DNA from: Pseudomonadota bacterium
GTDB lineage: Bacteria; Pseudomonadota; Alphaproteobacteria; JACQOE01
Direction: 5' to 3'
Assembly: GCA_016202695.1 (NCBI GenBank)
Contig: JACQOE010000094.1
Span: 1 to 64,000 of the forward strand
DNA length: 64,000 nt
The translations under genes and the position numbers were made by a program. The notes below the pieces were generated by a model. It saw only the letters and a list, made by a program, of their open reading frames with translations, did no database searches and had not been told where the DNA came from. Below, piece after piece: positions 1 through 64,000 of the stretch. The stretch's first letter is position 1. Each line of letters begins with the position of its first letter.

Positions 1-22
1 CCTGACGTCTATACTTTCACTC

Positions 23-117
23 GTCACCCCGGCCGAGCAAAGCGAGAGCCGGGGTCTATCGCGCCACTGGAGAGATGGACCCCGGGTCGCGCGGCTTCGC
101 CGCTTGCCCGGGGTGAC
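23..117. repeat. Palindromic intergenic repeat, copy 1
   Basis: A 95-bp block begins with GTCACCCC and ends with GGGGTGAC. It contains two imperfect hairpin arms, one around positions 23-54 and one around 77-117. A second copy lies at 19103-19198. The two cores match as reverse complements, while the downstream flank (about 118-160, including CATCTGTTT and GATCCACTA) matches in direct orientation. It lies upstream of argE. Spurious ORFs through it encode peptides of the kind seen in alphaproteobacterial intergenic repeats. Confidence 0.75.
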
Positions 118-214
118 GATGACCGAGACGGTGGGACTCATCTGTTTGGTTCGATCCACTAGCCGAACGACGCCGGCGCCGCGACGGGCGGCGGGCGGGT
201 GCGGGGAGCGCCGA

Positions 215-1381
215 GTGGCGGGACAACGCTACGGCACGATCGAGATGATCGCGCGGCTGGTGGCCTTCGACACCACCAGCCGCAACTCCAACCTCGACTG
301 CGTCGCCTTCATCCGCGACTACCTCGCCGGCTTCGGCGTCGAGAGCGAGCTGTTCCCCGAGCCGGGGGGGAAGAAGGCGAACCTCTACGCCACCCTCGGG
401 CCCGGGGACCGGCCCGGGGTGGCCCTCTCCGGCCACCTCGACGTGGTGCCGGTCGACGGCCAGGCGTGGGACGGCGATCCCTTCCGCCTGGTCGAGAGGG
501 ACGGCCGCCTCTACGGCCGCGGGGCGGCCGACATGAAGGGATTCGTCGGCGCCGCCCTCGCCCTGGTGCCCGAGTTCCTGGCCCGGCTCCGCGACGTGCC
601 GCTGCACCTCTGTCTCTCCTTCGACGAGGAGCTGGGCTGCCGCGGGGTGCGCCATCTCATCTCCGGGATCGAGGGCCGGCCGCTCAAGCCGCGGGGCTGC
701 GTCGTCGGCGAGCCGACGGGGATGCGGGCCATCGCCGCCCACAAGGGCAAGGTCAGCATGCACTGCGAGGTGACCGGCCTCGAATGCCACTCGGCGGTCG
801 CCCACACCGGAGTCAACGCGGTCGAGTACGCCGCCCTGGTCATCGCCCATCTCAAGGCGATGGCCCGGCGGCTCGGCGCCGAGGGCCCCCTCGATCCCGA
901 GTTCGATCCCCCCTTCACCACCGCCCACACCGGCGTCGTCGCCGGCGGCACCGCGCTCAACATCGTCCCCGCCCGGGCGAGCTTCGACTTCGAGTTCCGC
1001 ACCCTTCCCGCCCACGACGGAGACGCGCTGGTGGCCGAGCTTCGCTCCTTCGCCGAGGGCGCGCTCCTGCCCGAGATGCGGGCGGTGCACCCCGGGGCCG
1101 GGTTCGCCTGGCACGAGCTCTCGCGCATCCCGGCGCTGGCGGCGGACGAGGACGATCCCTTCACCCGGCTGGTTCTCGACCTCGCGGGGACGAAGCGCCC
1201 CGGCAAGGTTTCGTTCGGGACCGAGGCCGGTCTCTACCAGCAGGCCGGCATCCCGGCGATCGTCTGCGGCCCGGGCGAGATCGAGCAGGCGCACAAGCCC
1301 AACGAGTTCATCGCCCGCGAGCAGATCGCCGCCTGCGAGCGATTCCTCCTGTCGCTGGCCGATCGCCTCGCCGCGCTCTGA
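215..1381 (+). CDS. argE: Acetylornithine deacetylase (M20 family)
   Basis: Zinc-dependent hydrolase of the M20A family. It would remove the acetyl group from N2-acetylornithine in arginine synthesis, in the cytoplasm. Visible M20 motifs, numbered from the chosen start: GHLDVVPVDG with metal His near 74, DMKG with bridging Asp near 106, DEELGC with catalytic Glu near 138, then EPTGM and a C-terminal HKPNEF containing a metal His. The 388 residues fit ArgE (about 380-390). I chose GTG 215 because GGGGAG lies 6-7 nt upstream. The longer frame back to 104 runs through the palindromic repeat, and ATG 245 would cut into the first helix. The gene is followed after 5 nt by an aspartoacylase-like gene, so the pair is probably an operon of deacylases. 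Other M20 substrates, such as succinyl-diaminopimelate, cannot be excluded. Confidence 0.85.
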   Translation: MAGQRYGTIEMIARLVAFDTTSRNSNLDCVAFIRDYLAGFGVESELFPEPGGKKANLYATLGPGDRPGVALSGHLDVVPVDGQAWDGDPFRLVERDGRLYGRGAADMKGFVGAALALVPEFLARLRDVPLHLCLSFDEELGCRGVRHLISGIEGRPLKPRGCVVGEPTGMRAIAAHKGKVSMHCEVTGLECHSAVAHTGVNAVEYAALVIAHLKAMARRLGAEGPLDPEFDPPFTTAHTGVVAGGTALNIVPARASFDFEFRTLPAHDGDALVAELRSFAEGALLPEMRAVHPGAGFAWHELSRIPALAADEDDPFTRLVLDLAGTKRPGKVSFGTEAGLYQQAGIPAIVCGPGEIEQAHKPNEFIAREQIAACERFLLSLADRLAAL

Positions 1382-1386
1382 GAGCC

Positions 1387-2358
1387 ATGACCCCCTCGTT
1401 CGCCGAGCGCGCCCGCCCCTACCCGGTGGAGCTTGCCGCCCCCGACATCGGCGCCTATGCGCGGGGCAACACCGGCGTCCCCTACTTCACCACCCTCGAC
1501 AGCGGGCGCGCCGGCAGGCACGCGATGATCGTCGCGCTCGCCCACGGCAACGAGATCTCGGGCGCGGTGGCGCTCGACCGCCTGTTCCGCGAAGGCGTGC
1601 GCCCGGCGCGCGGCCGGATCACGCTCGGCTTCCTCAACCCGGCGGCATACGCCCTGTTCGATCCCGAAAGCCCGCTCGCCAGCCGCTACGTCGACGAGGA
1701 CTTCAACCGGCTGTGGGATACCGGCGTGCTGGAGAGCCGGCGCACGAGCGTCGAGATCGCCCGCGCGCGCGAGGTGCGCCCGCTGATCGCCGAGGCGGAC
1801 GCGCTGCTCGATCTCCACTCGATGCAGCATCCGGCCGAACCGATGATCCTCTGCGGGCCGACCGAGAAGGGGCGGAGCCTCGCCCGCGCGCTCGGCTACC
1901 CGGGCCTGGTCGTCGCCGACGCCGGCCACGCCGCCGGCCGGCGGCTGCGCGACTACGGCGCCTTCGCCATGCCCGAGAGCCCGCAGAACGCGCTCCTCGT
2001 CGAGTGCGGCCAGCACTGGCAGGGCCGGACCGCCGAGGTCGCCTTCGCCGCCGCACTGACCTTCCTTCGCCATCTCGGCGCGATCGACGCCGGCCCGGCG
2101 GAGCGCGCCCTCCCCCCGGGGCCGCGGCCCGATCCGCGCCTGGTCGAGGTCACCGACGCCGTCACCGTGCGCTCGAACGACTTCCGGTTCGTCCGTCCGC
2201 TCCGCGGCCTCGAAGTGATCGGGCGGGCCGGCACCCTGATTGCCCGCGACGGGCCGGTCGAGGTGCGCACGCCCTACGACCGGTGCGTGCTGATCATGCC
2301 CTCGACGCGCCTGCTGCCCGGCCAGACGGCGGTGCGGCTCGGCCGCTACGTCGCCTGA
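1387..2358 (+). CDS. Succinylglutamate desuccinylase/aspartoacylase family zinc hydrolase
   Basis: Zinc carboxypeptidase-fold (M14-like) deacylase of 323 residues. Motifs: HGNEISG (His near 53 and Glu near 56 as zinc ligands), LLDLHSMQ (third zinc ligand His near 144) and LLVECGQHW (candidate catalytic Glu near 206), in the order expected for AstE/AspA proteins. The C-terminal 80 residues form the beta-rich domain that narrows the active site in this family. The ATG lies 5 nt after the argE stop, so the genes are probably coupled. The family removes acyl groups from N-acyl amino acids, which fits the argE neighbour, but the substrate is not readable from sequence. No other ast-pathway gene lies nearby, so I do not call it astE. 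Confidence 0.8.
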   Translation: MTPSFAERARPYPVELAAPDIGAYARGNTGVPYFTTLDSGRAGRHAMIVALAHGNEISGAVALDRLFREGVRPARGRITLGFLNPAAYALFDPESPLASRYVDEDFNRLWDTGVLESRRTSVEIARAREVRPLIAEADALLDLHSMQHPAEPMILCGPTEKGRSLARALGYPGLVVADAGHAAGRRLRDYGAFAMPESPQNALLVECGQHWQGRTAEVAFAAALTFLRHLGAIDAGPAERALPPGPRPDPRLVEVTDAVTVRSNDFRFVRPLRGLEVIGRAGTLIARDGPVEVRTPYDRCVLIMPSTRLLPGQTAVRLGRYVA

Positions 2359-2628
2359 GCGCGCACCGCGCTCGCGCCGGTGCGACTGTCGAGCTTCGCG
2401 CATTTTACATGCATCGACGCCGCATGTTTCGGCGCGTACCGCGACAATATTTTCGTCGCCCGTCGCATGTTGCACGACGCGCGCACGCACGCGCGATGCG
2501 CGCAACGACGAACTTTTTCGAACATGACTTTACTCTTACAGGATTTTGTGGCTAAATCAGCCGTGGTACTACAAGCTACAGGTGATACGGACGAGTCCCG
2601 CATCCTGTAACCATGGAGAGACAACGGA
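2359..2628. promoter_or_regulatory. AT-richer leader upstream of histone-like gene
   Basis: This 270-nt gap is less GC-rich than its surroundings and holds no convincing gene. A 19-nt alternating purine/pyrimidine tract (2477-2495) could favour Z-DNA. A weak sigma70-like pair is TTGTGG (2546-2551) and TACAAG (2570-2575), 18 nt apart. A good Shine-Dalgarno, GGAGAG, sits at 2615-2620, eight nt before the ATG at 2629. The promoter call is tentative. Confidence 0.3.
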
Positions 2629-2835
2629 ATGGCCAAGAGCACGCGAACCAGAAAGACCGGTGCCTCCAGGTCGACCAAGGCGAAGACCGCGAAGAGGACG
2701 ACCCGGAGGAGCACCGCAGCCAAGACGAAGCGCGGCACCGCCAAGAAAAGGACAAGCGCGGCGAAGACCAAGCGCACGGCATCCAAGACCAGGAGGACTG
2801 CCCGCTCGCGCAAGGCGGCGAAGCCCGCGGGCTGA
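2629..2835 (+). CDS. Small lysine/arginine-rich histone H1-like protein
   Basis: A 68-residue protein made almost entirely of Lys, Arg, Ala, Thr and Ser, with KTK, AKKR and SKTRR-type repeats and no hydrophobic core. This composition matches bacterial histone-H1-like (HC1/AlgP-tail) nucleoid proteins, which bind DNA or RNA nonspecifically through an unstructured basic chain. The start is well supported: ATG with GGAGAG eight nt upstream. AAG and AAA codons are frequent, so local GC is lower than in neighbouring genes. It stands alone between an aspartoacylase gene and a convergent HAD gene. A similar basic tail is fused to RsmD at 47.7-48.0 kb. Function is inferred from composition only. Confidence 0.7.
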   Translation: MAKSTRTRKTGASRSTKAKTAKRTTRRSTAAKTKRGTAKKRTSAAKTKRTASKTRRTARSRKAAKPAG

Positions 2836-2920
2836 GGCCGGCGTCGTCGATTCGGAGACCCGCCCCTCCCCGCCGGGCATCGAGGCGCCGGGTGCCGGGC
2901 CGGGCGTTCACCAGAGTCCG

Positions 2921-3793
2921 CTACCAGCTCAGGGCGCCGAGCGCCGCGACCGGAAATTCACCGGTCCGCGCACAGAGCGCGGCGACGGCGGCGGGGTCGG
3001 GCGGGTCGCCTTCCTTCAGTCCCAGTTCGGCGGCATGGATGCCGCCGGTGATGAACGCCGCGGCGAGCCCCGCGCGGCGGGCGCCGGCGATGTCCGTGCG
3101 CAGGCTGTCGCCGACCACGAGCGCGCGGCGCGAGTCGGATAGGCCGAGCATTTCGAGAGCGCGGCGAAAGACCTCGGGATAGGGCTTGCCGCGGTAGGCG
3201 ACGCTCCCTCCCATCTCCTCGTAGACACGCGCCAGCATCCCGGCGCAGATCGCGCGCCGGCCCTGGCGAATCACCTCGTAGTCGGGATTGGCGCAGACCA
3301 TCGGCAGCCGCCGCGCCGCGGCACGCGCGAGAATCGGGCGATAGTCCCCGACCGTCTCGTCGAATCCCGCGGGCCCGGTGTTGAGCACGAACTCGGCCTC
3401 CTCGGGTGCGGCGACGAAATCGAGGGCGAGCCCCTCGGTCACGCTCGCGTCGCGCTCGCTGCCGAGATGGAAGCAGCGCCGCCCGAGCGCGGCGAACCAC
3501 GGGTCGCGCCGGCGCGCGAGCTCCTCGTGCACCGCCTCGCCCGAGGTGAGGATCGCGGAATAGAGCTCGGCCGGGATGCCCATCGCCGCCATCGCCGCCG
3601 CCACCACCGCCGAGCGGCGCGGGGCGTTGGAGAGGAAGGCGACGGCGCGGCCGCGGGCGCGCAGCCGCCGCAGACAGTCGATCGCGCCGGGATAGGGCGT
3701 GGTGCCGTCGTGGACCACGCCCCAGAGGTCGAGCACGAAGGCCTCGTAGCGCTCGGCGAGCGGCGCCAGGCCGGGGAGAACGGGAATCGCCAT
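2921..3793 (-). CDS. HAD superfamily (subclass IIA) hydrolase
   Basis: Cytoplasmic phosphatase-like protein of 290 residues. All four HAD motifs are visible: motif I DLWGVVHDG (nucleophile Asp22), motif II FLSNAPR, motif III Lys in YRGKPYPEVF, and motif IV VGDSLRTDIAGA. Between motifs II and III is the large cap of class IIA (NagD/CECR5-like) proteins. In motif I the second acidic residue is Trp, which I recall as usual for the TIGR01459-type alphaproteobacterial subgroup. I start at ATG 3793 rather than GTG 3805, because the extra four residues add nothing and neither start has a strong Shine-Dalgarno. The physiological substrate is unknown; sugar phosphates or nucleotides are typical of the class. 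It lies about 60 nt downstream of pyrD on the same strand and may be co-transcribed. Confidence 0.8.
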   Translation of the reverse strand: MAIPVLPGLAPLAERYEAFVLDLWGVVHDGTTPYPGAIDCLRRLRARGRAVAFLSNAPRRSAVVAAAMAAMGIPAELYSAILTSGEAVHEELARRRDPWFAALGRRCFHLGSERDASVTEGLALDFVAAPEEAEFVLNTGPAGFDETVGDYRPILARAAARRLPMVCANPDYEVIRQGRRAICAGMLARVYEEMGGSVAYRGKPYPEVFRRALEMLGLSDSRRALVVGDSLRTDIAGARRAGLAAAFITGGIHAAELGLKEGDPPDPAAVAALCARTGEFPVAALGALSW

Positions 3794-3851
3794 CGAGATT
3801 CGCACGCCGCCGCCGGGGGCCGGCGCCCTCGGCCTGCCGGCGCGCTCTGCC

Positions 3852-4970
3852 TCAGGCCGCGCGCGCGCGACCCTCGACCACGTCGGCGCCGACCGCCTCG
3901 GCGGGCCCGGCGAACCCGTCGGCCGAGAGGAGCCGGGCGAGATCGGCCTTGATCCGCCGGACCAGCGGCGGCCCCTCGTAGGCGAAGGCGGTGTAGACCT
4001 GCACCAGCGAGGCGCCGGCGCGGATCTTGCGGTAGGCGTCGAGTCCGGTGGAGACGCCGCCGCCGGCGATCAGCGGAATGCGCCCGCCCGACAGGCGGCA
4101 GACGCGCCGGAGCACATCGGTCGAGGGCGCATAGAGGGGCTCGCCGCTCAACCCTCCGGCCTCGTCGCGGTGCCGGTCGGTCAGCCCCGCCGGGCGCTTC
4201 ACCGTGGTGTTGGTGAGGATCAGCCCGTCGATGCGGTGCTGGAAGGCGACCTCGACCACGGCCGCGATCTCGGCGTCGTCGAGGTCGGGCGCGATCTTGA
4301 ACAGGAGCGCGGGCGCGCGCTCGGGCATGCACTCGCGCAACACCGCCCGGGCGTGGCCGGCGAGCGCGCCGAGGCGGTCGTGCGCCTGCAGGTCGCGAAG
4401 CCCCGGGGTATTGGGCGAGGAGACGTTGATCACCAGGTAGTCGGCGAGCCGGGCGAGGCCGCGGATGCCGGCGGCGAAGTCGGCCAGCGGATCGGCGCAG
4501 CCCTTGTTGATGCCTAGGTTGACCCCGAGCACGCCCGGCCGGGGCCCGGGCCGCTTCCGCCACGCGGCCAGCCGGGCCGCCACCGCCTCGAGCCCGTCGT
4601 TGGCGAAGCCGTTGCGGTTGATCAGCGCCCGGGCGGCGGGAAGCCGGAACAGCCGCGGCAAGGGGTTCCCGGGCTGGGCGAGCGGGGTCACGGTCCCCAC
4701 CTCGACCGACCCGAAGCCGAGGGCAAAGAGCGCGTCCACGGCCTCGGCGTTCTTGTCGAAGCCGGCGGCCATGGCCAGCGGATTTGCGAAGCCCCGCCCG
4801 AAGACCCGGACCGCCAGGACCGGCGGATCGGCCGGCGGCCCGGCGCGCCCCGGCCAGCGGAGCGGCACGAGCCCCGCCCTCATCGCCCGGAGGGCGAGAC
4901 GGTGGGCCGTCTCCGGCAGCAGCCGGAGGGCGAGCGGCATGATCAGATCCCAGGGGTCGAGGTGCGCCAC
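3852..4970 (-). CDS. pyrD: Dihydroorotate dehydrogenase (quinone), class 2
   Basis: FMN enzyme that oxidises dihydroorotate to orotate and passes electrons to membrane quinone, step four of UMP synthesis. The 372-residue length and the N-terminal helix with PETAHRLALRAM (membrane/quinone tunnel) are class 2 features. Also seen: GFGSVEVGTVTP, INRNGFAN, and NVSSPNTPGLRDLQ containing the class 2 catalytic Ser. FMN-site motifs follow: ILTNTT, IAGGGVSTG and a VYTAFAYEGP-like segment. The start is taken as GTG 4970, with AAGGGA about 8 nt upstream; ATG 4940 would remove part of the N-terminal helix. A 14-bp palindrome at 5048-5061 lies in its upstream region. Confidence 0.92.
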   Translation of the reverse strand: MAHLDPWDLIMPLALRLLPETAHRLALRAMRAGLVPLRWPGRAGPPADPPVLAVRVFGRGFANPLAMAAGFDKNAEAVDALFALGFGSVEVGTVTPLAQPGNPLPRLFRLPAARALINRNGFANDGLEAVAARLAAWRKRPGPRPGVLGVNLGINKGCADPLADFAAGIRGLARLADYLVINVSSPNTPGLRDLQAHDRLGALAGHARAVLRECMPERAPALLFKIAPDLDDAEIAAVVEVAFQHRIDGLILTNTTVKRPAGLTDRHRDEAGGLSGEPLYAPSTDVLRRVCRLSGGRIPLIAGGGVSTGLDAYRKIRAGASLVQVYTAFAYEGPPLVRRIKADLARLLSADGFAGPAEAVGADVVEGRARAA

Positions 4971-5163
4971 GGCCAGTCCCTTGGCAAAGGCTCGTTCGAG
5001 CTTGGGCCCGACCGGCGTCCCCGCTTGCGGACCCTACTAAACTTAGGGGATCGGACGATCCAAATCCACAGGAATTTGTGCTCCGGGGGCGGCCAGGAGC
5101 GGCCAGCGGCAGGAGAAAAAGAAAGATTCTCCCGAGATTTCCGGGACAGCGGTCCGACCCTTC

Positions 5164-5215
5164 GTCACCCCCGCGGAAGCGGGGGTCCATGGATGCCCGC
5201 TTTCGCGGGCATGAC
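5164..5215. repeat. REP-like double-hairpin repeat
   Basis: A 52-bp block beginning GTCACCCCCGC and ending GGGCATGAC. It holds two short hairpins, CCCCGC/GCGGGG with loop GGAA and GCCCGC/GCGGGC with a short T-rich loop, enclosed by complementary GTCA/TGAC ends. ORFs through it encode peptides such as RKRGSMDARFRGHD, a familiar artefact of a repeat widespread in proteobacterial intergenic DNA. Confidence 0.7.
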
Positions 5216-5264
5216 GAGTTGTGGTTGTCGCGACGAAGGCAACCTTCCCCGGAACTCCCGAATG

Positions 5265-5294
5265 AACCAAAAGAAACCCCGCCGGAGCGGGGTT
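5265..5294 (-). terminator. Rho-independent terminator
   Basis: Read on the minus strand, an 8-bp stem (AACCCCGC / GCGGGGTT, 5275-5294, four-base loop) is followed by TTTCTTTTGG. It lies about 60 nt past the stop of the secreted-protein gene at 5355-5678 and is the clearest intrinsic terminator in the window. Confidence 0.8.
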
Positions 5295-5354
5295 GTAGGT
5301 CAAGTGGGAGGGGAGGTCAACAAGAGGCCCCTTGGCCGGGGGCCGGGAGGAAAC

Positions 5355-5678
5355 TCACATGCCGATTCCGGCGAGCGCGGCCGGGTCGCGGGCCGGCACG
5401 CTCTCCCAGTACTCGCCGGCCGTGATCAGGCAGGAGAGGCCGTTGGGGCGGGTGAGCAGCACCGTAAACGAGCCGGACTCGGCGGCGAGCACCTCTATCA
5501 TCACCCCGCCGGAGGCCAGCCCGCGGGCGATCGGGTGCTCCTCGTAACTCTGCGCCAGCGCCTTCGCTATCTGCTCGCGCTCGCCGCAGGCGACCTGCTG
5601 GGCGCCTGCCGGGGCGAACCAAATCAGGGCCAGGGCAAGGCCGGCGAGGGCCGGGTATCCGTACTTCCTGTACCGCAT
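5355..5678 (-). CDS. Small secreted protein of unknown function
   Basis: A 107-residue protein with an N-terminal signal peptide: basic start RYRKYGY, then a hydrophobic run and a likely cleavage after APAGA. The mature part begins QQVACGEREQIAKALAQ and has two Cys (one in VACGE, one in LSCLI) that could form a periplasmic disulfide. The FTVLLTRPNGLSCLITAG and GEYWES stretches resemble small uncharacterised alphaproteobacterial exported proteins, but I cannot name a family. The start at ATG 5678 is decided by a strong AAAGGAG Shine-Dalgarno 7 nt upstream; the longer frame to 5759 has no such site. A clear terminator follows. Function unknown. Confidence 0.75.
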   Translation of the reverse strand: MRYRKYGYPALAGLALALIWFAPAGAQQVACGEREQIAKALAQSYEEHPIARGLASGGVMIEVLAAESGSFTVLLTRPNGLSCLITAGEYWESVPARDPAALAGIGM

Positions 5679-6090
5679 GGTTGGCTCCTTTCCTATCAAG
5701 GCCACCAGGTCGCCACCCTGTGCGCGTCTCTGGAAAAAGTTTCGCAACTTCCATGCCACATCGTAACGATCGTTCCCGCATAGGCGCCCGGACCGCGACC
5801 CCGCGGCTCTCGCCGGACCGTCGCCCAGGGCGCACGGCCGGGCTATTGTTCCGTTTTAGGAATAATTGATTGCAGAATGGTTAAGGGGGCCGGCGGCCGA
5901 GGGCGATGCCCCCCTCGCCTCCCGCCCGCCCCGGCGCCGGCCCCGGGCGGCGCCGCACCGGGCAAGATTTTCCCCCCCGGCCGGCCGAACTTGCCCATCC
6001 CCGGCGCCCCTTCTCCGGCGCCCGCCGGCGGGATCAATAACGATTCTATTCCTAGTGCGCCCCGGCGCGGCCTTATAAGAAGATGTTCCC
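5679..6090. promoter_or_regulatory. Divergent intergenic region with candidate operator
   Basis: This 412-nt region separates the secreted-protein gene (leftward) from the S24-fold regulator (rightward). A 22-bp palindrome at 5845-5866 has half-sites ATTGTTCC and GGAATAAT separated by six bases. A related half-site, ATTCC, recurs at 6048-6052. TTATAA at 6073-6078 could be a -10 box for the regulator gene, with AAGAAG just before its ATG. The palindrome is a plausible binding site for the regulator itself. No gene is visible here. Confidence 0.45.
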
Positions 6091-6723
6091 ATGCTGACCC
6101 ACGAGGACATCTGGCGGGCGATCGACCGTTTCGCCCAGGCCAACGGCCTCTCGCCCTCGGGCCTGGCGCGGCGCTCCGGCCTCGATCCCACCACCTTCAA
6201 CAAGAGCAAGCGCATCACCCGCGACGGCAAGCCGCGCTGGCCGAGCACCGAGAGCCTGGCCAAGATCCTCGCCGCCACCGGGCGCGGCATCGCCGACTTC
6301 GTCGCCTTCGTCGGCGAGGGCCGCGGGGGCGCGCCGCAGCGCCGGATTCCCCTGATCGCGCTGGCCCTCGCCCAGGCCCCCGACGCCTTCGACGCCGAGG
6401 GCCGGCCGGCCGGCGGCTCCTGGGACGAGATTCCCTTCCCCGACCTCGACTCCGCCGCCGCCTTCGCCGTCGAGATCGGCGGCGACGGCCTGACGCCGGT
6501 CTATCGCGACGGCGACGTGATCGTGGTCGTGCCGGGGGCGAGCCTCCGGCGCAGCGACCGGGTGCTGGTGCGCACCCGCGTCGGCGAGGTGCTGATCATG
6601 CGCCTCTCCCGCCAGAGCGCGCGGCGGGTCGAGCTGCGGGCCCTGGCCGGGAACGGACCGGCACGAACGCTGGCGGTCGAGGACATCGCCTGGATGGGCC
6701 GGGTGGTGTGGGCGAGCCAGTAG
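6091..6723 (+). CDS. HTH transcriptional regulator with S24/LexA-like C-terminal domain
   Basis: A 210-residue two-domain regulator. The N-terminal 70 residues carry an XRE-like HTH (SPSGLARRSGLDPTTFNKSK, then WPSTESLAKILAATG). The C-terminal part has the LexA/S24 beta fold, readable as VEIGGDGLTPVYRDGDVIVV followed by DRVLVRTRVGEVLIMRL. Aligned by eye with LexA (GDSM... and VKRL), the nucleophile Ser is replaced by Gly and the general-base Lys by Met. Self-cleavage is therefore not expected, and the domain would serve for dimerisation or sensing. The start is ATG with AAGAAG upstream. A candidate palindromic operator lies at 5845-5866. The regulon is unknown; autoregulation and control of the divergent secreted-protein gene are inferences. 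Confidence 0.8.
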   Translation: MLTHEDIWRAIDRFAQANGLSPSGLARRSGLDPTTFNKSKRITRDGKPRWPSTESLAKILAATGRGIADFVAFVGEGRGGAPQRRIPLIALALAQAPDAFDAEGRPAGGSWDEIPFPDLDSAAAFAVEIGGDGLTPVYRDGDVIVVVPGASLRRSDRVLVRTRVGEVLIMRLSRQSARRVELRALAGNGPARTLAVEDIAWMGRVVWASQ

Positions 6724-6746
6724 GGCGGTAGGACGGCGCCCCGCTC

Positions 6747-8333
6747 TCAGCCGGCGCCGGGGTTCTCGCCGGCGAGCGCCCGACGGATCAGCCGGCAGGT
6801 ATCGCTAAGCCCGTAGAGGGCGGCGAAGGAGCCGAAGCGGGGCCCCTCGCCCTGGCCGAGCAGAATCTCGTAGAGCGCCTTAAACCACGACCTGAGATCG
6901 GGGAAGGGATGGCGCTTGCCGACCTCGTAGACGACGGTCTGGATCGACTCGGCCGCGGCCGCGGCGGGCAGCGCCTCGAGCGCCGCCGCCAGCTCCTCGA
7001 GCGCGGCCCGCTCCTCGGGCGTCGGCGCGCGGTAGCGCTTGGCCGGGCGGACGAAGTCGCGGTAGTAGGCGATCGCGTGCCCCACCAGCCGGTCGAGGAT
7101 CGGCTCGCTCGCCGGCGTCGCCTCGGGCGCGTAGCGGGTGATGAAGCCCCACAGCACCGCCCGGTCCTCGGTGTTGCAGACGCTGGCGAGGTTGAGCAGC
7201 ACCGAGTAGGAGAGGTGCACGGTCTCGCGCGGGGGCTCGCCGGAATGGATGTGCCAGGCCGGGTTGGCGAGCCTCTCCGCCGGCTCCTGCTCCGGGTACT
7301 TGACGATCTGGGCGAGATAGTCGTCGACCGCGCGCGGGATGACGTCGAAGTAGAGCCGCTTGGCCTTGCGCGGGGCGTGGTACATGAAGAGGGAAAGGCT
7401 CTCCGCCGGCGCGTAAGTCAGCCACTCCTCGACCGCGAGGCCGTTGCCCTTCGACTTCGAGATCTTCTCGCCCTTCTCGTCGAGGAAGAGCTCGTAGGTG
7501 AAGCCTTCCGGCGGGCGCCCGCCGAGGAGGCGGCAGATCGCGCCCGAGAGCCGGACCGAGTCGATCAGGTCCTTGCCCGACATCTCGTAGTCGACCTGAA
7601 GCGCGTACCAGCGCATCGCCCAGTCCACCCGCCACTGGAGCTTGCAGCGCCCGCCGGTGACCGGGGTCTCGAACCGCTCGCCGCCCTCGTCGCGGAAGAC
7701 CACCGTCCCCCGGTCGGGATGCACCTCCTCGGCGGGGGCGTTCAGCACCCGCCCCGACTTCGGGCTCACGGGGAGGAAGGGGGAGTAGGTCTTCCGGCGC
7801 GCGTCGCGGAGCGCCGGCAGCACGATGCCAAGCACGCGCTCGTGGTTCTCCAGCACCTTGCGGAGCGCGGCGTCGAACCGGCCCGACTTGTAGCACTCGG
7901 TCGCGCTGACGAACTCGTAGTCGAAGCCGAAGGAGTCGAGGAAGGCGCGGAGCCGCGCGTTGTTGTGATGGCCGAAGCTCTCGTGGGTGCCGAAGGGATC
8001 GGGGATCGCGGTCAGCGGCTTGCCGAGATGCGCCGCCAGGATCTCGGCGTTGGGGATGTTCTCCGGCACCTTGCGGAGCCCGTCCATGTCGTCGGAGAAG
8101 GCGATGAGGCGGGTGGGAACGTCGGCGAGCACGCCGAAGGCGTGGCGGACCATGCTGGTCCGCACGACCTCGGCGAAGGTGCCGACGTGGGGCAGGCCCG
8201 AGGGCCCGTAGCCGGTCTCGAAGAGGACGTGGCCCTTCTCGGGCGGCGCCCCGCCGAGGCGGTCGAGGAGCTTCCTCGCCTCCTCGAACGGCCAGGCGCG
8301 GGACTTAAGCGCAAGGGCGCGGATCTCGCTCAT
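6747..8333 (-). CDS. lysK: Lysyl-tRNA synthetase, class I
   Basis: Charges tRNA(Lys) with lysine using the class I (archaeal-type) Rossmann-fold enzyme, which replaces the class II LysS in many alphaproteobacteria. The 528 residues include the HIGH-like signature in [13 protein letters not shown], a KMSKS-like [10 protein letters not shown] and the SDDMDGLRK segment, all typical. I start at ATG 8333 ([16 protein letters not shown]). The open frame continues upstream to 8726, but that part is a low-complexity shadow opposite the helicase gene. It ends 23 nt from the convergent S24-fold regulator. Confidence 0.93.
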
Positions 8334-8448
8334 GGGCCGCACCCTATAGGCGGGGGGCGGGGCGCCGTCAACCGCACCGCCCCGTTGCCGCGCCGTTAGC
8401 CCCCGCCGGCGCGGGCCCCTATAGTGGCGCCAGGACCGGACCCCGGCG

Positions 8449-11232
8449 ATGCGCGCGCTGAAGCCTGACGCCTCTGCCCCGGCCGGCGCGGTCGCCGGCG
8501 CGCCGGTGCTGCTCGCCGGCTTCGGGCGCGCGCTCTGGCTCTCGCCCGAGGGCGAGGTCGAGGAGCTGTCGCCGGCGGCGGCGGGCGCGCGGCTCGGCGC
8601 CGGCGCCGTGCCGCTCCTCTGCCACGGCGCGGCGGCGGCGCGGCGATTGGGGTGCCGGCGGTTTCCGGCGCTCGACCTCCTCGAGCTCTTCGCCTTCGCC
8701 CGGCCGGCGGCGTTCTGCGTTCCCACCCCGCGCGGGCTCGCCGACGCGCTCGGCCTCGGCCCCCCGGGGGACGGGGTCGCGGCGGCGCTCTCCCTGCGCG
8801 CCGGGGCGGCGGCGCTCCTCGCCGAACTCGCCGGGGCGGCCGCGGCCGGAGAGGCGGCGGCGCGCCGGGCGGCGGCGATCGCCCGGGTGATGGCCGCCGG
8901 CGGCTGGCCCTGGGGGCCGGCGGTGCTGGCGGCGCTGGGGGCGGAGCCGGCCCCCGCCCCCGGCGGCGCCGCGGTGGCGCCGGTCGAGGTCTGGCGGCGG
9001 CTCCCGGAGTGGGCGGAGCACGCCCCGCCGCCGTCGGCCGGGCACCTGGCGGTGGAGCCGGCCGAGGCCCGCGCGCGGCTCGCCGCGCTCCTCGGCGCGG
9101 AGGCCGAGGCGCGCCCGCAGCAGGCCGACTACGCCTCGGCGGTGGCCGCCGCCTTCGCCCCGCGCGAGCGCGCCGGCGACCCGATCTTCGTCCTCGCCGA
9201 GGCCGGGACCGGGGTCGGCAAGACGCTCGGCTACATCGCCCCGGCGAGCCTGTGGGCGGAGAAGAACGGCGGCCCGGTCTGGCTCTCCACCTTCACCCGC
9301 AACCTCCAGCGCCAGCTCGACTCCGAGCTCGACCGTCTCTTTCCCGAGCGCGACGAGAAGGCGCGCAAGGTGGTGATCCGCAAGGGGCGCGAGAACTACC
9401 TCTGCCTGCTCAATTTCGAGGAGGCGGTGCGCGCGCTCCCCGCCCGCCCCAACGAGGCGGTGGCGGTGGGGCTGATGGCGCGCTGGGCCGAGGCGACCCG
9501 CGACGGCGACATGGTCGGCGGCGACTTCCCCGCCTGGCTGGCCGATCTCCTGGGCCGCGGGCGCACCGTGGAGCTGGCCGACCGGCGGGGCGAGTGCGTC
9601 TACTCGGCCTGCCCCCACTATCACAAGTGCTTCATCGAGCGCGCCGTGCGCCGCGCGCGGCGGGCCGAGATCGTGGTCGCCAACCATGCCCTGGTGATGG
9701 CGCAGGCGGCGCAGGGCGGGCTCGACGACTCGTTCCTCCCCACCCGCTACGTCTTCGACGAGGGCCACCACGTCTTCGCCGCCGCCGATTCCGCCTTCGC
9801 CGCCGAGCTCTCGGGCGAGGAGGGGGCCGAGCTTCGCCGCTGGCTGCTGGGCCCCGAGGAGTCGCGCGCCCGCTCGCGCGCCCGCGGCCTCAGGCGCCGG
9901 CTCGAGGACCTGGTCGCGCTCAGGCCGGAGGCGGGGGCGGCGCTCGCCGAGGCGCTGGCGGCGGCGCGCGCGCTTCCCGCGCCCGGCTGGCGGGGGCGGC
10001 TCGCCGAGGGCGCCGGCCAGGGGCCGGCGGAGCGCTTCCTGGCGCTGGTGCGCCAGCAGGTGCTGGCGCGGGCGAAGGAGTCGGAGATCGGCTTCAGCCT
10101 CGAGACCGAGGCGCTGCCCCCGGTCGCCGGGCTCGGCGACGCCGCCGCCGGGCTGGCCGAGGCGCTGGTGCGCCTCAAGCGCCCGCTGGCTCGCCTCTCG
10201 GCGGCGCTCGCCCGTCTCCTCGACGAGGAGGCGGGATCGCTCGACGGCCCCGCCCGGCTGCGCATCGAGGCCACCTGCCGGGGCCTCAAGCGGCGGGCCC
10301 TCGACGTGATCGACGCCTGGCGCGGGATGCTGGCCGGGCTCGGCCCCGAGCCGGACGAGGAGTTCGTCGACTGGTTCGCCGTCGAGCGCGTCGACGGGCG
10401 CGAGGCCGACGTGGGCATGCACCGGCGCTGGGTCGATCCCACGCTCCCCTTCGCCGGCGCGATCGCGCGCACCGCCCACGGCATCCTCGTCACCTCGGCG
10501 ACGCTCCGCGACGCGAGCGGCGACGTCGAGGCCGACTGGGCCGCGGCCGCCCGGCGCACGGGCGCGGTGCACCTGCCGAGCCCGCCGATCCGCGCCCAGG
10601 TGCCCTCGCCCTTCGACTACCCGCGCCAGACCCGGGTCCTGATCGTGACCGACGTGAGAAAGGACGACGCCGCCCAGGTGGCGGCCGCCTACCGCGAGCT
10701 GATCCTCGCCGCCCGCGGCGGCGCGCTCGGGCTCTTCACCGCCATCCACCGGCTCCGCGCCGTCCACGCCCGGCTCGCCCCGGCGCTGGAGGAGGCCGGG
10801 ATCATGCTCCTCGCCCAGCACGTCGATCCGCTCGACACCGCCACCCTGGTCGACATCTTCCGGGCCGAGGAGAACGCCTCGCTGCTCGGCACCGACGCGG
10901 TCCGCGACGGGGTGGACGTGCCCGGGCGGAGCCTGCGCCTGATCGTCTTCGACCGGGTGCCGTGGCCGCGCGCCGACATCCTGCACCGGGCCCGCCGCGC
11001 GCGCTTCGGGGGGGCGGCCTACGACGACATGATCACCCGGCTCCGGCTCAAGCAGGCATTCGGCCGGCTGGTCCGCCGGGCCGACGACCGCGGCGTCTTC
11101 GTGCTCCTCGACCGGATGATGCCGTCGCGGCTGTTCGGTGCCTTCCCGGAGGGGGTGACGCCGGCGCGCGTGGGCCTCGCCGAGGCGGCGGCGGCGACCG
11201 CCGCCTTCCTCGCCGAGGAGGGAGGCGCATAG
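8449..11232 (+). CDS. DinG-type ATP-dependent DNA helicase
   Basis: Superfamily 2 iron-sulfur DNA helicase (XPD/DinG/YoaA group), 927 residues. The N-terminal 230 residues are Ala-rich and poorly conserved. Then come Walker A in [14 protein letters not shown] (near 250-262), a four-Cys iron-sulfur region (Cys in [10 protein letters not shown] plus [13 protein letters not shown] near 381-392), DEGHH as the DEAH box (near 436), a TSATLRD motif, and C-terminal motifs including [14 protein letters not shown] and a final VLLDRM. This architecture fits 5'-3' helicases that resolve R-loops, forks or quadruplexes. No exonuclease domain is seen at the N terminus. Start is ATG 8449 with only a weak Shine-Dalgarno, so the exact start is uncertain. 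Transcribed divergently from lysK. Confidence 0.85.
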
Positions 11233-11348
11233 GCGCGCCGCGGCCGGCGGCGCGTTCGGCGCTTGGGCGCGCGCGCGATCCGCGCTATAACCGCCCGCCG
11301 GCGGGGGGCCCGCCGACGATTCTTCACAGCTCGACCCGAAAGGCCACG

Positions 11349-11768
11349 ATGCCGCACAGCAAGCCCCTGAGCCCGCACGCCGCCCTCGTCTACGTGATGG
11401 TGCTGACCTCGGCCGCCGACCGCGACATGACCGACGCCGAGCTTCGCACCATCGGCGAGATCGTCCGCTATCTGCCGATCTTCAAGGGCTACGACTCCAA
11501 GCTCCTGACGCAGACGACGGCGGCCTGCGCCGAGATCCTCGACCTCGAGGACGGGCTCGACAAGGCCCTCTCGCTGATCAAGGCGGCGCTCGAGCCGCGG
11601 CTGCGCGAGACCGCCTACGCCATCGCCTGCGACGTGGTCGCGGCCGACGGCAACGTCACCCAGGAGGAGCTCCGGCTCCTGGAGATGATCCGCCACCGCC
11701 TCGACGTCGATCGGCTGACCGCGGCGGCGATCGAGCGCGGCGCGCGCGCCCGCCACGCCAGCCTCTGA
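11349..11768 (+). CDS. TerB-domain (tellurite resistance family) protein
   Basis: A 139-residue, all-helical cytoplasmic protein matching the TerB fold. A helical hairpin (HAALVYVMVLTSAADRDMTD) is followed by acidic loop DAELRTIGEIV, and near the C terminus an analogous second half (AIACDVVAADGNVTQEELRLLEMI). The DRDMTDAE and ADGNVTQEE loops are the expected acidic metal-binding motifs. Stand-alone TerB proteins of this size are common in alphaproteobacteria and need not confer tellurite resistance; no other ter gene is present. It lies 116 nt after the helicase gene on the same strand. Two short hairpin repeats follow its stop. Confidence 0.8.
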   Translation: MPHSKPLSPHAALVYVMVLTSAADRDMTDAELRTIGEIVRYLPIFKGYDSKLLTQTTAACAEILDLEDGLDKALSLIKAALEPRLRETAYAIACDVVAADGNVTQEELRLLEMIRHRLDVDRLTAAAIERGARARHASL

Positions 11769-11835
11769 GCGGCGCCGCCCCGGCCGCTCGCGCAACCGAC
11801 CCGTTCGGCAATAAGGGATGAGGCCCGGCGGTTCA

Positions 11836-11864
11836 CCCCCGTCCCCCGCGCGTGCGGGGTGACG
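11836..11864. repeat. 29-bp hairpin repeat, unit 1
   Basis: Reads CCCCCGTCCCCCGCGCGTGC then GGGGTGACG. It is a near-perfect palindrome centred on the GCGCG and is repeated identically 61 bp downstream. It sits between the TerB-domain gene and the convergent MarR gene, so it may also act as a transcription-stop hairpin, though it lacks a T run. Confidence 0.75.
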
Positions 11865-11896
11865 TATCGACGATCCATAGGAGCTTGACGCCGTCG

Positions 11897-11925
11897 CCCC
11901 CGTCCCCCGCGCGTGCGGGGTGACG
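11897..11925. repeat. 29-bp hairpin repeat, unit 2
   Basis: Identical second copy of the palindromic unit at 11836-11864, in the same orientation. The 32-bp spacer between units has no internal repeat. GTC and GGGGTGACG ends resemble those of the larger palindromic repeat at 23-117 and 19103-19198, so all may belong to one repeat family. Confidence 0.75.
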
Positions 11926-11961
11926 GCAAGTGGAACGACCCTCTCGCCTGCGTCGATCCCC

Positions 11962-12447
11962 TCAGCCGGTGCGCACGCGCACGCGCGGCCTCATCCCGGC
12001 CAGCGCCTGCATCGCCACCACGAACCGCCCGGTCTCGGCGCCGAGGCTGGCGAAGAAGCGCCGGTCGGCGGCCCCGACCGCCGGGCGGGCGCGCTCGACG
12101 AGCCCGCGGCCGGCGGGGCCGAGGGCGGGGACGCGGAGCCGCGCGTCCGCCTGCCCGCGGCGCAGGACGAGGCCGCGGCGCTCCAGCGCCCGCAGTCCTT
12201 GCGAGACCACGGTGACGTCCATCCCGCAGGAGCGCGCCAGCCCCGCCTGGCTCGCCGGCCCGCCCGTCCCCTCGAGGCGGGCGAGGGCGTCGAGCACCAG
12301 GAACTGGGCGTTCGACAGCCCGAAGGGGGCGAGCACCGCCCGGCGCATCCCCTGCCAGCGGCTGGCGACCCGCCACAGGAGCCAGGCCGGGCTGCCCTCG
12401 AAGGCCCCCCCGCCGGGCCCGTCCGGGGTGTGGTCCGGAGAGTTCAT
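11962..12447 (-). CDS. MarR-family transcriptional regulator
   Basis: A 161-residue winged-helix regulator. The central part (FGLSNAQFLVLDALARLEG, then SQAGLARSCGMDVTVVSQGL as the recognition helix region, then ERRGLVLRRGQ and the wing) is the MarR signature. Flanking helices would form the dimer interface. I start at ATG 12447 (MNSPDHT); an in-frame ATG two codons earlier (12453) is equally possible. The frame running on to 12555 translates into arginine-rich low-complexity sequence and is rejected. Two overlapping AT-rich palindromes (12446-12475) cover the start codon and would suit autorepression. The effector and regulated genes are unknown, and no transport or degradation gene is adjacent. 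Confidence 0.8.
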   Translation of the reverse strand: MNSPDHTPDGPGGGAFEGSPAWLLWRVASRWQGMRRAVLAPFGLSNAQFLVLDALARLEGTGGPASQAGLARSCGMDVTVVSQGLRALERRGLVLRRGQADARLRVPALGPAGRGLVERARPAVGAADRRFFASLGAETGRFVVAMQALAGMRPRVRVRTG

Positions 12448-12475
12448 ATGCATCCATATTATCTGCATCAATATG
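12446..12475. promoter_or_regulatory. Candidate MarR operator over the regulator's own start
   Basis: Two overlapping inverted repeats in an AT-rich island: ATATG-CATC-CATAT (12446-12459) and CATATT-N9-AATATG (12455-12475). Size and composition suit a MarR dimer. The island stands out against roughly 75% GC surroundings. Binding here would block initiation of the regulator gene. Confidence 0.45.
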
Positions 12476-12655
12476 ATCTCGTCAACTCGCCGCCGACCCG
12501 GCCGGCGGCGCGCGGGGCGCCCGCCGCGTGGCCTCCCGCCCGAGGCTGTTAGCATCGTTTCGGGTTTGCTGCTAAGTCCTTGAAATCACCAACTTTTTTG
12601 TTGCCGGCCGCAGCCGGGTGCGGCACAGTTCGAGGTCCGCACGGGCCGCTGTCCC

Positions 12656-12766
12656 GACCCGACGCCGATCGCCCGAAGGCGAGACGGCATCCGATGTCGA
12701 GGGAACCGCGGCCCGGACCCGACGCCACCCGCCCGGAGGCGAGGAAGACGATGTCCGACGAGATGA
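12656..12766. repeat. Imperfect 60-bp-period direct repeat upstream of usg
   Basis: Segment GACCCGACGCC...CCGATGTCGA (from 12656) recurs exactly 60 bp later as GACCCGACGCC...GATGTCCGAC (from 12716). The second copy supplies the Shine-Dalgarno and start codon of usg. It looks like a tandem duplication of a translation-initiation region, with the upstream copy decayed. Confidence 0.5.
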
Positions 12767-13017
12767 GGCTGCGCCTGGCCGGCTACCGGCTGACCACCAC
12801 CGAGATCCTCTATTACCTGCCCGATCACCCCGGGCTGCTGCAGAGCTTCGTCTGGCAGGGCCTCGACCGGGCGCCCGAGTACCCGGCGCTCCGCCGTTTC
12901 CTCGCCTTCTGGGAGCGCGAGATCGAGGCCCGGCTCCACTCGGTCAAGGTGGCGACCTCCGAGGCGCTGGCGCCGCCGCGCTTCGTCGCCGCGCGCGGCC
13001 TCTTCGAGCTGCACTGA
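12751..13017 (+). CDS. usg: Usg family protein
   Basis: A short conserved alphaproteobacterial protein (88 residues) of the Usg family, recognised by GYRLTTTEILYYLPDHPGLL, then FVWQGLDRAPEYPALRRFL and FWEREIEARLHSVKVA. Its molecular role is not established; an old annotation links it to tryptophan synthesis (phosphoribosylanthranilate isomerase region) without firm proof. The start is ATG 12751, with GAGGAAG four nt upstream and a length equal to the family norm. The longer frame to 12580 crosses a duplicated leader and is unlikely to be translated. It is convergent with the glycosyltransferase gene, with stops 9 nt apart. Confidence 0.85.
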   Translation: MSDEMRLRLAGYRLTTTEILYYLPDHPGLLQSFVWQGLDRAPEYPALRRFLAFWEREIEARLHSVKVATSEALAPPRFVAARGLFELH

Positions 13018-13026
13018 GCCCCGGCC

Positions 13027-14649
13027 TCAGGGCAGCACGACGCGCGGGTCGCTCCGCGCCACCTCGGCGTCCCAGACGGTGAGCAGGCGGTTGCGATAGG
13101 GCTGCACGAGGTCGGGCCTGAGCCGGCCCGCGACCAGCCCCTCCTGCACGCTCACCAGCTTGCCGTTGCGGTGGGTCGCGAGCCAGACCTCGAGGTCGGC
13201 GACCTCGATCTCGGCGATCGGGGCGCCGAGCCGCCCGAGGAACTGGAACTGGCCGTGGTAGCTGCCGAGGAAGGCGAGCGCGAAGCCCGCCCGCTGCCAG
13301 GTGCCCAGCCGCCCGGCCACGGGGCCGAGGTCGTAGGCCTCGGCGAGCCGCGGCCGGGCGAGGAAGTGGACCGAGACCACCAGCACCGCGACCAGGGCCG
13401 CCAGCGCCGCCGCCCGGTGCAGCGCCCCCGGCAGCCAGAAGAACATCACCCCCGCCGCGGCCACGATCGGCACCGCCCCCCACAGCGCCGGAAGGCCGGC
13501 GAGCCACGCCGGCAGGCCCCGCGTCCCGGCGAGCCCGGGGGCGACCAGGAGGGCGAAGCCGAGGACCGCCACCACCACCCCCGGCACCGCCAGGTCCCAG
13601 GCCCTGGGCGTGAGGTCCTCGAGCGCGAGCATCCGCCCGACGATCAGCGCGAAGGCCGGAAAGGCGGGAACGAGGTAGTGCACCTGCTTGCCCGAGAAGA
13701 GCGACAGCACCACCACCGAGCCGGCCAGCCAGATCGCCGCCAGGCGCACCCCGCGGTCGCCCCTGAGGATGTCGAGCCAGCCGGCGCGGCGCCAGACCGG
13801 GGGCCAGATCGTCCACGGCAGGAAGGCAAGGGGCAGGACCACGAAATACCACCAGAAGGGCCGGCCGTGGGCGAAGGAGTCGACCGCCCGCCCCGCGGTC
13901 TGGCCCCAGAAGATGGCGTCGCGGAACGCCGGCCCGGCGACGATCGCCGCCGGCACCGCCCAGGCCAGCGCGAGCGCCGCCCCGAGCCCCACCCCGCCGG
14001 CGACCCCCAGGAACCAGCCGCGGTCCGCCCCCGGCCCGCCGGCCGGCAGCCACCAGCGCGCAAACAGGGCGGGGGGAAGCGCGAAGGCCAGCGCCACCGG
14101 CCCCTTGGCCAGCACCCCGAGCCCGATCCCGAGGCCGAAGAGGGCGAAGCCGCCGAGCAGGCTCCGGCGCGTCCGCGGCGCCCGCGCCGCCTCGACGAGC
14201 CCGATCATCGCCACCAGCACCGCGAAGGCGACCAGCATGTCGAACATGGTCATGGTCGAGATCACCGCCCACACCCCGGTGCCGAGGAGGAGGATCGGCG
14301 CGAACCGGGCGACCGCCGGATGCTGCGGCCACAGGCGCCGCGCGAGCGCCGCGGCGAGGAACAGGTTGGCGAGCGCGAACAGGGGCGCGATCAGCCGCGC
14401 GCTAAGCCCGTTCGCCCCCAGGACCAGCCAGGAGAGGTCGATCAGCCAGAAGAGGAGCGGCGGCTTGTGCGGGTAGGGCTCGCCGTTGAGGCGGGGAACA
14501 AGGGCGCCGCCCCCGTTGAACATCTCCCAGGCGACGCCGAGATAGCGCGTCTCGTCCACCGGCAGCGGCGGGCGCAGCGCCAGCCCGGCCGCGACCAGCG
14601 CCGCCCAGGTGGCGACCAGGAAGATCGCGATCCAGTGCCGCGCGATCAT
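13027..14649 (-). CDS. ArnT-like glycosyltransferase family 39 membrane protein
   Basis: A 540-residue polytopic inner-membrane glycosyltransferase with 11 or more hydrophobic segments. The GT39/ArnT catalytic acidic pair is in LPVDETRYLGVAW (Asp32, Glu33, first periplasmic loop). GGALVPRLNGEPYPHKPPLLFW is the next family landmark and FSGKQVHYLVPAFPAFAL a later one. These enzymes move a sugar from an undecaprenyl-phosphate carrier to lipid A or protein on the periplasmic side. Its start codon overlaps the stop of the LAB_N gene (ATGA), and that gene follows a GT2 gene, giving a three-gene cassette for making and attaching a sugar. The sugar is unknown; aminoarabinose is unproven because no arnA or arnB is nearby. 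Confidence 0.85.
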   Translation of the reverse strand: MIARHWIAIFLVATWAALVAAGLALRPPLPVDETRYLGVAWEMFNGGGALVPRLNGEPYPHKPPLLFWLIDLSWLVLGANGLSARLIAPLFALANLFLAAALARRLWPQHPAVARFAPILLLGTGVWAVISTMTMFDMLVAFAVLVAMIGLVEAARAPRTRRSLLGGFALFGLGIGLGVLAKGPVALAFALPPALFARWWLPAGGPGADRGWFLGVAGGVGLGAALALAWAVPAAIVAGPAFRDAIFWGQTAGRAVDSFAHGRPFWWYFVVLPLAFLPWTIWPPVWRRAGWLDILRGDRGVRLAAIWLAGSVVVLSLFSGKQVHYLVPAFPAFALIVGRMLALEDLTPRAWDLAVPGVVVAVLGFALLVAPGLAGTRGLPAWLAGLPALWGAVPIVAAAGVMFFWLPGALHRAAALAALVAVLVVSVHFLARPRLAEAYDLGPVAGRLGTWQRAGFALAFLGSYHGQFQFLGRLGAPIAEIEVADLEVWLATHRNGKLVSVQEGLVAGRLRPDLVQPYRNRLLTVWDAEVARSDPRVVLP

Positions 14650-14927
14650 CGCCCCTCGGCCGCGCCCGCGCGCTCGCGGAGGACGAAGTAGAGGTTCCGC
14701 CCGTAGATCAAGAGGCCCGCCCCCTGGCCGAGGATGAAGACCGGATCCAGGCGCCAGATGGCGTAGGCGAGCAGGGTCGCCCCGCCGAGCAGGCTGAAGT
14801 ACCAGAAGGCGACCGGGATCACGCTCCTCTTCATCCGCTCGCTGTAGAGCCACTGCACCAGGAAGCGGGCGGAGAAGAACCCCTGCCCGAGGAATCCGAC
14901 CGCCAGCCAGATGTGCTCCGCCGTCAT
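14646..14927 (-). CDS. LAB_N domain membrane protein (lipid A biosynthesis N-terminal-like)
   Basis: A 93-residue protein with three predicted membrane helices, matching the LAB_N family: GFLGQGFFSARFLVQWLYSE, then IPVAFWYFSLLGGATLLAYA and GQGAGLLIYGRNLYFV. In other bacteria this domain is found alone or fused beside GT2/GT39 lipid-carrier sugar enzymes and is thought to help with the carrier lipid. Here it sits between a GT2 gene (3 nt upstream) and an ArnT-like gene (4-nt overlap), as expected. Its biochemical role is not established. ATG 14927 is the only sensible start. Confidence 0.85.
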   Translation of the reverse strand: MTAEHIWLAVGFLGQGFFSARFLVQWLYSERMKRSVIPVAFWYFSLLGGATLLAYAIWRLDPVFILGQGAGLLIYGRNLYFVLRERAGAAEGR

Positions 14928-14930
14928 CGC

Positions 14931-15710
14931 CTAACCGTCCTCTTCGATCACCGGGCGGCGCGCCCGCCGCATCAGCCACATCACCCCGACGAGGTCGACG
15001 ATCCCGACCCACAGCCGGTCGAGGACGCCGTAGTTCGACCGCCCGCTCCGCCGCGGCCGATGGCCCACCGGCACCGAGACCACCTCGGCCCCGGCCCTGA
15101 GCGCGAGCGCGGGGAGGAAGCGGTGCATGTGGTCGAACTCGGGGAAGGCGAGGAAGAGGGCGCGCGGGAAGACCTTGAGCCCGCACCCCGTGTCGGGCGT
15201 GCGATCGCCGAGGGCGCGGGCGCGCACGGCGTTGGCGACCCGCGAGGCGAGCCGCTTGAGGCCCGAGTCGCTTCGCCGCCGGCGCTCGCCGCAGATCAGG
15301 AGCCCGGCCCCGCCCGCGGGCGCCGCCCCGGCGCGCGCGATCAGCGCCGGCAGGTCGGCGGGGTCGTTCTGGCCGTCGCCGTCGAGGGTGGCGATCAGCC
15401 GCCCCCGCGCCGCCTTGACCCCGGTGGCGATGGCCGCGCTCTGGCCGGCGCTCTCGCGGTGGCGGACCACGCGGAGCCGCGGCAGCCGCGCCCGCGCCTC
15501 GGCGAGGCGGGCGCCGGTGCCGTCGGAGCTGCCGTCGTCGACGACCACCACCTCGAAGGGGACGCGGCCACGAAGCGCCGCCTCGACCTCCTCGACCAGG
15601 GGGACGATGTTCCCCTCCTCGTTGCGGACCGGAATCACCACCGAGACCTCGGGGGACGGAGCCCCCGGAGGGTCGGCGGCGCGGGGCGCGGCGGCGAAGG
15701 TCGGCATCAT
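14931..15710 (-). CDS. Glycosyltransferase family 2 (ArnC/DPM-like)
   Basis: A 259-residue membrane-associated enzyme that would load a sugar from a nucleotide donor onto undecaprenyl phosphate. GT2 motifs: VSVVIPVRNEEGNIVPLVEE, VVVDDGSSDGT and the DGDGQNDP donor/metal site, then GCGLKVFPRALF and FLPALALRAG. The tail RRSGRSNYGVLDRLWVG is seen in polyprenyl-phosphate sugar synthases. A single amphipathic or hydrophobic segment lies near the C terminus. Start is ATG 15710 or the next codon (MM); neither has a strong Shine-Dalgarno, and the frame continues upstream with low-complexity sequence. First gene of the GT2-LAB_N-GT39 cassette. Confidence 0.85.
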   Translation of the reverse strand: MMPTFAAAPRAADPPGAPSPEVSVVIPVRNEEGNIVPLVEEVEAALRGRVPFEVVVVDDGSSDGTGARLAEARARLPRLRVVRHRESAGQSAAIATGVKAARGRLIATLDGDGQNDPADLPALIARAGAAPAGGAGLLICGERRRRSDSGLKRLASRVANAVRARALGDRTPDTGCGLKVFPRALFLAFPEFDHMHRFLPALALRAGAEVVSVPVGHRPRRSGRSNYGVLDRLWVGIVDLVGVMWLMRRARRPVIEEDG

Positions 15711-15809
15711 CGGATCGGGCGTCAACCCCGGGGACAAGGTGCGGGCATTATGGGCGGGGCGGCGCCGCGCGCAACCCAAAGCCGGCGCGCGAAGCCCTAG
15801 AGCCTGGCT

Positions 15810-16580
15810 CTAGCCCCGCCCGGCGGCCGCCCCCAGGTAGATGGCGCGGACGCGGGGATCCGCGCGCACCGCCTCGGGCGCGCCCTCGGCAATCAGCCGG
15901 CCGCGATCGAGGACCAGCACCCGCCGGGCGTGGCCGAAGACCACGTCCATGTCGTGCTCGGTGAAGAGGACGCCGATCGCGCGCTCGGCCACGATAACCT
16001 CGACCAGCTCCATCAGGCGGAAGCGCTCGCCCGGGGCGGCGCCGGCGGTGGGCTCGTCCATGAGCAGGAGCTCGGGCTCGCCCACCAGCGCGACCGCGAG
16101 CTCGACGCGCTTGAGATCGCCGTGCGAGAGGACGCCGCAGTTGCGCCCGGCCTCGGCCAGCAGCCCGACCCGGGCGAGGAGGGCGTCGGCCTGGTCGCGG
16201 AACGCCTCGCCGGCGGGCGCGACCAGCGCCCCCAGCCGCCGGGCGCGGGAGAGGAGCGCCACCTGCAGGTTCTCGCGCACGCTCATCGAGGCGAAGGTGG
16301 CCGGGATCTGGAAGGTGCGCCCGACGCCCAGGCGCCAGATCGCGTGCGGGGCGAGGCCGAGAAGCTCGCGCCCCTTCAGCCGCGCGCTCCCCGCGTCCGC
16401 CCGGAGCTGGCCGTTGAGGAGGTTGAAGCAGGTCGTCTTGCCGGCGCCGTTGGGGCCGATGAGGGCCACCATCTCGCCGGCCCCGAGCTCGAACGACACC
16501 CCGTCCAGCGCGGCAAGGCCGCCGAAGCGCTTGGCGAGGCCGCCGACCGAGAGGAGCGCGCCCTCGCCCCCGCCGCTCAT
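15810..16580 (-). CDS. livG: ABC transporter ATP-binding protein, LivG-type
   Basis: A 256-residue ATPase of a branched-chain amino acid/amide type importer (HAAT family). Walker A is GPNGAGKTT, the signature helix is LSHGDLKRVELAVAL, Walker B is LLLMDEPTAG, and the switch His is in VLFTEHDMDVVF. Its ATG overlaps the stop of the fused permease gene by 4 nt (ATGA), so the two are translationally coupled. The usual partner ATPase LivF does not follow: the next gene on this strand is the GT2 gene about 100 nt away. Either LivG works as a homodimer here or LivF is encoded elsewhere. Confidence 0.88.
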   Translation of the reverse strand: MSGGGEGALLSVGGLAKRFGGLAALDGVSFELGAGEMVALIGPNGAGKTTCFNLLNGQLRADAGSARLKGRELLGLAPHAIWRLGVGRTFQIPATFASMSVRENLQVALLSRARRLGALVAPAGEAFRDQADALLARVGLLAEAGRNCGVLSHGDLKRVELAVALVGEPELLLMDEPTAGAAPGERFRLMELVEVIVAERAIGVLFTEHDMDVVFGHARRVLVLDRGRLIAEGAPEAVRADPRVRAIYLGAAAGRG

Positions 16581-18436
16581 CCGCCCCTCCCCGGCGCGCC
16601 GCGCCGGTGCCCGCCGAGCCCGGCGAGGAAGCCCCCGAGCCCGTGCGGAAAGGCGAGCACGAGGCCGACGATGACGAGGCCGAGATAGAGGCGCCAGAAG
16701 TCGGTCGCGGTCGCGATCCCGATCTGCAGCAGCTTGTAGGCGAGCGCGCCGAGGAGCGGCCCGGAGAGCGTGCCGACCCCGCCCAGGAGCAGCATCACCA
16801 GCCCGTCGAGCGAGATCGGCACCCCGAGCGCGGCCGGGAACACGCTGCCCTTGAAGAAGGCGTAGAGCCCGCCGGCGAGCCCGGCGAAGCCGCCGGCCAG
16901 CGCGAAGGCGAGCCAGCGCCAACGGATCACGTCGATGCCGATCGCCTCGGCCCTGAGCGCCGAGTCGCGCGCGGCGCGAAGCGCGTAGCCGAAGGGGGCG
17001 AAGACGATCCGGCGAAGAAGGAACAGGGCGGCGGCGACCAGGGCGAGGGCGAGGTAGTAGAAGCGCGCCCCTCCCGCCGCCCACGCCGGCGGCCAGACGC
17101 CGAGGATGCCGTTGTCGCCGCCGGTGAGCGCGGACCACTGGAAGGCGACGGCGAACAGGATCTGGGCGAAGGCAAGGGTCAGCATGGCGAGGTAGATGCC
17201 GGAAAGCCGGACGCAGAACCAGCCGAGCACCAGCCCGCCGACGAGCGCCGCCGCCGGGGCGAGGAGGAGCGCCGGCCCGAGCCCCCAGCCGAGGGCCTTG
17301 GCGGCGAGCGCCGCCGCGTAGGCGCCGAGCCCGAAATAGGCGGCATGGCCGAACGAGACCAGCCCGCCGATGCCGACCAGGAAATGCAGGCTGGCGGCGA
17401 AGAGGGCGAAGATCAGGATCTCGGTGAGGACGCCGAGATGGTACTCGCCGAGGAGGAGCGGCGCGCCGAGGAGGAGGAGCGCGAGCGCCGCCCAGCCGGG
17501 CCCGATCCCGCGCCGCGGCGGGGCGAGGGACGCGCGCTCCGCCGGCCCCTCGCGGGCGATCCCCTCCGCCCGCCCCAGGAGCCCCTGCGGGCGGAGCACC
17601 AGCACCACCGCCATCACCAGGAAGACGAGGACCAGGGTGAGATCGGGGAAGAGGACGATGCCGAAGGCGTGAAGCTCGGCGATCAGCACCGCGGCGAGGA
17701 ACGCGCCGAGCACGCTCCCCATGCCGCCGACGACGACCACGACGAACGCCTCGACGATGACCTCGACGTCCATCGCCGCGTGCGCGGCGCTTCTCGGGAT
17801 GGCGAGCGCGCCCCCCAGCCCGGCGAGGGCGGCGCCGATGGCGAACACGGCGGTGAACAGCCAGGCCTGGTCCACCCCCAGCGCGCCGACCATGTCGCGG
17901 TCCTCGGTCGCGGCCCGCACCAGCACCCCGAAGCGGGTGCGATGGAGCATCAGCCAGAGGAGACCCAGCACCGCCGGGCCGAGGGCGAGGAGGAAGAGGT
18001 CGTACTCGGGAAGCTGATGGCCGAGGAGCCGGACCGAGCCGCCCAGCCCCGGCGCCCGCGGACCCACGAGCTCCTCCGGACCGAAGAGCCACAGCACCGC
18101 GTCCTCGGCGATGAGCGCGACGCCGAAGGTGGCGAGGAGCTGGAACAGCTCGGGCGAGCCGTAGAGCCGGCGGAGCAGCGTCGCCTCGAGCCCCGCCCCC
18201 AGCGCCCCCACCGCCAGCGCCGCGAGCGCGAGCCCGGCCCAGAACCCGAGCGGCCCCGCCCCCAGCCGCGCGATCAGGGCGTAGGCGAAGTAGGCGCCGA
18301 GCATGTAGAGCGCGCCGTGGGCGAAGTTCACCACCCGGGTCACGCCGAAGATGAGCGACAGCCCCGCCGCCACCAGGAACAGCGAGCACGCCCCGGCGAG
18401 CCCGGTCAGGAACTGGACGACGAGGAAGTCCAACAT
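16577..18436 (-). CDS. Fused LivH-LivM ABC transporter permease
   Basis: A 619-residue inner-membrane permease in which both HAAT permeases are joined in one frame. Residues 1-290 are LivH-like (LIFGVTRVVNFAHGALYMLG, later GGMGSVLGAFLAA). After a linker of about 50 residues, residues 340-600 are LivM-like (VGIGGLVSFGHAAYFGLGAY, LSGIYLAMLTLAFAQ, GGVGTLSGPLLGA). No stop or frameshift separates them. Start is ATG 18436, with a GGGGAGGGG Shine-Dalgarno just upstream. A 274-bp repeat element ends only about 10 nt upstream of that site. Substrate is unknown: branched-chain amino acids, amides or urea are possible. The binding protein at 19240-20469 is on the same strand. Confidence 0.88.
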   Translation of the reverse strand: MLDFLVVQFLTGLAGACSLFLVAAGLSLIFGVTRVVNFAHGALYMLGAYFAYALIARLGAGPLGFWAGLALAALAVGALGAGLEATLLRRLYGSPELFQLLATFGVALIAEDAVLWLFGPEELVGPRAPGLGGSVRLLGHQLPEYDLFLLALGPAVLGLLWLMLHRTRFGVLVRAATEDRDMVGALGVDQAWLFTAVFAIGAALAGLGGALAIPRSAAHAAMDVEVIVEAFVVVVVGGMGSVLGAFLAAVLIAELHAFGIVLFPDLTLVLVFLVMAVVLVLRPQGLLGRAEGIAREGPAERASLAPPRRGIGPGWAALALLLLGAPLLLGEYHLGVLTEILIFALFAASLHFLVGIGGLVSFGHAAYFGLGAYAAALAAKALGWGLGPALLLAPAAALVGGLVLGWFCVRLSGIYLAMLTLAFAQILFAVAFQWSALTGGDNGILGVWPPAWAAGGARFYYLALALVAAALFLLRRIVFAPFGYALRAARDSALRAEAIGIDVIRWRWLAFALAGGFAGLAGGLYAFFKGSVFPAALGVPISLDGLVMLLLGGVGTLSGPLLGALAYKLLQIGIATATDFWRLYLGLVIVGLVLAFPHGLGGFLAGLGGHRRGAPGRGG

Positions 18437-18446
18437 CGCCCCTCCC

Positions 18447-18720
18447 CTAGAGCCATTTCCTATCGGATTGTACCGGCTGCGTTGCTCGCGGGCGAGGCGA
18501 TCCGCTAGTCGCGCCGCTAAGTGGGTTGCGGGGCATTCGGTCGGGCGGCGCATCGCCGCGGGCGCCCGCCCCCGCTCAAACCCATGGGGCGGGGAGATTT
18601 CTCGCCGTGGGTTCGTCGACGGGCTTGACCGTAGTCCCCGCTACGCCCTTCGCCCGTCTCCTGCCCACGTCGAAAAATCTCCTCGGCGCAGCGATTCAAT
18701 CCGATAGGAAAAGGCTCTAG
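18447..18720. repeat. 274-bp element with terminal inverted repeats and internal hairpins
   Basis: The ends are 24-bp inverted repeats with one mismatch across CTAGAGCC[A/T]TTTCC and TATCGGATTG (18447-18470 and 18697-18720). Inside, 18594-18611 pairs with 18664-18681 (16 of 18 bases), GACGGGC (18618-18624) pairs with GCCCGTC (18652-18658), and GTAG (18631-18634) with CTAC (18641-18644). These nest into one long stem-loop. There is no ORF of transposase size. It looks like a MITE or a structured repeat, and it abuts the livHM ribosome binding site. Confidence 0.7.
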
Positions 18721-18836
18721 TGCACGTTCATGCCGAGCGCAAACCCCACGGTCCGGGGTCATGGCCGGGCTTGGTTCACGATTGTCCGGTTCGGCAAAAT
18801 CGGTTGTGATCGGCGCCGCTTCCGCAGCTTGGAACC

Positions 18837-18931
18837 GTCATGACCGGGCTTGTCCCGGTCATCCACGTCTCCTCGGTCGGAGAGAAGGCGTGGATGGCCG
18901 GGACTCGGCCTTCGGCCGGCCCGGCCATGAC
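18837..18931. repeat. Long imperfect palindrome (GTCATG...CATGAC)
   Basis: A 95-bp inverted repeat. Its left arm, GTCATGACCGGGCTTGTCCC..., is complementary to the right arm ending ...GGCCCGGCCATGAC, with secondary hairpins around TCCTCGGTCGG and TCGGCCTTCGGCCG. Translations give MTGLVPVIHV and DGRD...PGHD peptides, the usual signature of a repeat family common in alphaproteobacterial intergenic regions. Confidence 0.75.
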
Positions 18932-19102
18932 CACCTGCGATGCGCGGAACCGCCGGTATCGACCCGTTTCCGGTGTCCAGAAATCGGAACCGGACAGCCG
19001 TGGTCATGGCCGGGCAGGACGGGGAGGTTGCACGCGGTCACGACGGAACCGCACGAGTGGCGAGAGTCTGACGGATGAGACCCGGCGCGTACGCATTCGC
19101 TC

Positions 19103-19198
19103 GTCACCCCGGGCAAGCGGCGAAGCCGCGCGACCCGGGGGCCAGGCCGACGCTCGCCCCCCTGGACCCCGGCTCTCGCTTCGCTCGGCCGGGGTGAC
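19103..19198. repeat. Palindromic intergenic repeat, copy 2 (core inverted)
   Basis: A 96-bp block with the same GTCACCCC...GGGGTGAC ends as copy 1 at 23-117. Its outer arms match the reverse complement of copy 1, while the downstream flank (CATCTGTTTG, then GATCCACTA) matches in direct orientation. The middle 20 bp differ. The downstream flank runs into the stop codon of the binding-protein gene on the other strand. Confidence 0.75.
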
Positions 19199-19239
19199 GA
19201 TGACAAAGGCGGCTGGGCCCATCTGTTTGCTTTGATCCA

Positions 19240-20469
19240 CTACCCGCCCGGGCGCAGCTCCTTCACCTTCTCCGGCCCGGGCAGATAGGTGGCGCCGTCG
19301 GCGAAGCGCCAGTCGGTCATCCGCCCCATGCCGCCCCGCACCGTGGTCCGGCCGAGGAAGGTGCCCATGGTCGACTGCTGGTCGCTGGCGCGGAAGGTGA
19401 TCGGGCCGAAGGGGGTGTCGAGGGAGAGCCCGCGCATCGCCCGGATCAGCGCCTCGGTGTCGGTGGAGCCGGCCTTGGCGATCGCCTTGGCGACCGTCTT
19501 GACGGTGACGTAGCCGACCACCGAGCCCATCCGCGGATAGTCCTTGAAGCGCGCCTCGTAGGCCGTGCGGAAGGCGACATGCGCCGGCGTCTCGAGCTGG
19601 TCGAAGGGATAGCCGGTGACGATCCAGCCCGCCGGCATCTCGTCCTTCAGGGGATCGCCCCACTCCGGCTCGCCGGTGAGCAGGCTCACCACCGGCCGGC
19701 CCCGGAACAGGCCGCGCAGGTTGCCCTCGCGCACGAACTTGGTGAGGTCGGCGCCGAAGGTGACGTTGAAGATCGCCTCCGGCTCGGCCAGCGCCAGCGC
19801 CTGCACGGTCGGGCCGGCGTCGATCTTGCCCAGCGCCGGCCACTGCTCGGCCACGAACTCGACGTCGGGCCGGCGCTCCCTGAGGAGGGCCTTGAACGCC
19901 TTCACCGCCGACTGGCCGTACTCGTAGTTGGGGGCGATCGTCACCCAGCGCTTCGCCGGAAGCTTCGCCGCCTCCTCGGCCAGCATCGCCGACTGCACGT
20001 AGGTGCCGGGGCGGAGGCGGAAGGTGAAGGGGTTGCCCTTCTCCCAGGCGATGGCGTCGGTCAAGGGCTCGGAGGCGAGGAACATCGCCTTCTTCTGATG
20101 GGCCACGTCGGCGACCGCGAGGCCGATGTTGGAGAGGATCGTCCCCACCAGCAGGTGCGCGCGCTCGCGCGAGAGGAGCTCGTTCGCCACCGTCACCGCC
20201 TGGCCGGGATTGCCGCCGTCGTCGCGCGAGATCAGCTCGAGCTTCCGCCCCAGCACCCCGCCGGCGGCGTTCACCTCGTCGACGGCGAGATGGAGGCCGT
20301 TGCGATAGGGAAGGGTGAAGGCGGCGAAGGTCGAGTAGCTGTTGAGGTCGCCGATCCGGATCGGGTCCTCGGCCCCGGCCGGGGCCGATGCCGCGCCGAG
20401 GCCGATCGCCGCCGCCGCGAGCGAGAGGAGAACGCCCCCGCCGCGGACCGGAACCCTGGGTGTCGTCAT
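19240..20469 (-). CDS. ABC transporter substrate-binding protein (LivK-type)
   Basis: Periplasmic binding protein of 409 residues for a HAAT-type importer. The N terminus has an RVPVRGG start, a hydrophobic signal core and a cleavage region near SAPAGAEDP. The mature start, IRIGDLNSYSTFAAFTLPYRNG, and the VNAAGGVLGRKLELISRDDGGNPGQAV stretch are typical of type 1 periplasmic folds (Peripla_BP_6). No lipobox Cys is present. The start is ATG 20469 with GGAAGG nine nt upstream. It lies 56 nt after the fused flavoprotein gene and 800 nt before the permease, all on one strand. Ligand unknown; the family binds amino acids, amides, urea and aromatic acids. Confidence 0.87.
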   Translation of the reverse strand: MTTPRVPVRGGGVLLSLAAAAIGLGAASAPAGAEDPIRIGDLNSYSTFAAFTLPYRNGLHLAVDEVNAAGGVLGRKLELISRDDGGNPGQAVTVANELLSRERAHLLVGTILSNIGLAVADVAHQKKAMFLASEPLTDAIAWEKGNPFTFRLRPGTYVQSAMLAEEAAKLPAKRWVTIAPNYEYGQSAVKAFKALLRERRPDVEFVAEQWPALGKIDAGPTVQALALAEPEAIFNVTFGADLTKFVREGNLRGLFRGRPVVSLLTGEPEWGDPLKDEMPAGWIVTGYPFDQLETPAHVAFRTAYEARFKDYPRMGSVVGYVTVKTVAKAIAKAGSTDTEALIRAMRGLSLDTPFGPITFRASDQQSTMGTFLGRTTVRGGMGRMTDWRFADGATYLPGPEKVKELRPGG

Positions 20470-20525
20470 CCGTGTCGAGCCTTCCATGCCGGATGGTTGC
20501 GAATGGGACTCCGCCGCGAGGGGCG

Positions 20526-23500
20526 TCAGCTCGCCGCCGCGCGGACCTCGAGGCGCTTCAGGCAGCGGTCGATCCACTGCCGGGTCAGCTTCTCCTGGAC
20601 CGCGTTCTGGGCGAGCCGCGCGGCCAGGACCGGGAACTCCACCAGGTCCAGCGGCTGGTCCTGGTTGAAGCAGGAAAATACCACGGTTTCGACCCCTGTC
20701 ACCGGGTCGCGGTGGCTCTGCAGGCACTGGGCGCAGATCTCCTTCATCATGCACTGCATCGGCGAGTTGATGCTGGCGATCGCCCGCTGCCCGGGCCGGA
20801 CGTGGCCCGCCAGGAGCGTGCCCCGCGCCGCCTTCACCGCCGCCATCATCCGGTCCGAGCCGATCACGATCATCCGCCCGGCCTCGGCGAGCGGGATCGG
20901 GGGCGGCCCCAGCCGCCCCCCGGCGTAGGCCGCGAGGGCATCGACGATGGTGCCGACGAACGCCCGGTCCTGCGGCCGGCCGGGGCGGAAGCCCGGGGCC
21001 TCGTCGCAGCACCAGACGACCGCGTCGGCGGCGGCCTCGATCCGCTCCGGGTAGTAGCGGTCGGCGACCCGGCGGTAGCCGGCGAAGTAGAGCACCCGCG
21101 AGCCGGCGGCGCGGAGCGCCCCGCCGATCGAGAACAGGACCGCGTTGCCGAGACCGCCGCCGACCAGAATCACGGTCTCGCCCGAGGGGATTTCCGTCGG
21201 CGAGCCGGTCGGGCCCATCAGCACCACCGGCTCGCCCGGCTTGAGGAGGGCGCAGAGGTCGGAGGAGCCGCCCATCTCCAGCACGATCACCGCCACCAGG
21301 CCGCGCTCGCGGTCGACCCACGCCCCGGTCATGGCGAGGCCCTCCATGGCGAGGAGCGTGCCGTCGACGCGGGCCGAGCGGGCCTCGTAGTTCTGCAGCC
21401 GTAAGAACTGGCCGGGGCGGAAGTTCCGCGCCGCCCAGGGCGCCCGCACCACCACCTCGACGATGGCCGGGGCGAGGATCCGGACGGCCTCGATCCGCGC
21501 CCGCAGGCCCCGGCCGAAGGCCGCCGCCACCCCCTCGGGGTCGGCCGCAGGCGGGCGGCGGGCGAGCATCCGGCTCACCACCGGGTAGCCCTTGAGCGCG
21601 CTCGCCATGGCCTTGACGACGTTGCCGTAGAACGAGGGGTGGAGGTCGCCGAAGAAGCTCACCGCGCGGCCGTCCTCGCGCAGGTCCATCAGCACCCTGA
21701 CCGCGCCCGGCTTGGGCGTCGGCTCGGGCTTGGCCTGGTTCCCCTCCTCGTCGACGGCGCGGAAGTAGCGCCCGTCGCGGATCACGTGCCCGGAGTCCTC
21801 GCGGGCGAGCACGGTGTTGGGGTGGGTGCCGGCGGCGATCAGGATCGCGCGCGCCGGGAGCACCACCTCGCCGCCGGCGGGCGCGAGCGCGCCGCCCTCG
21901 CCCGGACGCTGGCGCTCGACCCTGAGGCCGACCGCGTGGCCGGCCGCGTCCACCTCCACCGCCTTCGGCGCCAGGCCCTCGGCGAAGCGCACCCCCTCCT
22001 CGAGCGCCTTCTCGACCTCCTCGTGGTTGAGCCGGTAGCTGGGCGAATCCTGGAGCCGGCGCCGGTAGACGATGGTCGAGCCGCCCCAGGAGCGCAGCAG
22101 CTCGTGGACGCGGGCCGGGCGGCCCTCGCGGGCGGCGGCGGCGCGCTCGTCGCGGAGGGCGCGGGCATGGGCGAGGAACTCGTCGGCGATCTCGGCCTCG
22201 CCGCCCGTCCAGGCGGCTCGGACCGCGTCCATCCCGCGCTCGGCGACCAGGGTCTCGTAGCGGGCGAGGAATTTCTCCACCTGGACCGGATAGTAGGCGA
22301 GCGCCTCGGTCGCGGTGTCGATCGCGGTCAGGCCGCCGCCCACCACCACCACCGGGAGCCGGAGCTGGAGGTTGGCAACCGAGTCCCGCTTGGCGGCGCC
22401 GGTGAGCTGCAGCGCCATCAGGAAATCGGACGCCTGGCGCACGCCCTTGGCGAGCGCGTTCGGCATGGCGACGTAGGACGGCCGCCCGGCGCCGAGGCAG
22501 AGCGCGACGTGGTCGATTCCCTCGGCGAAGGCCTGCTCGAGGGTGAGGGCGCCCCCCAGCCGCACGCCGCCGAACATCGAGAACTCGCGCCGGCGCTCGA
22601 GGATGAGGCGGACCAGCTTGAGGAAGTTCTTGTCCCAGCGCACGGTGATGCCGTACTCGGCGACGCCGCCGAACCCGGCCATCACCCGATCGTCGAGCGA
22701 CTCGTACAGGGCGCGAACGTCGCGGATCGGGGCGAAGGGGACGCGCCGGCCCTCCGCGTCCACGCCCGAGAGCCACGCCGGCAGGGGCTCGATCTTGAGC
22801 CCGTCGATGCCGATCACCCGGTGCCCGTCGTTCATCAGGTGGTGGGCGAGCGTGAAGCCGGCCGGGCCGAGGCCGGCGACCAGCACGGTCCGCCCGCTCG
22901 CCGGGGCGGGGAGCGGCCGGCGCAGGTTGAGCGGGTTCCAGCGGGTCAGGAGGCCGTAGACCTCGAAGCCGCAGGGGAGCGCGAGCACGTCCTTGAGGAT
23001 GCGGGTCTCGGCCTGGGGGATGTTGACCGGCTCCTGCTTCTGGTAGATGCACGACTTCATGCAGTCGTTGCAGATGCGGTGCCCGGTCGCCGCCACCATC
23101 GGGTTGTCGACGGCGATGAGGGCAAGGGCGCCGAGGGCGTGCCCCTCGGTCTTGGCCACGTGCATCTCGGAGATCTTCTCCTCGAGCGGGCAGCCGGCGA
23201 GGAGGACGCCGTGGGCGCTGCTGCGGAAGGCGCCGCTGGCCTTGTCCTTGAGGCCGGTCGAGCAGGAATCCTTCCCCTGGTTGTGGCAGAAGATGCAGTA
23301 GTGGGTCTCGTCGAGGGCGTGGACGAGGTCGGCCCCGGCATCGGTGACGGCGAAGCCCTCGCGCCGGCGAAGCCGCGCCTCGGGGAGCCTGAGCATCGTC
23401 ACCCCTGCCCGCTCCTCGGTCTCGACCGGGACCAGCCGGTCGGGCTCCACCCGCCGCGGCACCTTGAAGAGGACGCCCCGGCGGTGGCGGCGCCGGCCCT

Positions 23501-24023
23501 CGCGGCCCATGACCGCCCAGGCGGCGTAGCGGGCGGCCTCGTCGAGGGCCCCGGCGTTGGCCGCCTCGTCGTCGAGCCAGGCCATCACCGCGCGGGCGAA
23601 GGCGGGCTCGTCGAGCGGCCCGCCGAGCCGGGCCTCGAGCGCGCGCGCCAGCGCCTCGCCGTCGAAGGCCGCCGCCTCGGCTTCCCCGTGGGCCTTGAGC
23701 GCGATCCGCTGCACGAAGCGCCGCTTGCAGGCGTAGAGCGGGGAGAGCTCGTGGTGGCGGGCGGCGAGCGCCGCGACCTCGCGGCCGATCCCGAACAGCC
23801 GGCCGAGGAAGTCCTCGACATGGGGGACGAGGGCGAGGAGGAGCTCCGACTCGGCCTTGCGGGCGAGCGAGTCCGGCTCGGCCCGGGCGGCGAGGAGGCG
23901 GGCGGCGAGCGCCGCGTCGGCCTCGTTGAGCTCGGCGAGGAAGGCGCGGTCGAGCCGCACCAGCCCGTCGCGCGCGTAAAGGTCCTCGAAGGCGAGGCCG
24001 AAGGCGAGCTGCGGCGCGGTCAT
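20526..24023 (-). CDS. Fused GltD-like / PyrK-like iron-sulfur flavoprotein
   Basis: A 1165-residue multidomain oxidoreductase. Residues 1-230 form an N-terminal helical part I do not recognise. Cys243, 246, 254, 278, 318, 321 and 325 (CIFCHNQGKDSC, AGCPLEEK, CNDCMKSC) form a GltD/NfnB-like iron-sulfur region. From 380 a GltD-like FAD/NAD module follows (VLVAGLGPAG; second nucleotide fold VVVVGGGLTAIDTATEAL near 520; IAAGTHPN). The last 350 residues resemble PyrK/NfnA: FRPGQFLRLQNY, ILVGGGLGNAVL and a CX5CX2CX14C cluster. By analogy with NfnAB this could move electrons between NAD(P)H and a low-potential acceptor, but the fusion order and N-terminal part are unusual. The gene lies 56 nt upstream of an ABC binding-protein gene and is divergent from ctaA (ATG 24023). 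Confidence 0.8.
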   Translation of the reverse strand: MTAPQLAFGLAFEDLYARDGLVRLDRAFLAELNEADAALAARLLAARAEPDSLARKAESELLLALVPHVEDFLGRLFGIGREVAALAARHHELSPLYACKRRFVQRIALKAHGEAEAAAFDGEALARALEARLGGPLDEPAFARAVMAWLDDEAANAGALDEAARYAAWAVMGREGRRRHRRGVLFKVPRRVEPDRLVPVETEERAGVTMLRLPEARLRRREGFAVTDAGADLVHALDETHYCIFCHNQGKDSCSTGLKDKASGAFRSSAHGVLLAGCPLEEKISEMHVAKTEGHALGALALIAVDNPMVAATGHRICNDCMKSCIYQKQEPVNIPQAETRILKDVLALPCGFEVYGLLTRWNPLNLRRPLPAPASGRTVLVAGLGPAGFTLAHHLMNDGHRVIGIDGLKIEPLPAWLSGVDAEGRRVPFAPIRDVRALYESLDDRVMAGFGGVAEYGITVRWDKNFLKLVRLILERRREFSMFGGVRLGGALTLEQAFAEGIDHVALCLGAGRPSYVAMPNALAKGVRQASDFLMALQLTGAAKRDSVANLQLRLPVVVVGGGLTAIDTATEALAYYPVQVEKFLARYETLVAERGMDAVRAAWTGGEAEIADEFLAHARALRDERAAAAREGRPARVHELLRSWGGSTIVYRRRLQDSPSYRLNHEEVEKALEEGVRFAEGLAPKAVEVDAAGHAVGLRVERQRPGEGGALAPAGGEVVLPARAILIAAGTHPNTVLAREDSGHVIRDGRYFRAVDEEGNQAKPEPTPKPGAVRVLMDLREDGRAVSFFGDLHPSFYGNVVKAMASALKGYPVVSRMLARRPPAADPEGVAAAFGRGLRARIEAVRILAPAIVEVVVRAPWAARNFRPGQFLRLQNYEARSARVDGTLLAMEGLAMTGAWVDRERGLVAVIVLEMGGSSDLCALLKPGEPVVLMGPTGSPTEIPSGETVILVGGGLGNAVLFSIGGALRAAGSRVLYFAGYRRVADRYYPERIEAAADAVVWCCDEAPGFRPGRPQDRAFVGTIVDALAAYAGGRLGPPPIPLAEAGRMIVIGSDRMMAAVKAARGTLLAGHVRPGQRAIASINSPMQCMMKEICAQCLQSHRDPVTGVETVVFSCFNQDQPLDLVEFPVLAARLAQNAVQEKLTRQWIDRCLKRLEVRAAAS

Positions 24024-24221
24024 CCGCCGGGCGGCAGGATCAGGCGGGCCCGGCCCCGGCGCGGCCGGCGGGAACGGGATCGGTGGTCGGTGGACATTTG
24101 CCGTTGCATACCATAATGGTGGTCGCGGGTGGCAAGTAAGCGATTCCCGGCCCGCCCGCAACGCCTTTCTCCCGCTCCGGCGCGAGCGGCCGGATCCTGG
24201 CGCCCGACCCCGCCCCCCCCG

Positions 24222-25280
24222 ATGGCCTCGCCGATGTCCTCCACCTCCGCACCCCCCAGCCGGCGCCCGGTCGCGCTCTGGCTGTTCGTCTGCCTCGGCC
24301 TCGTCTTCGCCATGGTCGTGCTGGGCGGCGTGACCCGGCTCACCCACTCGGGGCTCTCGATGGTCGAATGGCGGCCGGTGACGGGCTGGCTTCCGCCCCT
24401 CTCCGAGGACGCCTGGCAGGCGGAGTTCGAGAAGTACCGGCAGTACCCCGAGTTCCTCAAGCTCAACCCGGACATGGACCTCGCCGGATTCCAGGGAATC
24501 TACTGGCTCGAATACCTGCACCGGCTGCTCGGGCGGACGCTCGGCCTCGCCTTCCTCGTCCCCCTGGTCTGGTTCTGGGCGCGCGGGCAAATCGGGCGCG
24601 ACCTGTGGCCGAAGCTCTTCGCCATCTTCGTCCTCGGCGGGCTCCAGGGCGGGCTCGGCTGGTTCATGGTGGCGAGCGGGCTGGTCGACTACCCGGACGT
24701 GAGCGCCTACCGGCTCACCGCCCATCTCGGGCTCGCGGTGGCGATCTTCGCCTGGATTCTGTGGCTGGCGCTCGACCTGATCGAGCCCCGGGCGCCGCGC
24801 CTTCCGCCCGCCGAGACGCGCGTCCTCCGTCGCGCCGGCGGGGCGACGCTGGCCCTGGTGGTGGCCGCCATCCTCGCCGGCGGGCTGGTCGCCGGCACCG
24901 ACGCCGGCTTCGCCTACAACACCTTCCCGCTCATGGGCGAACGCCTGTTCCCCGACGGCTACGCCCTGCTCGAGCCCTTCCACCTCAACCTGTTCGAGAA
25001 CGTCGTCGCCGTCCAGTTCAACCACCGCCTCCTCGCCGCCCTGGCTGCGGCGGCGATCCTCGGCCTCTGGCTTTACGCCCGCCGGCGCGCCCTTCCCCCC
25101 CGCCACGCCCGCGCCGTCGACGCCCTCGCGCTCGCCGGCGCGGCGCAGTTCGCCCTCGGGGTGGCGGCGCTGGTCCTTATCGTGCCGGTCCCGCTCGGCG
25201 CCGCCCACCAGGGCGGCGCGCTGGTGCTGCTGGCGGCAGCGCTCGTGCTGCTGCACGGGCTCAGGCGCGCCGAGGGCTGA
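24222..25280 (+). CDS. ctaA: Heme A synthase (COX15/CtaA)
   Basis: Polytopic membrane enzyme that oxidises the C8 methyl of heme O to make heme A for aa3-type cytochrome oxidase. The 352 residues contain about eight membrane segments in two similar halves. Conserved features: GGVTRLTHSGLSMVEWRP, the heme-ligand His in YWLEYLHRLLGRTLG, RLTAHLGLA, GTDAGFAYNTFP, VVAVQFNHRLLA and a last His near AAHQGGAL. The size and loop pattern fit the alphaproteobacterial/mitochondrial type. I take ATG 24222; ATG 24234 is as likely, and the frame back to GTG 24129 is proline-rich and not conserved-looking. No other cytochrome oxidase gene is nearby. Confidence 0.9.
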   Translation: MASPMSSTSAPPSRRPVALWLFVCLGLVFAMVVLGGVTRLTHSGLSMVEWRPVTGWLPPLSEDAWQAEFEKYRQYPEFLKLNPDMDLAGFQGIYWLEYLHRLLGRTLGLAFLVPLVWFWARGQIGRDLWPKLFAIFVLGGLQGGLGWFMVASGLVDYPDVSAYRLTAHLGLAVAIFAWILWLALDLIEPRAPRLPPAETRVLRRAGGATLALVVAAILAGGLVAGTDAGFAYNTFPLMGERLFPDGYALLEPFHLNLFENVVAVQFNHRLLAALAAAAILGLWLYARRRALPPRHARAVDALALAGAAQFALGVAALVLIVPVPLGAAHQGGALVLLAAALVLLHGLRRAEG

Positions 25281-25340
25281 CGGGCGGGGCGCCCGCGCCC
25301 ATATGCGGGGGACGCGATCAATCCGCGGGAGGAGGCGCCG

Positions 25341-26777
25341 ATGAGCGATCTCGCCAGGACCGACGAGCTCTTCTACGACCGGGCGGGCATGGACCGGGCG
25401 CGGGTCGGGCGCCTGGTGGACGAGGCCCTGGCCGGGGCCGAGGACGGCGAGCTGTTCCTCGAGCTCCGCCAGTCCGAGAGCCTGGTGCTCGACGACGGCC
25501 GCATCAAGAGCGCGAGCTTCGACGCCGCCCAGGGCTTCGGGCTCCGGGCGGTGGCCGGCGAGGCCCAGGGCTACGCCCACGCTTCCGAGCTCTCCGAGGC
25601 GGCGATCGCCCGCGCCGCGACCACGGTCCGGGCGGTGGCCCGGGGCTACGGCGGCAGCATGGCCGGGCCCCCGGCGCGCACCAACCGCGCCCTCTACGGC
25701 GACGAGAACCCGCTCGCGCTCCTCTCCTACGAGTCCAAGGTCGGGCTCCTGGCCGAGATCGACGCCCACGCCCGCGGGCGCGATCCGCGCGTCCGCCAGG
25801 TGATCGCCTCGCTCGCCGGCTCGTGGCAGGCGGTGCAGATCGTCCGCGCCGGCGGCGCGCGGGCGGCCGACATCCGGCCGCTGGTGCGGCTCAACGTCAC
25901 CGTGGTGGTGGGCGAGGGCGGGCGCCAGGAGACCGGAACCCACGGCCGCGGCGGGCGCTTCGCCTACGACCCGGTGATCGCGCCCGACGCCTGGCGGGCG
26001 ACGGTGGAGGAGGCGCTCCGCCAGGCCCTCGTCAACCTCGCCTCGGTCCCCGCCCCGGCCGGGGAGATGACGGTGGTCCTGGGCCCGGGCTGGCCCGGCA
26101 TCCTCCTCCACGAGGCCGTCGGCCACGGCCTCGAGGGCGACTTCAACCGCAAGAAGACCTCGGCCTTCGCGGGGCTCATGGGGACGCGCATCGCCGCCCC
26201 CGGCGTGACCGTGGTCGACGACGGCACGATCGAGAAGCGGCGCGGCTCGCTCAGCATCGACGACGAGGGCACGCCCAGCCGGCGGAACGTGCTGATCGAG
26301 GACGGCATCCTGGTCGGGTTCCTCCAGGACCGGCTGAACGCCCGCCTGATGGGCGTGGCCCCGACCGGCAACGGCCGGCGCGAGTCCTACGCCCACACCC
26401 CCCTGCCCCGCATGACCAACACTTTCATGCTCGCCGGCCCGCACGCGCCGGAGGAGATCCTGCGCTCGGTGAAGCGGGGCATCTACGCCGTGAGCTTCGG
26501 CGGCGGGCAGGTGGACATCACCTCGGGGAAGTTCGTCTTCTCCGCCTCGGAAGCCTACCTGATCGAGGACGGCAGGGTGGGGGCGCCGATCAAGGGGGCG
26601 ACGCTGATCGGCAACGGCCCCGATGCCCTCACCCGCGTTTCGATGGTCGGGAACGACCTCGGGCTCGATCCCGGGATCGGCACCTGCGGCAAGGACGGCC
26701 AGGGCGTGCCGGTGGGGGTAGGCCAGCCGACGCTCCGCATCGACCGCCTCACCGTCGGCGGCACGCGGACTGGCTGA
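25341..26777 (+). CDS. tldD: Metalloprotease TldD
   Basis: One subunit of the TldD/TldE heterodimeric peptidase, which degrades unfolded peptides and in some bacteria processes microcins and degrades the CcdA antitoxin. The 478 residues carry the HExxxH zinc motif in LLHEAVGHGLEGDF (His257, Glu258, His262) and the distal Cys in GTCGKDGQGVPVG, which acts as a further zinc ligand. The partner TldE/PmbA is encoded separately at 34224-35573. ATG is preceded by GGGAGGAGG. The stop codon directly abuts the stop of the convergent chorismate mutase gene (TGATCA). Confidence 0.93.
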   Translation: MSDLARTDELFYDRAGMDRARVGRLVDEALAGAEDGELFLELRQSESLVLDDGRIKSASFDAAQGFGLRAVAGEAQGYAHASELSEAAIARAATTVRAVARGYGGSMAGPPARTNRALYGDENPLALLSYESKVGLLAEIDAHARGRDPRVRQVIASLAGSWQAVQIVRAGGARAADIRPLVRLNVTVVVGEGGRQETGTHGRGGRFAYDPVIAPDAWRATVEEALRQALVNLASVPAPAGEMTVVLGPGWPGILLHEAVGHGLEGDFNRKKTSAFAGLMGTRIAAPGVTVVDDGTIEKRRGSLSIDDEGTPSRRNVLIEDGILVGFLQDRLNARLMGVAPTGNGRRESYAHTPLPRMTNTFMLAGPHAPEEILRSVKRGIYAVSFGGGQVDITSGKFVFSASEAYLIEDGRVGAPIKGATLIGNGPDALTRVSMVGNDLGLDPGIGTCGKDGQGVPVGVGQPTLRIDRLTVGGTRTG

Positions 26778-27104
26778 TCAGCCCGGCTCGCCCGGCGTTC
26801 GCCGCCGGTCCCACTCGGCGAACTCGAAGTCGATATAGCTTTGGACCAGCGCCCGGAAGATGCGCTCGACGAGGTCGGGATCGCCGCCCTCGGCCTCGGC
26901 CAGCGCCCGCACCCGGGCGGCGATCTCCTCGATCCGCTCGGGCACGATCACGTCGGCGCGGCGCTCCTTGAGGCGCGCCGCCTGGCGCACGTAGCCCTGG
27001 CGCTCGACCAGGAGGCGGACGATCTCGCGGTCGATGCGGTCGATCCCCGCCCGCACCTCGGCGAGGCTCGGGCAGGGGGCGGCGGGCGCGGCTCGGGCGG
27101 GCAT
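26778..27104 (-). CDS. Chorismate mutase, AroQ/PchB-like
   Basis: A 108-residue all-helical protein of the AroQ fold. IDRIDREIVRLLVERQGYVR, ARLKERR and VPERIEEIAARVRAL match the first and second helices with their conserved Arg and Lys. The overall spacing, and the SYIDFEFAEW C-terminal helix, look closer to PchB (isochorismate pyruvate lyase) than to the E. coli mutase. At the position of PchB Gln90 this protein appears to have Glu, as in yeast chorismate mutase. No salicylate or siderophore genes are nearby, so chorismate mutase for phenylalanine/tyrosine synthesis is more likely. It is the last gene of the rsmE-gshA operon, 11 nt after gshA. Confidence 0.8.
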   Translation of the reverse strand: MPARAAPAAPCPSLAEVRAGIDRIDREIVRLLVERQGYVRQAARLKERRADVIVPERIEEIAARVRALAEAEGGDPDLVERIFRALVQSYIDFEFAEWDRRRTPGEPG

Positions 27105-27115
27105 CGGCGCGGCGC

Positions 27116-28480
27116 TCAGTAGGCGTGCTCGGTGAAGAGGGGATCGACGCTCCCGCCCCAGCGCGTCTCGAAGGCCTCGATCAGCGCCTCGGCCGGGGTG
27201 CGGCCCGACTCGACCACCGCGAAGAGGGGGGCAAGGTAGGAGGTCTCGTCCGGGTCCTTCTTCCCCCTGGCGGCCCGGCGCTTGAGCCCGTGGGCGGCGA
27301 TCGCCACCGCCTCGCGGGCGATCTCGCCGGCCGTGGTCCGGCGGAAGCGGGTCTTGAGCGCGCTTCGCGGCACCGCCTGGCGGAGCGCGATCTGCTCCTC
27401 GATCGTCCAGTCCTTGACCAGGTCCCAGGCGGCGGCTTGCGCGTCGGCATCGTAGAGGAGGCCGACCCAGAGGGCGGGAAGGGCGCAGATCGTCTCCCAC
27501 GGGCCGCCGTCGGCGCCGCGCATCTCCAGATAGTGCTTGAGCCGGACCTCGGGAAAGGCGGTGGTGAGATGGTCGTGCCAGTCGCTCATCCGCGGAATCT
27601 CCCCCGGGAGCGCCGGCAGCCTGCCGGCCAGGAAGTCGCGGAACGACTGCCCCGAGGCGTCGATGTAGGCGCCGTCGCGGTAGACGAAGTACATCGGCAC
27701 GTCGAGCACGTAGTCGACGTAGCGCTCGAAGCCCATGCCGGGCTCGAACAGGAAGGGAAGGAGGCCGCAGCGGTCGGGGTCGGTGTCGGTCCAGACCTGG
27801 CTGCGGTAGCTCAAGAACCCGTTGAGCCGGCCCTCGGTGAAGGGCGAGTTGGCGAAGAGCGCGGTGGCCACCGGCTGCAGCGCCTGGCCGATGCGGAACT
27901 TCTGCACCATGTCGGCCTCGTCGCCGAAGTCCAGGTTGACCTGGATGGTGCAGGTGCGGAGCATCATGTCGAGCCCAAGGCCGCCCTTCCCCGGCATGTA
28001 GGCGCGCATGATGCGGTAGCGGCCCTTGGGCATCCAGGGGATGTCCTCGCGCCGCCATTTCGGGATGAAGCCGAGCCCGACCATGCCGATGCCGAGCTCG
28101 GCGGCGACCTCCTTGACCTGGTGGAGGTGGGTGTGGACCTCGTCGCAGGTCTGGTGGAGGGTCAGGAGCGGCGCCCCCGAGAGCTCGACCTGCCCGCCCG
28201 GCTCGAGGCTGACGCTGCACCCCTCTATGCGGAGCGCGATCGGGTTGCCGCCCTCGAGTACCGGCTCCCAGCCGAACCGGGTGAGGCCCTCGAGGAGCGC
28301 CCGCACCCCGCGCGCCCCCTGGTAGGGGATCGGGCGGAGGTCGGGAAGGGTGAAGGCGAACTTCTCGTGCTCGGTGCCGATCCGCCACGCCGCCCTGGGC
28401 TTGACCTGCGCGGCCAGGTCCTCGACCAGCTCGCGGGTGCTGGTGATCGGCTCGGTGCTGCTGACGGAGGGACCGGACAT
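27116..28480 (-). CDS. gshA: Glutamate-cysteine ligase (plant/alphaproteobacterial type)
   Basis: First enzyme of glutathione synthesis, joining glutamate and cysteine with ATP. The 454-residue protein matches the GCS2/plant-type family: WRIGTEHEKFAF near the N terminus, LEGGNPIALRIEGCSVSLEP, QVELSGAPLLTLHQTC, PKGRYRIMRAYMP, TCTIQVNLDFGDEADM and HYLEMRGADGG. These make up the Mg-ATP and glutamate sites. Start is ATG 28480, ten nt after the rsmE stop; the frame continuing to 28675 is a shadow of rsmE. Probably co-transcribed with rsmE and the chorismate mutase gene. Confidence 0.93.
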   Translation of the reverse strand: MSGPSVSSTEPITSTRELVEDLAAQVKPRAAWRIGTEHEKFAFTLPDLRPIPYQGARGVRALLEGLTRFGWEPVLEGGNPIALRIEGCSVSLEPGGQVELSGAPLLTLHQTCDEVHTHLHQVKEVAAELGIGMVGLGFIPKWRREDIPWMPKGRYRIMRAYMPGKGGLGLDMMLRTCTIQVNLDFGDEADMVQKFRIGQALQPVATALFANSPFTEGRLNGFLSYRSQVWTDTDPDRCGLLPFLFEPGMGFERYVDYVLDVPMYFVYRDGAYIDASGQSFRDFLAGRLPALPGEIPRMSDWHDHLTTAFPEVRLKHYLEMRGADGGPWETICALPALWVGLLYDADAQAAAWDLVKDWTIEEQIALRQAVPRSALKTRFRRTTAGEIAREAVAIAAHGLKRRAARGKKDPDETSYLAPLFAVVESGRTPAEALIEAFETRWGGSVDPLFTEHAY

Positions 28481-28490
28481 CGCATCTCGC

Positions 28491-29297
28491 CTAGCGTGGC
28501 TGGGGCCAGGGGGCCTTGACGGCGGGCTCGGGGGGCCGGGCGGGGGGCCGCATCCGCCAGTCGCCGAGGAGCGCCTGCCAGCAGGCGAGGGCGGCGAGGG
28601 CCGCGGTTTCGGCCCTGAGGATGCGGGGGCCCATCCCGACCGGGGTAACAAAGGGCAAGCGGCCGAGGGCGTCAAGCTCGGATCGCTCGAACCCCCCCTC
28701 CGGCCCGACCAGCACCGCCCACGGCCCGGGGGCGGCGGCGCGGAGCGCCTCGGCGATGGGCGGGGCCCCGCCCCGCTCGTCGAGGAGGAGGAGCCGCCGC
28801 CCCTCCGGCCAGAGGGCGAGCACCTGGCCGAGCGGCGCCGGGGCGCGGAGCTCGGGCACGCTGAGCCGCTCCGACTGCTCGGCCGCCTCGACGGCGTTGG
28901 CCCGGAGCCGGGCGAGGTTGACCCGCTCGACCACCGTCCGCCGGGTTTCGACCGGGAGCAGCGCCGAGGCGCCGAGCTCGGTCGCCTTGGCGGCGATCAG
29001 GTCGATGGGCGCGCGCTTGACCGGCGCGAACAGGAGCCAGAGGTCGGGCTCGGATTCTTGCCGCCGGGTCTCGGCCTCGACGGCGAGGCTGCCGGCGCCC
29101 CGGGCGAGGGCCGCGATCCGCGCCCGCCACTCGCCGTCGCGGCCGTTGAAGAGGAGCACCGGCGCCCCGGACGCGAGCCGGAGCACGGAACCGAGGTAGT
29201 GCGCCTGGGCGCGGGTGAGCGCAAGCGCCGCCCCGGGGCGCAGATCCTCCACCACGAACAGGCGCGCGCGCGGGCGCGCCGAACCGCTCGCCTTCAC
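28491..29297 (-). CDS. rsmE: 16S rRNA (uracil1498-N3)-methyltransferase
   Basis: SPOUT-class methyltransferase that modifies U1498 in the decoding centre of 16S rRNA. The 268 residues have an N-terminal PUA-like RNA-binding part (RAQAHYLGSVLRLASG, FNGRDGEW), then KATELGASALLPVETRRTVV and AAEQSERLSVPEL, then the knotted SAM site in VLVGPEGGFERSELDAL and MGPRILRAETA. Start is GTG 29297, supported by GGAAAGGAA upstream. It is divergent from ubiA (42-nt gap) and heads the rsmE-gshA-chorismate mutase operon. Confidence 0.9.
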   Translation of the reverse strand: MKASGSARPRARLFVVEDLRPGAALALTRAQAHYLGSVLRLASGAPVLLFNGRDGEWRARIAALARGAGSLAVEAETRRQESEPDLWLLFAPVKRAPIDLIAAKATELGASALLPVETRRTVVERVNLARLRANAVEAAEQSERLSVPELRAPAPLGQVLALWPEGRRLLLLDERGGAPPIAEALRAAAPGPWAVLVGPEGGFERSELDALGRLPFVTPVGMGPRILRAETAALAALACWQALLGDWRMRPPARPPEPAVKAPWPQPR

Positions 29298-29339
29298 CCG
29301 GGTTCCTTTCCGCAACCGTGCTGGAGTATAGCAGAGGCC

Positions 29340-30290
29340 ATGACGGCGAGCCCCGAGCCGGCGGACGGCCCCAAGCGGCGCACCCCCAGCGACATCGCCA
29401 CCGGCGGCTGGATCGAGCGCCGCGCGCCCGGCCGCGCGCGCCCCTATCTCAGGCTCGCCCGGCTCGACCGGCCGATCGGCACCTGGCTCCTGCTCTTTCC
29501 CTGCTGGTGGGGGGTGGCGCTGGCCAGCGGCGGGGGCCTGCCCGATCCCGGGCTCCTGATCCTGTTCGCGCTCGGCTCGGTGGTCATGCGGGCCGCGGGC
29601 TGCGTGATCAACGACTTCGCCGACCGCGACTTCGACCGCCGGGTGGCGCGGACCGCGCTCCGGCCGCTGGCGAGCGGGACGATCGGCACCGCCGGCGGCC
29701 TCGCCTTCCTCGCCGGCCTCCTGCTCGCCGGGCTCCTGGTGCTGACGCAGTTCAACTGGACGACCGTCTGGCTCGGCCTCGCCGCCACGCCGCTCATCGT
29801 CGCCTACCCGTTCATGAAGCGGATCACCTACTGGCCGCAGGCCTGGCTCGGGATCACCTTCAACTGGGGGGCGCTGGTCGGCTACTCCGCCGTCGCGGAC
29901 GCGCTCGCGCCGGCGGCCGGGGTGCTCTATGCCGGGGCGTTCTTCTGGACGCTCGGCTACGACACCATCTACGCCCACCAGGACAAGGAGGACGACGCGC
30001 TGATCGGGGTGAAGTCGACCGCGCTCAAGTTCGGCCCCAGGACGAAGTCCTGGCTCGCCCTCTTCTACGCCCTGGCGGTGGCGCTGATGGCGGCCGCCGG
30101 CGCCCTTGCCGGGCTCGGGCTCGCCTTCTACGCCGGCCTCGGGCTCGCCGCCCTGCAGCTTCTCTGGCAGGTACGCGGGCTCGACATCGACGATCCTCTC
30201 GACTGCCTGATGCGCTTCAAGTCCAACCGCTGGGTCGGGCTCCTCGTCTTCCTCGCCCTCGTCGCCGGCCGGCTCACGGGCGCGCCGTGA
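29340..30290 (+). CDS. ubiA: 4-hydroxybenzoate polyprenyltransferase
   Basis: Membrane prenyltransferase that attaches the polyprenyl tail to 4-hydroxybenzoate in ubiquinone synthesis. The 316 residues carry both Asp-rich Mg-diphosphate motifs, NDFADRDFD and YDTIYAHQDKEDD, about nine membrane segments, and the FNWGALVGYSAV and LKFGPRTKSW elements of UbiA proteins. The hydrophilic N-terminal 40 residues with RPYLRLARLDRPIGTWLL are typical. Start is ATG 29340. The stop overlaps the GTG of the next gene (GTGA). ubiD lies 2.3 kb downstream. Confidence 0.93.
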   Translation: MTASPEPADGPKRRTPSDIATGGWIERRAPGRARPYLRLARLDRPIGTWLLLFPCWWGVALASGGGLPDPGLLILFALGSVVMRAAGCVINDFADRDFDRRVARTALRPLASGTIGTAGGLAFLAGLLLAGLLVLTQFNWTTVWLGLAATPLIVAYPFMKRITYWPQAWLGITFNWGALVGYSAVADALAPAAGVLYAGAFFWTLGYDTIYAHQDKEDDALIGVKSTALKFGPRTKSWLALFYALAVALMAAAGALAGLGLAFYAGLGLAALQLLWQVRGLDIDDPLDCLMRFKSNRWVGLLVFLALVAGRLTGAP

Positions 30291-30994
30291 CCGCGCCGGC
30301 GCCCGCCCCCGCCGCCCTCGCCGCCTTCATCCGGCGCGAGACTCGGATCGGCGCGCCGCCGCTCTGCCCCGAGATCCGCCTCCACCTCGCCTCGGCGATC
30401 ACGCCGATCTGGGAGGCGAGCGAGGCGACGCTGGCCGAGAGCGGGATCGCGCCCCCCTACTGGGCCTTCGCCTGGGCCGGGGGGCAGGCGCTCGCCCGCT
30501 ACCTCCTCGATCACCCGGAGGAGGCGGCCGGGCGCCGCGTGCTCGACTTCGGCGCCGGCTCGGGGCTGGCCGGGATCGCGGCGGCAAGGGCGGGGGCGGC
30601 GCGGGTGGTCGCGGCCGAGATCGATCCTTGCGCCGCGGTCGCGACCGGGCTCAACGCCGCGCTCAACGGCGTCGCGGTCGAGGTCCGGACCGACGACGCG
30701 GTGGGCGAGGCGCTTCGCGGCTTCGACCTCGTGCTCGCCGGCGACGTCTGCTACGAGCGGCCGATGGCCGAGCGGGTGGTGCCGTGGCTTCGCCGCCTTG
30801 CCGCGGCCGGCGCGCGGGTGCTGCTCGCCGACCCCGGGCGGGCGTATCTCCCGCGGCGGGGACTCGAGGAGCGGGCCCGCTACCTGGTGCCGACCAGCCG
30901 CGAGATCGAGGACCGCGAGGCGCGCGCGACCGGCGTCTTCGAGCTCCTCGCCGCCGGGGAGGCGATTCAGGACTCGCCGGCGAGCGCGGCGTAG
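30287..30994 (+). CDS. ETF-beta lysine methyltransferase-like protein
   Basis: A 235-residue class I SAM methyltransferase. PPYWAFAWAGGQALARYLLD, then VLDFGAGSGLAGIAAARAGA and VAAEIDP match the METTL20/ETFB-KMT group, which methylates Lys residues on the beta subunit of electron-transfer flavoprotein; bacterial homologues are known in alphaproteobacteria. Further elements are LVLAGDVCYERPMAERVVPW and LLADPGRAYLPR. It starts with GTG overlapping the ubiA stop, so the two are coupled. Its 3' end overlaps the convergent HD-GYP gene by 28 nt. A broader nicotinamide/protein methyltransferase role cannot be excluded. Confidence 0.82.
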   Translation: MTAPAPAPAALAAFIRRETRIGAPPLCPEIRLHLASAITPIWEASEATLAESGIAPPYWAFAWAGGQALARYLLDHPEEAAGRRVLDFGAGSGLAGIAAARAGAARVVAAEIDPCAAVATGLNAALNGVAVEVRTDDAVGEALRGFDLVLAGDVCYERPMAERVVPWLRRLAAAGARVLLADPGRAYLPRRGLEERARYLVPTSREIEDREARATGVFELLAAGEAIQDSPASAA

Positions 30995-32253
30995 ATCTCG
31001 GCGAAGTCCTGGTGCCGGCGGGCGAAGATGGCGAGGAGCCCGGGGTCGAAATGCGCCCCGGGGTCGATGCGCTCGTCGCCCTTGAGGATGATGTCGACGG
31101 CGCGGGCGTGGCTGAAGTCCGCCTTGTAGGCCCGGCGCGAGCGCAGCGCGTCGTAGATGTCGGCCAGGGCCACGATCCGGGCCTCGATCGGGATGCCGTC
31201 ACCCGCGAGCCGGTCGGGATAGCCGGTGCCGTCCCACTTCTCGTGGTGATGGCGCGCGATCAGCGCCGCCATCTTGAGCCGGTCGGAGTGCGACAGGATC
31301 TCGAAGCCGTAGACGGGATGGCGCATCAGCTCCTCGCGCTCCTTGCGCGTGAGGGCACCGCTCTTCAGCAGGATCGCGGTGTTGATGCTCATCTTGCCGA
31401 CGTCGTGGAGCTGGGCCGAGTAGCGGATCTCGTTGCAGAAGTCGGCCGGCATGCCGGCGTGGCGGGCGAGGGCGTAGGAGCACTCGTTGACGCGGGCCAC
31501 GTGCCGGGCGGTGTCCTGGTCGTGGATCTCGGCCGCGCGGGCGAGAAGATTGATCGAGAGCTTGAACGCGTCCTCGGTCTCGGCCTGGAGCTGGATGATG
31601 CGGGCGCGCTGGCCGGCGAGCAGGCGGTTGCTGCGGCTGAGCTCGGCGTTCTTGGTTCGGATCCGCTCCATCATGTCGGTGCGCTCGAGGGCGTTGCCGA
31701 CGAGGTGGGTGGCGACGCGCACCAGCTCGGCCTGGGAGGACTCGAAGGGGATCGGCGCCGCCCCCCGTTTCGGCCGGCGGTTGATCAGCTGGATCACCCC
31801 GATCACACGCCCGGCGAGATTCTTGAGCGCGAAGCACATGACCGAGCGGCTCAGGTAGCCGACGGCGGCGTCGAACCTGGGGTTGAAGCTGTAGCTCAGG
31901 TTCGCCGGCATGTCGTAGAGATCGTCGATCAGCAGCGTCTCGCCGGTGAGCGCGACGTGCCCGGCGATCGAGCTGTCGTCGACCGGCACGTTGAAGTCGG
32001 CCTTCGCGACCGGGATGGCGTCGTTCTGGATGCTGCCCGGCTCGAGATGGCGGCGCGCGCCGCGGCCGCGGACGATGAAGATGGTCCCCGCCTCGGCCTC
32101 GGTCAGCTCGCGCGTCCGCCGGAGCACGCGGTCCATCAGCCGATAGACGTCGCTCGAATGGGGGGCCTGGTCGACGAAGGCCATGTACTCGAGGATGAGG
32201 GCCATGGCGTCGTCGCTGCCGGCGGCGGCGGCACGGCGTGGAACTCGCGCCAT
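30967..32253 (-). CDS. GAF/HD-GYP domain phosphodiesterase
   Basis: A 428-residue cytoplasmic signalling protein. Residues about 30-190 form a GAF domain (AGTIFIVRG, VPVDDSSIAGHVALTGETLL, IGVIQLINRR). A coiled segment follows (TKNAELSRSNRLLAGQRARI). The HD-GYP domain has HDQDTARHVARV, QLHDVGKMSIN, HPVYGFEIL and HHHEKWDGTGYP, with all metal-binding and GYP residues present. Active cyclic-di-GMP phosphodiesterase is therefore expected, controlled by the GAF sensor. Start is ATG 32253; the frame upstream to 32514 is non-conserved. A CRP-like palindrome lies in its upstream region (32500-32515). Convergent with the ETF methyltransferase gene, with 28-nt overlap. Confidence 0.88.
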   Translation of the reverse strand: MARVPRRAAAAGSDDAMALILEYMAFVDQAPHSSDVYRLMDRVLRRTRELTEAEAGTIFIVRGRGARRHLEPGSIQNDAIPVAKADFNVPVDDSSIAGHVALTGETLLIDDLYDMPANLSYSFNPRFDAAVGYLSRSVMCFALKNLAGRVIGVIQLINRRPKRGAAPIPFESSQAELVRVATHLVGNALERTDMMERIRTKNAELSRSNRLLAGQRARIIQLQAETEDAFKLSINLLARAAEIHDQDTARHVARVNECSYALARHAGMPADFCNEIRYSAQLHDVGKMSINTAILLKSGALTRKEREELMRHPVYGFEILSHSDRLKMAALIARHHHEKWDGTGYPDRLAGDGIPIEARIVALADIYDALRSRRAYKADFSHARAVDIILKGDERIDPGAHFDPGLLAIFARRHQDFAEIYAALAGES

Positions 32254-32633
32254 CGGCGTCCTTGGTTTCTCGCTCCCGGCGTCCGGGCGGCGCCGGCCAA
32301 TATGCCGCAAGAGGAGCCCCGATGGCGAGGACGAGGTGGAGAGGGCGGGCCCCTCGCCGCCGCCGGCGGCCGGTCCGACCGGCCGGGCCGCGGCCCCGAA
32401 GCGGTTCAGTCCGTGCAGCATGCCGTGCCCCCGACTCCCATCCGGCCCCCCTGGGCTGGCCCAGGCGCCGTCATCCTCAGGCCCGCCAGGCCCCGGGCCT
32501 GTGATCGCCATCACTTTCGCCCGGATTTTGCGAAAATTCGGTTAAACACGGGGCGCTCCGCCTCCGGGCGGGCTTGACGGGGCCCGCCGCCTCGGCTGTG
32601 AATGGGCCCCACCGAGAAGAAACAGGCGCGACG
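32254..32633. promoter_or_regulatory. Divergent control region between HD-GYP gene and ubiD
   Basis: This 380-nt region has no gene. It holds a CRP/FNR-type palindrome (32500-32515: TGTGATCGCCATCACT), an AT-rich palindrome CCGxATTTT-GCG-AAAATxCGG (32521-32541), and a sigma70-like pair for ubiD with TTGACG (32574-32579), 17-nt spacer and TGTGAA (32597-32602). GAGAAGAA precedes the ubiD ATG. The left half, towards the HD-GYP start, shows no clear promoter. Confidence 0.45.
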
Positions 32634-34157
32634 ATGGGTTATTCCTCGCTCCGTGACTTCATCCAGCGCCTCGAGGGCGAGGGCGACCTCAAGCGCGTCG
32701 GCGCGCCGGTGAGCCCGGTCCTCGAGATGACCGAGATCCAGACCCGGCTCCTGGCCGAGGGCGGGCCGGCGGTGCTGTTCGAGAACGTGCGCCGCGATGA
32801 CGGGCGCCCCTACGGCCTTCCGGTCCTGGTCAACCTCTTCGGCACCGTGCGGCGGGTGGCGGCGGGCATGAACCGGCGCCCGGAGGAGCTGCGCGAGGTG
32901 GGCGAGACGCTGGCCTTCCTCCGCCAGCCCGAGCCCCCGGGCGGATGGCGCGAGGCGATCGAGATGGTCCCGCTCGTCAAGCGGGTGATGGCCATGCGCC
33001 CGCGGACGGTCTCCGCCGCGCCCTGCCAGGAGGTGGTGCTCGAGGGCGAGGCGGTGGACCTGTCGCGGCTTCCCATCCAGACCTGCTGGCCGGGCGAGCC
33101 GGCGCCGCTCATCACCTGGCCGCTGGTGGTGACCAAGGGGCCGAGCGCGGGGGCGCGCGACGCCCGGCGCGAGGACAACTTCAACCTCGGCATCTACCGC
33201 ATGCAGGTGCGAGGCCGGAACCGCACCCTGATGCGCTGGCTCAGGCACCGCGGCGGCGCCCAGCACCACGCCCGCTGGAAGCGCGAGCGGTCCGATCCCT
33301 TCCCCGCGGCGGCGGTGATCGGGGCCGACCCCGGCACCATCCTCGCCGCCGTCACCCCGGTCCCCGACACCCTCTCCGAGTACCAGTTCGCCGGCATGCT
33401 CAGGGGCGAGCGGGTGGAGCTGGTCGACTGCCGGACCGTCCCCCTCAAGGTCCCGGCCGCGGCCGAGATCGTGCTCGAGGGGCAGGTCTCGCTCGACGAG
33501 GTCGAGGACGAGGGCCCCTACGGCGATCACACCGGCTACTACAACGCGGTCGAGCCCTTCCCGGTGTTCACCGTCGGCGCGATCACCATGCGCCGCGAGC
33601 CGATCTACCTCTCGACCTTCACCGGCCGCCCGCCCGACGAGCCGTCGGTGCTGGGCGCGGCGCTGAACGAGGTGTTCGTGCCCCTCATCGTCCAGCAGTT
33701 CCCGGAGATCGTCGACTTCTGGCTGCCGCCCGAGGGCTGCTCCTACCGGATCGCCGTGGTCTCGATCCGCAAGGCCTATCCGGGCCACGCCAAGCGGATC
33801 ATGATGGGGGTGTGGTCGTACCTCCGCCAGTTCATGTACACCAAGATCGTGATCGTGGTCGACGACGACATCGACGCCCGCGACTGGAAGGAGGTGATGT
33901 GGGCGGTCTCGACCCGCATGGACCCCGTCCGCGACACGACCCTGATCGAGAACACGCCGATCGACTATCTCGACTTCGCCTCGCCCGAGTCGGGGCTGGG
34001 GGGGAAGATCGGGCTCGACGCGACCAACAAGCTCCCGCCCGAGACGAAGCGCGACTGGGGCCGCAAGATCCGGATGAGCGACGAGGTGATCGAGCGGGTC
34101 AGCCGGATGTGGCCGGAGTACGGCCTCCCCGGCTCCGGCCGGCCGATCTGGAAATAG
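32634..34157 (+). CDS. ubiD: UbiD-family prenylated-FMN decarboxylase
   Basis: Decarboxylates 3-polyprenyl-4-hydroxybenzoate in ubiquinone synthesis, using prenylated FMN made by UbiX (not in this window). The 507 residues are the full family length. Motifs: [18 protein letters not shown] at the start, [14 protein letters not shown] (metal/phosphate site), [13 protein letters not shown] containing the catalytic Glu and Asp region, and [15 protein letters not shown]. The C-terminal WAVSTRMDP and [14 protein letters not shown] are as in E. coli UbiD. The start is ATG 32634. ubiA lies nearby on the same strand, supporting the ubiquinone role over an aromatic-acid decarboxylase role. Confidence 0.9.
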
Positions 34158-34223
34158 GGCCCCCCGTGCGACCCGATCGCGCCGCGGCCTGCCCCCTCCG
34201 CGCCAGCCGATGAGCCACCGACC

Positions 34224-35573
34224 GTGACCGGCGCGCCGACGCCCGACCTCGACCTCCTCTCCGATCTCGTCGCCCGCGCCAGGCGCGCCGGCGCCGACGC
34301 CGCCGACGCGGTGCTGGTCGACTCGGCCTCGGTGTCGATCGCCCAGCGCCTCGGCGTCCTCGAGCGGATCGAGCGCTCGGAGAGCCGCGAGGCGGGGCTT
34401 CGGGTCTTCATCGGCCGGCGCCAGGCGGTGGTCTCGACCTCCGATCTCTCGCCCGGCGCGCTCGCCGAGCTCGCCGGGCGGGCGCTGGCCATCGCCCGCA
34501 CCGTGCCCGAGGACCCCTTCGCCGGCCTCGCCGATCCCGGGGCGCTGCTCGCCGGCGAGCCGCCCGACCTCGACACCTGCGAGGAGGCGGAGCCGGCGAC
34601 CGAGACGCTGCGTGCGCGCGTGCGCGCGGCCGAGGAGGCGGCGCGGGCCGTCCCCGGCGTCACCAACTCCGAGGGGGCCGAGGCGGGATGGACGCGCGCC
34701 ACCCTGGCGCTCGCCACCAGCGCCGGCTTCGCCCGCGCCTATCGCTCCTCGCGCCACTCGGTCGGAGTCTCGGTCATCGCCGGCGAGGGCACGGCGATGG
34801 AGCGCGACTACGACCACGCCAGCGCGATCTTCGCCGCCGACCTCGAGGACGCCGCGGCGGTGGGCCGGCGCGCCGGCGAGCGGGCGGTCCGGCGCCTCAA
34901 CCCGCGGCGGGTCAAGACCGCCAGGGTGCCGGTCCTGTTCGAGCCGCGGGTGGCGCGGGGGCTGGTGGGAAACCTCGCCGCGGCGGCGAGCGGCGCCGCG
35001 GTGGCCCGCGGCACCAGCTTCCTCAAGGACCGCCTCGGCCGGCGGGTCTTCGCCGGGGGCGTCGCCGTCATCGACGACCCTCTCCGGCGCCGGGGCTTGC
35101 GCTCGCGGCCCTTCGACGGCGAGGGGGTGGCGGGCCGCCGCCTCGCCCTGGTCGAGGACGGGGTGCTGACCACCTGGCTCCTCGACTCGCGCTCGGCCCG
35201 CCAGCTCGGGCTCGCGACCACCGGGCACGCCTCGCGCGGCACCTCCTCGCCGCCGGCGCCGGCGCCGACCAACCTCTACCTCGCCCCCGGCCCGGACTCG
35301 CCGGAGGCGCTGATGCGGGACGCCGGCGCCGGCCTGCTGGTGACCGAGATGATGGGCATGGGCGTCAACCTGGTCACCGGCGACTACAGCCGGGGGGCCG
35401 CCGGGTTCTGGATCGAGGGCGGCGAGCCGGCCTACCCGGTGAGCGAGGTGACGGTGGCCGGCAACCTCGCGGAGATGTTCGCGAACCTCGCCCCGGCGAG
35501 CGACCTCGTCTTCCGCTACGGCACCGACTCGCCGACCGTGCGCGTCGACGGCATGACCGTGGCCGGGACCTGA
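34224..35573 (+). CDS. pmbA: TldE/PmbA family peptidase subunit
   Basis: The 449-residue partner of TldD. Like other TldE proteins it lacks the HExxxH zinc site but shares the fold: SIAQRLGVLERIERSESREAG, a VIAGEGTAMERDYD stretch, LEDAAAVGRRAGERAVRRL, SFLKDRLGRRVF and a C-terminal FWIEGGEPAYPVSEVTVAGN. TldD supplies the active site and TldE shapes the channel that admits extended peptides. Start is GTG 34224 with no strong Shine-Dalgarno. It follows ubiD by 66 nt and may share its transcript. tldD is 8 kb away in this window. Confidence 0.9.
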   Translation: MTGAPTPDLDLLSDLVARARRAGADAADAVLVDSASVSIAQRLGVLERIERSESREAGLRVFIGRRQAVVSTSDLSPGALAELAGRALAIARTVPEDPFAGLADPGALLAGEPPDLDTCEEAEPATETLRARVRAAEEAARAVPGVTNSEGAEAGWTRATLALATSAGFARAYRSSRHSVGVSVIAGEGTAMERDYDHASAIFAADLEDAAAVGRRAGERAVRRLNPRRVKTARVPVLFEPRVARGLVGNLAAAASGAAVARGTSFLKDRLGRRVFAGGVAVIDDPLRRRGLRSRPFDGEGVAGRRLALVEDGVLTTWLLDSRSARQLGLATTGHASRGTSSPPAPAPTNLYLAPGPDSPEALMRDAGAGLLVTEMMGMGVNLVTGDYSRGAAGFWIEGGEPAYPVSEVTVAGNLAEMFANLAPASDLVFRYGTDSPTVRVDGMTVAGT

Positions 35574-35665
35574 GCGGCGGGGCGGGAAGGGGCCGCGCCG
35601 TTGGCCGGGCGCGGGGCCGCGTGTTAAGGTGCCCTCTCCGCCGGGGCGCGTGAGCCCCGGCGCGG

Positions 35666-37513
35666 GTGTCCCACGGCGATCCGAGTTTGAGCGAGAACAC
35701 CGCGCTTCGTTTCGGCCTTCCTGCCTCCTCCGTCGCGCTCGTGGCGCGGCTCCTGTGCGAGCACGTGCGGGGCCAGGTCGGGCGCATCGCCGGCGCCGCC
35801 CTCTGCATGGGCCTCGCCGCGGCGGCGACCGCCGCCAGCGCCTGGCTGATGCAGCCGGTCCTCGACGACGTCTTCCTCGCCCGCAACACGGCGATGCTGC
35901 TCCCGGTGGCGGCGGCGGTGCTGATCGTCTTCGCCGTCAAGGGGGTGGGGACCTACGGCCAGGCGGTGCTGCTCAACCACGTCGGACAGCGCATCCTCAG
36001 CGACATCCAGACGCGGATGTACGCCCATCTGATCCGCCTCGACCTCGCCTTCCTCGAGGCGCAGGGGCCGGGCAACCTGATCTCGCGCTTCACCAACGAC
36101 GTCGGCATGTTGCGCTCGGCGGTCTCGAAGGGGCTCACCGGGCTGGGCTCGGACGCGACCAAGCTCGGCTTCCTGATCGGGCTGATGTTCTACCAGGACT
36201 GGCTCCTGGCCCTGATCTCGTTCTTCGCCTTCCCCGCCGCGCTGCTGCCGATCGTCAGCCTGGGCCGACGCATCCGCCGGGTGTCGGCCGACACGCAGGT
36301 GCAGATGGGGCTCTTCTCGGCCCTCCTCGAGGAGACGATCGTCGGCGCCCGCCACGTCAAGGCCTACGGCATGGAGGAGCGCGAGACCGGCCGCATCCGC
36401 GCCCTCGTCGAGAACGTGTTCCGCCTCACCCAGCGGGCGGTGCGCGCGCGCTCGGCGGCGCATCCGATCATGGAGGCCCTGGCCGGGCTGGCGGTGGTGG
36501 TGGTGATCGTCTACGGCGGCACCATGGTGATCGGGGGCGCGACCACCCCCGGCGCCTTCTTCTCCTTCATCACCGCGCTCCTCATGGCCTATCAGCCGAT
36601 GAAGAGCCTCGCCAACCTCAACGCCAACCTGCAGGAGGGGCTGGCCGCCGCCGAGCGCATCTTCGCCCTGCTCGATTCCGAGCCGGCGATCCGGGACCGC
36701 CCGGGGGCGCGGGCGCTCGCCGTGCGCGCCGCCACCATCCGCTTCGAGGAGGTGAGCTTTACCTACGGCGAGGGCCGCCCGGCGCTCGACCGCCTCTCGC
36801 TCGCGGTGCCGGGCGGGCGGACGGTCGCCCTGGTCGGGCCCTCGGGGGCGGGGAAATCGACCATCCTCAACCTCATCCCCCGCTTCTACGACGCCGGCGC
36901 GGGGCGGGTGCTGATCGACGGCGAGGACGTGCGCGAGGTGACGCTCGCCTCGCTCCGCGCCGCGATCGCGCTGGTCAGCCAGGAGGTCTCGCTGTTCGAC
37001 GACACGGTCGGCGCCAACATCGCCTACGGCCGGCCGGGGGCGAGCGCGGAGGAGATCGCGGCGGCGGCGCGGGCGGCGGCGGCGGACGGGTTCATCCGCG
37101 CCCTTCCCCAGGGCTACGACACCCCCGTCGGCGTGCTCGGCTACGCGCTCTCGGGCGGCCAGCGCCAGCGGATCGCGATCGCCCGGGCGATGCTCAAGAA
37201 CGCCCCCATCCTGCTCCTCGACGAGGCGACCTCGGCGCTCGACGCCGCGGCCGAGCGGCAGGTGCAGACGGCGCTCAAGTCGCTGATGCGCGGGCGCACC
37301 ACCCTGGTGATCGCCCACCGGCTCTCGACCGTGGTCGACGCCGACCTGATCCACGTCATCGAGCGCGGGCGGGTCGCCGAGTCGGGCCGGCACGCCGAAC
37401 TCCTCGCCCGCGGCGGCCCCTACGCCCGGCTCTACGCGCCGCAGCTCGCCGGCGAGGCGGAGCGGCCCGCCCCGGACGCCTCGCTGGCGGAAGCGGCCCG
37501 CGCGAGGGCCTGA
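35666..37513 (+). CDS. msbA: MsbA-type lipid flippase ABC transporter
   Basis: A 615-residue half-transporter: six membrane helices (about residues 30-330) fused to one ATPase domain. Walker A is VGPSGAGKSTI, Q-loop VSQEVSLF, signature LSGGQRQR, Walker B ILLLDEATSALD, switch His in VIAHRLST. It would flip lipid A-core or phospholipids across the inner membrane as a homodimer. It begins an operon with DUF374, waaA, lpxK and lpxL, which strongly supports the lipid A role. GTG 35666 is used as start, but TTG 35687 (LSENTALRF) is an equally plausible one. Confidence 0.87.
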   Translation: MSHGDPSLSENTALRFGLPASSVALVARLLCEHVRGQVGRIAGAALCMGLAAAATAASAWLMQPVLDDVFLARNTAMLLPVAAAVLIVFAVKGVGTYGQAVLLNHVGQRILSDIQTRMYAHLIRLDLAFLEAQGPGNLISRFTNDVGMLRSAVSKGLTGLGSDATKLGFLIGLMFYQDWLLALISFFAFPAALLPIVSLGRRIRRVSADTQVQMGLFSALLEETIVGARHVKAYGMEERETGRIRALVENVFRLTQRAVRARSAAHPIMEALAGLAVVVVIVYGGTMVIGGATTPGAFFSFITALLMAYQPMKSLANLNANLQEGLAAAERIFALLDSEPAIRDRPGARALAVRAATIRFEEVSFTYGEGRPALDRLSLAVPGGRTVALVGPSGAGKSTILNLIPRFYDAGAGRVLIDGEDVREVTLASLRAAIALVSQEVSLFDDTVGANIAYGRPGASAEEIAAAARAAAADGFIRALPQGYDTPVGVLGYALSGGQRQRIAIARAMLKNAPILLLDEATSALDAAAERQVQTALKSLMRGRTTLVIAHRLSTVVDADLIHVIERGRVAESGRHAELLARGGPYARLYAPQLAGEAERPAPDASLAEAARARA

Positions 37514-37516
37514 GCG

Positions 37517-38248
37517 TTGCCCCTGGCGCGGCGTCTCCTCGCCAGCGGCCCGGCCGAGCGCGCGCTCTGCTGGCTCGCGCACCTCTACGTCCGCCTCGTC
37601 CACCTCACCTCGCGCTGGGAGACGCGCGGGCGCGAGGCGATGGAGGGGCTGTGGGAGAGCCGCACCCCCTTCATCATCGCCTTCTGGCACGGCCGGCTGA
37701 TGATGATGCCCTACATCTGGCGGCGCGGCGTGCCGGTGCACGCGCTGATCTCCCACCACCGCGACGGCCGGCTGCTCTCGCGCACCATCGCCCATTTCGG
37801 CTACGCCACCATCGCCGGGTCGAGCAGCAAGGGGGCGCTCGGCGCGGTCCGCGCCATGGCCGACCGGATCGAGGCCGGGGAGAGCGTGGCCATCACCCCC
37901 GACGGCCCCCGCGGGCCGCGGATGCGGGCCGCCCTCGGGGTGGTGAAGGTGGCCGGGCTCACCGGGGCGCCGATCCTTCCCGCGAGCTACTCGATCCGCC
38001 GCCGCCGGGTGCTGAGGAGCTGGGACCGCTTCCTGCTCGCGCTTCCCTTCTCGCGCGGCGTGTACCTCGTCGGGCGGCCGATCCGGGTGGCCCGCGACGC
38101 CGACGAGGCGGCGGTCGAGGCCGCCCGGCGCGCGGTCGAGGCCGCGCTGAATGCGCTCACCGCCGAGGCCGACCGGCGCTGCGGCCACGCGCCGGTGGAG
38201 CCGGCGCCCCTTCCTGCCGCAGCCGAGACCGGGGCGGCGCGGCCATGA
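37517..38248 (+). CDS. DUF374 lysophospholipid acyltransferase-like protein
   Basis: A 243-residue membrane-associated protein of the DUF374 family, distantly related to PlsC/LpxL acyltransferases. Motifs: PFIIAFWHGRLMMMPYIW (catalytic His-type block), LISHHRDGRLLSRTIAHFGY, SSSKGALGAVRAM and ITPDGPRGPRMRA, then APILPASYS. These enzymes are encoded next to waaA in many alphaproteobacteria and are assumed to add an acyl chain to lipid A or a lysolipid. The start is a TTG codon at 37517, 3 nt after the msbA stop. The stop overlaps the waaA start (ATGA). Confidence 0.83.
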   Translation: MPLARRLLASGPAERALCWLAHLYVRLVHLTSRWETRGREAMEGLWESRTPFIIAFWHGRLMMMPYIWRRGVPVHALISHHRDGRLLSRTIAHFGYATIAGSSSKGALGAVRAMADRIEAGESVAITPDGPRGPRMRAALGVVKVAGLTGAPILPASYSIRRRRVLRSWDRFLLALPFSRGVYLVGRPIRVARDADEAAVEAARRAVEAALNALTAEADRRCGHAPVEPAPLPAAAETGAARP

Positions 38249-39537
38249 TGCTCGCCCTCTACCGGGGCCTGACCACGGCGGCGGCGCCGCTGATCGCCCT
38301 CTATCTCGCCGAGCGCCGCCGCCGCGGCAAGGAGGATGCCGCGCGCTTTCCCGAGCGGCTGGGGATCGCCGGCCGGGCCCGCCCGCGGGGGCCGCTCGTC
38401 TGGGCGCACGCGGCGAGCGTCGGCGAGTCGCTCTCGGTCCTTCCCCTGATCGAGCGCCTGGGCCGCACCCGCCCCGACCTCGCCCTCCTCGTCACCTCGG
38501 GGACGGTGAGCTCGGCCCGGGTGCTGGAGCGACGCCTTCCCGCCGGCGCCCTCCACCAGTTCGTGCCGGTCGACCGCGTCCCCTACGTCCGGCGCTTCCT
38601 CGATCACTGGCGCCCCGACCTCGCGCTCTGGCTCGAGTCCGAGTTCTGGCCCGTCCTCCTCATGGAGACCGCGGCCCGCGGCGTGCCCCTGGTGCTGCTC
38701 AACGGCCGCGTCTCCGACCGCTCCTGGCGGCGCTGGCGGCGCCTTCGCGGCCTGATCCGGCCGCTCCTCGCCGGCTTCGCCCTCGCCCTTGGCCAGAGCG
38801 AGGCCGACGCCGCCCGCCTCGCCGAGCTCGGCGCCCGCCATGCCGCCTCGCTCGGCAACCTCAAGGCCGCGGCCCCGCCGCTCCCGGTCGACGAGGCCGA
38901 GCTCGCCCGCCTTCGCGCCCGCCTCGGCGCCCGCCCCGCCTGGCTCGCGGCCAGCACCCATCCCGGCGAGGAGGAGGTCGCGGCCCGCGCCCATCTCCGG
39001 CTCAGGGGCGAGCTTCCCGGGCTCCTCACCCTGATCGTCCCCCGCCATCCCGAGCGCGGGGCGGCGGTCGCCGAGTCGCTGGCCCGCCTCGGCCTCAGGA
39101 CGGCGCGGCGGGGGGCGGGGGAATCGCCGGGCGCCGAGACCGACGCCTATGTCGGCGACACGCTCGGCGAGCTCGGCCTCTTCTTCCGCCTCGCCGGGCC
39201 CGCCTTCGTCGGCGGCTCGCTCGTCCCCCACGGCGGCCAGAACCCACTCGAGCCCGCCCGCCTCGGCCGGGCGGTGCTCTTCGGCCCGCACATGGAGAAC
39301 TTCCGCGACCCGGCGGCGGCGCTCCTCGCCGCCGGCGGGGCCCTCGGGGTGGAGGGTGAGGCCGGGCTGATCGAGGCCCTCGCCCGCCTGCTTCGCGATC
39401 CCGCCGCTTGCGAGGGCATGGCCGAGGCGGCGGCGCGGGTGGCGGGATCGGGGGCCGAGGTGCTGGAGCGGGTGCTCGCCCGGCTCCTCCCCCTCCTCCC
39501 GCCCGTGGCCGGCGAGGTCGCCCGTGCGCGCGCCTGA
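38245..39537 (+). CDS. waaA: 3-deoxy-D-manno-octulosonic acid (Kdo) transferase
   Basis: Adds Kdo from CMP-Kdo to the lipid A precursor at the inner leaflet of the inner membrane. The 430-residue GT30 enzyme has an N-terminal membrane anchor (LYRGLTTAAAPLIALYLAERR), the catalytic Glu in WAHAASVGESLSVLPLIE, the LWLESEFWPVLL segment, THPGEEE with VPRHPERG, and VGDTLGELGLFF with GGSLVPHGGQNPLEPARLG in the donor site. Its ATG overlaps the DUF374 stop by 4 nt, and its 3' end overlaps lpxK by 14 nt, so the three genes are translationally linked. Confidence 0.93.
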   Translation: MMLALYRGLTTAAAPLIALYLAERRRRGKEDAARFPERLGIAGRARPRGPLVWAHAASVGESLSVLPLIERLGRTRPDLALLVTSGTVSSARVLERRLPAGALHQFVPVDRVPYVRRFLDHWRPDLALWLESEFWPVLLMETAARGVPLVLLNGRVSDRSWRRWRRLRGLIRPLLAGFALALGQSEADAARLAELGARHAASLGNLKAAAPPLPVDEAELARLRARLGARPAWLAASTHPGEEEVAARAHLRLRGELPGLLTLIVPRHPERGAAVAESLARLGLRTARRGAGESPGAETDAYVGDTLGELGLFFRLAGPAFVGGSLVPHGGQNPLEPARLGRAVLFGPHMENFRDPAAALLAAGGALGVEGEAGLIEALARLLRDPAACEGMAEAAARVAGSGAEVLERVLARLLPLLPPVAGEVARARA

Positions 39538-40516
39538 GTTCTGGGCCGCCGGCGCCCGCGGCCCCTGGCCCGTGCTCCTTTCCCCCCTCGCCCGGCTCTA
39601 CGCCGGGGCGGGGCGGATTCGCGGGCTCCTCGCCCGGCCCCACCGGGCGGGCGTGCCGGTGATCTGCGTCGGCAACCTGGTCGCCGGCGGCGCCGGCAAG
39701 ACCCCGGTCGCGCTGGCGGTGGGCGCGCGGCTCAAGGCGCGCGGGGTGGCGGTCCAGTTCCTCAGCCGCGGCTACGGGGGGCGCGAGCCGGGCCCGATCC
39801 CGGTGGAGCCGGCGCGGCACAGCGCGCGCGAGGTGGGAGACGAGGCCCTGCTGCTGGCCCGCCTCGCCCCCACCTGGGTGGCGCGCGACCGCGCCGCCGG
39901 GGCGCGGGCGGCCGAGGCCACGGGGGCGCAGGCGATCGTCATGGACGACGGCCTGCAGAACCCCCACCTCGCCAAAACCCTCGCGCTGGTGGTGGTGGAC
40001 GGCGGCTTCGGCTTCGGCAACGCCCGGGTGATGCCGGCCGGCCCCCTGCGCGAGCCGCTCGGGCGCGGGCTCGCCCGGGCCGACGCGCTGGTGGTCCTCG
40101 GCCGCGACGAGCGGGGCGCGGTGGCGGCCGCGCTCGCGGCCGCGCCCGGCCCCTTGCCGGTGCTCGCGGCCCGGCTGGTGCCCGAGGCCGCGGCGCGCGC
40201 GCTCGCCGGGCGGCGGGCGGTCGCGTTTGCCGGCATCGCCCGGCCGGAGAAGTTCTTCCAGAGCCTCGAGGAGGCCGGGGTCGCGCTCGTCGCCCGGCGG
40301 GGTTTCCCCGACCATCACCCCTACCATGCCGACGAGCTGGCCCGGCTCCGCGCCGAGGCCGAGCGCGCCCGGGCGCTCCTCGTCACCACCACCAAGGACG
40401 CGGTCCGCCTCGGCCCCGAGGCCGGGCGGGGCATCGCCGTCTTCCCGGTGGCGGCGGTGTTCGAGGAGGAGGCGGCGCTCGACTCCCTCCTTGAGCGGGG
40501 TCTCGGCCGTGGCTGA
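39524..40516 (+). CDS. lpxK: Tetraacyldisaccharide 4'-kinase
   Basis: Phosphorylates the 4' position of the lipid A disaccharide, at the membrane surface. The 330 residues include an N-terminal membrane segment (LLSPLARLYAGAGRIR), the P-loop in VGNLVAGGAGKTPVALAVG, FLSRGYGG, a DEALLLARLAPTWVARDR stretch, MDDGLQNPHL and VTTTKDAVRLGP. All are standard LpxK landmarks. GTG 39524 is used as the start; it overlaps the waaA end by 14 nt. The lpxL gene starts inside its last codons. Confidence 0.93.
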   Translation: MRAPEFWAAGARGPWPVLLSPLARLYAGAGRIRGLLARPHRAGVPVICVGNLVAGGAGKTPVALAVGARLKARGVAVQFLSRGYGGREPGPIPVEPARHSAREVGDEALLLARLAPTWVARDRAAGARAAEATGAQAIVMDDGLQNPHLAKTLALVVVDGGFGFGNARVMPAGPLREPLGRGLARADALVVLGRDERGAVAAALAAAPGPLPVLAARLVPEAAARALAGRRAVAFAGIARPEKFFQSLEEAGVALVARRGFPDHHPYHADELARLRAEAERARALLVTTTKDAVRLGPEAGRGIAVFPVAAVFEEEAALDSLLERGLGRG

Positions 40517-41414
40517 GGCGCCGGCGGGGGGGCTCCTGGTGCAGCGCCTGATCACCCATCCCCTGCAGGCGGCGGCCGTCGCCCTCCTCTTCCTCGTCTT
40601 CCGGCTGATCCCCCTCGACGCCGCCTCGGCCCTCGGCGGCCGGCTCGCCCGCGCCCTCGGGCCCCGCCTGCCCGCGAGCCGGATCGCGCGGCGGAACCTC
40701 GCCCGCGCCTTCCCCGACAAGGGCCCGGCCGAGATCGGGCGGATCGTTGCCGCCATGTGGGAGAACCTCGGCCGGGTGGCGGCCGAGTACCCCCACCTCG
40801 GCGGCCTCGATCCCTACGACGGCTCGGGCCGGATCGAGGTGGTGGGGGCCGAGGTCATCGACCGCCTGCGCGACGACGGCAGGCCCGGCATCTTCTTCTC
40901 CGGCCACCTCGGCAACTGGGAGGCGCTGGCCATCTCCGCCGCCCGGCGGGGGCTGCCGCTCACCCTCGTCTTCCGCGCCCCCGACAACCCGCTCATCGAC
41001 GCCCTGGTGCGCCGGGTGCGCCGGGGGATCGCCGGCGGGCTGGTGCCCAAGGGCGCCGCCGGCGCCCGCCGCCTGGTCGCGACGCTGGCGGCGGGGGGCC
41101 ATCTCGGCCTCCTCGTCGATCAGAAGATGAACGACGGCATCGCCGTTCCCTTCTTCGGCCGCGAAGCGATGACCGCGCCGGCGCTGGTCCAGCTCGCGCT
41201 CCGATTCGACTGCCCGGTGGTGCCGGCGCGGATCGAGCGGCTTAAGGGCGCGCGCTTCCGCATCACCCTGTTCCCGCCGCTCGATCTCGCCAAGGCGGGC
41301 GAGCGTCAGGCCGACATCCTGGAGACGATGCGCCGGGTGAACGCCGTCCTCGAGGGCTGGATCCGCGAGCGGCCGGAGCAGTGGCTCTGGGTCCACCGCC
41401 GCTGGCCGGACTGA
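40509..41414 (+). CDS. lpxL: Lipid A late acyltransferase (LpxL/HtrB family)
   Basis: A 301-residue inner-membrane acyltransferase that would add a secondary acyl chain to Kdo-lipid A. The HX4D/E-type motif is GHLGNWEAL (His and Glu), followed by FRAPDNPLIDALVRRVR, VPKGAAGARRLVATL, LGLLVDQKMNDGIAVPFFG and a C-terminal RPEQWLWVHRRWPD, all family features. One membrane anchor lies near residues 12-35. The GTG start overlaps lpxK by 8 nt. Last gene of the msbA-waaA-lpxK operon. Whether it acts as LpxL or LpxM cannot be told by sequence alone. Confidence 0.9.
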   Translation: MAEAPAGGLLVQRLITHPLQAAAVALLFLVFRLIPLDAASALGGRLARALGPRLPASRIARRNLARAFPDKGPAEIGRIVAAMWENLGRVAAEYPHLGGLDPYDGSGRIEVVGAEVIDRLRDDGRPGIFFSGHLGNWEALAISAARRGLPLTLVFRAPDNPLIDALVRRVRRGIAGGLVPKGAAGARRLVATLAAGGHLGLLVDQKMNDGIAVPFFGREAMTAPALVQLALRFDCPVVPARIERLKGARFRITLFPPLDLAKAGERQADILETMRRVNAVLEGWIRERPEQWLWVHRRWPD

Positions 41415-41431
41415 GGCGCCCGGCCGCCCGC

Positions 41432-42280
41432 TCAGCGCGCCGCGGCCCCGGGCTCGGGCATGGGGCCGGCGAGGAGGGCGGGGTCGATCCGCACCTCGAA
41501 GAGGTTCATCCGCCAGTCGAGGTGGGGCCCGCTCGCCCGCCCGGTGGCTCCCAGCCTGCCGATCGGGGTCCCGCGGCGGACGAGCGCCCCTTCCCCGACC
41601 AGGATCTCGTCGAGGTGCAGGAAGGCCGAGGTGAGGCCGTAGCCGTGATCGAGGATCAGCGTCTTGCCGGTGAAGTACATGCCGGGATGGGCGAGCACCA
41701 CCCGCCCGTCGGCGGGGGCCTGCACCGTTGTCCCGCGGGGGGCGACGATGTCGACCCCGTAGTGGGGCTGGCGGGGCTCGCCGTTGAGGATGCGCTGCGA
41801 GCCGTAGACGCCGCTGATCCGGCCCACGACCGGCCAGACGAAGCCCCCCCGGAACCAGGTTTCGGCGGTCTCGACGTCGCGCGCCCGCGCCACCAGCTCC
41901 GCCTCCGCCCGGATGCGCGGAAGCGCCGCGGCGTCGGGGGTGACCATGCGCTCCGGGAGCCCATCGATCCGCTGCACGTCGTAGCGCCGCTGGGCGATGG
42001 TGAGCCGCCGCGTCTCCCGCCGCCCGTCGGGCCAGACCACCTCCAGCACCGCCGCGGGCGCCGCCTCGCGCCCGAAGCCAAGGAGGAAGAGGCCCTCGGG
42101 CGAGACCCGGACCGCCCGGCCGTCGAGCGCGACCCGGGCGCCGGGGGCGGCGGTGCCGACGACGAGCCCACCCTGGCTGAGGGGCCCGTCGAGGACGAGC
42201 GGGCCGGCCGGCCCGAGCGCCGCCCCGGCCAGGAGCGGGAGGGCGGCGACGGCGGCGAGGGCGGAGGCCCGGCGCCTCAG
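41432..42280 (-). CDS. Secreted M23 (LytM-type) peptidase, apparent CTG start
   Basis: A 282-residue exported protein with an M23 domain near its C terminus: YGVDIVAPRGTTVQAPADG (zinc His and Asp in HYGVD), LILDHGYGLTSAFLHLDE, then GRASGPHLDWRM where most relatives have HLH. The third zinc ligand thus appears to be Asp. Upstream of GTG 42049 the frame stays open and encodes a convincing signal peptide ([19 protein letters not shown]) plus a beta-rich N-terminal domain, but has no ATG, GTG or TTG. The best start is CTG 42280, which overlaps the xseA stop as CTGA, so the gene is probably coupled to xseA. Role: peptidoglycan endopeptidase, or a regulator of amidases if inactive. Confidence 0.75.
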   Translation of the reverse strand: MRRRASALAAVAALPLLAGAALGPAGPLVLDGPLSQGGLVVGTAAPGARVALDGRAVRVSPEGLFLLGFGREAAPAAVLEVVWPDGRRETRRLTIAQRRYDVQRIDGLPERMVTPDAAALPRIRAEAELVARARDVETAETWFRGGFVWPVVGRISGVYGSQRILNGEPRQPHYGVDIVAPRGTTVQAPADGRVVLAHPGMYFTGKTLILDHGYGLTSAFLHLDEILVGEGALVRRGTPIGRLGATGRASGPHLDWRMNLFEVRIDPALLAGPMPEPGAAAR

Positions 42281-43767
42281 AGGAGCCTCCCCTGGCCCGG
42301 CTCGTCGGGCCGGGCCGCGCGCGGGCCGCGGGCGCCCGGGCGGTCCACCGTCACCCCCGCTTCCCCGTCGTGGAAGGTGAGGGTGAGGTGCGCCGCCGGC
42401 CGCGCCCCCGCGACCGCGGTCACCGGCTCGCCGCCGGCGTCGCGGACCAGCACGAAGCCCCGCTCCAGCACCCGCCGGTAGGAGACGCTATCGAGGAGCT
42501 TGGCGAGCGCCGCCAGCGCCTCGCCGGCGCGCCCGATCCGCCCCCGGATGTCGTAGGCCGAAAGGCGGCCGGCAACGGCATCGAGCCGGCGCTCCCTGGC
42601 CACGACGGAGCCGCGCCCGGCGCTCGCCAGCGCCCGCGCCTCGCTGGCGAGGACGTGGCCCTTGGCGATCAGCGACTCGCGCGGATGGCGAAGCCGGGCG
42701 AAGGCGCCCGAGAGGCGGTGCGCGCGCTCGCGGATGAGCACGGGGAGCGCGTTCAGGAGCCGCTCGGCCCAGTCGTCGAGCCGGCGGGCGCGCTCCTCGA
42801 CGATCGCCCGGAGGTCGGGAAGCCCGCGGGCGAAGCCGGCGAGGCGCAGGCGGCGGTCCTCGAGGAGCCGGCTCGCCGCCCCGAAGAGCCGCCGCCCGGC
42901 CTCCAGCACCTGGGCGAGGAGCTCGGCGCGCACCGGCACCGCCATCTCGGCCGCCGCCGTCGGCGTCGGCGCACGGACGTCGGCGGCGAAGTCGATCAGG
43001 GTGGTGTCGTTATCGTGGCCGACCGCCGAGATCAGCGGGATCTCCGAGGCGGCGGCGGCGCGGACCACGATCTCCTCGTTGAAGGCCATCAGGTCCTCGA
43101 GGCTGCCCCCACCGCGGGCGACGATCAGGAGATCGGGGCGGGGGACCGGCCCGCCGGGCGCCAGGCGGTTGAAGCCGGCGATGGCGGCGGCGACCTGCTC
43201 GGCGGCGCCCTCGCCCTGGACCGGCACCGGCCAGAGGACGACGCGGCGGGGGAAGCGGTCGGCGAGGCGATGGAGGATGTCGCGGATCACCGCCCCGGTC
43301 GGCGAGGTGACCACCCCGATCACCTCGGGCAGGTAGGGGAGCCGGCGCTTGCGCTCCGCTGCGAACAGCCCCTCGGCGGCGAGCCGGCGCTTGCGCTCCT
43401 CCAGCATCTTGAGGAGGGCGCCGACCCCGGCGAGCTCGATGCCCTCGACGACGATCTGGTACTTGGAGCGGCCGGGATAGGTGGTGATCCGCCCGGTGCA
43501 GATCACCTCCAGCCCGTCCTCGGGGGCGAGCGCGAGCCTCTGCGCCTGGAAGCGCCAGCAGACCGCGTCGAGCACCGCCTCGGCGTCCTTGAGCGAGAAA
43601 TAGAGATGGCCGGAGGCGGCCCGCTTGAAGCCCGAGACCTCGCCCCGCACGCGCACCAGCCCGTAGGTCTCCTCGAGGGTGCGGCGCAGGGCCGCCGACA
43701 GCTCCCCGACGCTGTACTCGGGGAGGTTGGGCAGCGCCGCCGGCGGGGCGAGGGATTCGGTCGCCAC
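42277..43767 (-). CDS. xseA: Exodeoxyribonuclease VII large subunit
   Basis: Catalytic subunit of ExoVII, degrading single-stranded DNA from both ends. The 496 residues contain the N-terminal OB fold ([40 protein letters not shown]), the catalytic region with [34 protein letters not shown] and [20 protein letters not shown], and a long helical C-terminal region with many Arg. The small subunit XseB is not in this window. Start is ATG 43767. Its stop overlaps the apparent CTG start of the M23 peptidase gene. Confidence 0.93.
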
Positions 43768-43832
43768 GGCCCCCTTTATGCTACAAGACCGGACCCCGCA
43801 ACAAGGCGACGGGACGAGGGGACGGCGCGGCG

Positions 43833-45104
43833 ATGAAGGTTCTCGTGGTCGGATCGGGCGGGCGCGAGCACGCGCTCTGCTGGGCGCTCGCCGCCTCGCC
43901 GCTCTGCCGGCGCCTCTTCTGCGCGCCGGGGAACGCCGGCATCGCCGAGGAGGCGGAGTGCGTGCCGGTCCGCGCCGACGACCTCGACGGGCTGGTCGGC
44001 TTCGCCGCCGGCAACGCCATCGACCTCGTCGTCGTCGGCCCCGAGGCGCCCCTCGTCGCCGGGCTGGTCGACCGGCTGGAGGCCAAGGGCATCCGCGCCT
44101 TCGGGCCCAGCGCCCGGGCGGCGGCGCTGGAGGGCTCCAAGGGCTTCATGAAGGACCTCTGCGCCAGGCACGGCATCCCGACCGCCGCCTACCGCCGGTT
44201 CCGCGACGCCGCCGCGGCCAAGGCCCACGTCCGCGCCCGCGGCGCCCCCGTCGTCGTCAAGGCCGACGGGCTCGCCGCCGGCAAGGGGGTGGTGGTGGCG
44301 GAGAGCGAGGCCGAGGCCGTGGCCGCGATCGAGGCGATGATGCGGGATCGCGCCTTCGGCGAGGCCGGGGCCGAGGTGGTGATCGAGGACCGCCTCGAAG
44401 GCGAGGAGGCGAGCTTCCTCGCCCTGGTCGACGGGCGGACCGCGCTCCCCCTCGCCTCGGCCCAGGACCACAAGGCGATCGGCGACGGCGACACCGGCCC
44501 CAACACCGGCGGCATGGGCGCCTACTCCCCCGCCCCGGTGGTGGACGAGGCGATGGCGGCGCGGGTCATGGACACCATCATCCGCCCCACGGTCGCGGCC
44601 ATGGCCGCCGAGGGCCGCCCCTACAAGGGGGTGCTCTACGCCGGGCTGATGATCACCCCCGACGGCCCGAAGGTGCTGGAGTTCAACGTCCGCTTCGGCG
44701 ACCCCGAGTGCCAGGTACTGGTGCTGCGGATGATGTCGGACCTCCTTCCCGCCCTGATCGCCGCCTGCGACGGCGCGCTCGCCCATCTCGACTTCCGCTG
44801 GCGGCCCGAGGCCGCGCTCCTGGTGGTGATGGCGGCCCGGGGCTATCCCGGCGCCTACCGGACGGGAACCGAGATCAGAGGGCCGGAGCGGGCCCGGGCG
44901 CTTCCCGGCGTCACCCTCTTCCACGCCGGGACCAGGGCCGAGGGGGGCCGCCTCCTGGCCCAGGGGGGCCGGGTGCTCGGGGTCGGCGCGACCGCGCCCA
45001 CCATCGCCGAGGCGAAGGAGCGGGCCTACGCCGCGGTCCGCGCCATCGACTGGCCCGACGGCTACTGGCGGACCGACATCGGCTGGCGGGCGATCGGGCG
45101 CTGA
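43833..45104 (+). CDS. purD: Phosphoribosylamine-glycine ligase
   Basis: ATP-grasp enzyme that joins glycine to phosphoribosylamine, second step of purine synthesis. The 423 residues show [17 protein letters not shown] at the N terminus, [69 protein letters not shown] and [13 protein letters not shown], the full GARS signature set. Start is ATG 43833. Divergent from xseA; no other pur gene is adjacent. Confidence 0.95.
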
Positions 45105-45128
45105 GCGCGCACCCGGGCCGGCGGGAGC

Positions 45129-45593
45129 TCAGCGCCGGGCGTGGAAGAACGCCTTGAGGAGGGCCGAGGCGGCGCTCTCCTCGACCCCGCCCACCACCTC
45201 GGGGCGCCAGTGGCAGGTGGGCTGGGCGAAGATGCGGGGGCCGTGCTCCACCCCCCCGCCCTTGGGGTCGTAGGCGCCGAAGTAGAGCCGGCGGATGCGG
45301 GCGAAGCTGATCGCCTGGGCGCACATCGGGCAGGGTTCGAGGGTGACATAGAGGTCGCAGCCCACGAGCCGTGGCCGGCCGCGCTTCGCCGCCGCCCTGC
45401 GAAGGGCCAGGATCTCGGCATGACCGGCGGGGTCGCGCCCGCCCTCGACCCGGTTTCCGGCCCGGGCCAGCACCTCGCCGGTCCGCCCGTCGACCACCAC
45501 CGCCCCTACCGGCACCTCGCCCCGGGCGCCGGCCCGGGCGGCAAGGCCGAGAGCCAGGCGCATGGGGCTCGATTTGGCCTTGATCCCGGGCAT
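45129..45593 (-). CDS. tadA: tRNA-specific adenosine deaminase
   Basis: Zinc enzyme that deaminates adenosine 34 to inosine in tRNA(Arg). The 154 residues contain REVPVGAVVV-like GEVPVGAVVVDGRTG, the catalytic AGHAEILALR (His ligand, Glu proton shuttle) and TLEPCPMCAQAI (two Cys ligands), then RRLYFGAYDPKGGG and a C-terminal LLKAFFHARR. ATG 45593 is chosen; ATG 45563 would give a slightly shorter N terminus and is also possible. The gene is divergent from the C26 amidotransferase gene (88-nt gap). TadA near rluB and rsmD is a recurring alphaproteobacterial arrangement. Confidence 0.9.
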   Translation of the reverse strand: MPGIKAKSSPMRLALGLAARAGARGEVPVGAVVVDGRTGEVLARAGNRVEGGRDPAGHAEILALRRAAAKRGRPRLVGCDLYVTLEPCPMCAQAISFARIRRLYFGAYDPKGGGVEHGPRIFAQPTCHWRPEVVGGVEESAASALLKAFFHARR

Positions 45594-46351
45594 GGCCGGG
45601 GGATGGTTCCCCGCCGGCGGCGGCGACGTCAAGCCTCGCGGCTTGCGTCCGGGCGGCGCCCGCCGTAAGGTCAAGACCATCATGCGCCGGCCCGTGATCG
45701 GCATCACTCTCGACGCGGAGGAGCCGGGGGGATATTCCAAGTTCCCCTGGTACGCCCTCCGGCAAAATTATTGCGCCGCCGTGAGCCGGTCCGGCGGGCT
45801 TCCCCTGCCGCTCCCCCATGAGACCGACCTGGTCGAGCCCTATCTGGCGGAGATCGACGCGCTGATCGTGACCGGTGGTCATTTCGATGTCGATCCGGCC
45901 CTGTTCGGCGCCGGGGCCCGCCATCCCACGGTCAAGACCAAGGACCGGCGGACCGGATTCGAGTTCGCCGTCACCCAGGGGGCGATCGAGCGCGGCTTGC
46001 CCGTGCTCGGCATCTGCGGGGGCGAGCAGCTCCTCAACGTCGTCCTCGGCGGCACGCTAATCCAGCACATCCCCGACGAGGTGCCGGGCGCGCTCGCCCA
46101 CGAGCAGCCGAACCCGCGCAACGAGCCCGGCCACGAGGTCGCGGTGGTGGCGGGAACCCTGCTCGCGCGCATCGTCGGGGCGAACCGCCTGGCGGTGAAC
46201 AGCGCCCACCACCAGTCGGTCAAGGACCCGGGCCGGGGGGTGGTGGTCAACGCCACCGCCGCCGACGGGGTGATCGAGGGGATCGAGGCCCCGGCCCACC
46301 GCTTCTGTCTCGGGGTGCAGTGGCATCCGGAATTCGCCATCAATCCCGGCG

Positions 46352-47178
<827 letters not shown>

Positions 47179-47182
<4 letters not shown>

Positions 47183-48033
47183 GGCTCCGCATCGTCGGCG
47201 GCAAGTACCGCGGCCGGCGCATCGACGCCGCGCCCGGAACCTGGCTCAGGCCGACCTCGAACCGCAGCCGCGAGACGATGTTCAACATCCTCGCCCACGC
47301 CCGCTTCGCCGGGCCGGATATCCTCCGCGACGCCGACGTGCTCGACGCCTTCGCCGGCACCGGCGCGCTGGGCTTCGAGGCCCTCTCGCGCGGCGCCCGC
47401 TCGGCCACCTTCATCGACAGCGATCCCCGCGCCCTCAAGCTCGTGCGCCGGAACGCCGAGACCCTGGGCGAGGACCAGCGCATCTCCTGGCTGCTCGCCG
47501 ACACCACCCAGCCGCCGCGGGCGCTTCTGCCCTGCCGGGTGGTGTTCCTCGACCCGCCCTACCAGGAGGCGAATCTCGCCGAGGCGGCGCTCCTCGCGCT
47601 CAACCTCGCCGGGTGGATCGCCGACGACGCCGTGATCGTGCTCGAACGCGACGAGCGCGACGGGTTCACCGCGCCGCCCGAGTTCCGGGTGCTGGCCGAG
47701 CGCCGCTCGGGCCGGACGATGCTGACCTTCCTCACGCTCGCCAACGGCCCCCGGGGCGCGCCCGAGCCGGAGAAGGCGGAGGCGGAGAAGCCGACCAAGC
47801 CGCGCCGCCCCTCCCGGCCGGGGACCGCCGGCTCCGCCCGCCCTCGCCCCAAGGCGAAGGCCAGCCGGCCCCGCGCCAAGGCCAAGGCCGCCCGGGCCGG
47901 CGCCAAGGCGAAGAGCCGGCGCCCCGGCGGCAAGGCCAAGCCGACACCGCGCACGGTCCGGGCGCCCCGGCCCCGCCGCCGGGCCAAGGCTCAGACCGCG
48001 CGGCGCAAACGCACCTCGCCCCGCCGGCGGTAG
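47179..48033 (+). CDS. rsmD: 16S rRNA (guanine966-N2)-methyltransferase with histone-like tail
   Basis: Residues 1-190 are a complete RsmD: RIVGGKYRGRRIDAAPG, LRPTSNRSRETMFNIL, DAFAGTGALGFEALSRGA, FIDSDPRALKL and the NPPY-type catalytic VVFLDPPYQ. The last ~95 residues are an added low-complexity tail of Lys, Arg, Ala and Pro (for example RAKAKAARAGAKAKSRR), like histone H1 or the 68-residue protein at 2629. The tail is in frame with no sign of frameshift and ends at TAG 48033. It probably adds nonspecific RNA or DNA affinity. GTG 47179 overlaps the rluB stop. The convergent mutL stop is 23 nt away. Confidence 0.87.
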
Positions 48034-48056
48034 AAACATACCGACCGCGCGGGCGA

Positions 48057-49826
<1,770 letters not shown>

Positions 49827-49829
49827 CGC

Positions 49830-51146
<1,317 letters not shown>

Positions 51147-51201
51147 CACCTCCCGCATCCCGCGCGCAAAGCCTGATCCGGGCCAGCCTAGCCCGTATTC
51201 C

Positions 51202-52536
51202 TCACGGGGTCGAGGAGATGCCCTCGGGCTGGCCGACCACCACCACCGCCAGCTCGTCGGGATCGAGGAGGTCGCGGGCGACCCGCCTCACGTCCTCCAG
51301 CGTCACCGCCTCGATCAGGCCGGCGTAGCGGTCGATGTAGTCGAGCCCGAGGTCGTAGATCTGCATGCCGACCAGCGTCTCGGCGATCCGCCCGGTGCTG
51401 GTGAAGCGGAGCGGGAACGAGCCGGTGAGGAAGGTCTTGGCGTCGGCCAGCTCGCTCGCCGTCGGCCCCTCCTCGCGCATCCGCCGCCACTCCCCGGTCA
51501 CCACCTTCAGCGTCTCGGCGACGCGGGCGTTCTCGGTCGCCACCCCGCCCATCAGGAGGCCGACGCGGTCCATCGGCGAGAGGTAGCTGTAGACGCCGTA
51601 GGCCAGGCCCCGCTTCTCGCGCACCTCCTCGGTAAGACGCGACGAGAAGCCGCCGCCGCCGAGGATGTAGTTCATGACCAGGGCGGCGTAGTAGTCGGGA
51701 TCGGTGCGCTTCACCCCGCGCTGGCCGAAGACCACCACGCTCTGCGGCACCTGGACGTTGATCACCAGGGTCTGGCCGCCGGCGGCGGGGACCGCGTCGG
51801 CGAGGCGGACCGGGGCGGCGCCGGCCGGGAGGCGGGCGAAGGCCATGTCGAGGAGCCCCTTCAGCTCCGCCGGCGAGACGTCTCCCGCCACCCCGACGAC
51901 GAGGCTGTCGCGCGCGAACCGCTCGGACACGAACCGCCCGAGCTCGTCGCGGCCGATCTCGGAGATGGTGGCCGGGGTTCCGCTCACCGGGCGGCCATAG
52001 GGATGGTCGGGAAAGACCATGTTGAACCAGGCCCGGTTCGCCACCCGCTGCGGCTGCTGACGGGAGCGCTCCATCTCGGCCAGGAGCTGCCGGCGCACGC
52101 GCTCGATCGGCTCGCGATCGAAGCGGGGCTCGGTCAGCGCCAGCTCGAGTAGGCGAAACGCGAGTCCCCGGTTCTCGCGCAGCGTCCGCAGATGCAGGTT
52201 GAACTGGTCGAGCGAGGCCTCGAAGCCGAGGGTGATCGCGTTGTCCTCGAGCACGGCCTGGAACTCCTGGCTGGGGAGCACCCCCGCCCCCTCGTCGAGG
52301 AGCCGCGCGGTCATGTTGGCCAGTCCCTCGAGGCCGGGCGGGTCGAGCGCCGCCCCGCCGCGGAAGGAGGCCGAGAGCGAGATCACCGGAATCGAGTCGT
52401 CCTGGACGAGCCAGGCCTCGATCCCGGCGTCGCTCACCACCCGCTGGACCGCGACCGCCGCCGCCGGGCCCGCCCAACCGGCGACGAGGAGCGCCGCGAC
52501 AAGGGCCGCCCGCGCCGCCTTGACCGGAAACGCCAT
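51202..52536 (-). CDS. M16 family peptidase homologue, non-catalytic subunit
   Basis: A 444-residue secreted M16-like protein. A signal peptide is clear (KAARAALVAALLVAGWAGPAAA). The usual HxxEH zinc motif is absent; at that position there is LEGLANMTARLLDEG. The second-half landmarks of M16 partners are kept (HPYGRPVSGTPATI, VVGVAGDVSP, GGGGFSSRLTEEVREKRGLAYGV). Proteins like this pair with a catalytic M16 partner, encoded just upstream (52554-53987), to form a periplasmic heterodimer. GGAGG precedes ATG 52536, 17 nt after the partner's stop. Role in envelope or lipoprotein quality control is likely but unproven. Confidence 0.88.
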   Translation of the reverse strand: MAFPVKAARAALVAALLVAGWAGPAAAVAVQRVVSDAGIEAWLVQDDSIPVISLSASFRGGAALDPPGLEGLANMTARLLDEGAGVLPSQEFQAVLEDNAITLGFEASLDQFNLHLRTLRENRGLAFRLLELALTEPRFDREPIERVRRQLLAEMERSRQQPQRVANRAWFNMVFPDHPYGRPVSGTPATISEIGRDELGRFVSERFARDSLVVGVAGDVSPAELKGLLDMAFARLPAGAAPVRLADAVPAAGGQTLVINVQVPQSVVVFGQRGVKRTDPDYYAALVMNYILGGGGFSSRLTEEVREKRGLAYGVYSYLSPMDRVGLLMGGVATENARVAETLKVVTGEWRRMREEGPTASELADAKTFLTGSFPLRFTSTGRIAETLVGMQIYDLGLDYIDRYAGLIEAVTLEDVRRVARDLLDPDELAVVVVGQPEGISSTP

Positions 52537-52553
52537 CGCCACCTCCGCCTCCC

Positions 52554-53987
52554 TCAACCGGGGCCCGGTCCCTCGCCCGCATGCCCCGGGCGCGGGGCCT
52601 CGGGCGCGGGCGTGCCGGCCGCCGCCGGCGGGGCCTCGGGGAGCAGAAACCCGGTGACCGACGCGCGCCGGTCGAGCACCGCGCGGGCGGCGGCGCTCAC
52701 CTCCTCGGCGGTGACCGCGCGGATGCGCTCCGGCCAGGCTTCGGACGCGGCGATCGAATGGTCCACCGCCAGCGCCGAGCCGAGCACCCGCGCCCCGCCC
52801 ATCAGGCCGTCGCGGGCGAACACCGCCTCGGCCACCAGCCGCTTCTTGCTGCGCTCGACCTCGTCCGCGCTCACCCCTTCGGCGAGCAGCCTGTCGAGCA
52901 GCCCCTCGATCGCCTTCTCGAGCTCGGCCACGTCCACGCCGCGGCTCGGGGTGGCGTAGATGCCGAAGGTCGAGAGGTCGAAGGAGAGCGGGTCGTAATA
53001 GGCGCCGGCGCCGACCGCGAGCTTGTCCTCGACCACCAGCCGACGGTAGAGCCGGCTGGTCGCCCGCCCGCCGATGACGTCGGCCAGGACCTGGAGCGCG
53101 TAGGCGTGCTCGCTGGCGCCCGCCCGGTAGCTGGGGGCGAGGTAGAGGCGGCGGACCTCCGGCTGGCGCACGCGGTCGCTGCGCAGGACCACCCGCCGCT
53201 CGGCGCGGTGCGGGGGCTCGACCGCACGCCCCCGCCGCATCTCCGGCCCGCGCGGGATGGGCCCGTAGTGCTTCTCGACCAGGGGCCTGAGCTCCTCCAG
53301 CGTCACGTCGCCGGCGACCACCACGATGGCGTTGTTCGGCGCGTACCACTTGCGATAGAAGGCCTCCAGCCCGTCGCGGGTGAGGCCGCGGATCTCGTGC
53401 TCCCAGCCGATGATAGGCCGCCGCTGGGGATGATTGACGAAGAGCGCCGACATCATCTCCTCGCTCAACAGCGAGCCGGGGTTGTTGTCGGTCCGCGACC
53501 GGCGCTCCTCCAGCACCACCGCGCGCTCGGGCTCGATCTCGGCGGGGGTGAGCCGGAGGTTGGTCATGCGGTCGGCCTCGAGCTCCATGACCAGCTCGAG
53601 CCGGTCCGTGGCGAGGTTCTGGAAGTAGGCCGGGAAGTCGTAGGAGTTGAAGGCGTTGTCGCGCCCCCCGTTGCGGGCGACGATCTTGGAGAACGCGCCC
53701 GGCGGCACCTTGTCGGTGCCCTTGAACATGAGGTGCTCGAAGAAGTGGGCGGCGCCGCTTTCGCCCGCCTGCTCGTCGGACGACCCAACCTTGTACCAGA
53801 CCATGTGGGTGACGACCGGAACCCGGTGGTTCTCGATCAGCACCACCGTCAACCCGTTGTCGAGGGTGAAGGTCTTGGGATCGAACACCTGGGCGTCGGC
53901 CGCCGGGGCAACGCCGAGGACAACCATCGCCGCCGCCAGAGGCATCCAGAGACACCGCCGCCTCAGCCCCGCGATCGCCGCCGTCAT
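52554..53987 (-). CDS. M16 family zinc peptidase, catalytic subunit
   Basis: A 477-residue periplasmic insulinase-family protease. Signal peptide: RRRCLWMPLAAAMVVLGVAP then AADAQ. The inverted zinc motif is intact in GAAHFFEHLMFKGT (HxxEH), with the distal Glu in ERAVVLEERRSR. YGPIPRGPE and the second M16 half follow, then a Pro/Ala-rich tail. It precedes the non-catalytic partner in the same operon; ileS-lspA-DUF3035-M16-M16 order is conserved in many Rhodospirillales. The start is ATG 53987. Confidence 0.9.
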   Translation of the reverse strand: MTAAIAGLRRRCLWMPLAAAMVVLGVAPAADAQVFDPKTFTLDNGLTVVLIENHRVPVVTHMVWYKVGSSDEQAGESGAAHFFEHLMFKGTDKVPPGAFSKIVARNGGRDNAFNSYDFPAYFQNLATDRLELVMELEADRMTNLRLTPAEIEPERAVVLEERRSRTDNNPGSLLSEEMMSALFVNHPQRRPIIGWEHEIRGLTRDGLEAFYRKWYAPNNAIVVVAGDVTLEELRPLVEKHYGPIPRGPEMRRGRAVEPPHRAERRVVLRSDRVRQPEVRRLYLAPSYRAGASEHAYALQVLADVIGGRATSRLYRRLVVEDKLAVGAGAYYDPLSFDLSTFGIYATPSRGVDVAELEKAIEGLLDRLLAEGVSADEVERSKKRLVAEAVFARDGLMGGARVLGSALAVDHSIAASEAWPERIRAVTAEEVSAAARAVLDRRASVTGFLLPEAPPAAAGTPAPEAPRPGHAGEGPGPG

Positions 53988-54114
53988 GTTCCTCTCACCG
54001 GAGAATGAGCCCCCTCGCCGGCCCGCCCCGCCGTCCGTTCCCGGGCGCGACCGAACCGCCGCGAGTGCATATGGCGCGGCAAGGCCCGTTCCTCAAGGCC
54101 GGGGACGGGCGGGG

Positions 54115-54708
54115 CTAGAAAATCCCTTCCAGCCAGCCCCGCTTCTTGCGCTGGATGACCGGGGTCTCGCCCTCGGTCAGCGGCCGCCCGAGGGCCGCGT
54201 TCTGGCGGATGCGCTGCGCCTCCTTGCTGGGGTCGACGACCATGCCGGGCGGCTCCGGCTTCTGCCAGAAGATGAGCCTGTCGGCGAAACTCCGCCCCCG
54301 ATCGGCGAGCGCCAGCGACTCGCGGTCAACGAGCTGCCGGATGTCGGCTTCGGCGTTGCGCGCCCCGCTGAGATCGAGGACCGCGTTCTCGCCGGCGCTG
54401 AAGCGCCCGTCGGCCCGCGCCCGCGCCGTCGGCGCCCCGGCGCCGAACAGCGCCTGGCGCGCCTCGTCGCGCACCGAGCCTTCCTGGGGACGCGGCTCGC
54501 CGGGGCGCGGCGGGCGGAGGTTGAACTCGGGCGGCAGGCTCAAGGGCGCGCGCGAGACGACGGTGAACTCGTCGGGCGCGTCGCGCTCGACGCTGAAGGT
54601 GTTCTTGACCGCGCTGCATCCGCCGAGGAGGAGCGCAAACCCGGCCGCCGCGGCGCCCGCGAGCCGGGCGAGCCGACCGGCCGAAGACGTTTTCGCAGCC
54701 GTCATCAT
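54115..54708 (-). CDS. DUF3035 family lipoprotein
   Basis: A 197-residue lipoprotein precursor: a positively charged start (TAAKTSSAGRLARL), hydrophobic stretch and lipobox LLLGGC. The mature part, CSAVKNTFSVERDAPDEFTVV, is the DUF3035 signature, followed by RAPLSLPPEFNLRPPRPG. The rest is hydrophilic and includes FWQKPEPPGMVVDPSKEAQR. It is thought to be an outer-membrane lipoprotein of the alphaproteobacterial envelope; exact function is unknown. Start ATG 54708 (or the next codon) overlaps the lspA stop region; LspA itself would process it. Confidence 0.87.
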   Translation of the reverse strand: MMTAAKTSSAGRLARLAGAAAAGFALLLGGCSAVKNTFSVERDAPDEFTVVSRAPLSLPPEFNLRPPRPGEPRPQEGSVRDEARQALFGAGAPTARARADGRFSAGENAVLDLSGARNAEADIRQLVDRESLALADRGRSFADRLIFWQKPEPPGMVVDPSKEAQRIRQNAALGRPLTEGETPVIQRKKRGWLEGIF

Positions 54709-54709
54709 C

Positions 54710-55222
54710 TCAACCCCGATCATAGGAAGAATCGCGGCCTTTGAACAGGGAGGGGAGGAAGGCATCGGCGAGGAGCAGGACGACCCCTCCGGTGATGGCC
54801 GAATCCGCCAGGTTGAAGGCCGGCCAGTGGTAGCCGAAGGCATTGAGGTCGATGAAGTCGAAGACCGCCCCGAAGCGGAGCCGGTCGACGACGTTGCCGA
54901 GGGCGCCGCCGATGACGAGCCCCAGCGCGATCCCGATCGGCCGGCACCGGGTGCGGAGGAGCCAGGCGAGAAGGCCGGCGACGATGGCCAGCGACATCGC
55001 GACGAGGGCGGCCGGGGCCCAGGGCGCCGCGGTCCCGAGAAGGCCGAAGCTCACCCCCCGGTTCCAGACCGGAACCAGGTTCGCGACCGGCGCCAGCCAC
55101 AGCGCCCGCGGCGGATCGAGGAGCAGCGCCATCATCGCCCACTTGCTGATCTGGTCGAGGACGAGGATGAGGAGGGCGAGCGCAAGGCCGAGGGTTCCGG
55201 GGCTGGGACGCGCGAGCGGCAT
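54710..55222 (-). CDS. lspA: Lipoprotein signal peptidase
   Basis: A 170-residue, four-helix membrane aspartic protease that cleaves prolipoprotein signal peptides. The catalytic Asp pair is in GNVVDRLRFGAVFDFIDL and FNLADSAI. The N-terminal DQISKWAMM and VWNRGVSFGLL stretches are the usual conserved boxes. It follows ileS by 15 nt and precedes a lipoprotein gene, an operon order very common in bacteria. Start is ATG 55222. Confidence 0.95.
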   Translation of the reverse strand: MPLARPSPGTLGLALALLILVLDQISKWAMMALLLDPPRALWLAPVANLVPVWNRGVSFGLLGTAAPWAPAALVAMSLAIVAGLLAWLLRTRCRPIGIALGLVIGGALGNVVDRLRFGAVFDFIDLNAFGYHWPAFNLADSAITGGVVLLLADAFLPSLFKGRDSSYDRG

Positions 55223-55237
55223 GGTCGCCGGCGGGCG

Positions 55238-58144
55238 CTATTCCGCCGCCGCCTTGAGATGGTGCTCGACCGCGTCGGCGCAGCGCCGGCAGGTGCCGGG
55301 ATGGCGCGACTGCGCCCCCACCTCGGGAAGCACCCGCCAGCAGCGCTCGCACTTGGCCCCCGCGGCGAGGCCGACGACCGCGCCCACGCCGGGCACGTCG
55401 GGGAGGGTGAACGCCCCCGCCGGCGGCGCCCCCTCGACCAGGGTCGCCGCCGAGGTGATGGCGATCTCGGCGAGGTCGATCCCGGCCATCGCCGCAACCT
55501 GCTCGGCGCCGGCGTGGACCGTGGGCGCGGCCTGAAGGCTGGCGCCGAGGCGCCTCGCCGCGCGCTCGATCTCGATCGCGCCGGTGACGACGCGGCGGAG
55601 CGCGCGCACCGTCTCCCACTTGGCCGCCAGGGCGTCGTCGCGCCAGTCGGCGGGCACGGCCGGGAACGGCCGCTCGTGAACGCTGCCCCCGGCGCCGGCG
55701 CCCCGCGCCCGCCAGGCCTCCTCGGCGGTGAAGCAGAGCACCGGCGCGAGCCAGGCGCTGAGGCAGTCGAACAGCCGGTCGAGCACGGTCCGCGCCGCCC
55801 GCCGGCGGAGCGAATCGGGGCGGTCGCAGTAGAGCGCGTCCTTGCGCACGTCGAAATAGAAGGCCGAGAGGTCGACCGCGCAGAAGCCATGGAGCTGGGC
55901 GAAGAGCTGGGTGTAGTCGAAGTCGGCCGCGCAGCGCCTGACCAGCCTATCGAGTTCCCACAGGCGGTGCAGCACCCAGCGCTCGAGCTCGGGCATCCCG
56001 GCCGGCGCCACCCGCTCCTCGGGCGAGAAGCCGGCGAGATTGCCGAGCAGGTAGCGAAGCGTGTTGCGGATGCGCCGGTAGAGGTCGGCCTGGTGCTTGA
56101 GGATCTCGGGGCCGATGCGGAGGTCCTCGGAGTAGTCCTGGCCCACCACCCAAAGCCGCAGGATGTCGGCCCCGTGGGCATCGACCACCTCCTGGGGCGC
56201 GACCACGTTGCCGAGCGACTTCGACATCTTGCGGCCCTCCTCGTCGAGGACGAAGCCGTGGGTGAGCACCGCCTCGAAGGGCGCCCGCCCGCGGGTGCCG
56301 CAGGCCTCGAGGAGCGAGGACTGGAACCAGCCGCGGTGCTGGTCCGAGCCCTCGAGGTAGAGGCTCGCCGGCCAGCGGAGCTCGGGCCGCGCCTCGAGGA
56401 CGAAGCCGTGGGTGGCCCCCGACTCGAACCAGACGTCGAGGATGTCGAACACCTGCTCGTAGTCGGCCGGGTCGTACTCGGGGGCGAGGAAGCGGGCGGG
56501 ATCGCTGGTGAACCAGGCGTCGGCCCCCTCGGCCTCGACCGCCGCCGCCACGCGGTCGAGGACCGCTGGGTCGCGGAGCAACTCGCCGCTCCTCTTGTCC
56601 ACGAACACCGCGATCGGCACCCCCCAGGCGCGCTGACGCGAGACGCACCAGTCGGGCCGGCCCTCGATCATGCCGGTGATGCGGTTCTCGCCCGCCGGCG
56701 GGAACCAGCGTGTGGCCTTGATCGCCGCCAGGGCGCGCTCGCGGAGCGTGCCGCCGACCCCCGCGATCTCCTTGTCCATGGCGATGAACCATTGCGGGGT
56801 GTTGCGGAAGATCACCGGCTTCTTCGAGCGCCACGAGTGCGGATACTCGTGCGCGAGCCTGCCGCGCGCGATCAGGGCCCCGGCCTTTCGCAGTTCCGCG
56901 ATTACCGCCTCGTTGGCGTCGCCCTTGTCGCCCGTTTCCGTGATCACCCGCCTGCCGGTGAAGCCGGGCGCCTGGTCGGTGAAGGCGCCGTCCGCGTCCA
57001 CGGTGTAGGGAATCGTCGTCTCGATCCCCCGCGCCGAGAGCTCGGCCGCGTTCGCGGTCCAGATCTCGAAGTCCTCGCGGCCGTGTCCGGGCGCGGTGTG
57101 GACGAAGCCGGTGCCGGTGTCCTCGGCGACGTGCTCGCCCGCCAGCAGCGGCACCTCGAAGTCGTAGCCCGCGACCGTCGAGCGCAGCGGATGGGAACAC
57201 GTAAGCTCGGCGGGGTTCACGTCTTGGAGCCGTTTGAACGCGGACACGCGCGCCTGCCTGAAGACCTCCTGAGCAAGCTTGTCCGCCACGACCAGCCGCT
57301 CGCCGACCCGGGTCCAGTTGTCGTCCGGCGCCGCGGTCACCTCGTAGAGGCCGTAGGAGACCTTGGGCGAATAGGCGATGGCGCGGTTGCCGGGGATGGT
57401 CCACGGCGTCGTCGTCCAGATCGCTACGCACGCTCGCCCCAGATGCCCGGTCCCGAGCGCGGTGCCCGATCCGGCAGGACGAGTAATTCCGAACTTCACC
57501 CAGATCTGGTCCGAGACGTAGGGGTGGTACTCGACCTCGGCCTCGGCGAGGGCGGTCTTCTCGACCACCGACCACATCACCGGCTTCGAGCCGCGGTAGA
57601 GGAGCCCGTTGGTCGCGAACGCCATCAGCTCGCGCGCGATCCTGGCCTCGGCGGCGAAGCTCATGGTGGTGTAGGGGTTGTCCCAGTCGCCGAGCACGCC
57701 CAGGCGCTGGAACTCGGCCGACTGCACCGCCACCCAGTGCTCGGCGAACTCGCGGCACTCGCGGCGGAACTCGACCAGCGGCACCGCGTCCTTGTCCCTG
57801 CCGGCCTCGCGGTAGCGCTCCTCCACCTTCCACTCGATGGGCAGCCCGTGGCAGTCCCAGCCCGGCACGTAGCGCGAATCGCGCCCCAGCATCTGCTGGC
57901 AGCGGTTGGTCACGTCCTTGAGGATCTTGTTGAGCGCGTGGCCGATGTGCAGGTGGCCGTTGGCGTAGGGCGGGCCGTCGTGGAGGATGAAGGGCGGGCG
58001 CCCCTTGGCCGCGGCCCGGAGCCGCCGGTAGAGCCCCTCCTCGCGCCAGCGGGCGAGGATCTCGGGCTCGCGCCGGGCCAGCTCCGCCTTCATCGGGAAG
58101 TCGGTGCGCGGCAGGAACAGCGTGGAGCGGTAGTCGACGCTCAT
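55238..58144 (-). CDS. ileS: Isoleucyl-tRNA synthetase
   Basis: A 968-residue class I synthetase. Signature 1 is [15 protein letters not shown], signature 2 is KMSKSLGN, and the CP1 editing domain is in the middle ([28 protein letters not shown]). The C-terminal zinc-finger Cys residues are visible in [11 protein letters not shown] and TCRRCADAV. This is the type 1 bacterial/mitochondrial-like arrangement. It starts at ATG 58144 and leads into lspA. Confidence 0.97.
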
Positions 58145-58384
58145 CGGCGCGGCTCCGCAGGGATGCGCGCCGCTGAGCGGACTCTTCCGGGGCGTGGGGA
58201 ACGGACGGCCATGGCGCGGCTCGGGCGGTTCGCGGTGAGGGAATACAAACGGGGTCTCGGCTCCCGGCCCTTGATCAAAGGACCGGGCCGGTAATTCGCC
58301 CGCCAGCCCGCCGCGAAAGGATCTCTGCCGTCATCGCGGCCGATGATAGGAACCGGGCGGGCGGAGCGTCAAGGATCGGGCGCC

Positions 58385-59341
58385 TCACGCCTCCGCCGGC
58401 TGGGCCGCGGCGAGGAGCGCGCGGGCGCGGGCGCAGTCGCGGCGGATCTGGGCGACGAGCGCGTCGCGGCCGGCGAAGCGGCGCTCGGGGCGGACGTAGT
58501 CGATCAGCCGGACCCTGATGTGGCACCCGTAGAGGTCGCCGGCGAAGTCGAAGAGGTGGACCTCGAGCAGCACCCGCCCGCCGCCGAAGGTCGGCCGCCG
58601 GCCGAGGTTCGCCACCCCGTCGTGCCAGAGGGTGGTCCCGCCCGCATCCACCCCGGCGCGGACCGCGTAGACACCGTGCGCGGGCTCAAGATACTCGCCC
58701 AGGCCGAGGTTGGCGGTGGGGAAGCCGAGCCCGGCGCCGCGCGACTCGCCCGCCTCCACCCGCCCCTCGATCTCCCACGGCCGTCCCAGCATCTCGGCGG
58801 CGGCGCGCGGGTTTCCGGCGACCAGCGCCTCTCGGATCAGGGTCGAGGAGAACACCCGGCCCGAGTCGTCGGCCCGGGGCGCGACCTCGGTGAAGCCGAC
58901 GCCGCACTCGCCGGCGAGACGGGCGAGCAGCCGGGCGTTGCCGCGGCGGCGGTGGCCGAAGACGAAGTCGTAGCCGGCGACCGCATGACGGAGCGCCAGG
59001 CCCTCGACCAGCACCGTCCGGACGAACGCCTCGGCCTCGAGCCTGGCGAACTCGAGGTCGAAGCCGAGGACGAAGAGGAGGTCGACCCCGAGCGCCTGGA
59101 TGGCGTGCGTCTTCGGCCGGAACGGCGTCAGCCGGAAGGGGGGATCGTCGGGGCGAAAGACGCTTCGCGGATGCGGCTCGAGGGTGAGCACCGCGTGCGG
59201 CGCCCCGAGCCGGCGGGCGATGCGGCCGGCCTCGGCTATCACCGCCCGGTGGCCGAGGTGGACGCCGTCGAAGTTGCCGAGCGCGGCGACCGAGCCGCGG
59301 GCGTCGGGCGGAAGCTGGTCGGTGTGGCGAAAGAGCCGCAT
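58385..59341 (-). CDS. ribF: Bifunctional riboflavin kinase/FAD synthetase
   Basis: A 318-residue two-domain enzyme making FMN and FAD. The N-terminal adenylyltransferase domain has ALGNFDGVHLGHRAVI and the later SSTLIREALVAGN. The C-terminal kinase domain has GFPTANLGLGEYLEPAHGVYAVR and LLEVHLFDFAGDLYG. Start is ATG 59341. It lies upstream of ileS on the same strand with a 240-nt gap; the pair is a common neighbourhood in proteobacteria. No FMN riboswitch motif was seen in the 86 nt before it. Confidence 0.95.
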   Translation of the reverse strand: MRLFRHTDQLPPDARGSVAALGNFDGVHLGHRAVIAEAGRIARRLGAPHAVLTLEPHPRSVFRPDDPPFRLTPFRPKTHAIQALGVDLLFVLGFDLEFARLEAEAFVRTVLVEGLALRHAVAGYDFVFGHRRRGNARLLARLAGECGVGFTEVAPRADDSGRVFSSTLIREALVAGNPRAAAEMLGRPWEIEGRVEAGESRGAGLGFPTANLGLGEYLEPAHGVYAVRAGVDAGGTTLWHDGVANLGRRPTFGGGRVLLEVHLFDFAGDLYGCHIRVRLIDYVRPERRFAGRDALVAQIRRDCARARALLAAAQPAEA

Positions 59342-59427
59342 GGCGCGCGTTCTTAGCCCGCTTCCGGCGGGGGGTCAAACGCCGCCGCCGGGGCCGGCGG
59401 CGCGGGGGAGGAACGCGGCGCCGGGGA

Positions 59428-59865
59428 TCAGGCGCGCGAGGGAACGAGGACGGTCGCGTGGCCCTCGATCACGATCTTGTTGCCGACCAGGCAGGTCGTC
59501 CGCAGCACCACCCGGCGCTTGCCGGGAACCAGCTCGGTCACCTCGACCCGGGCCTCGACCGTATCGCCGATGTGGACCGGGCCGGTGAAGCGGAGGTCCT
59601 GGCCGAGATAGATGCAGCCGGGACCGGGGAGCTGGGTACCGAGCACGGTGGAGATGAAACTCGCGGTCAGGAGCCCGTGGGCGATGCGGCCGCCGAACGG
59701 GGACTGCCGGGCGTAGTCCTCGTCCAGGTGGACCGGGTTGGTATCGCCCGAGACCCCGGCGAAAAGGACGATGTCGTCGTCGGTCACGGTCTTGGCGAAG
59801 GCCGAGGACATACCGACGGAGAGGTCCTCGAAGGCGTATCCACCCGTGCCGTTCGGCTTGGTCAT
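59428..59865 (-). CDS. MaoC-family (R)-enoyl-CoA hydratase-like protein
   Basis: A 145-residue hotdog-fold protein. GVSGDTNPVHLDEDYARQSP then FGGRIAHGLLTASFIS is the (R)-hydratase 2 motif with the Asp/His catalytic pair, as in PhaJ and MaoC proteins. It would hydrate enoyl-CoA to (R)-3-hydroxyacyl-CoA. Start ATG 59865 gives an N terminus (TKPNGTGGYAFEDLSVGM) of normal length; the frame continues to 60030 but is not conserved. A sigma70-like promoter lies 57-85 nt upstream (59922-59950). Confidence 0.87.
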   Translation of the reverse strand: MTKPNGTGGYAFEDLSVGMSSAFAKTVTDDDIVLFAGVSGDTNPVHLDEDYARQSPFGGRIAHGLLTASFISTVLGTQLPGPGCIYLGQDLRFTGPVHIGDTVEARVEVTELVPGKRRVVLRTTCLVGNKIVIEGHATVLVPSRA

Positions 59866-60075
59866 GGCCGGCCCATTTGGCATGAGGCGCCCTGATGTTG
59901 CGCCGCAATAAACCGGAGCAAAATATATGCCATGTCGCCGCACCGCACAAGAATCTCGCGGATCGGTCGTGTTGCGGACGCGAAAAGCGAGGCCGGGGCC
60001 GCGGCCGACGGCGACGGCGGCAGCGCCCATTCGGGGATGGATTCGCCGGCCGTCATCCAGTAGAAAAGAGGAAGG
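59866..60075. promoter_or_regulatory. Divergent intergenic region upstream of MaoC gene and EAL-type gene
   Basis: The whole 59866-60227 gap lacks a long gene. This left part contains an AT-rich island (59900-59930) and the leftward promoter at 59922-59950. The right part holds a short ORF with a strong ribosome binding site (60076-60222). No clear rightward promoter was found. Confidence 0.45.
59922..59950 (-). promoter_or_regulatory. Sigma70-like promoter of MaoC gene
   Basis: On the minus strand TTGTGC (59945-59950) and TATATT (59922-59927) are separated by 17 nt. The -10 matches the consensus in five of six positions, and the region is unusually AT-rich for this genome. The predicted transcript start is near 59914, about 50 nt before ATG 59865. 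Confidence 0.5.
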
Positions 60076-60222
60076 ATGGCGCGATCGGGACGGACGGGGC
60101 GGCCGCAGGATTCCGCCAAGCGGGCGGTTGCAACCGTGCGGTCACGAGTCAATGTATTCCTTTGGGCGCCGTCCGGGGCCGCCGCCGCGACGGCGCCCCT
60201 CGGGCCGGCGGGCTGCTGGTAG
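60076..60222 (+). CDS. Putative 48-codon leader ORF upstream of EAL-type gene
   Basis: ATG 60076 follows GAGGAAGG, one of the better ribosome binding sites here. The frame encodes 48 residues, starting MARSGRTGRP with many Arg and Lys in the first half, then a central VFLWAP and an Ala/Gly-rich end, stopping at TAG 60220-60222. The next gene starts 5 nt later, as in translationally coupled pairs. I recognise no family, and it could be a chance ORF. If real it may be a leader peptide or a small basic protein. Confidence 0.35.
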   Translation: MARSGRTGRPQDSAKRAVATVRSRVNVFLWAPSGAAAATAPLGPAGCW

Positions 60223-60227
60223 GGATC

Positions 60228-61472
60228 ATGGCCGAGTTCAAGTTCTCGTCCGACTCGATGCCGATGCAGGAGCACCTGCTCCTGGATTACGCCCAGCGGA
60301 TGGGGCACCGGCGCACCCGCCAGCATGCCGTCCACGTCCACCTCTCCCAGCTCCGCGGCTACAACCGCCGGCCCTATCACGTGCGGATCGCGGCCAAGGT
60401 CTTCGAGGACCTGATCAAGCTCTACGACGGCCAGTTGTTCGTGCTCGGAAACAACGACCTGGTGTTCATCTGGCGGGGCGACTCGTTCAACGAGGTCAAG
60501 CCGGCGGTCGAGACGCTGCGGTATCTCTTCCGTGCCGATCCCCTCGCCCAGGACGAGGCCGGCGCCGGCCCCAACGGCGCCTTCTGCACCTTCTACAACC
60601 TCTCGACCGACTACAAGGCGTTCCTCACCAAGGCGGTCCAGCTCCACGAGCTGGAGCGCAAGCGGGCGCTCTCGGGCGACTCCAAGCGCGGCCGCTTCGG
60701 CGACGAGGGTATGAAGCAGATCCGGCCCGTGCACCTGGCCAAGATCGAGGAGGTGCTGGCCCGGGCCAACCTGGTGGGCTTCATGCGCTGGCAGCCGGTC
60801 TGCGCCATCATCGCCGGGGCCAAGCCGCACCCCGTCTTCCAGGAGCTGTTCGTCGCCATCGCCGAGCTCGAGAAGAAGCTGGTGCCCGGCTTCAGCCTGG
60901 CGGCCGACCGCTGGCTGTTCCAGCAGCTCACCACCTCGCTCGACAGGCGGGTGATGGCGCTCCTGACCAGCGGCGCGGCACCGCTGCGCGGCAACTCGAT
61001 CAGCCTCAATCTCAACATCGCCACCGTCAACACCGACGAGTTCGATCGCTTCGCGCGGCTGCTCAAGGAGAAGTGGCAGGGCCGCGTGATCATCGAGATC
61101 GATCAGATCGACGTGATCGCCAACGTCGACCAGTACACCACCGCCCGCGACCGCATCCACGACCTCGGCTACCGCCTGTGCCTCGACGGGCTCAGCCACC
61201 TCTCGCTCCCCTTCATCGACCGCGAGAAGCTCAAGGCCGAGCTGGTGAAGGTGCGCTGGGAGCCGACCATCGTCGATGGCCTCGGCCCGGACCAGAGGAA
61301 GGACCTCGAGCAGGTCGTCCACAAGGCGGGGCGCGAGCGGGTGATCCTGAGCCGCTGCGAGGCCCCCGACGCCATCACCTTCGGCCAGTCGGTCGGCATC
61401 ACCCTGTTCCAGGGTCACCACGTCGAGACCCTGATCGACGACACCAGCCGCGCCAACGTCTTCCTTACCTGA
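60228..61472 (+). CDS. Degenerate GGDEF/EAL-domain protein
   Basis: A 414-residue cytoplasmic protein. Residues 30-110 resemble a GGDEF fold without its motif (HAVHVHLSQLRGYNRRPYHV, LFVLGNNDLVFIW). Residues 175-414 read as an EAL fold: WQPVCAIIAGAKPHPVFQEL in place of EAL, SISLNLNIATVNTDEF, IIEIDQIDVI, LGYRLCLDGLSHLSLPF instead of the metal-binding DDFGSG, then FQGHHVE. The catalytic Glu and metal Asp residues look lost, so it is probably not a phosphodiesterase; it may bind c-di-GMP or a protein partner. Such proteins occur across alphaproteobacteria. TAGGG precedes ATG 60228; a short ORF ends 5 nt upstream. Confidence 0.75.
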   Translation: MAEFKFSSDSMPMQEHLLLDYAQRMGHRRTRQHAVHVHLSQLRGYNRRPYHVRIAAKVFEDLIKLYDGQLFVLGNNDLVFIWRGDSFNEVKPAVETLRYLFRADPLAQDEAGAGPNGAFCTFYNLSTDYKAFLTKAVQLHELERKRALSGDSKRGRFGDEGMKQIRPVHLAKIEEVLARANLVGFMRWQPVCAIIAGAKPHPVFQELFVAIAELEKKLVPGFSLAADRWLFQQLTTSLDRRVMALLTSGAAPLRGNSISLNLNIATVNTDEFDRFARLLKEKWQGRVIIEIDQIDVIANVDQYTTARDRIHDLGYRLCLDGLSHLSLPFIDREKLKAELVKVRWEPTIVDGLGPDQRKDLEQVVHKAGRERVILSRCEAPDAITFGQSVGITLFQGHHVETLIDDTSRANVFLT

Positions 61473-61497
61473 GCGCGCTCTTGTGCTAACTTAGCCG

Positions 61498-61520
61498 CGC
61501 CCTCGCCCGCGGGGAGGGCG
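61498..61520. terminator. GC hairpin after EAL-type gene
   Basis: Stem CGCCCTC (61498-61504) / GAGGGCG (61514-61520) with a 9-nt loop, 26 nt after the stop at 61472 and 31 nt before the dehydratase start. There is no T run, so it may be a weak or Rho-assisted stop, or a leader structure for the next gene. Confidence 0.35.
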
Positions 61521-61551
61521 ACGCGCGTTTGCGAAGCGGGAACGTCCCCGG

Positions 61552-63288
61552 ATGGCGGCAGAGAGCCCACCGCGAAAGGCTTGGCGCAGCCGGCGCTGGT
61601 TCGGCGCCCGGGACCTCCGCGCCTTCGGTCACCGCTCGCGGCTCAAGCAGGCCGGCTTCACCGAGGCCGACTACGCGGAGAAGCCGGTCATCGCCGTCAT
61701 CAACACCTGGAGCGACATGAATCCCTGCCACGCCCACCTCCGGCAGCGGGCCGAGGAGGTGAAGCGGGGCGTCTTCCAGGCCGGCGGCTTTCCGGTCGAG
61801 CTTCCGGCCATGTCGCTCGGCGAGATCATGGTCAAGCCCACCACCATGCTCTATCGCAACCTCTTGGCGATGGAGGCCGAGGAGCTGCTGCGCTCGCACC
61901 CGGTCGACGGCGCGGTCCTCCTCGGCGGCTGCGACAAGACGACGCCGGCGCTCATCATGGGCGCGCTGAGCATGAACCTCCCCGCCATCTTCGTCCCCGC
62001 CGGGCCGATGCTGATCGGCCGCTGGCGGGGCGCGGCGCTGGGCAGCGGCAGCGATACCTGGAAGTACTGGGCCGAGCTTCGCGCCGGCAACATCACCGAG
62101 GCCGACTGGACCGAGATCGAGGGCGCGATCGCCCGCTCGCCCGGCATCTGCATGACCATGGGCACCGCCTCGACCATGACCGTCGTCGCCGAGGCGATGG
62201 GGTTCACCCTGCCCGGCGCGGCCTCGATCCCGGCGGTCGATTCGGGCCACGCCCGCATGGCCTCGGAGTCGGGCCGGGCGGCGGTCGAACTGGTCCGCCG
62301 CGGCCTCAGACCGAGCGACATCCTGAGCGAGGCGGCGATCCACAACGGCATCGTCGCCGCCATGGCCCTGGGCGGCTCGACCAACGCCGTGATCCACCTG
62401 CTCGCGCTCGCCCGGCGGGTCGGCGTCCCTCTCTCGCTCGATCGCTTCGACGCGGTCTCGCGGCTGACCCCGGTGATCGCCGACCTGCGCCCCTCGGGCC
62501 GCTGGCTGATGGAGGACTTCCACTACGCCGGGGGCTCGCGCGCCTTCCTCGCCCGCCTCGCGCCCCTGCTCCACCTCGGCTGCCTCACCGCCAACGGCCG
62601 CACCCTCGGCGACAATCTCGAGGGCGCGGTCGTCGCCAGCGACGAGGTCATCCGGCCGCTCGAGACCCCGCTCTCGGGCGAGGGCGGGATCGCCATCCTC
62701 AGGGGCAGCCTCGCCCCCGACGGGGCGGTCATCAAGCCGACCGCGGCCGGGGCCCGGTTCTTGCGCCATCGCGGCCGGGCGGTGGTGTTCGCCGACTACA
62801 ACGACATGGCCGCGCGCATCGACGACGAGGCGCTGGAGGTGGACGAGACCAGCGTCCTGGTGCTCAGGAACGCCGGCCCCCTGGGCGGCCCCGGCATGCC
62901 GGAATGGGGGATGCTGCCGATCCCCAGGAAGCTCCTCAGGCGGGGCGTGCGCGATATGGTCCGCGTCTCCGACGCGCGGATGAGCGGCACCAGCTACGGC
63001 ACCTGCGTGCTGCACGTCGCCCCCGAGTCCTTCGTCGGCGGACCGCTGGCCCTGGTCGAGAGCGGCGACACGATCGCGCTCGACGTGCCCGGGCGCCGGC
63101 TCGATCTCGTGGTCGAGGAGGCGGAGCTTGCCCGCCGGCGGGCGCGCTGGACACCGCCCCCTCCCCGCTACGGGCGCGGCTACGGGGCGCTCTTCTCGCG
63201 CCACGTCACCCAGGCCAACGAGGGCTGCGACTTCGACTTCCTGCACACCGACGCCGGCCCGCCCGTGCCCGAGCCCGAGATCCACTGA
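61552..63288 (+). CDS. IlvD/Edd family dehydratase (sugar-acid type)
   Basis: A 578-residue iron-sulfur dehydratase. The N terminus [20 protein letters not shown] and the loop [12 protein letters not shown]-like [14 protein letters not shown] suggest the pentonate/hexonate (L-arabinonate, D-xylonate) branch rather than dihydroxy-acid dehydratase IlvD. Cluster and Mg-site motifs: [26 protein letters not shown] and [14 protein letters not shown], then [19 protein letters not shown]. The enzyme would dehydrate a sugar acid to its 2-keto-3-deoxy form. No sugar dehydrogenase or transporter is in view. Start ATG 61552. Followed 94 nt later by fhs. Confidence 0.87.
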
Positions 63289-63382
63289 GCGGCGGCGAAG
63301 GCGAGCCTGCCACCGCATCCCGCGACGGCCCCGGAGCCGGGACCCACGCGACCACGACCATCCAGTCAGGGAAACGAAACCG

Positions 63383-64000
63383 ATGGCGACCGAGAAGAAG
63401 ATGGCGAGCGACATCGAGATCGCCCGCGCCGCCCGCATCCGGCCGATCCAGGAGATCGCGGCGCGGCTGGGCGTGCCCGAGGACGCCCTCAACCTCTACG
63501 GCCGCTACAAGGCCAAGATCGGCCTCGACTTCGTCGCCACGCTCAAGGACCGGCCGAACGGCCGGCTCATCCTGGTGACGGCGATGACGCCGACCCCCGC
63601 CGGCGAGGGCAAGACCACCACCACCGTCGGCCTCGCCGACGCCCTCAACCGCCTCGGCAAGAAGGCGGCGCTGTGCCTGCGCGAGCCGAGCCTCGGGCCG
63701 TGCTTCGGGGTCAAGGGGGGCGCGGCCGGCGGCGGCTACGCCCAGGTCGTGCCGATGGAGGACATCAACCTCCACTTCACCGGCGACTTCCACGCCGTCG
63801 GCACCGCCAACAACCTGCTCGCGGCGCTGGTCGACAACCACATCTACTGGACCAACGACCTCGGCATCGATCCCCGGCGGGTGAGCTGGCGCCGGGTGGT
63901 CGACATGAACGACCGCGCGCTCAGGAACATCGTCGTCTCGCTCGGCGGGGTGGCCAACGGCTTCCCGCGCGAGGACGGGTTCGATATCACGGTGGCCTCG
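63383..64000 (+). CDS. fhs: Formate-tetrahydrofolate ligase (partial, runs off the right edge)
   Basis: The first 206 residues of 10-formyl-THF synthetase, which ligates formate to tetrahydrofolate using ATP. The N terminus [20 protein letters not shown], the P-loop in [60 protein letters not shown] and [16 protein letters not shown] are clear. The full enzyme has about 555 residues, so roughly two thirds lies outside. Start ATG 63383 with AGGGAAA upstream. It would supply C1 units for purines, serine or formate assimilation. Confidence 0.95.

Follow-up and report, generated by a model that had tools for sequence, protein, structure and literature searches.

In the available parts of PMC2229807, RUP of Streptococcus pneumoniae is described as a MITE of 107 bp linked to IS630-Spn1, and the CIR elements of Caulobacter and other alphaproteobacteria as repeats of about 110 bp that contain a conserved GANTC and whose ends do not pair with each other. 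The element analysed here lies in a 64-kb stretch of DNA (64,000 nucleotides, hereafter the window). Its family resembles RUP in being an intergenic non-coding repeat with IS630-like terminal inverted repeats (TIRs), TA targets and a stable fold (PMC2229807), whereas its length of about 270 bp, its two-hairpin core and its occurrence also with IS5-like and IS1380-like ends set it apart. With the CIR elements it has in common that it is an alphaproteobacterial intergenic repeat of two arms and a linker (PMC2229807), but besides its length it differs in that its ends pair and GANTC is rare in its cores. The CGTC-tagged REPs, as given in the accessible portion of PMC3733652, are 20-40 bp long with an unpaired CGTC tag; these REPs and REP dimers are hairpins common in alphaproteobacteria, often placed head to head and in some cases within longer palindromes, and like the present family they have no dedicated transposase (PMC3733652). 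The window element in contrast is bounded by TIRs, is 274 bp long, has TA junctions and a longer hairpin unit, and does not count as a REP by that description. The rhizobial RIME and the A, B and C motifs, compared by description only, are likewise intergenic palindromic repeats with conserved secondary structure (PMC2573895, in the part available). The family is not described in the available parts of PMC3733652, PMC2573895, PMC2229807 and PMC10969869, and neither the family nor a single MITE core with the ends of several transposase families was found in the open-access literature searched (subscription papers and ISfinder lie outside this scope).

A MITE is a known kind of element; the structured core with changed ends is apparently the new feature. 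We consider, with a probability of roughly 0.7, that the window element is a non-autonomous MITE whose two-hairpin core is common to elements with IS630-, IS5- or IS1380-like TIRs. MITEs are usually regarded as remnants of one insertion sequence. One core with the ends and junctions of three unrelated transposase families reverses this view, the core being the lineage and the ends replaceable, and raises the questions of which process of the host recognises the hairpins and by what route the two ends come to be exchanged jointly.

The element beside the permease gene

The whole element (18447..18720) carries no gene and is pseudo-palindromic. The covariance model R1, built from ten copies of two genomes with the window copy in its training set, scores 264.7 bits on the minus strand and 107.1 bits on the plus strand, so that minus is the better-scoring strand for R1. 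The two TIRs, each with an outer CTAG, lie at 18447..18475, adjoining the permease ribosome binding site, and at 18692..18720 on the binding-protein side. Their arms of 29 nt are 90% complementary and differ at one position over the outer 24 nt, hence the 24-bp inverted ends with one mismatch in the preliminary description are real. With up to 3 mismatches allowed, the TIR pattern occurs 2 times in the window against a mean of 0.00 in 100 shuffles, which together with the copies elsewhere in the genome rules out a chance palindrome. Folding, which had been proposed as a check, gave -161.8 kcal/mol for the minus strand of the element and -112.57 (sd 4.68, n = 200) for its shuffles, i.e. more stable than the 200 shuffles with z = -10.5. 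No tRNA or tmRNA was found in the 64-kb window.

At this end of the element the order is its own CTAG, then GGGAGGGG (18446 down to 18439) directly after its last base, then ATG at 18436. GGGAGGGG is a ribosome-binding-like stretch (18439..18446, minus strand) of a gene for a fused LivHM-type permease of 619 aa with two BPD_transp_2 stretches by Pfam (16577..18436, minus). Upstream of the element lies a Pfam-assigned periplasmic binding protein gene (Peripla_BP_6; 19240..20409, minus, start approximate). Both the abutment on the permease ribosome binding site and the placement between the binding-protein and permease genes had been noted before; we can add that both genes read on the minus strand. 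Among the permease relatives found, the best reach only 62-63% identity, too distant a relationship for defining the empty site of the window copy.

Such a very stable fold, at a site between co-directional genes beside a ribosome binding site, is what would be expected of a cis-acting regulatory RNA, whereby hairpins in the liv transcript would stabilise the upstream mRNA, undergo RNase III cleavage or restrict translation of the permease, with the element kept for this role. One purine-loop hairpin on each strand, described below, is also in keeping with it. Against it stand three observations: no terminator-like or sigma-70-like (promoter-like) site was found at 18380-19260, the annotated copies elsewhere adjoin unrelated genes, and the 26 representatives of the core show no G-U excess. 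We regard this explanation as unlikely.

In the same intergenic region, at 18753-19200, GTCATGGCCGGGCTTG is present three times (88-100%) along with TCGTCACCCCGGGCAAGCG, which has an inverted partner. These palindromic repeats resemble the CGTC-tagged REPs described for alphaproteobacteria.

Copies in this and other genomes

The assembly from which the window comes (the own genome) has 3.36 Mb in 100 contigs and is 87% complete. BLAST of the element against it gave 70 matches, many of which are one TIR matching the opposite TIR; the best 30 of the 70, taken as loci, merge into 28 places. The search for further copies that had been suggested thus yields at least 28 places, and the element is not a single-copy sequence. 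The degenerate TIR pattern with up to 3 mismatches has 41 sites in the own genome as against 0 for the reversed pattern, and at least 9 full-length R1 matches of 273-274 nt are present among the 20 candidates scored. By hand count 14 of the 200 contig ends fall inside copies, so the true number of copies is probably larger. Two subfamilies with 75-76% identity could be distinguished in the own genome, and their differences in the TIRs and the inner stems are compensatory. The usual length in the family is 268-276 nt, with TIRs of about 25-29 bp. Matches to the IS630 transposase (DDE_3, PF13358) numbered 0 in the own genome, which is to be read with the 87% completeness and the 14 contig ends inside copies; nor was DDE_Tnp_1 transposase found in this 87% complete assembly. 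A transposase in the same genome is no strict requirement for an IS630-mobilised MITE.

Of the 96 genomes examined from the same class (probably Alphaproteobacteria, to judge by the nearest permease relatives), 10 gave R1 matches at E <= 0.01, the own genome included; with a set of this size the filters were stricter and up to 20 candidates were scored per genome. Dropping genome G053, which has weak, G-rich matches only, leaves 9 of 96. Among ten genomes reached through named records, 3 had matches, namely a Rhodospirillales MAG (18), Rhodoplanes serenus DSM 18633 (18, both strands counted) and Roseococcus suduntuyensis (2, short), while R1 had no match in the other 7, including Bradyrhizobium liaoningense, Xanthobacter oligotrophicus, Caenispirillum bisanense and Roseospira navarrensis. 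Plasmid copies are present in Terrarubrum flagellatum, Agrobacterium sp. MA01, Sinorhizobium fredii SMH12 and Rhizobium sp. N731, with a short one (41.9 bits) in Rhizobium sp. SSA_523; BLAST against plasmids gave no match for the window element, nor for a copy from genome G055. In the N731 plasmid the TAG stop of an annotated acyltransferase gene forms the first bases of the copy (L332, 1501-1504). At the gathering threshold Rfam has 0 matches in the window and 0 in 12 loci with related copies, which rules out identity with an Rfam family; the single sub-threshold match is at chance level. Of the conservation as a known RNA family across distant species that had been named as a counter-indication, only the presence of the core in other genomes of the class was found, and the match to a known family was not. 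For annotation the family is relevant in that it is absent from Rfam, breaks assemblies and adjoins genes.

Junction signatures follow the end classes

Core-bearing elements have at least four clear kinds of ends, which are GAGC (window copy, S. fredii and others), GAGCCxGTTT or IS5-like (Terrarubrum, Rhodoplanes and the own-genome locus L024), TACCAA (Agrobacterium, the Rhodospirillales MAG and others) and GCCCxxATTTCTC (G055). The ends of two more core copies, L230 and L251, could not be assigned to a class. L024 (contig 48, 1337-1612; 132.3 bits) is a core copy with IS5-like TIRs that is co-resident with the GAGC-ended copies.

Leave-class-out profile HMMs, which use sequence only and whose training set was the cores of every class except the one tested, with 26 nt trimmed per end, gave 57-84 bits on three TACCAA cores, 65-70 bits on two GCCC cores, 40-41 bits on two IS5-like cores and 44-46 bits on the two unplaced cores (L230 and L251). 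On 17 GAGC cores the range was 8-100 bits, with three below 13. In each of the five tests, 0 of 102 structure-preserving randomised controls scored. Plain BLAST of a GAGC-ended copy against copies with other ends gave E values of 1e-5 and 1e-4. As judged from these sequence comparisons, the cores are shown to be homologous across TIR classes independently of the fold.

The junctions were counted by class, with L251 left out and L024 not placed by the script; by eye the flanks of L024 differ (TGA and TTA). In the GAGC class TA is two-sided in 35 of 59 copies and present at 91 of 118 ends, with a 3-bp direct repeat in 0 of 59, and the GCCC class similarly has two-sided TA in 6/6 and a 3-bp direct repeat in 0/6. 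The typical TA junction is mostly of the form YTA-element-TAR, and the window copy has CTAG at each end. It may be added that IS630 prefers TA within CTAG and that some IS5 groups make a TNA duplication. An exact 3-bp TNA repeat flanks 9 of 13 TACCAA copies, a number reached by 0 of 5000 partner shuffles, with TNA at 25 of 26 ends; for the IS5-like class the exact 3-bp repeat is found in 5 of 9 (reached by 95 of 5000 shuffles) and TNA at 16 of 18 ends. The junction signature is thus shown to track the TIR class, being either a TA core (IS630- and IS1380-like) or a 3-bp TNA duplication (IS5-like and TACCAA). A 4-bp CTAG duplication was considered for the GAGC class and rejected, since L006, L012 and L016 have TTAG at one flank and CTAA or CTAG at the opposite one, which is no 4-bp repeat. 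In genome G366 (L147, contig 104, 1501-1918) a different, 207-bp TAGAGCG-ended element is nested in a family copy at an internal CTAG; it has CTAG on both sides, and the sister copy has a single CTAG. Also, genome G028 contains a 138-bp TAGAGC-ended element (L138, 1388-1525) with a different interior of two near-perfect hairpins.

Insertion sequences with corresponding ends were found for three of these kinds, their families being named by curated models. The one from Mesorhizobium sp. INR15 (1058 bp, GAGC ends) is an IS630 whose C-terminal ORF scores 134 bits to NF033545; the one from G055, the same genome as the GCCC-ended elements, is an IS1380 of 1648 bp (405 bits); and the one from Gluconobacter is an IS5 of 888 bp with TTAGAGCCTGTTTGG ends (226 bits). 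TIR identity to the IS630 is 22/28 for the window, 22/28 for own-genome C and 24/28 for G366, and to the IS5 it is 21/25 for Terrarubrum, 22/25 for Rhodoplanes and 18-19/25 for L024; as these partners were found via the G366 and Terrarubrum TIR queries, the independent tests are the window, own-genome C, Rhodoplanes and L024. Identity to the IS1380, a partner picked by a TIR scan of transposase loci, is 17/20 and 16/20. The matches to IS630, IS1380 and IS5 were equalled by no background window, and for the window TIR against the INR15 IS630 none of 3910 background windows was as good. A co-resident IS630 in genome G007 is no closer to the G007 MITE TIR than background (16/28, reached by 7 of 3910 windows). 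TIR-like letters of the TACCAA class overlap IS630-annotated Rhizobium genes; an IS630-borne origin of this class is not supported, as the partner ends reach at most 16/24 and the class shows TNA duplications.

The suggestion of a MITE made in the preliminary description is upheld by the many copies, the TIRs, the junction TA, the nested insertion that is lacking in a sister copy, and the IS630 with matching ends. From the ends and junctions, an IS630-type transposase acting in trans would have inserted the window copy into a TA lying between the genes for the binding protein and the permease. One may ask whether this is simply an ordinary IS630 MITE family, its long hairpin the usual habit of MITEs, its other ends a product of gradual drift within one transposase superfamily, and its core without a special role. 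TA junctions, as seen in the GAGC and GCCC classes, and the IS630-like TIRs fit such a family, and end-to-end folding is common in bacterial MITEs according to the part of PMC2229807 available. Yet the exact TNA duplications of the TACCAA and IS5-like classes against 0/59 in the GAGC class, the TIR identities to insertion sequences of the IS5 and IS1380 families, and the co-occurrence in the own genome of GAGC-ended copies with a copy bearing IS5-like TIRs speak against drift within one superfamily, and we consider it improbable.

The two-hairpin core

The order of parts in the element is TIR, hairpin I, small hairpin, hairpin II and TIR. Hairpin I (18600..18678, minus strand), with purine-rich internal loops and covarying stems, scores 84.5 bits with a hairpin model built from 13 hairpins, the window hairpin included. 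It incorporates the internal stem 18594-18611 with 18664-18681 that had been seen earlier. Hairpin II (18491..18570, plus strand; 37.4 bits with the same model) is an inverted copy of the hairpin I unit. This model recovers the two window hairpins on opposite strands, and hairpin II, once reverse-complemented, resembles hairpin I as if both were copies of a single unit. With a single purine-loop hairpin on each strand, the element looks the same in both orientations. The family is shown to be multi-copy, with TIRs, junction TA and a core in which one hairpin is present twice in inverted orientation. The CcrM methylation site GANTC is found in 8 of 70 cores as against 44.2 in shuffles, i.e. rarer than expected, which together with the 274-bp length and the end pairing rules out identity with a CIR element.

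In the alignment of 13 hairpins, both partners have changed in 13 of 18 pairs. In an alignment of 10 sequences built without structural information, pairing holds in 96.4% of 925 cells, and 22 pairs show both-sided change. The covariation score of this alignment is 0.214 as against 0.092 in shuffled (reached in 0 of 500) and at most 0.053 in slid versions. Four of the five pairing measures on the 10 sequences lie above all 500 shuffles and the slid versions, and the fifth, further pair types, is not above the shuffles (reached by 170 of 500). The structure counts exclude the five G053 loci, which are weak and G-rich, and draw on the remaining 70 of 75 loci, from which 26 representatives were picked by hand. 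In these 2208 of 2379 cells pair and at least 3 pair types are seen in 78 of 93 pairs, the alignment being fitted to the model; unguided folds recover 1760 of the 2379 consensus pairs, unevenly, from 31/89 (L159) to 84/93. The structured nature of the repeat, proposed at the outset, is borne out by these compensatory changes.

Compensation could also arise without selection if the arms of a palindrome were corrected against each other by template switching, in which case covariation would be uninformative on function. TIR arms and stems indeed change together within each subfamily, and the loop columns overall hardly exceed the paired columns in conservation, with a mean pairwise identity of 0.58 vs 0.51 in hairpin I and 0.59 vs 0.58 in hairpin II. 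Particular unpaired letters are nevertheless kept while the stems turn over; one letter is retained in at least 85% of the 26 representatives in 19 unpaired columns (of a total that is not stated) vs 12 of 93 paired 5′ columns. As simple arm correction should erase internal mismatches, these letters argue against template switching, which we hold to be doubtful as the explanation.

The conservation of the core suggests that it may serve something common to its carriers and independent of the transposase. We consider possible, at a little less than even odds, a portable structured core that persists over long evolutionary times by TIR exchange, carried in turn by IS630, IS5 and IS1380, with a transposase-independent job. 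The ratio of G-T to A-C in hairpin I is 81:32 on the 70 related copies, which is suggestive, but the effect is gone on the 26 representatives (26:14 in hairpin I vs 17:11 in the TIRs, p = 0.80), and RNA is not separated from DNA by these counts. The hairpins may act as DNA, as a cruciform or a single-stranded hairpin at the replication fork that is read by a host protein or matches the ends by arm copying, to which we give somewhat under half of the weight. Speculatively, arm-to-arm copying would let a new end gained on one side spread to the other. Action as RNA in host transcripts comes second to the DNA reading and is possible at odds well short of even; what weight is left goes to hairpins without function beyond descent. 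Longer variants of 336-341 nt are L322 and L324 of Rhodoplanes serenus and L142 of G366 (1501-1841), the last of which has an insertion within hairpin I.
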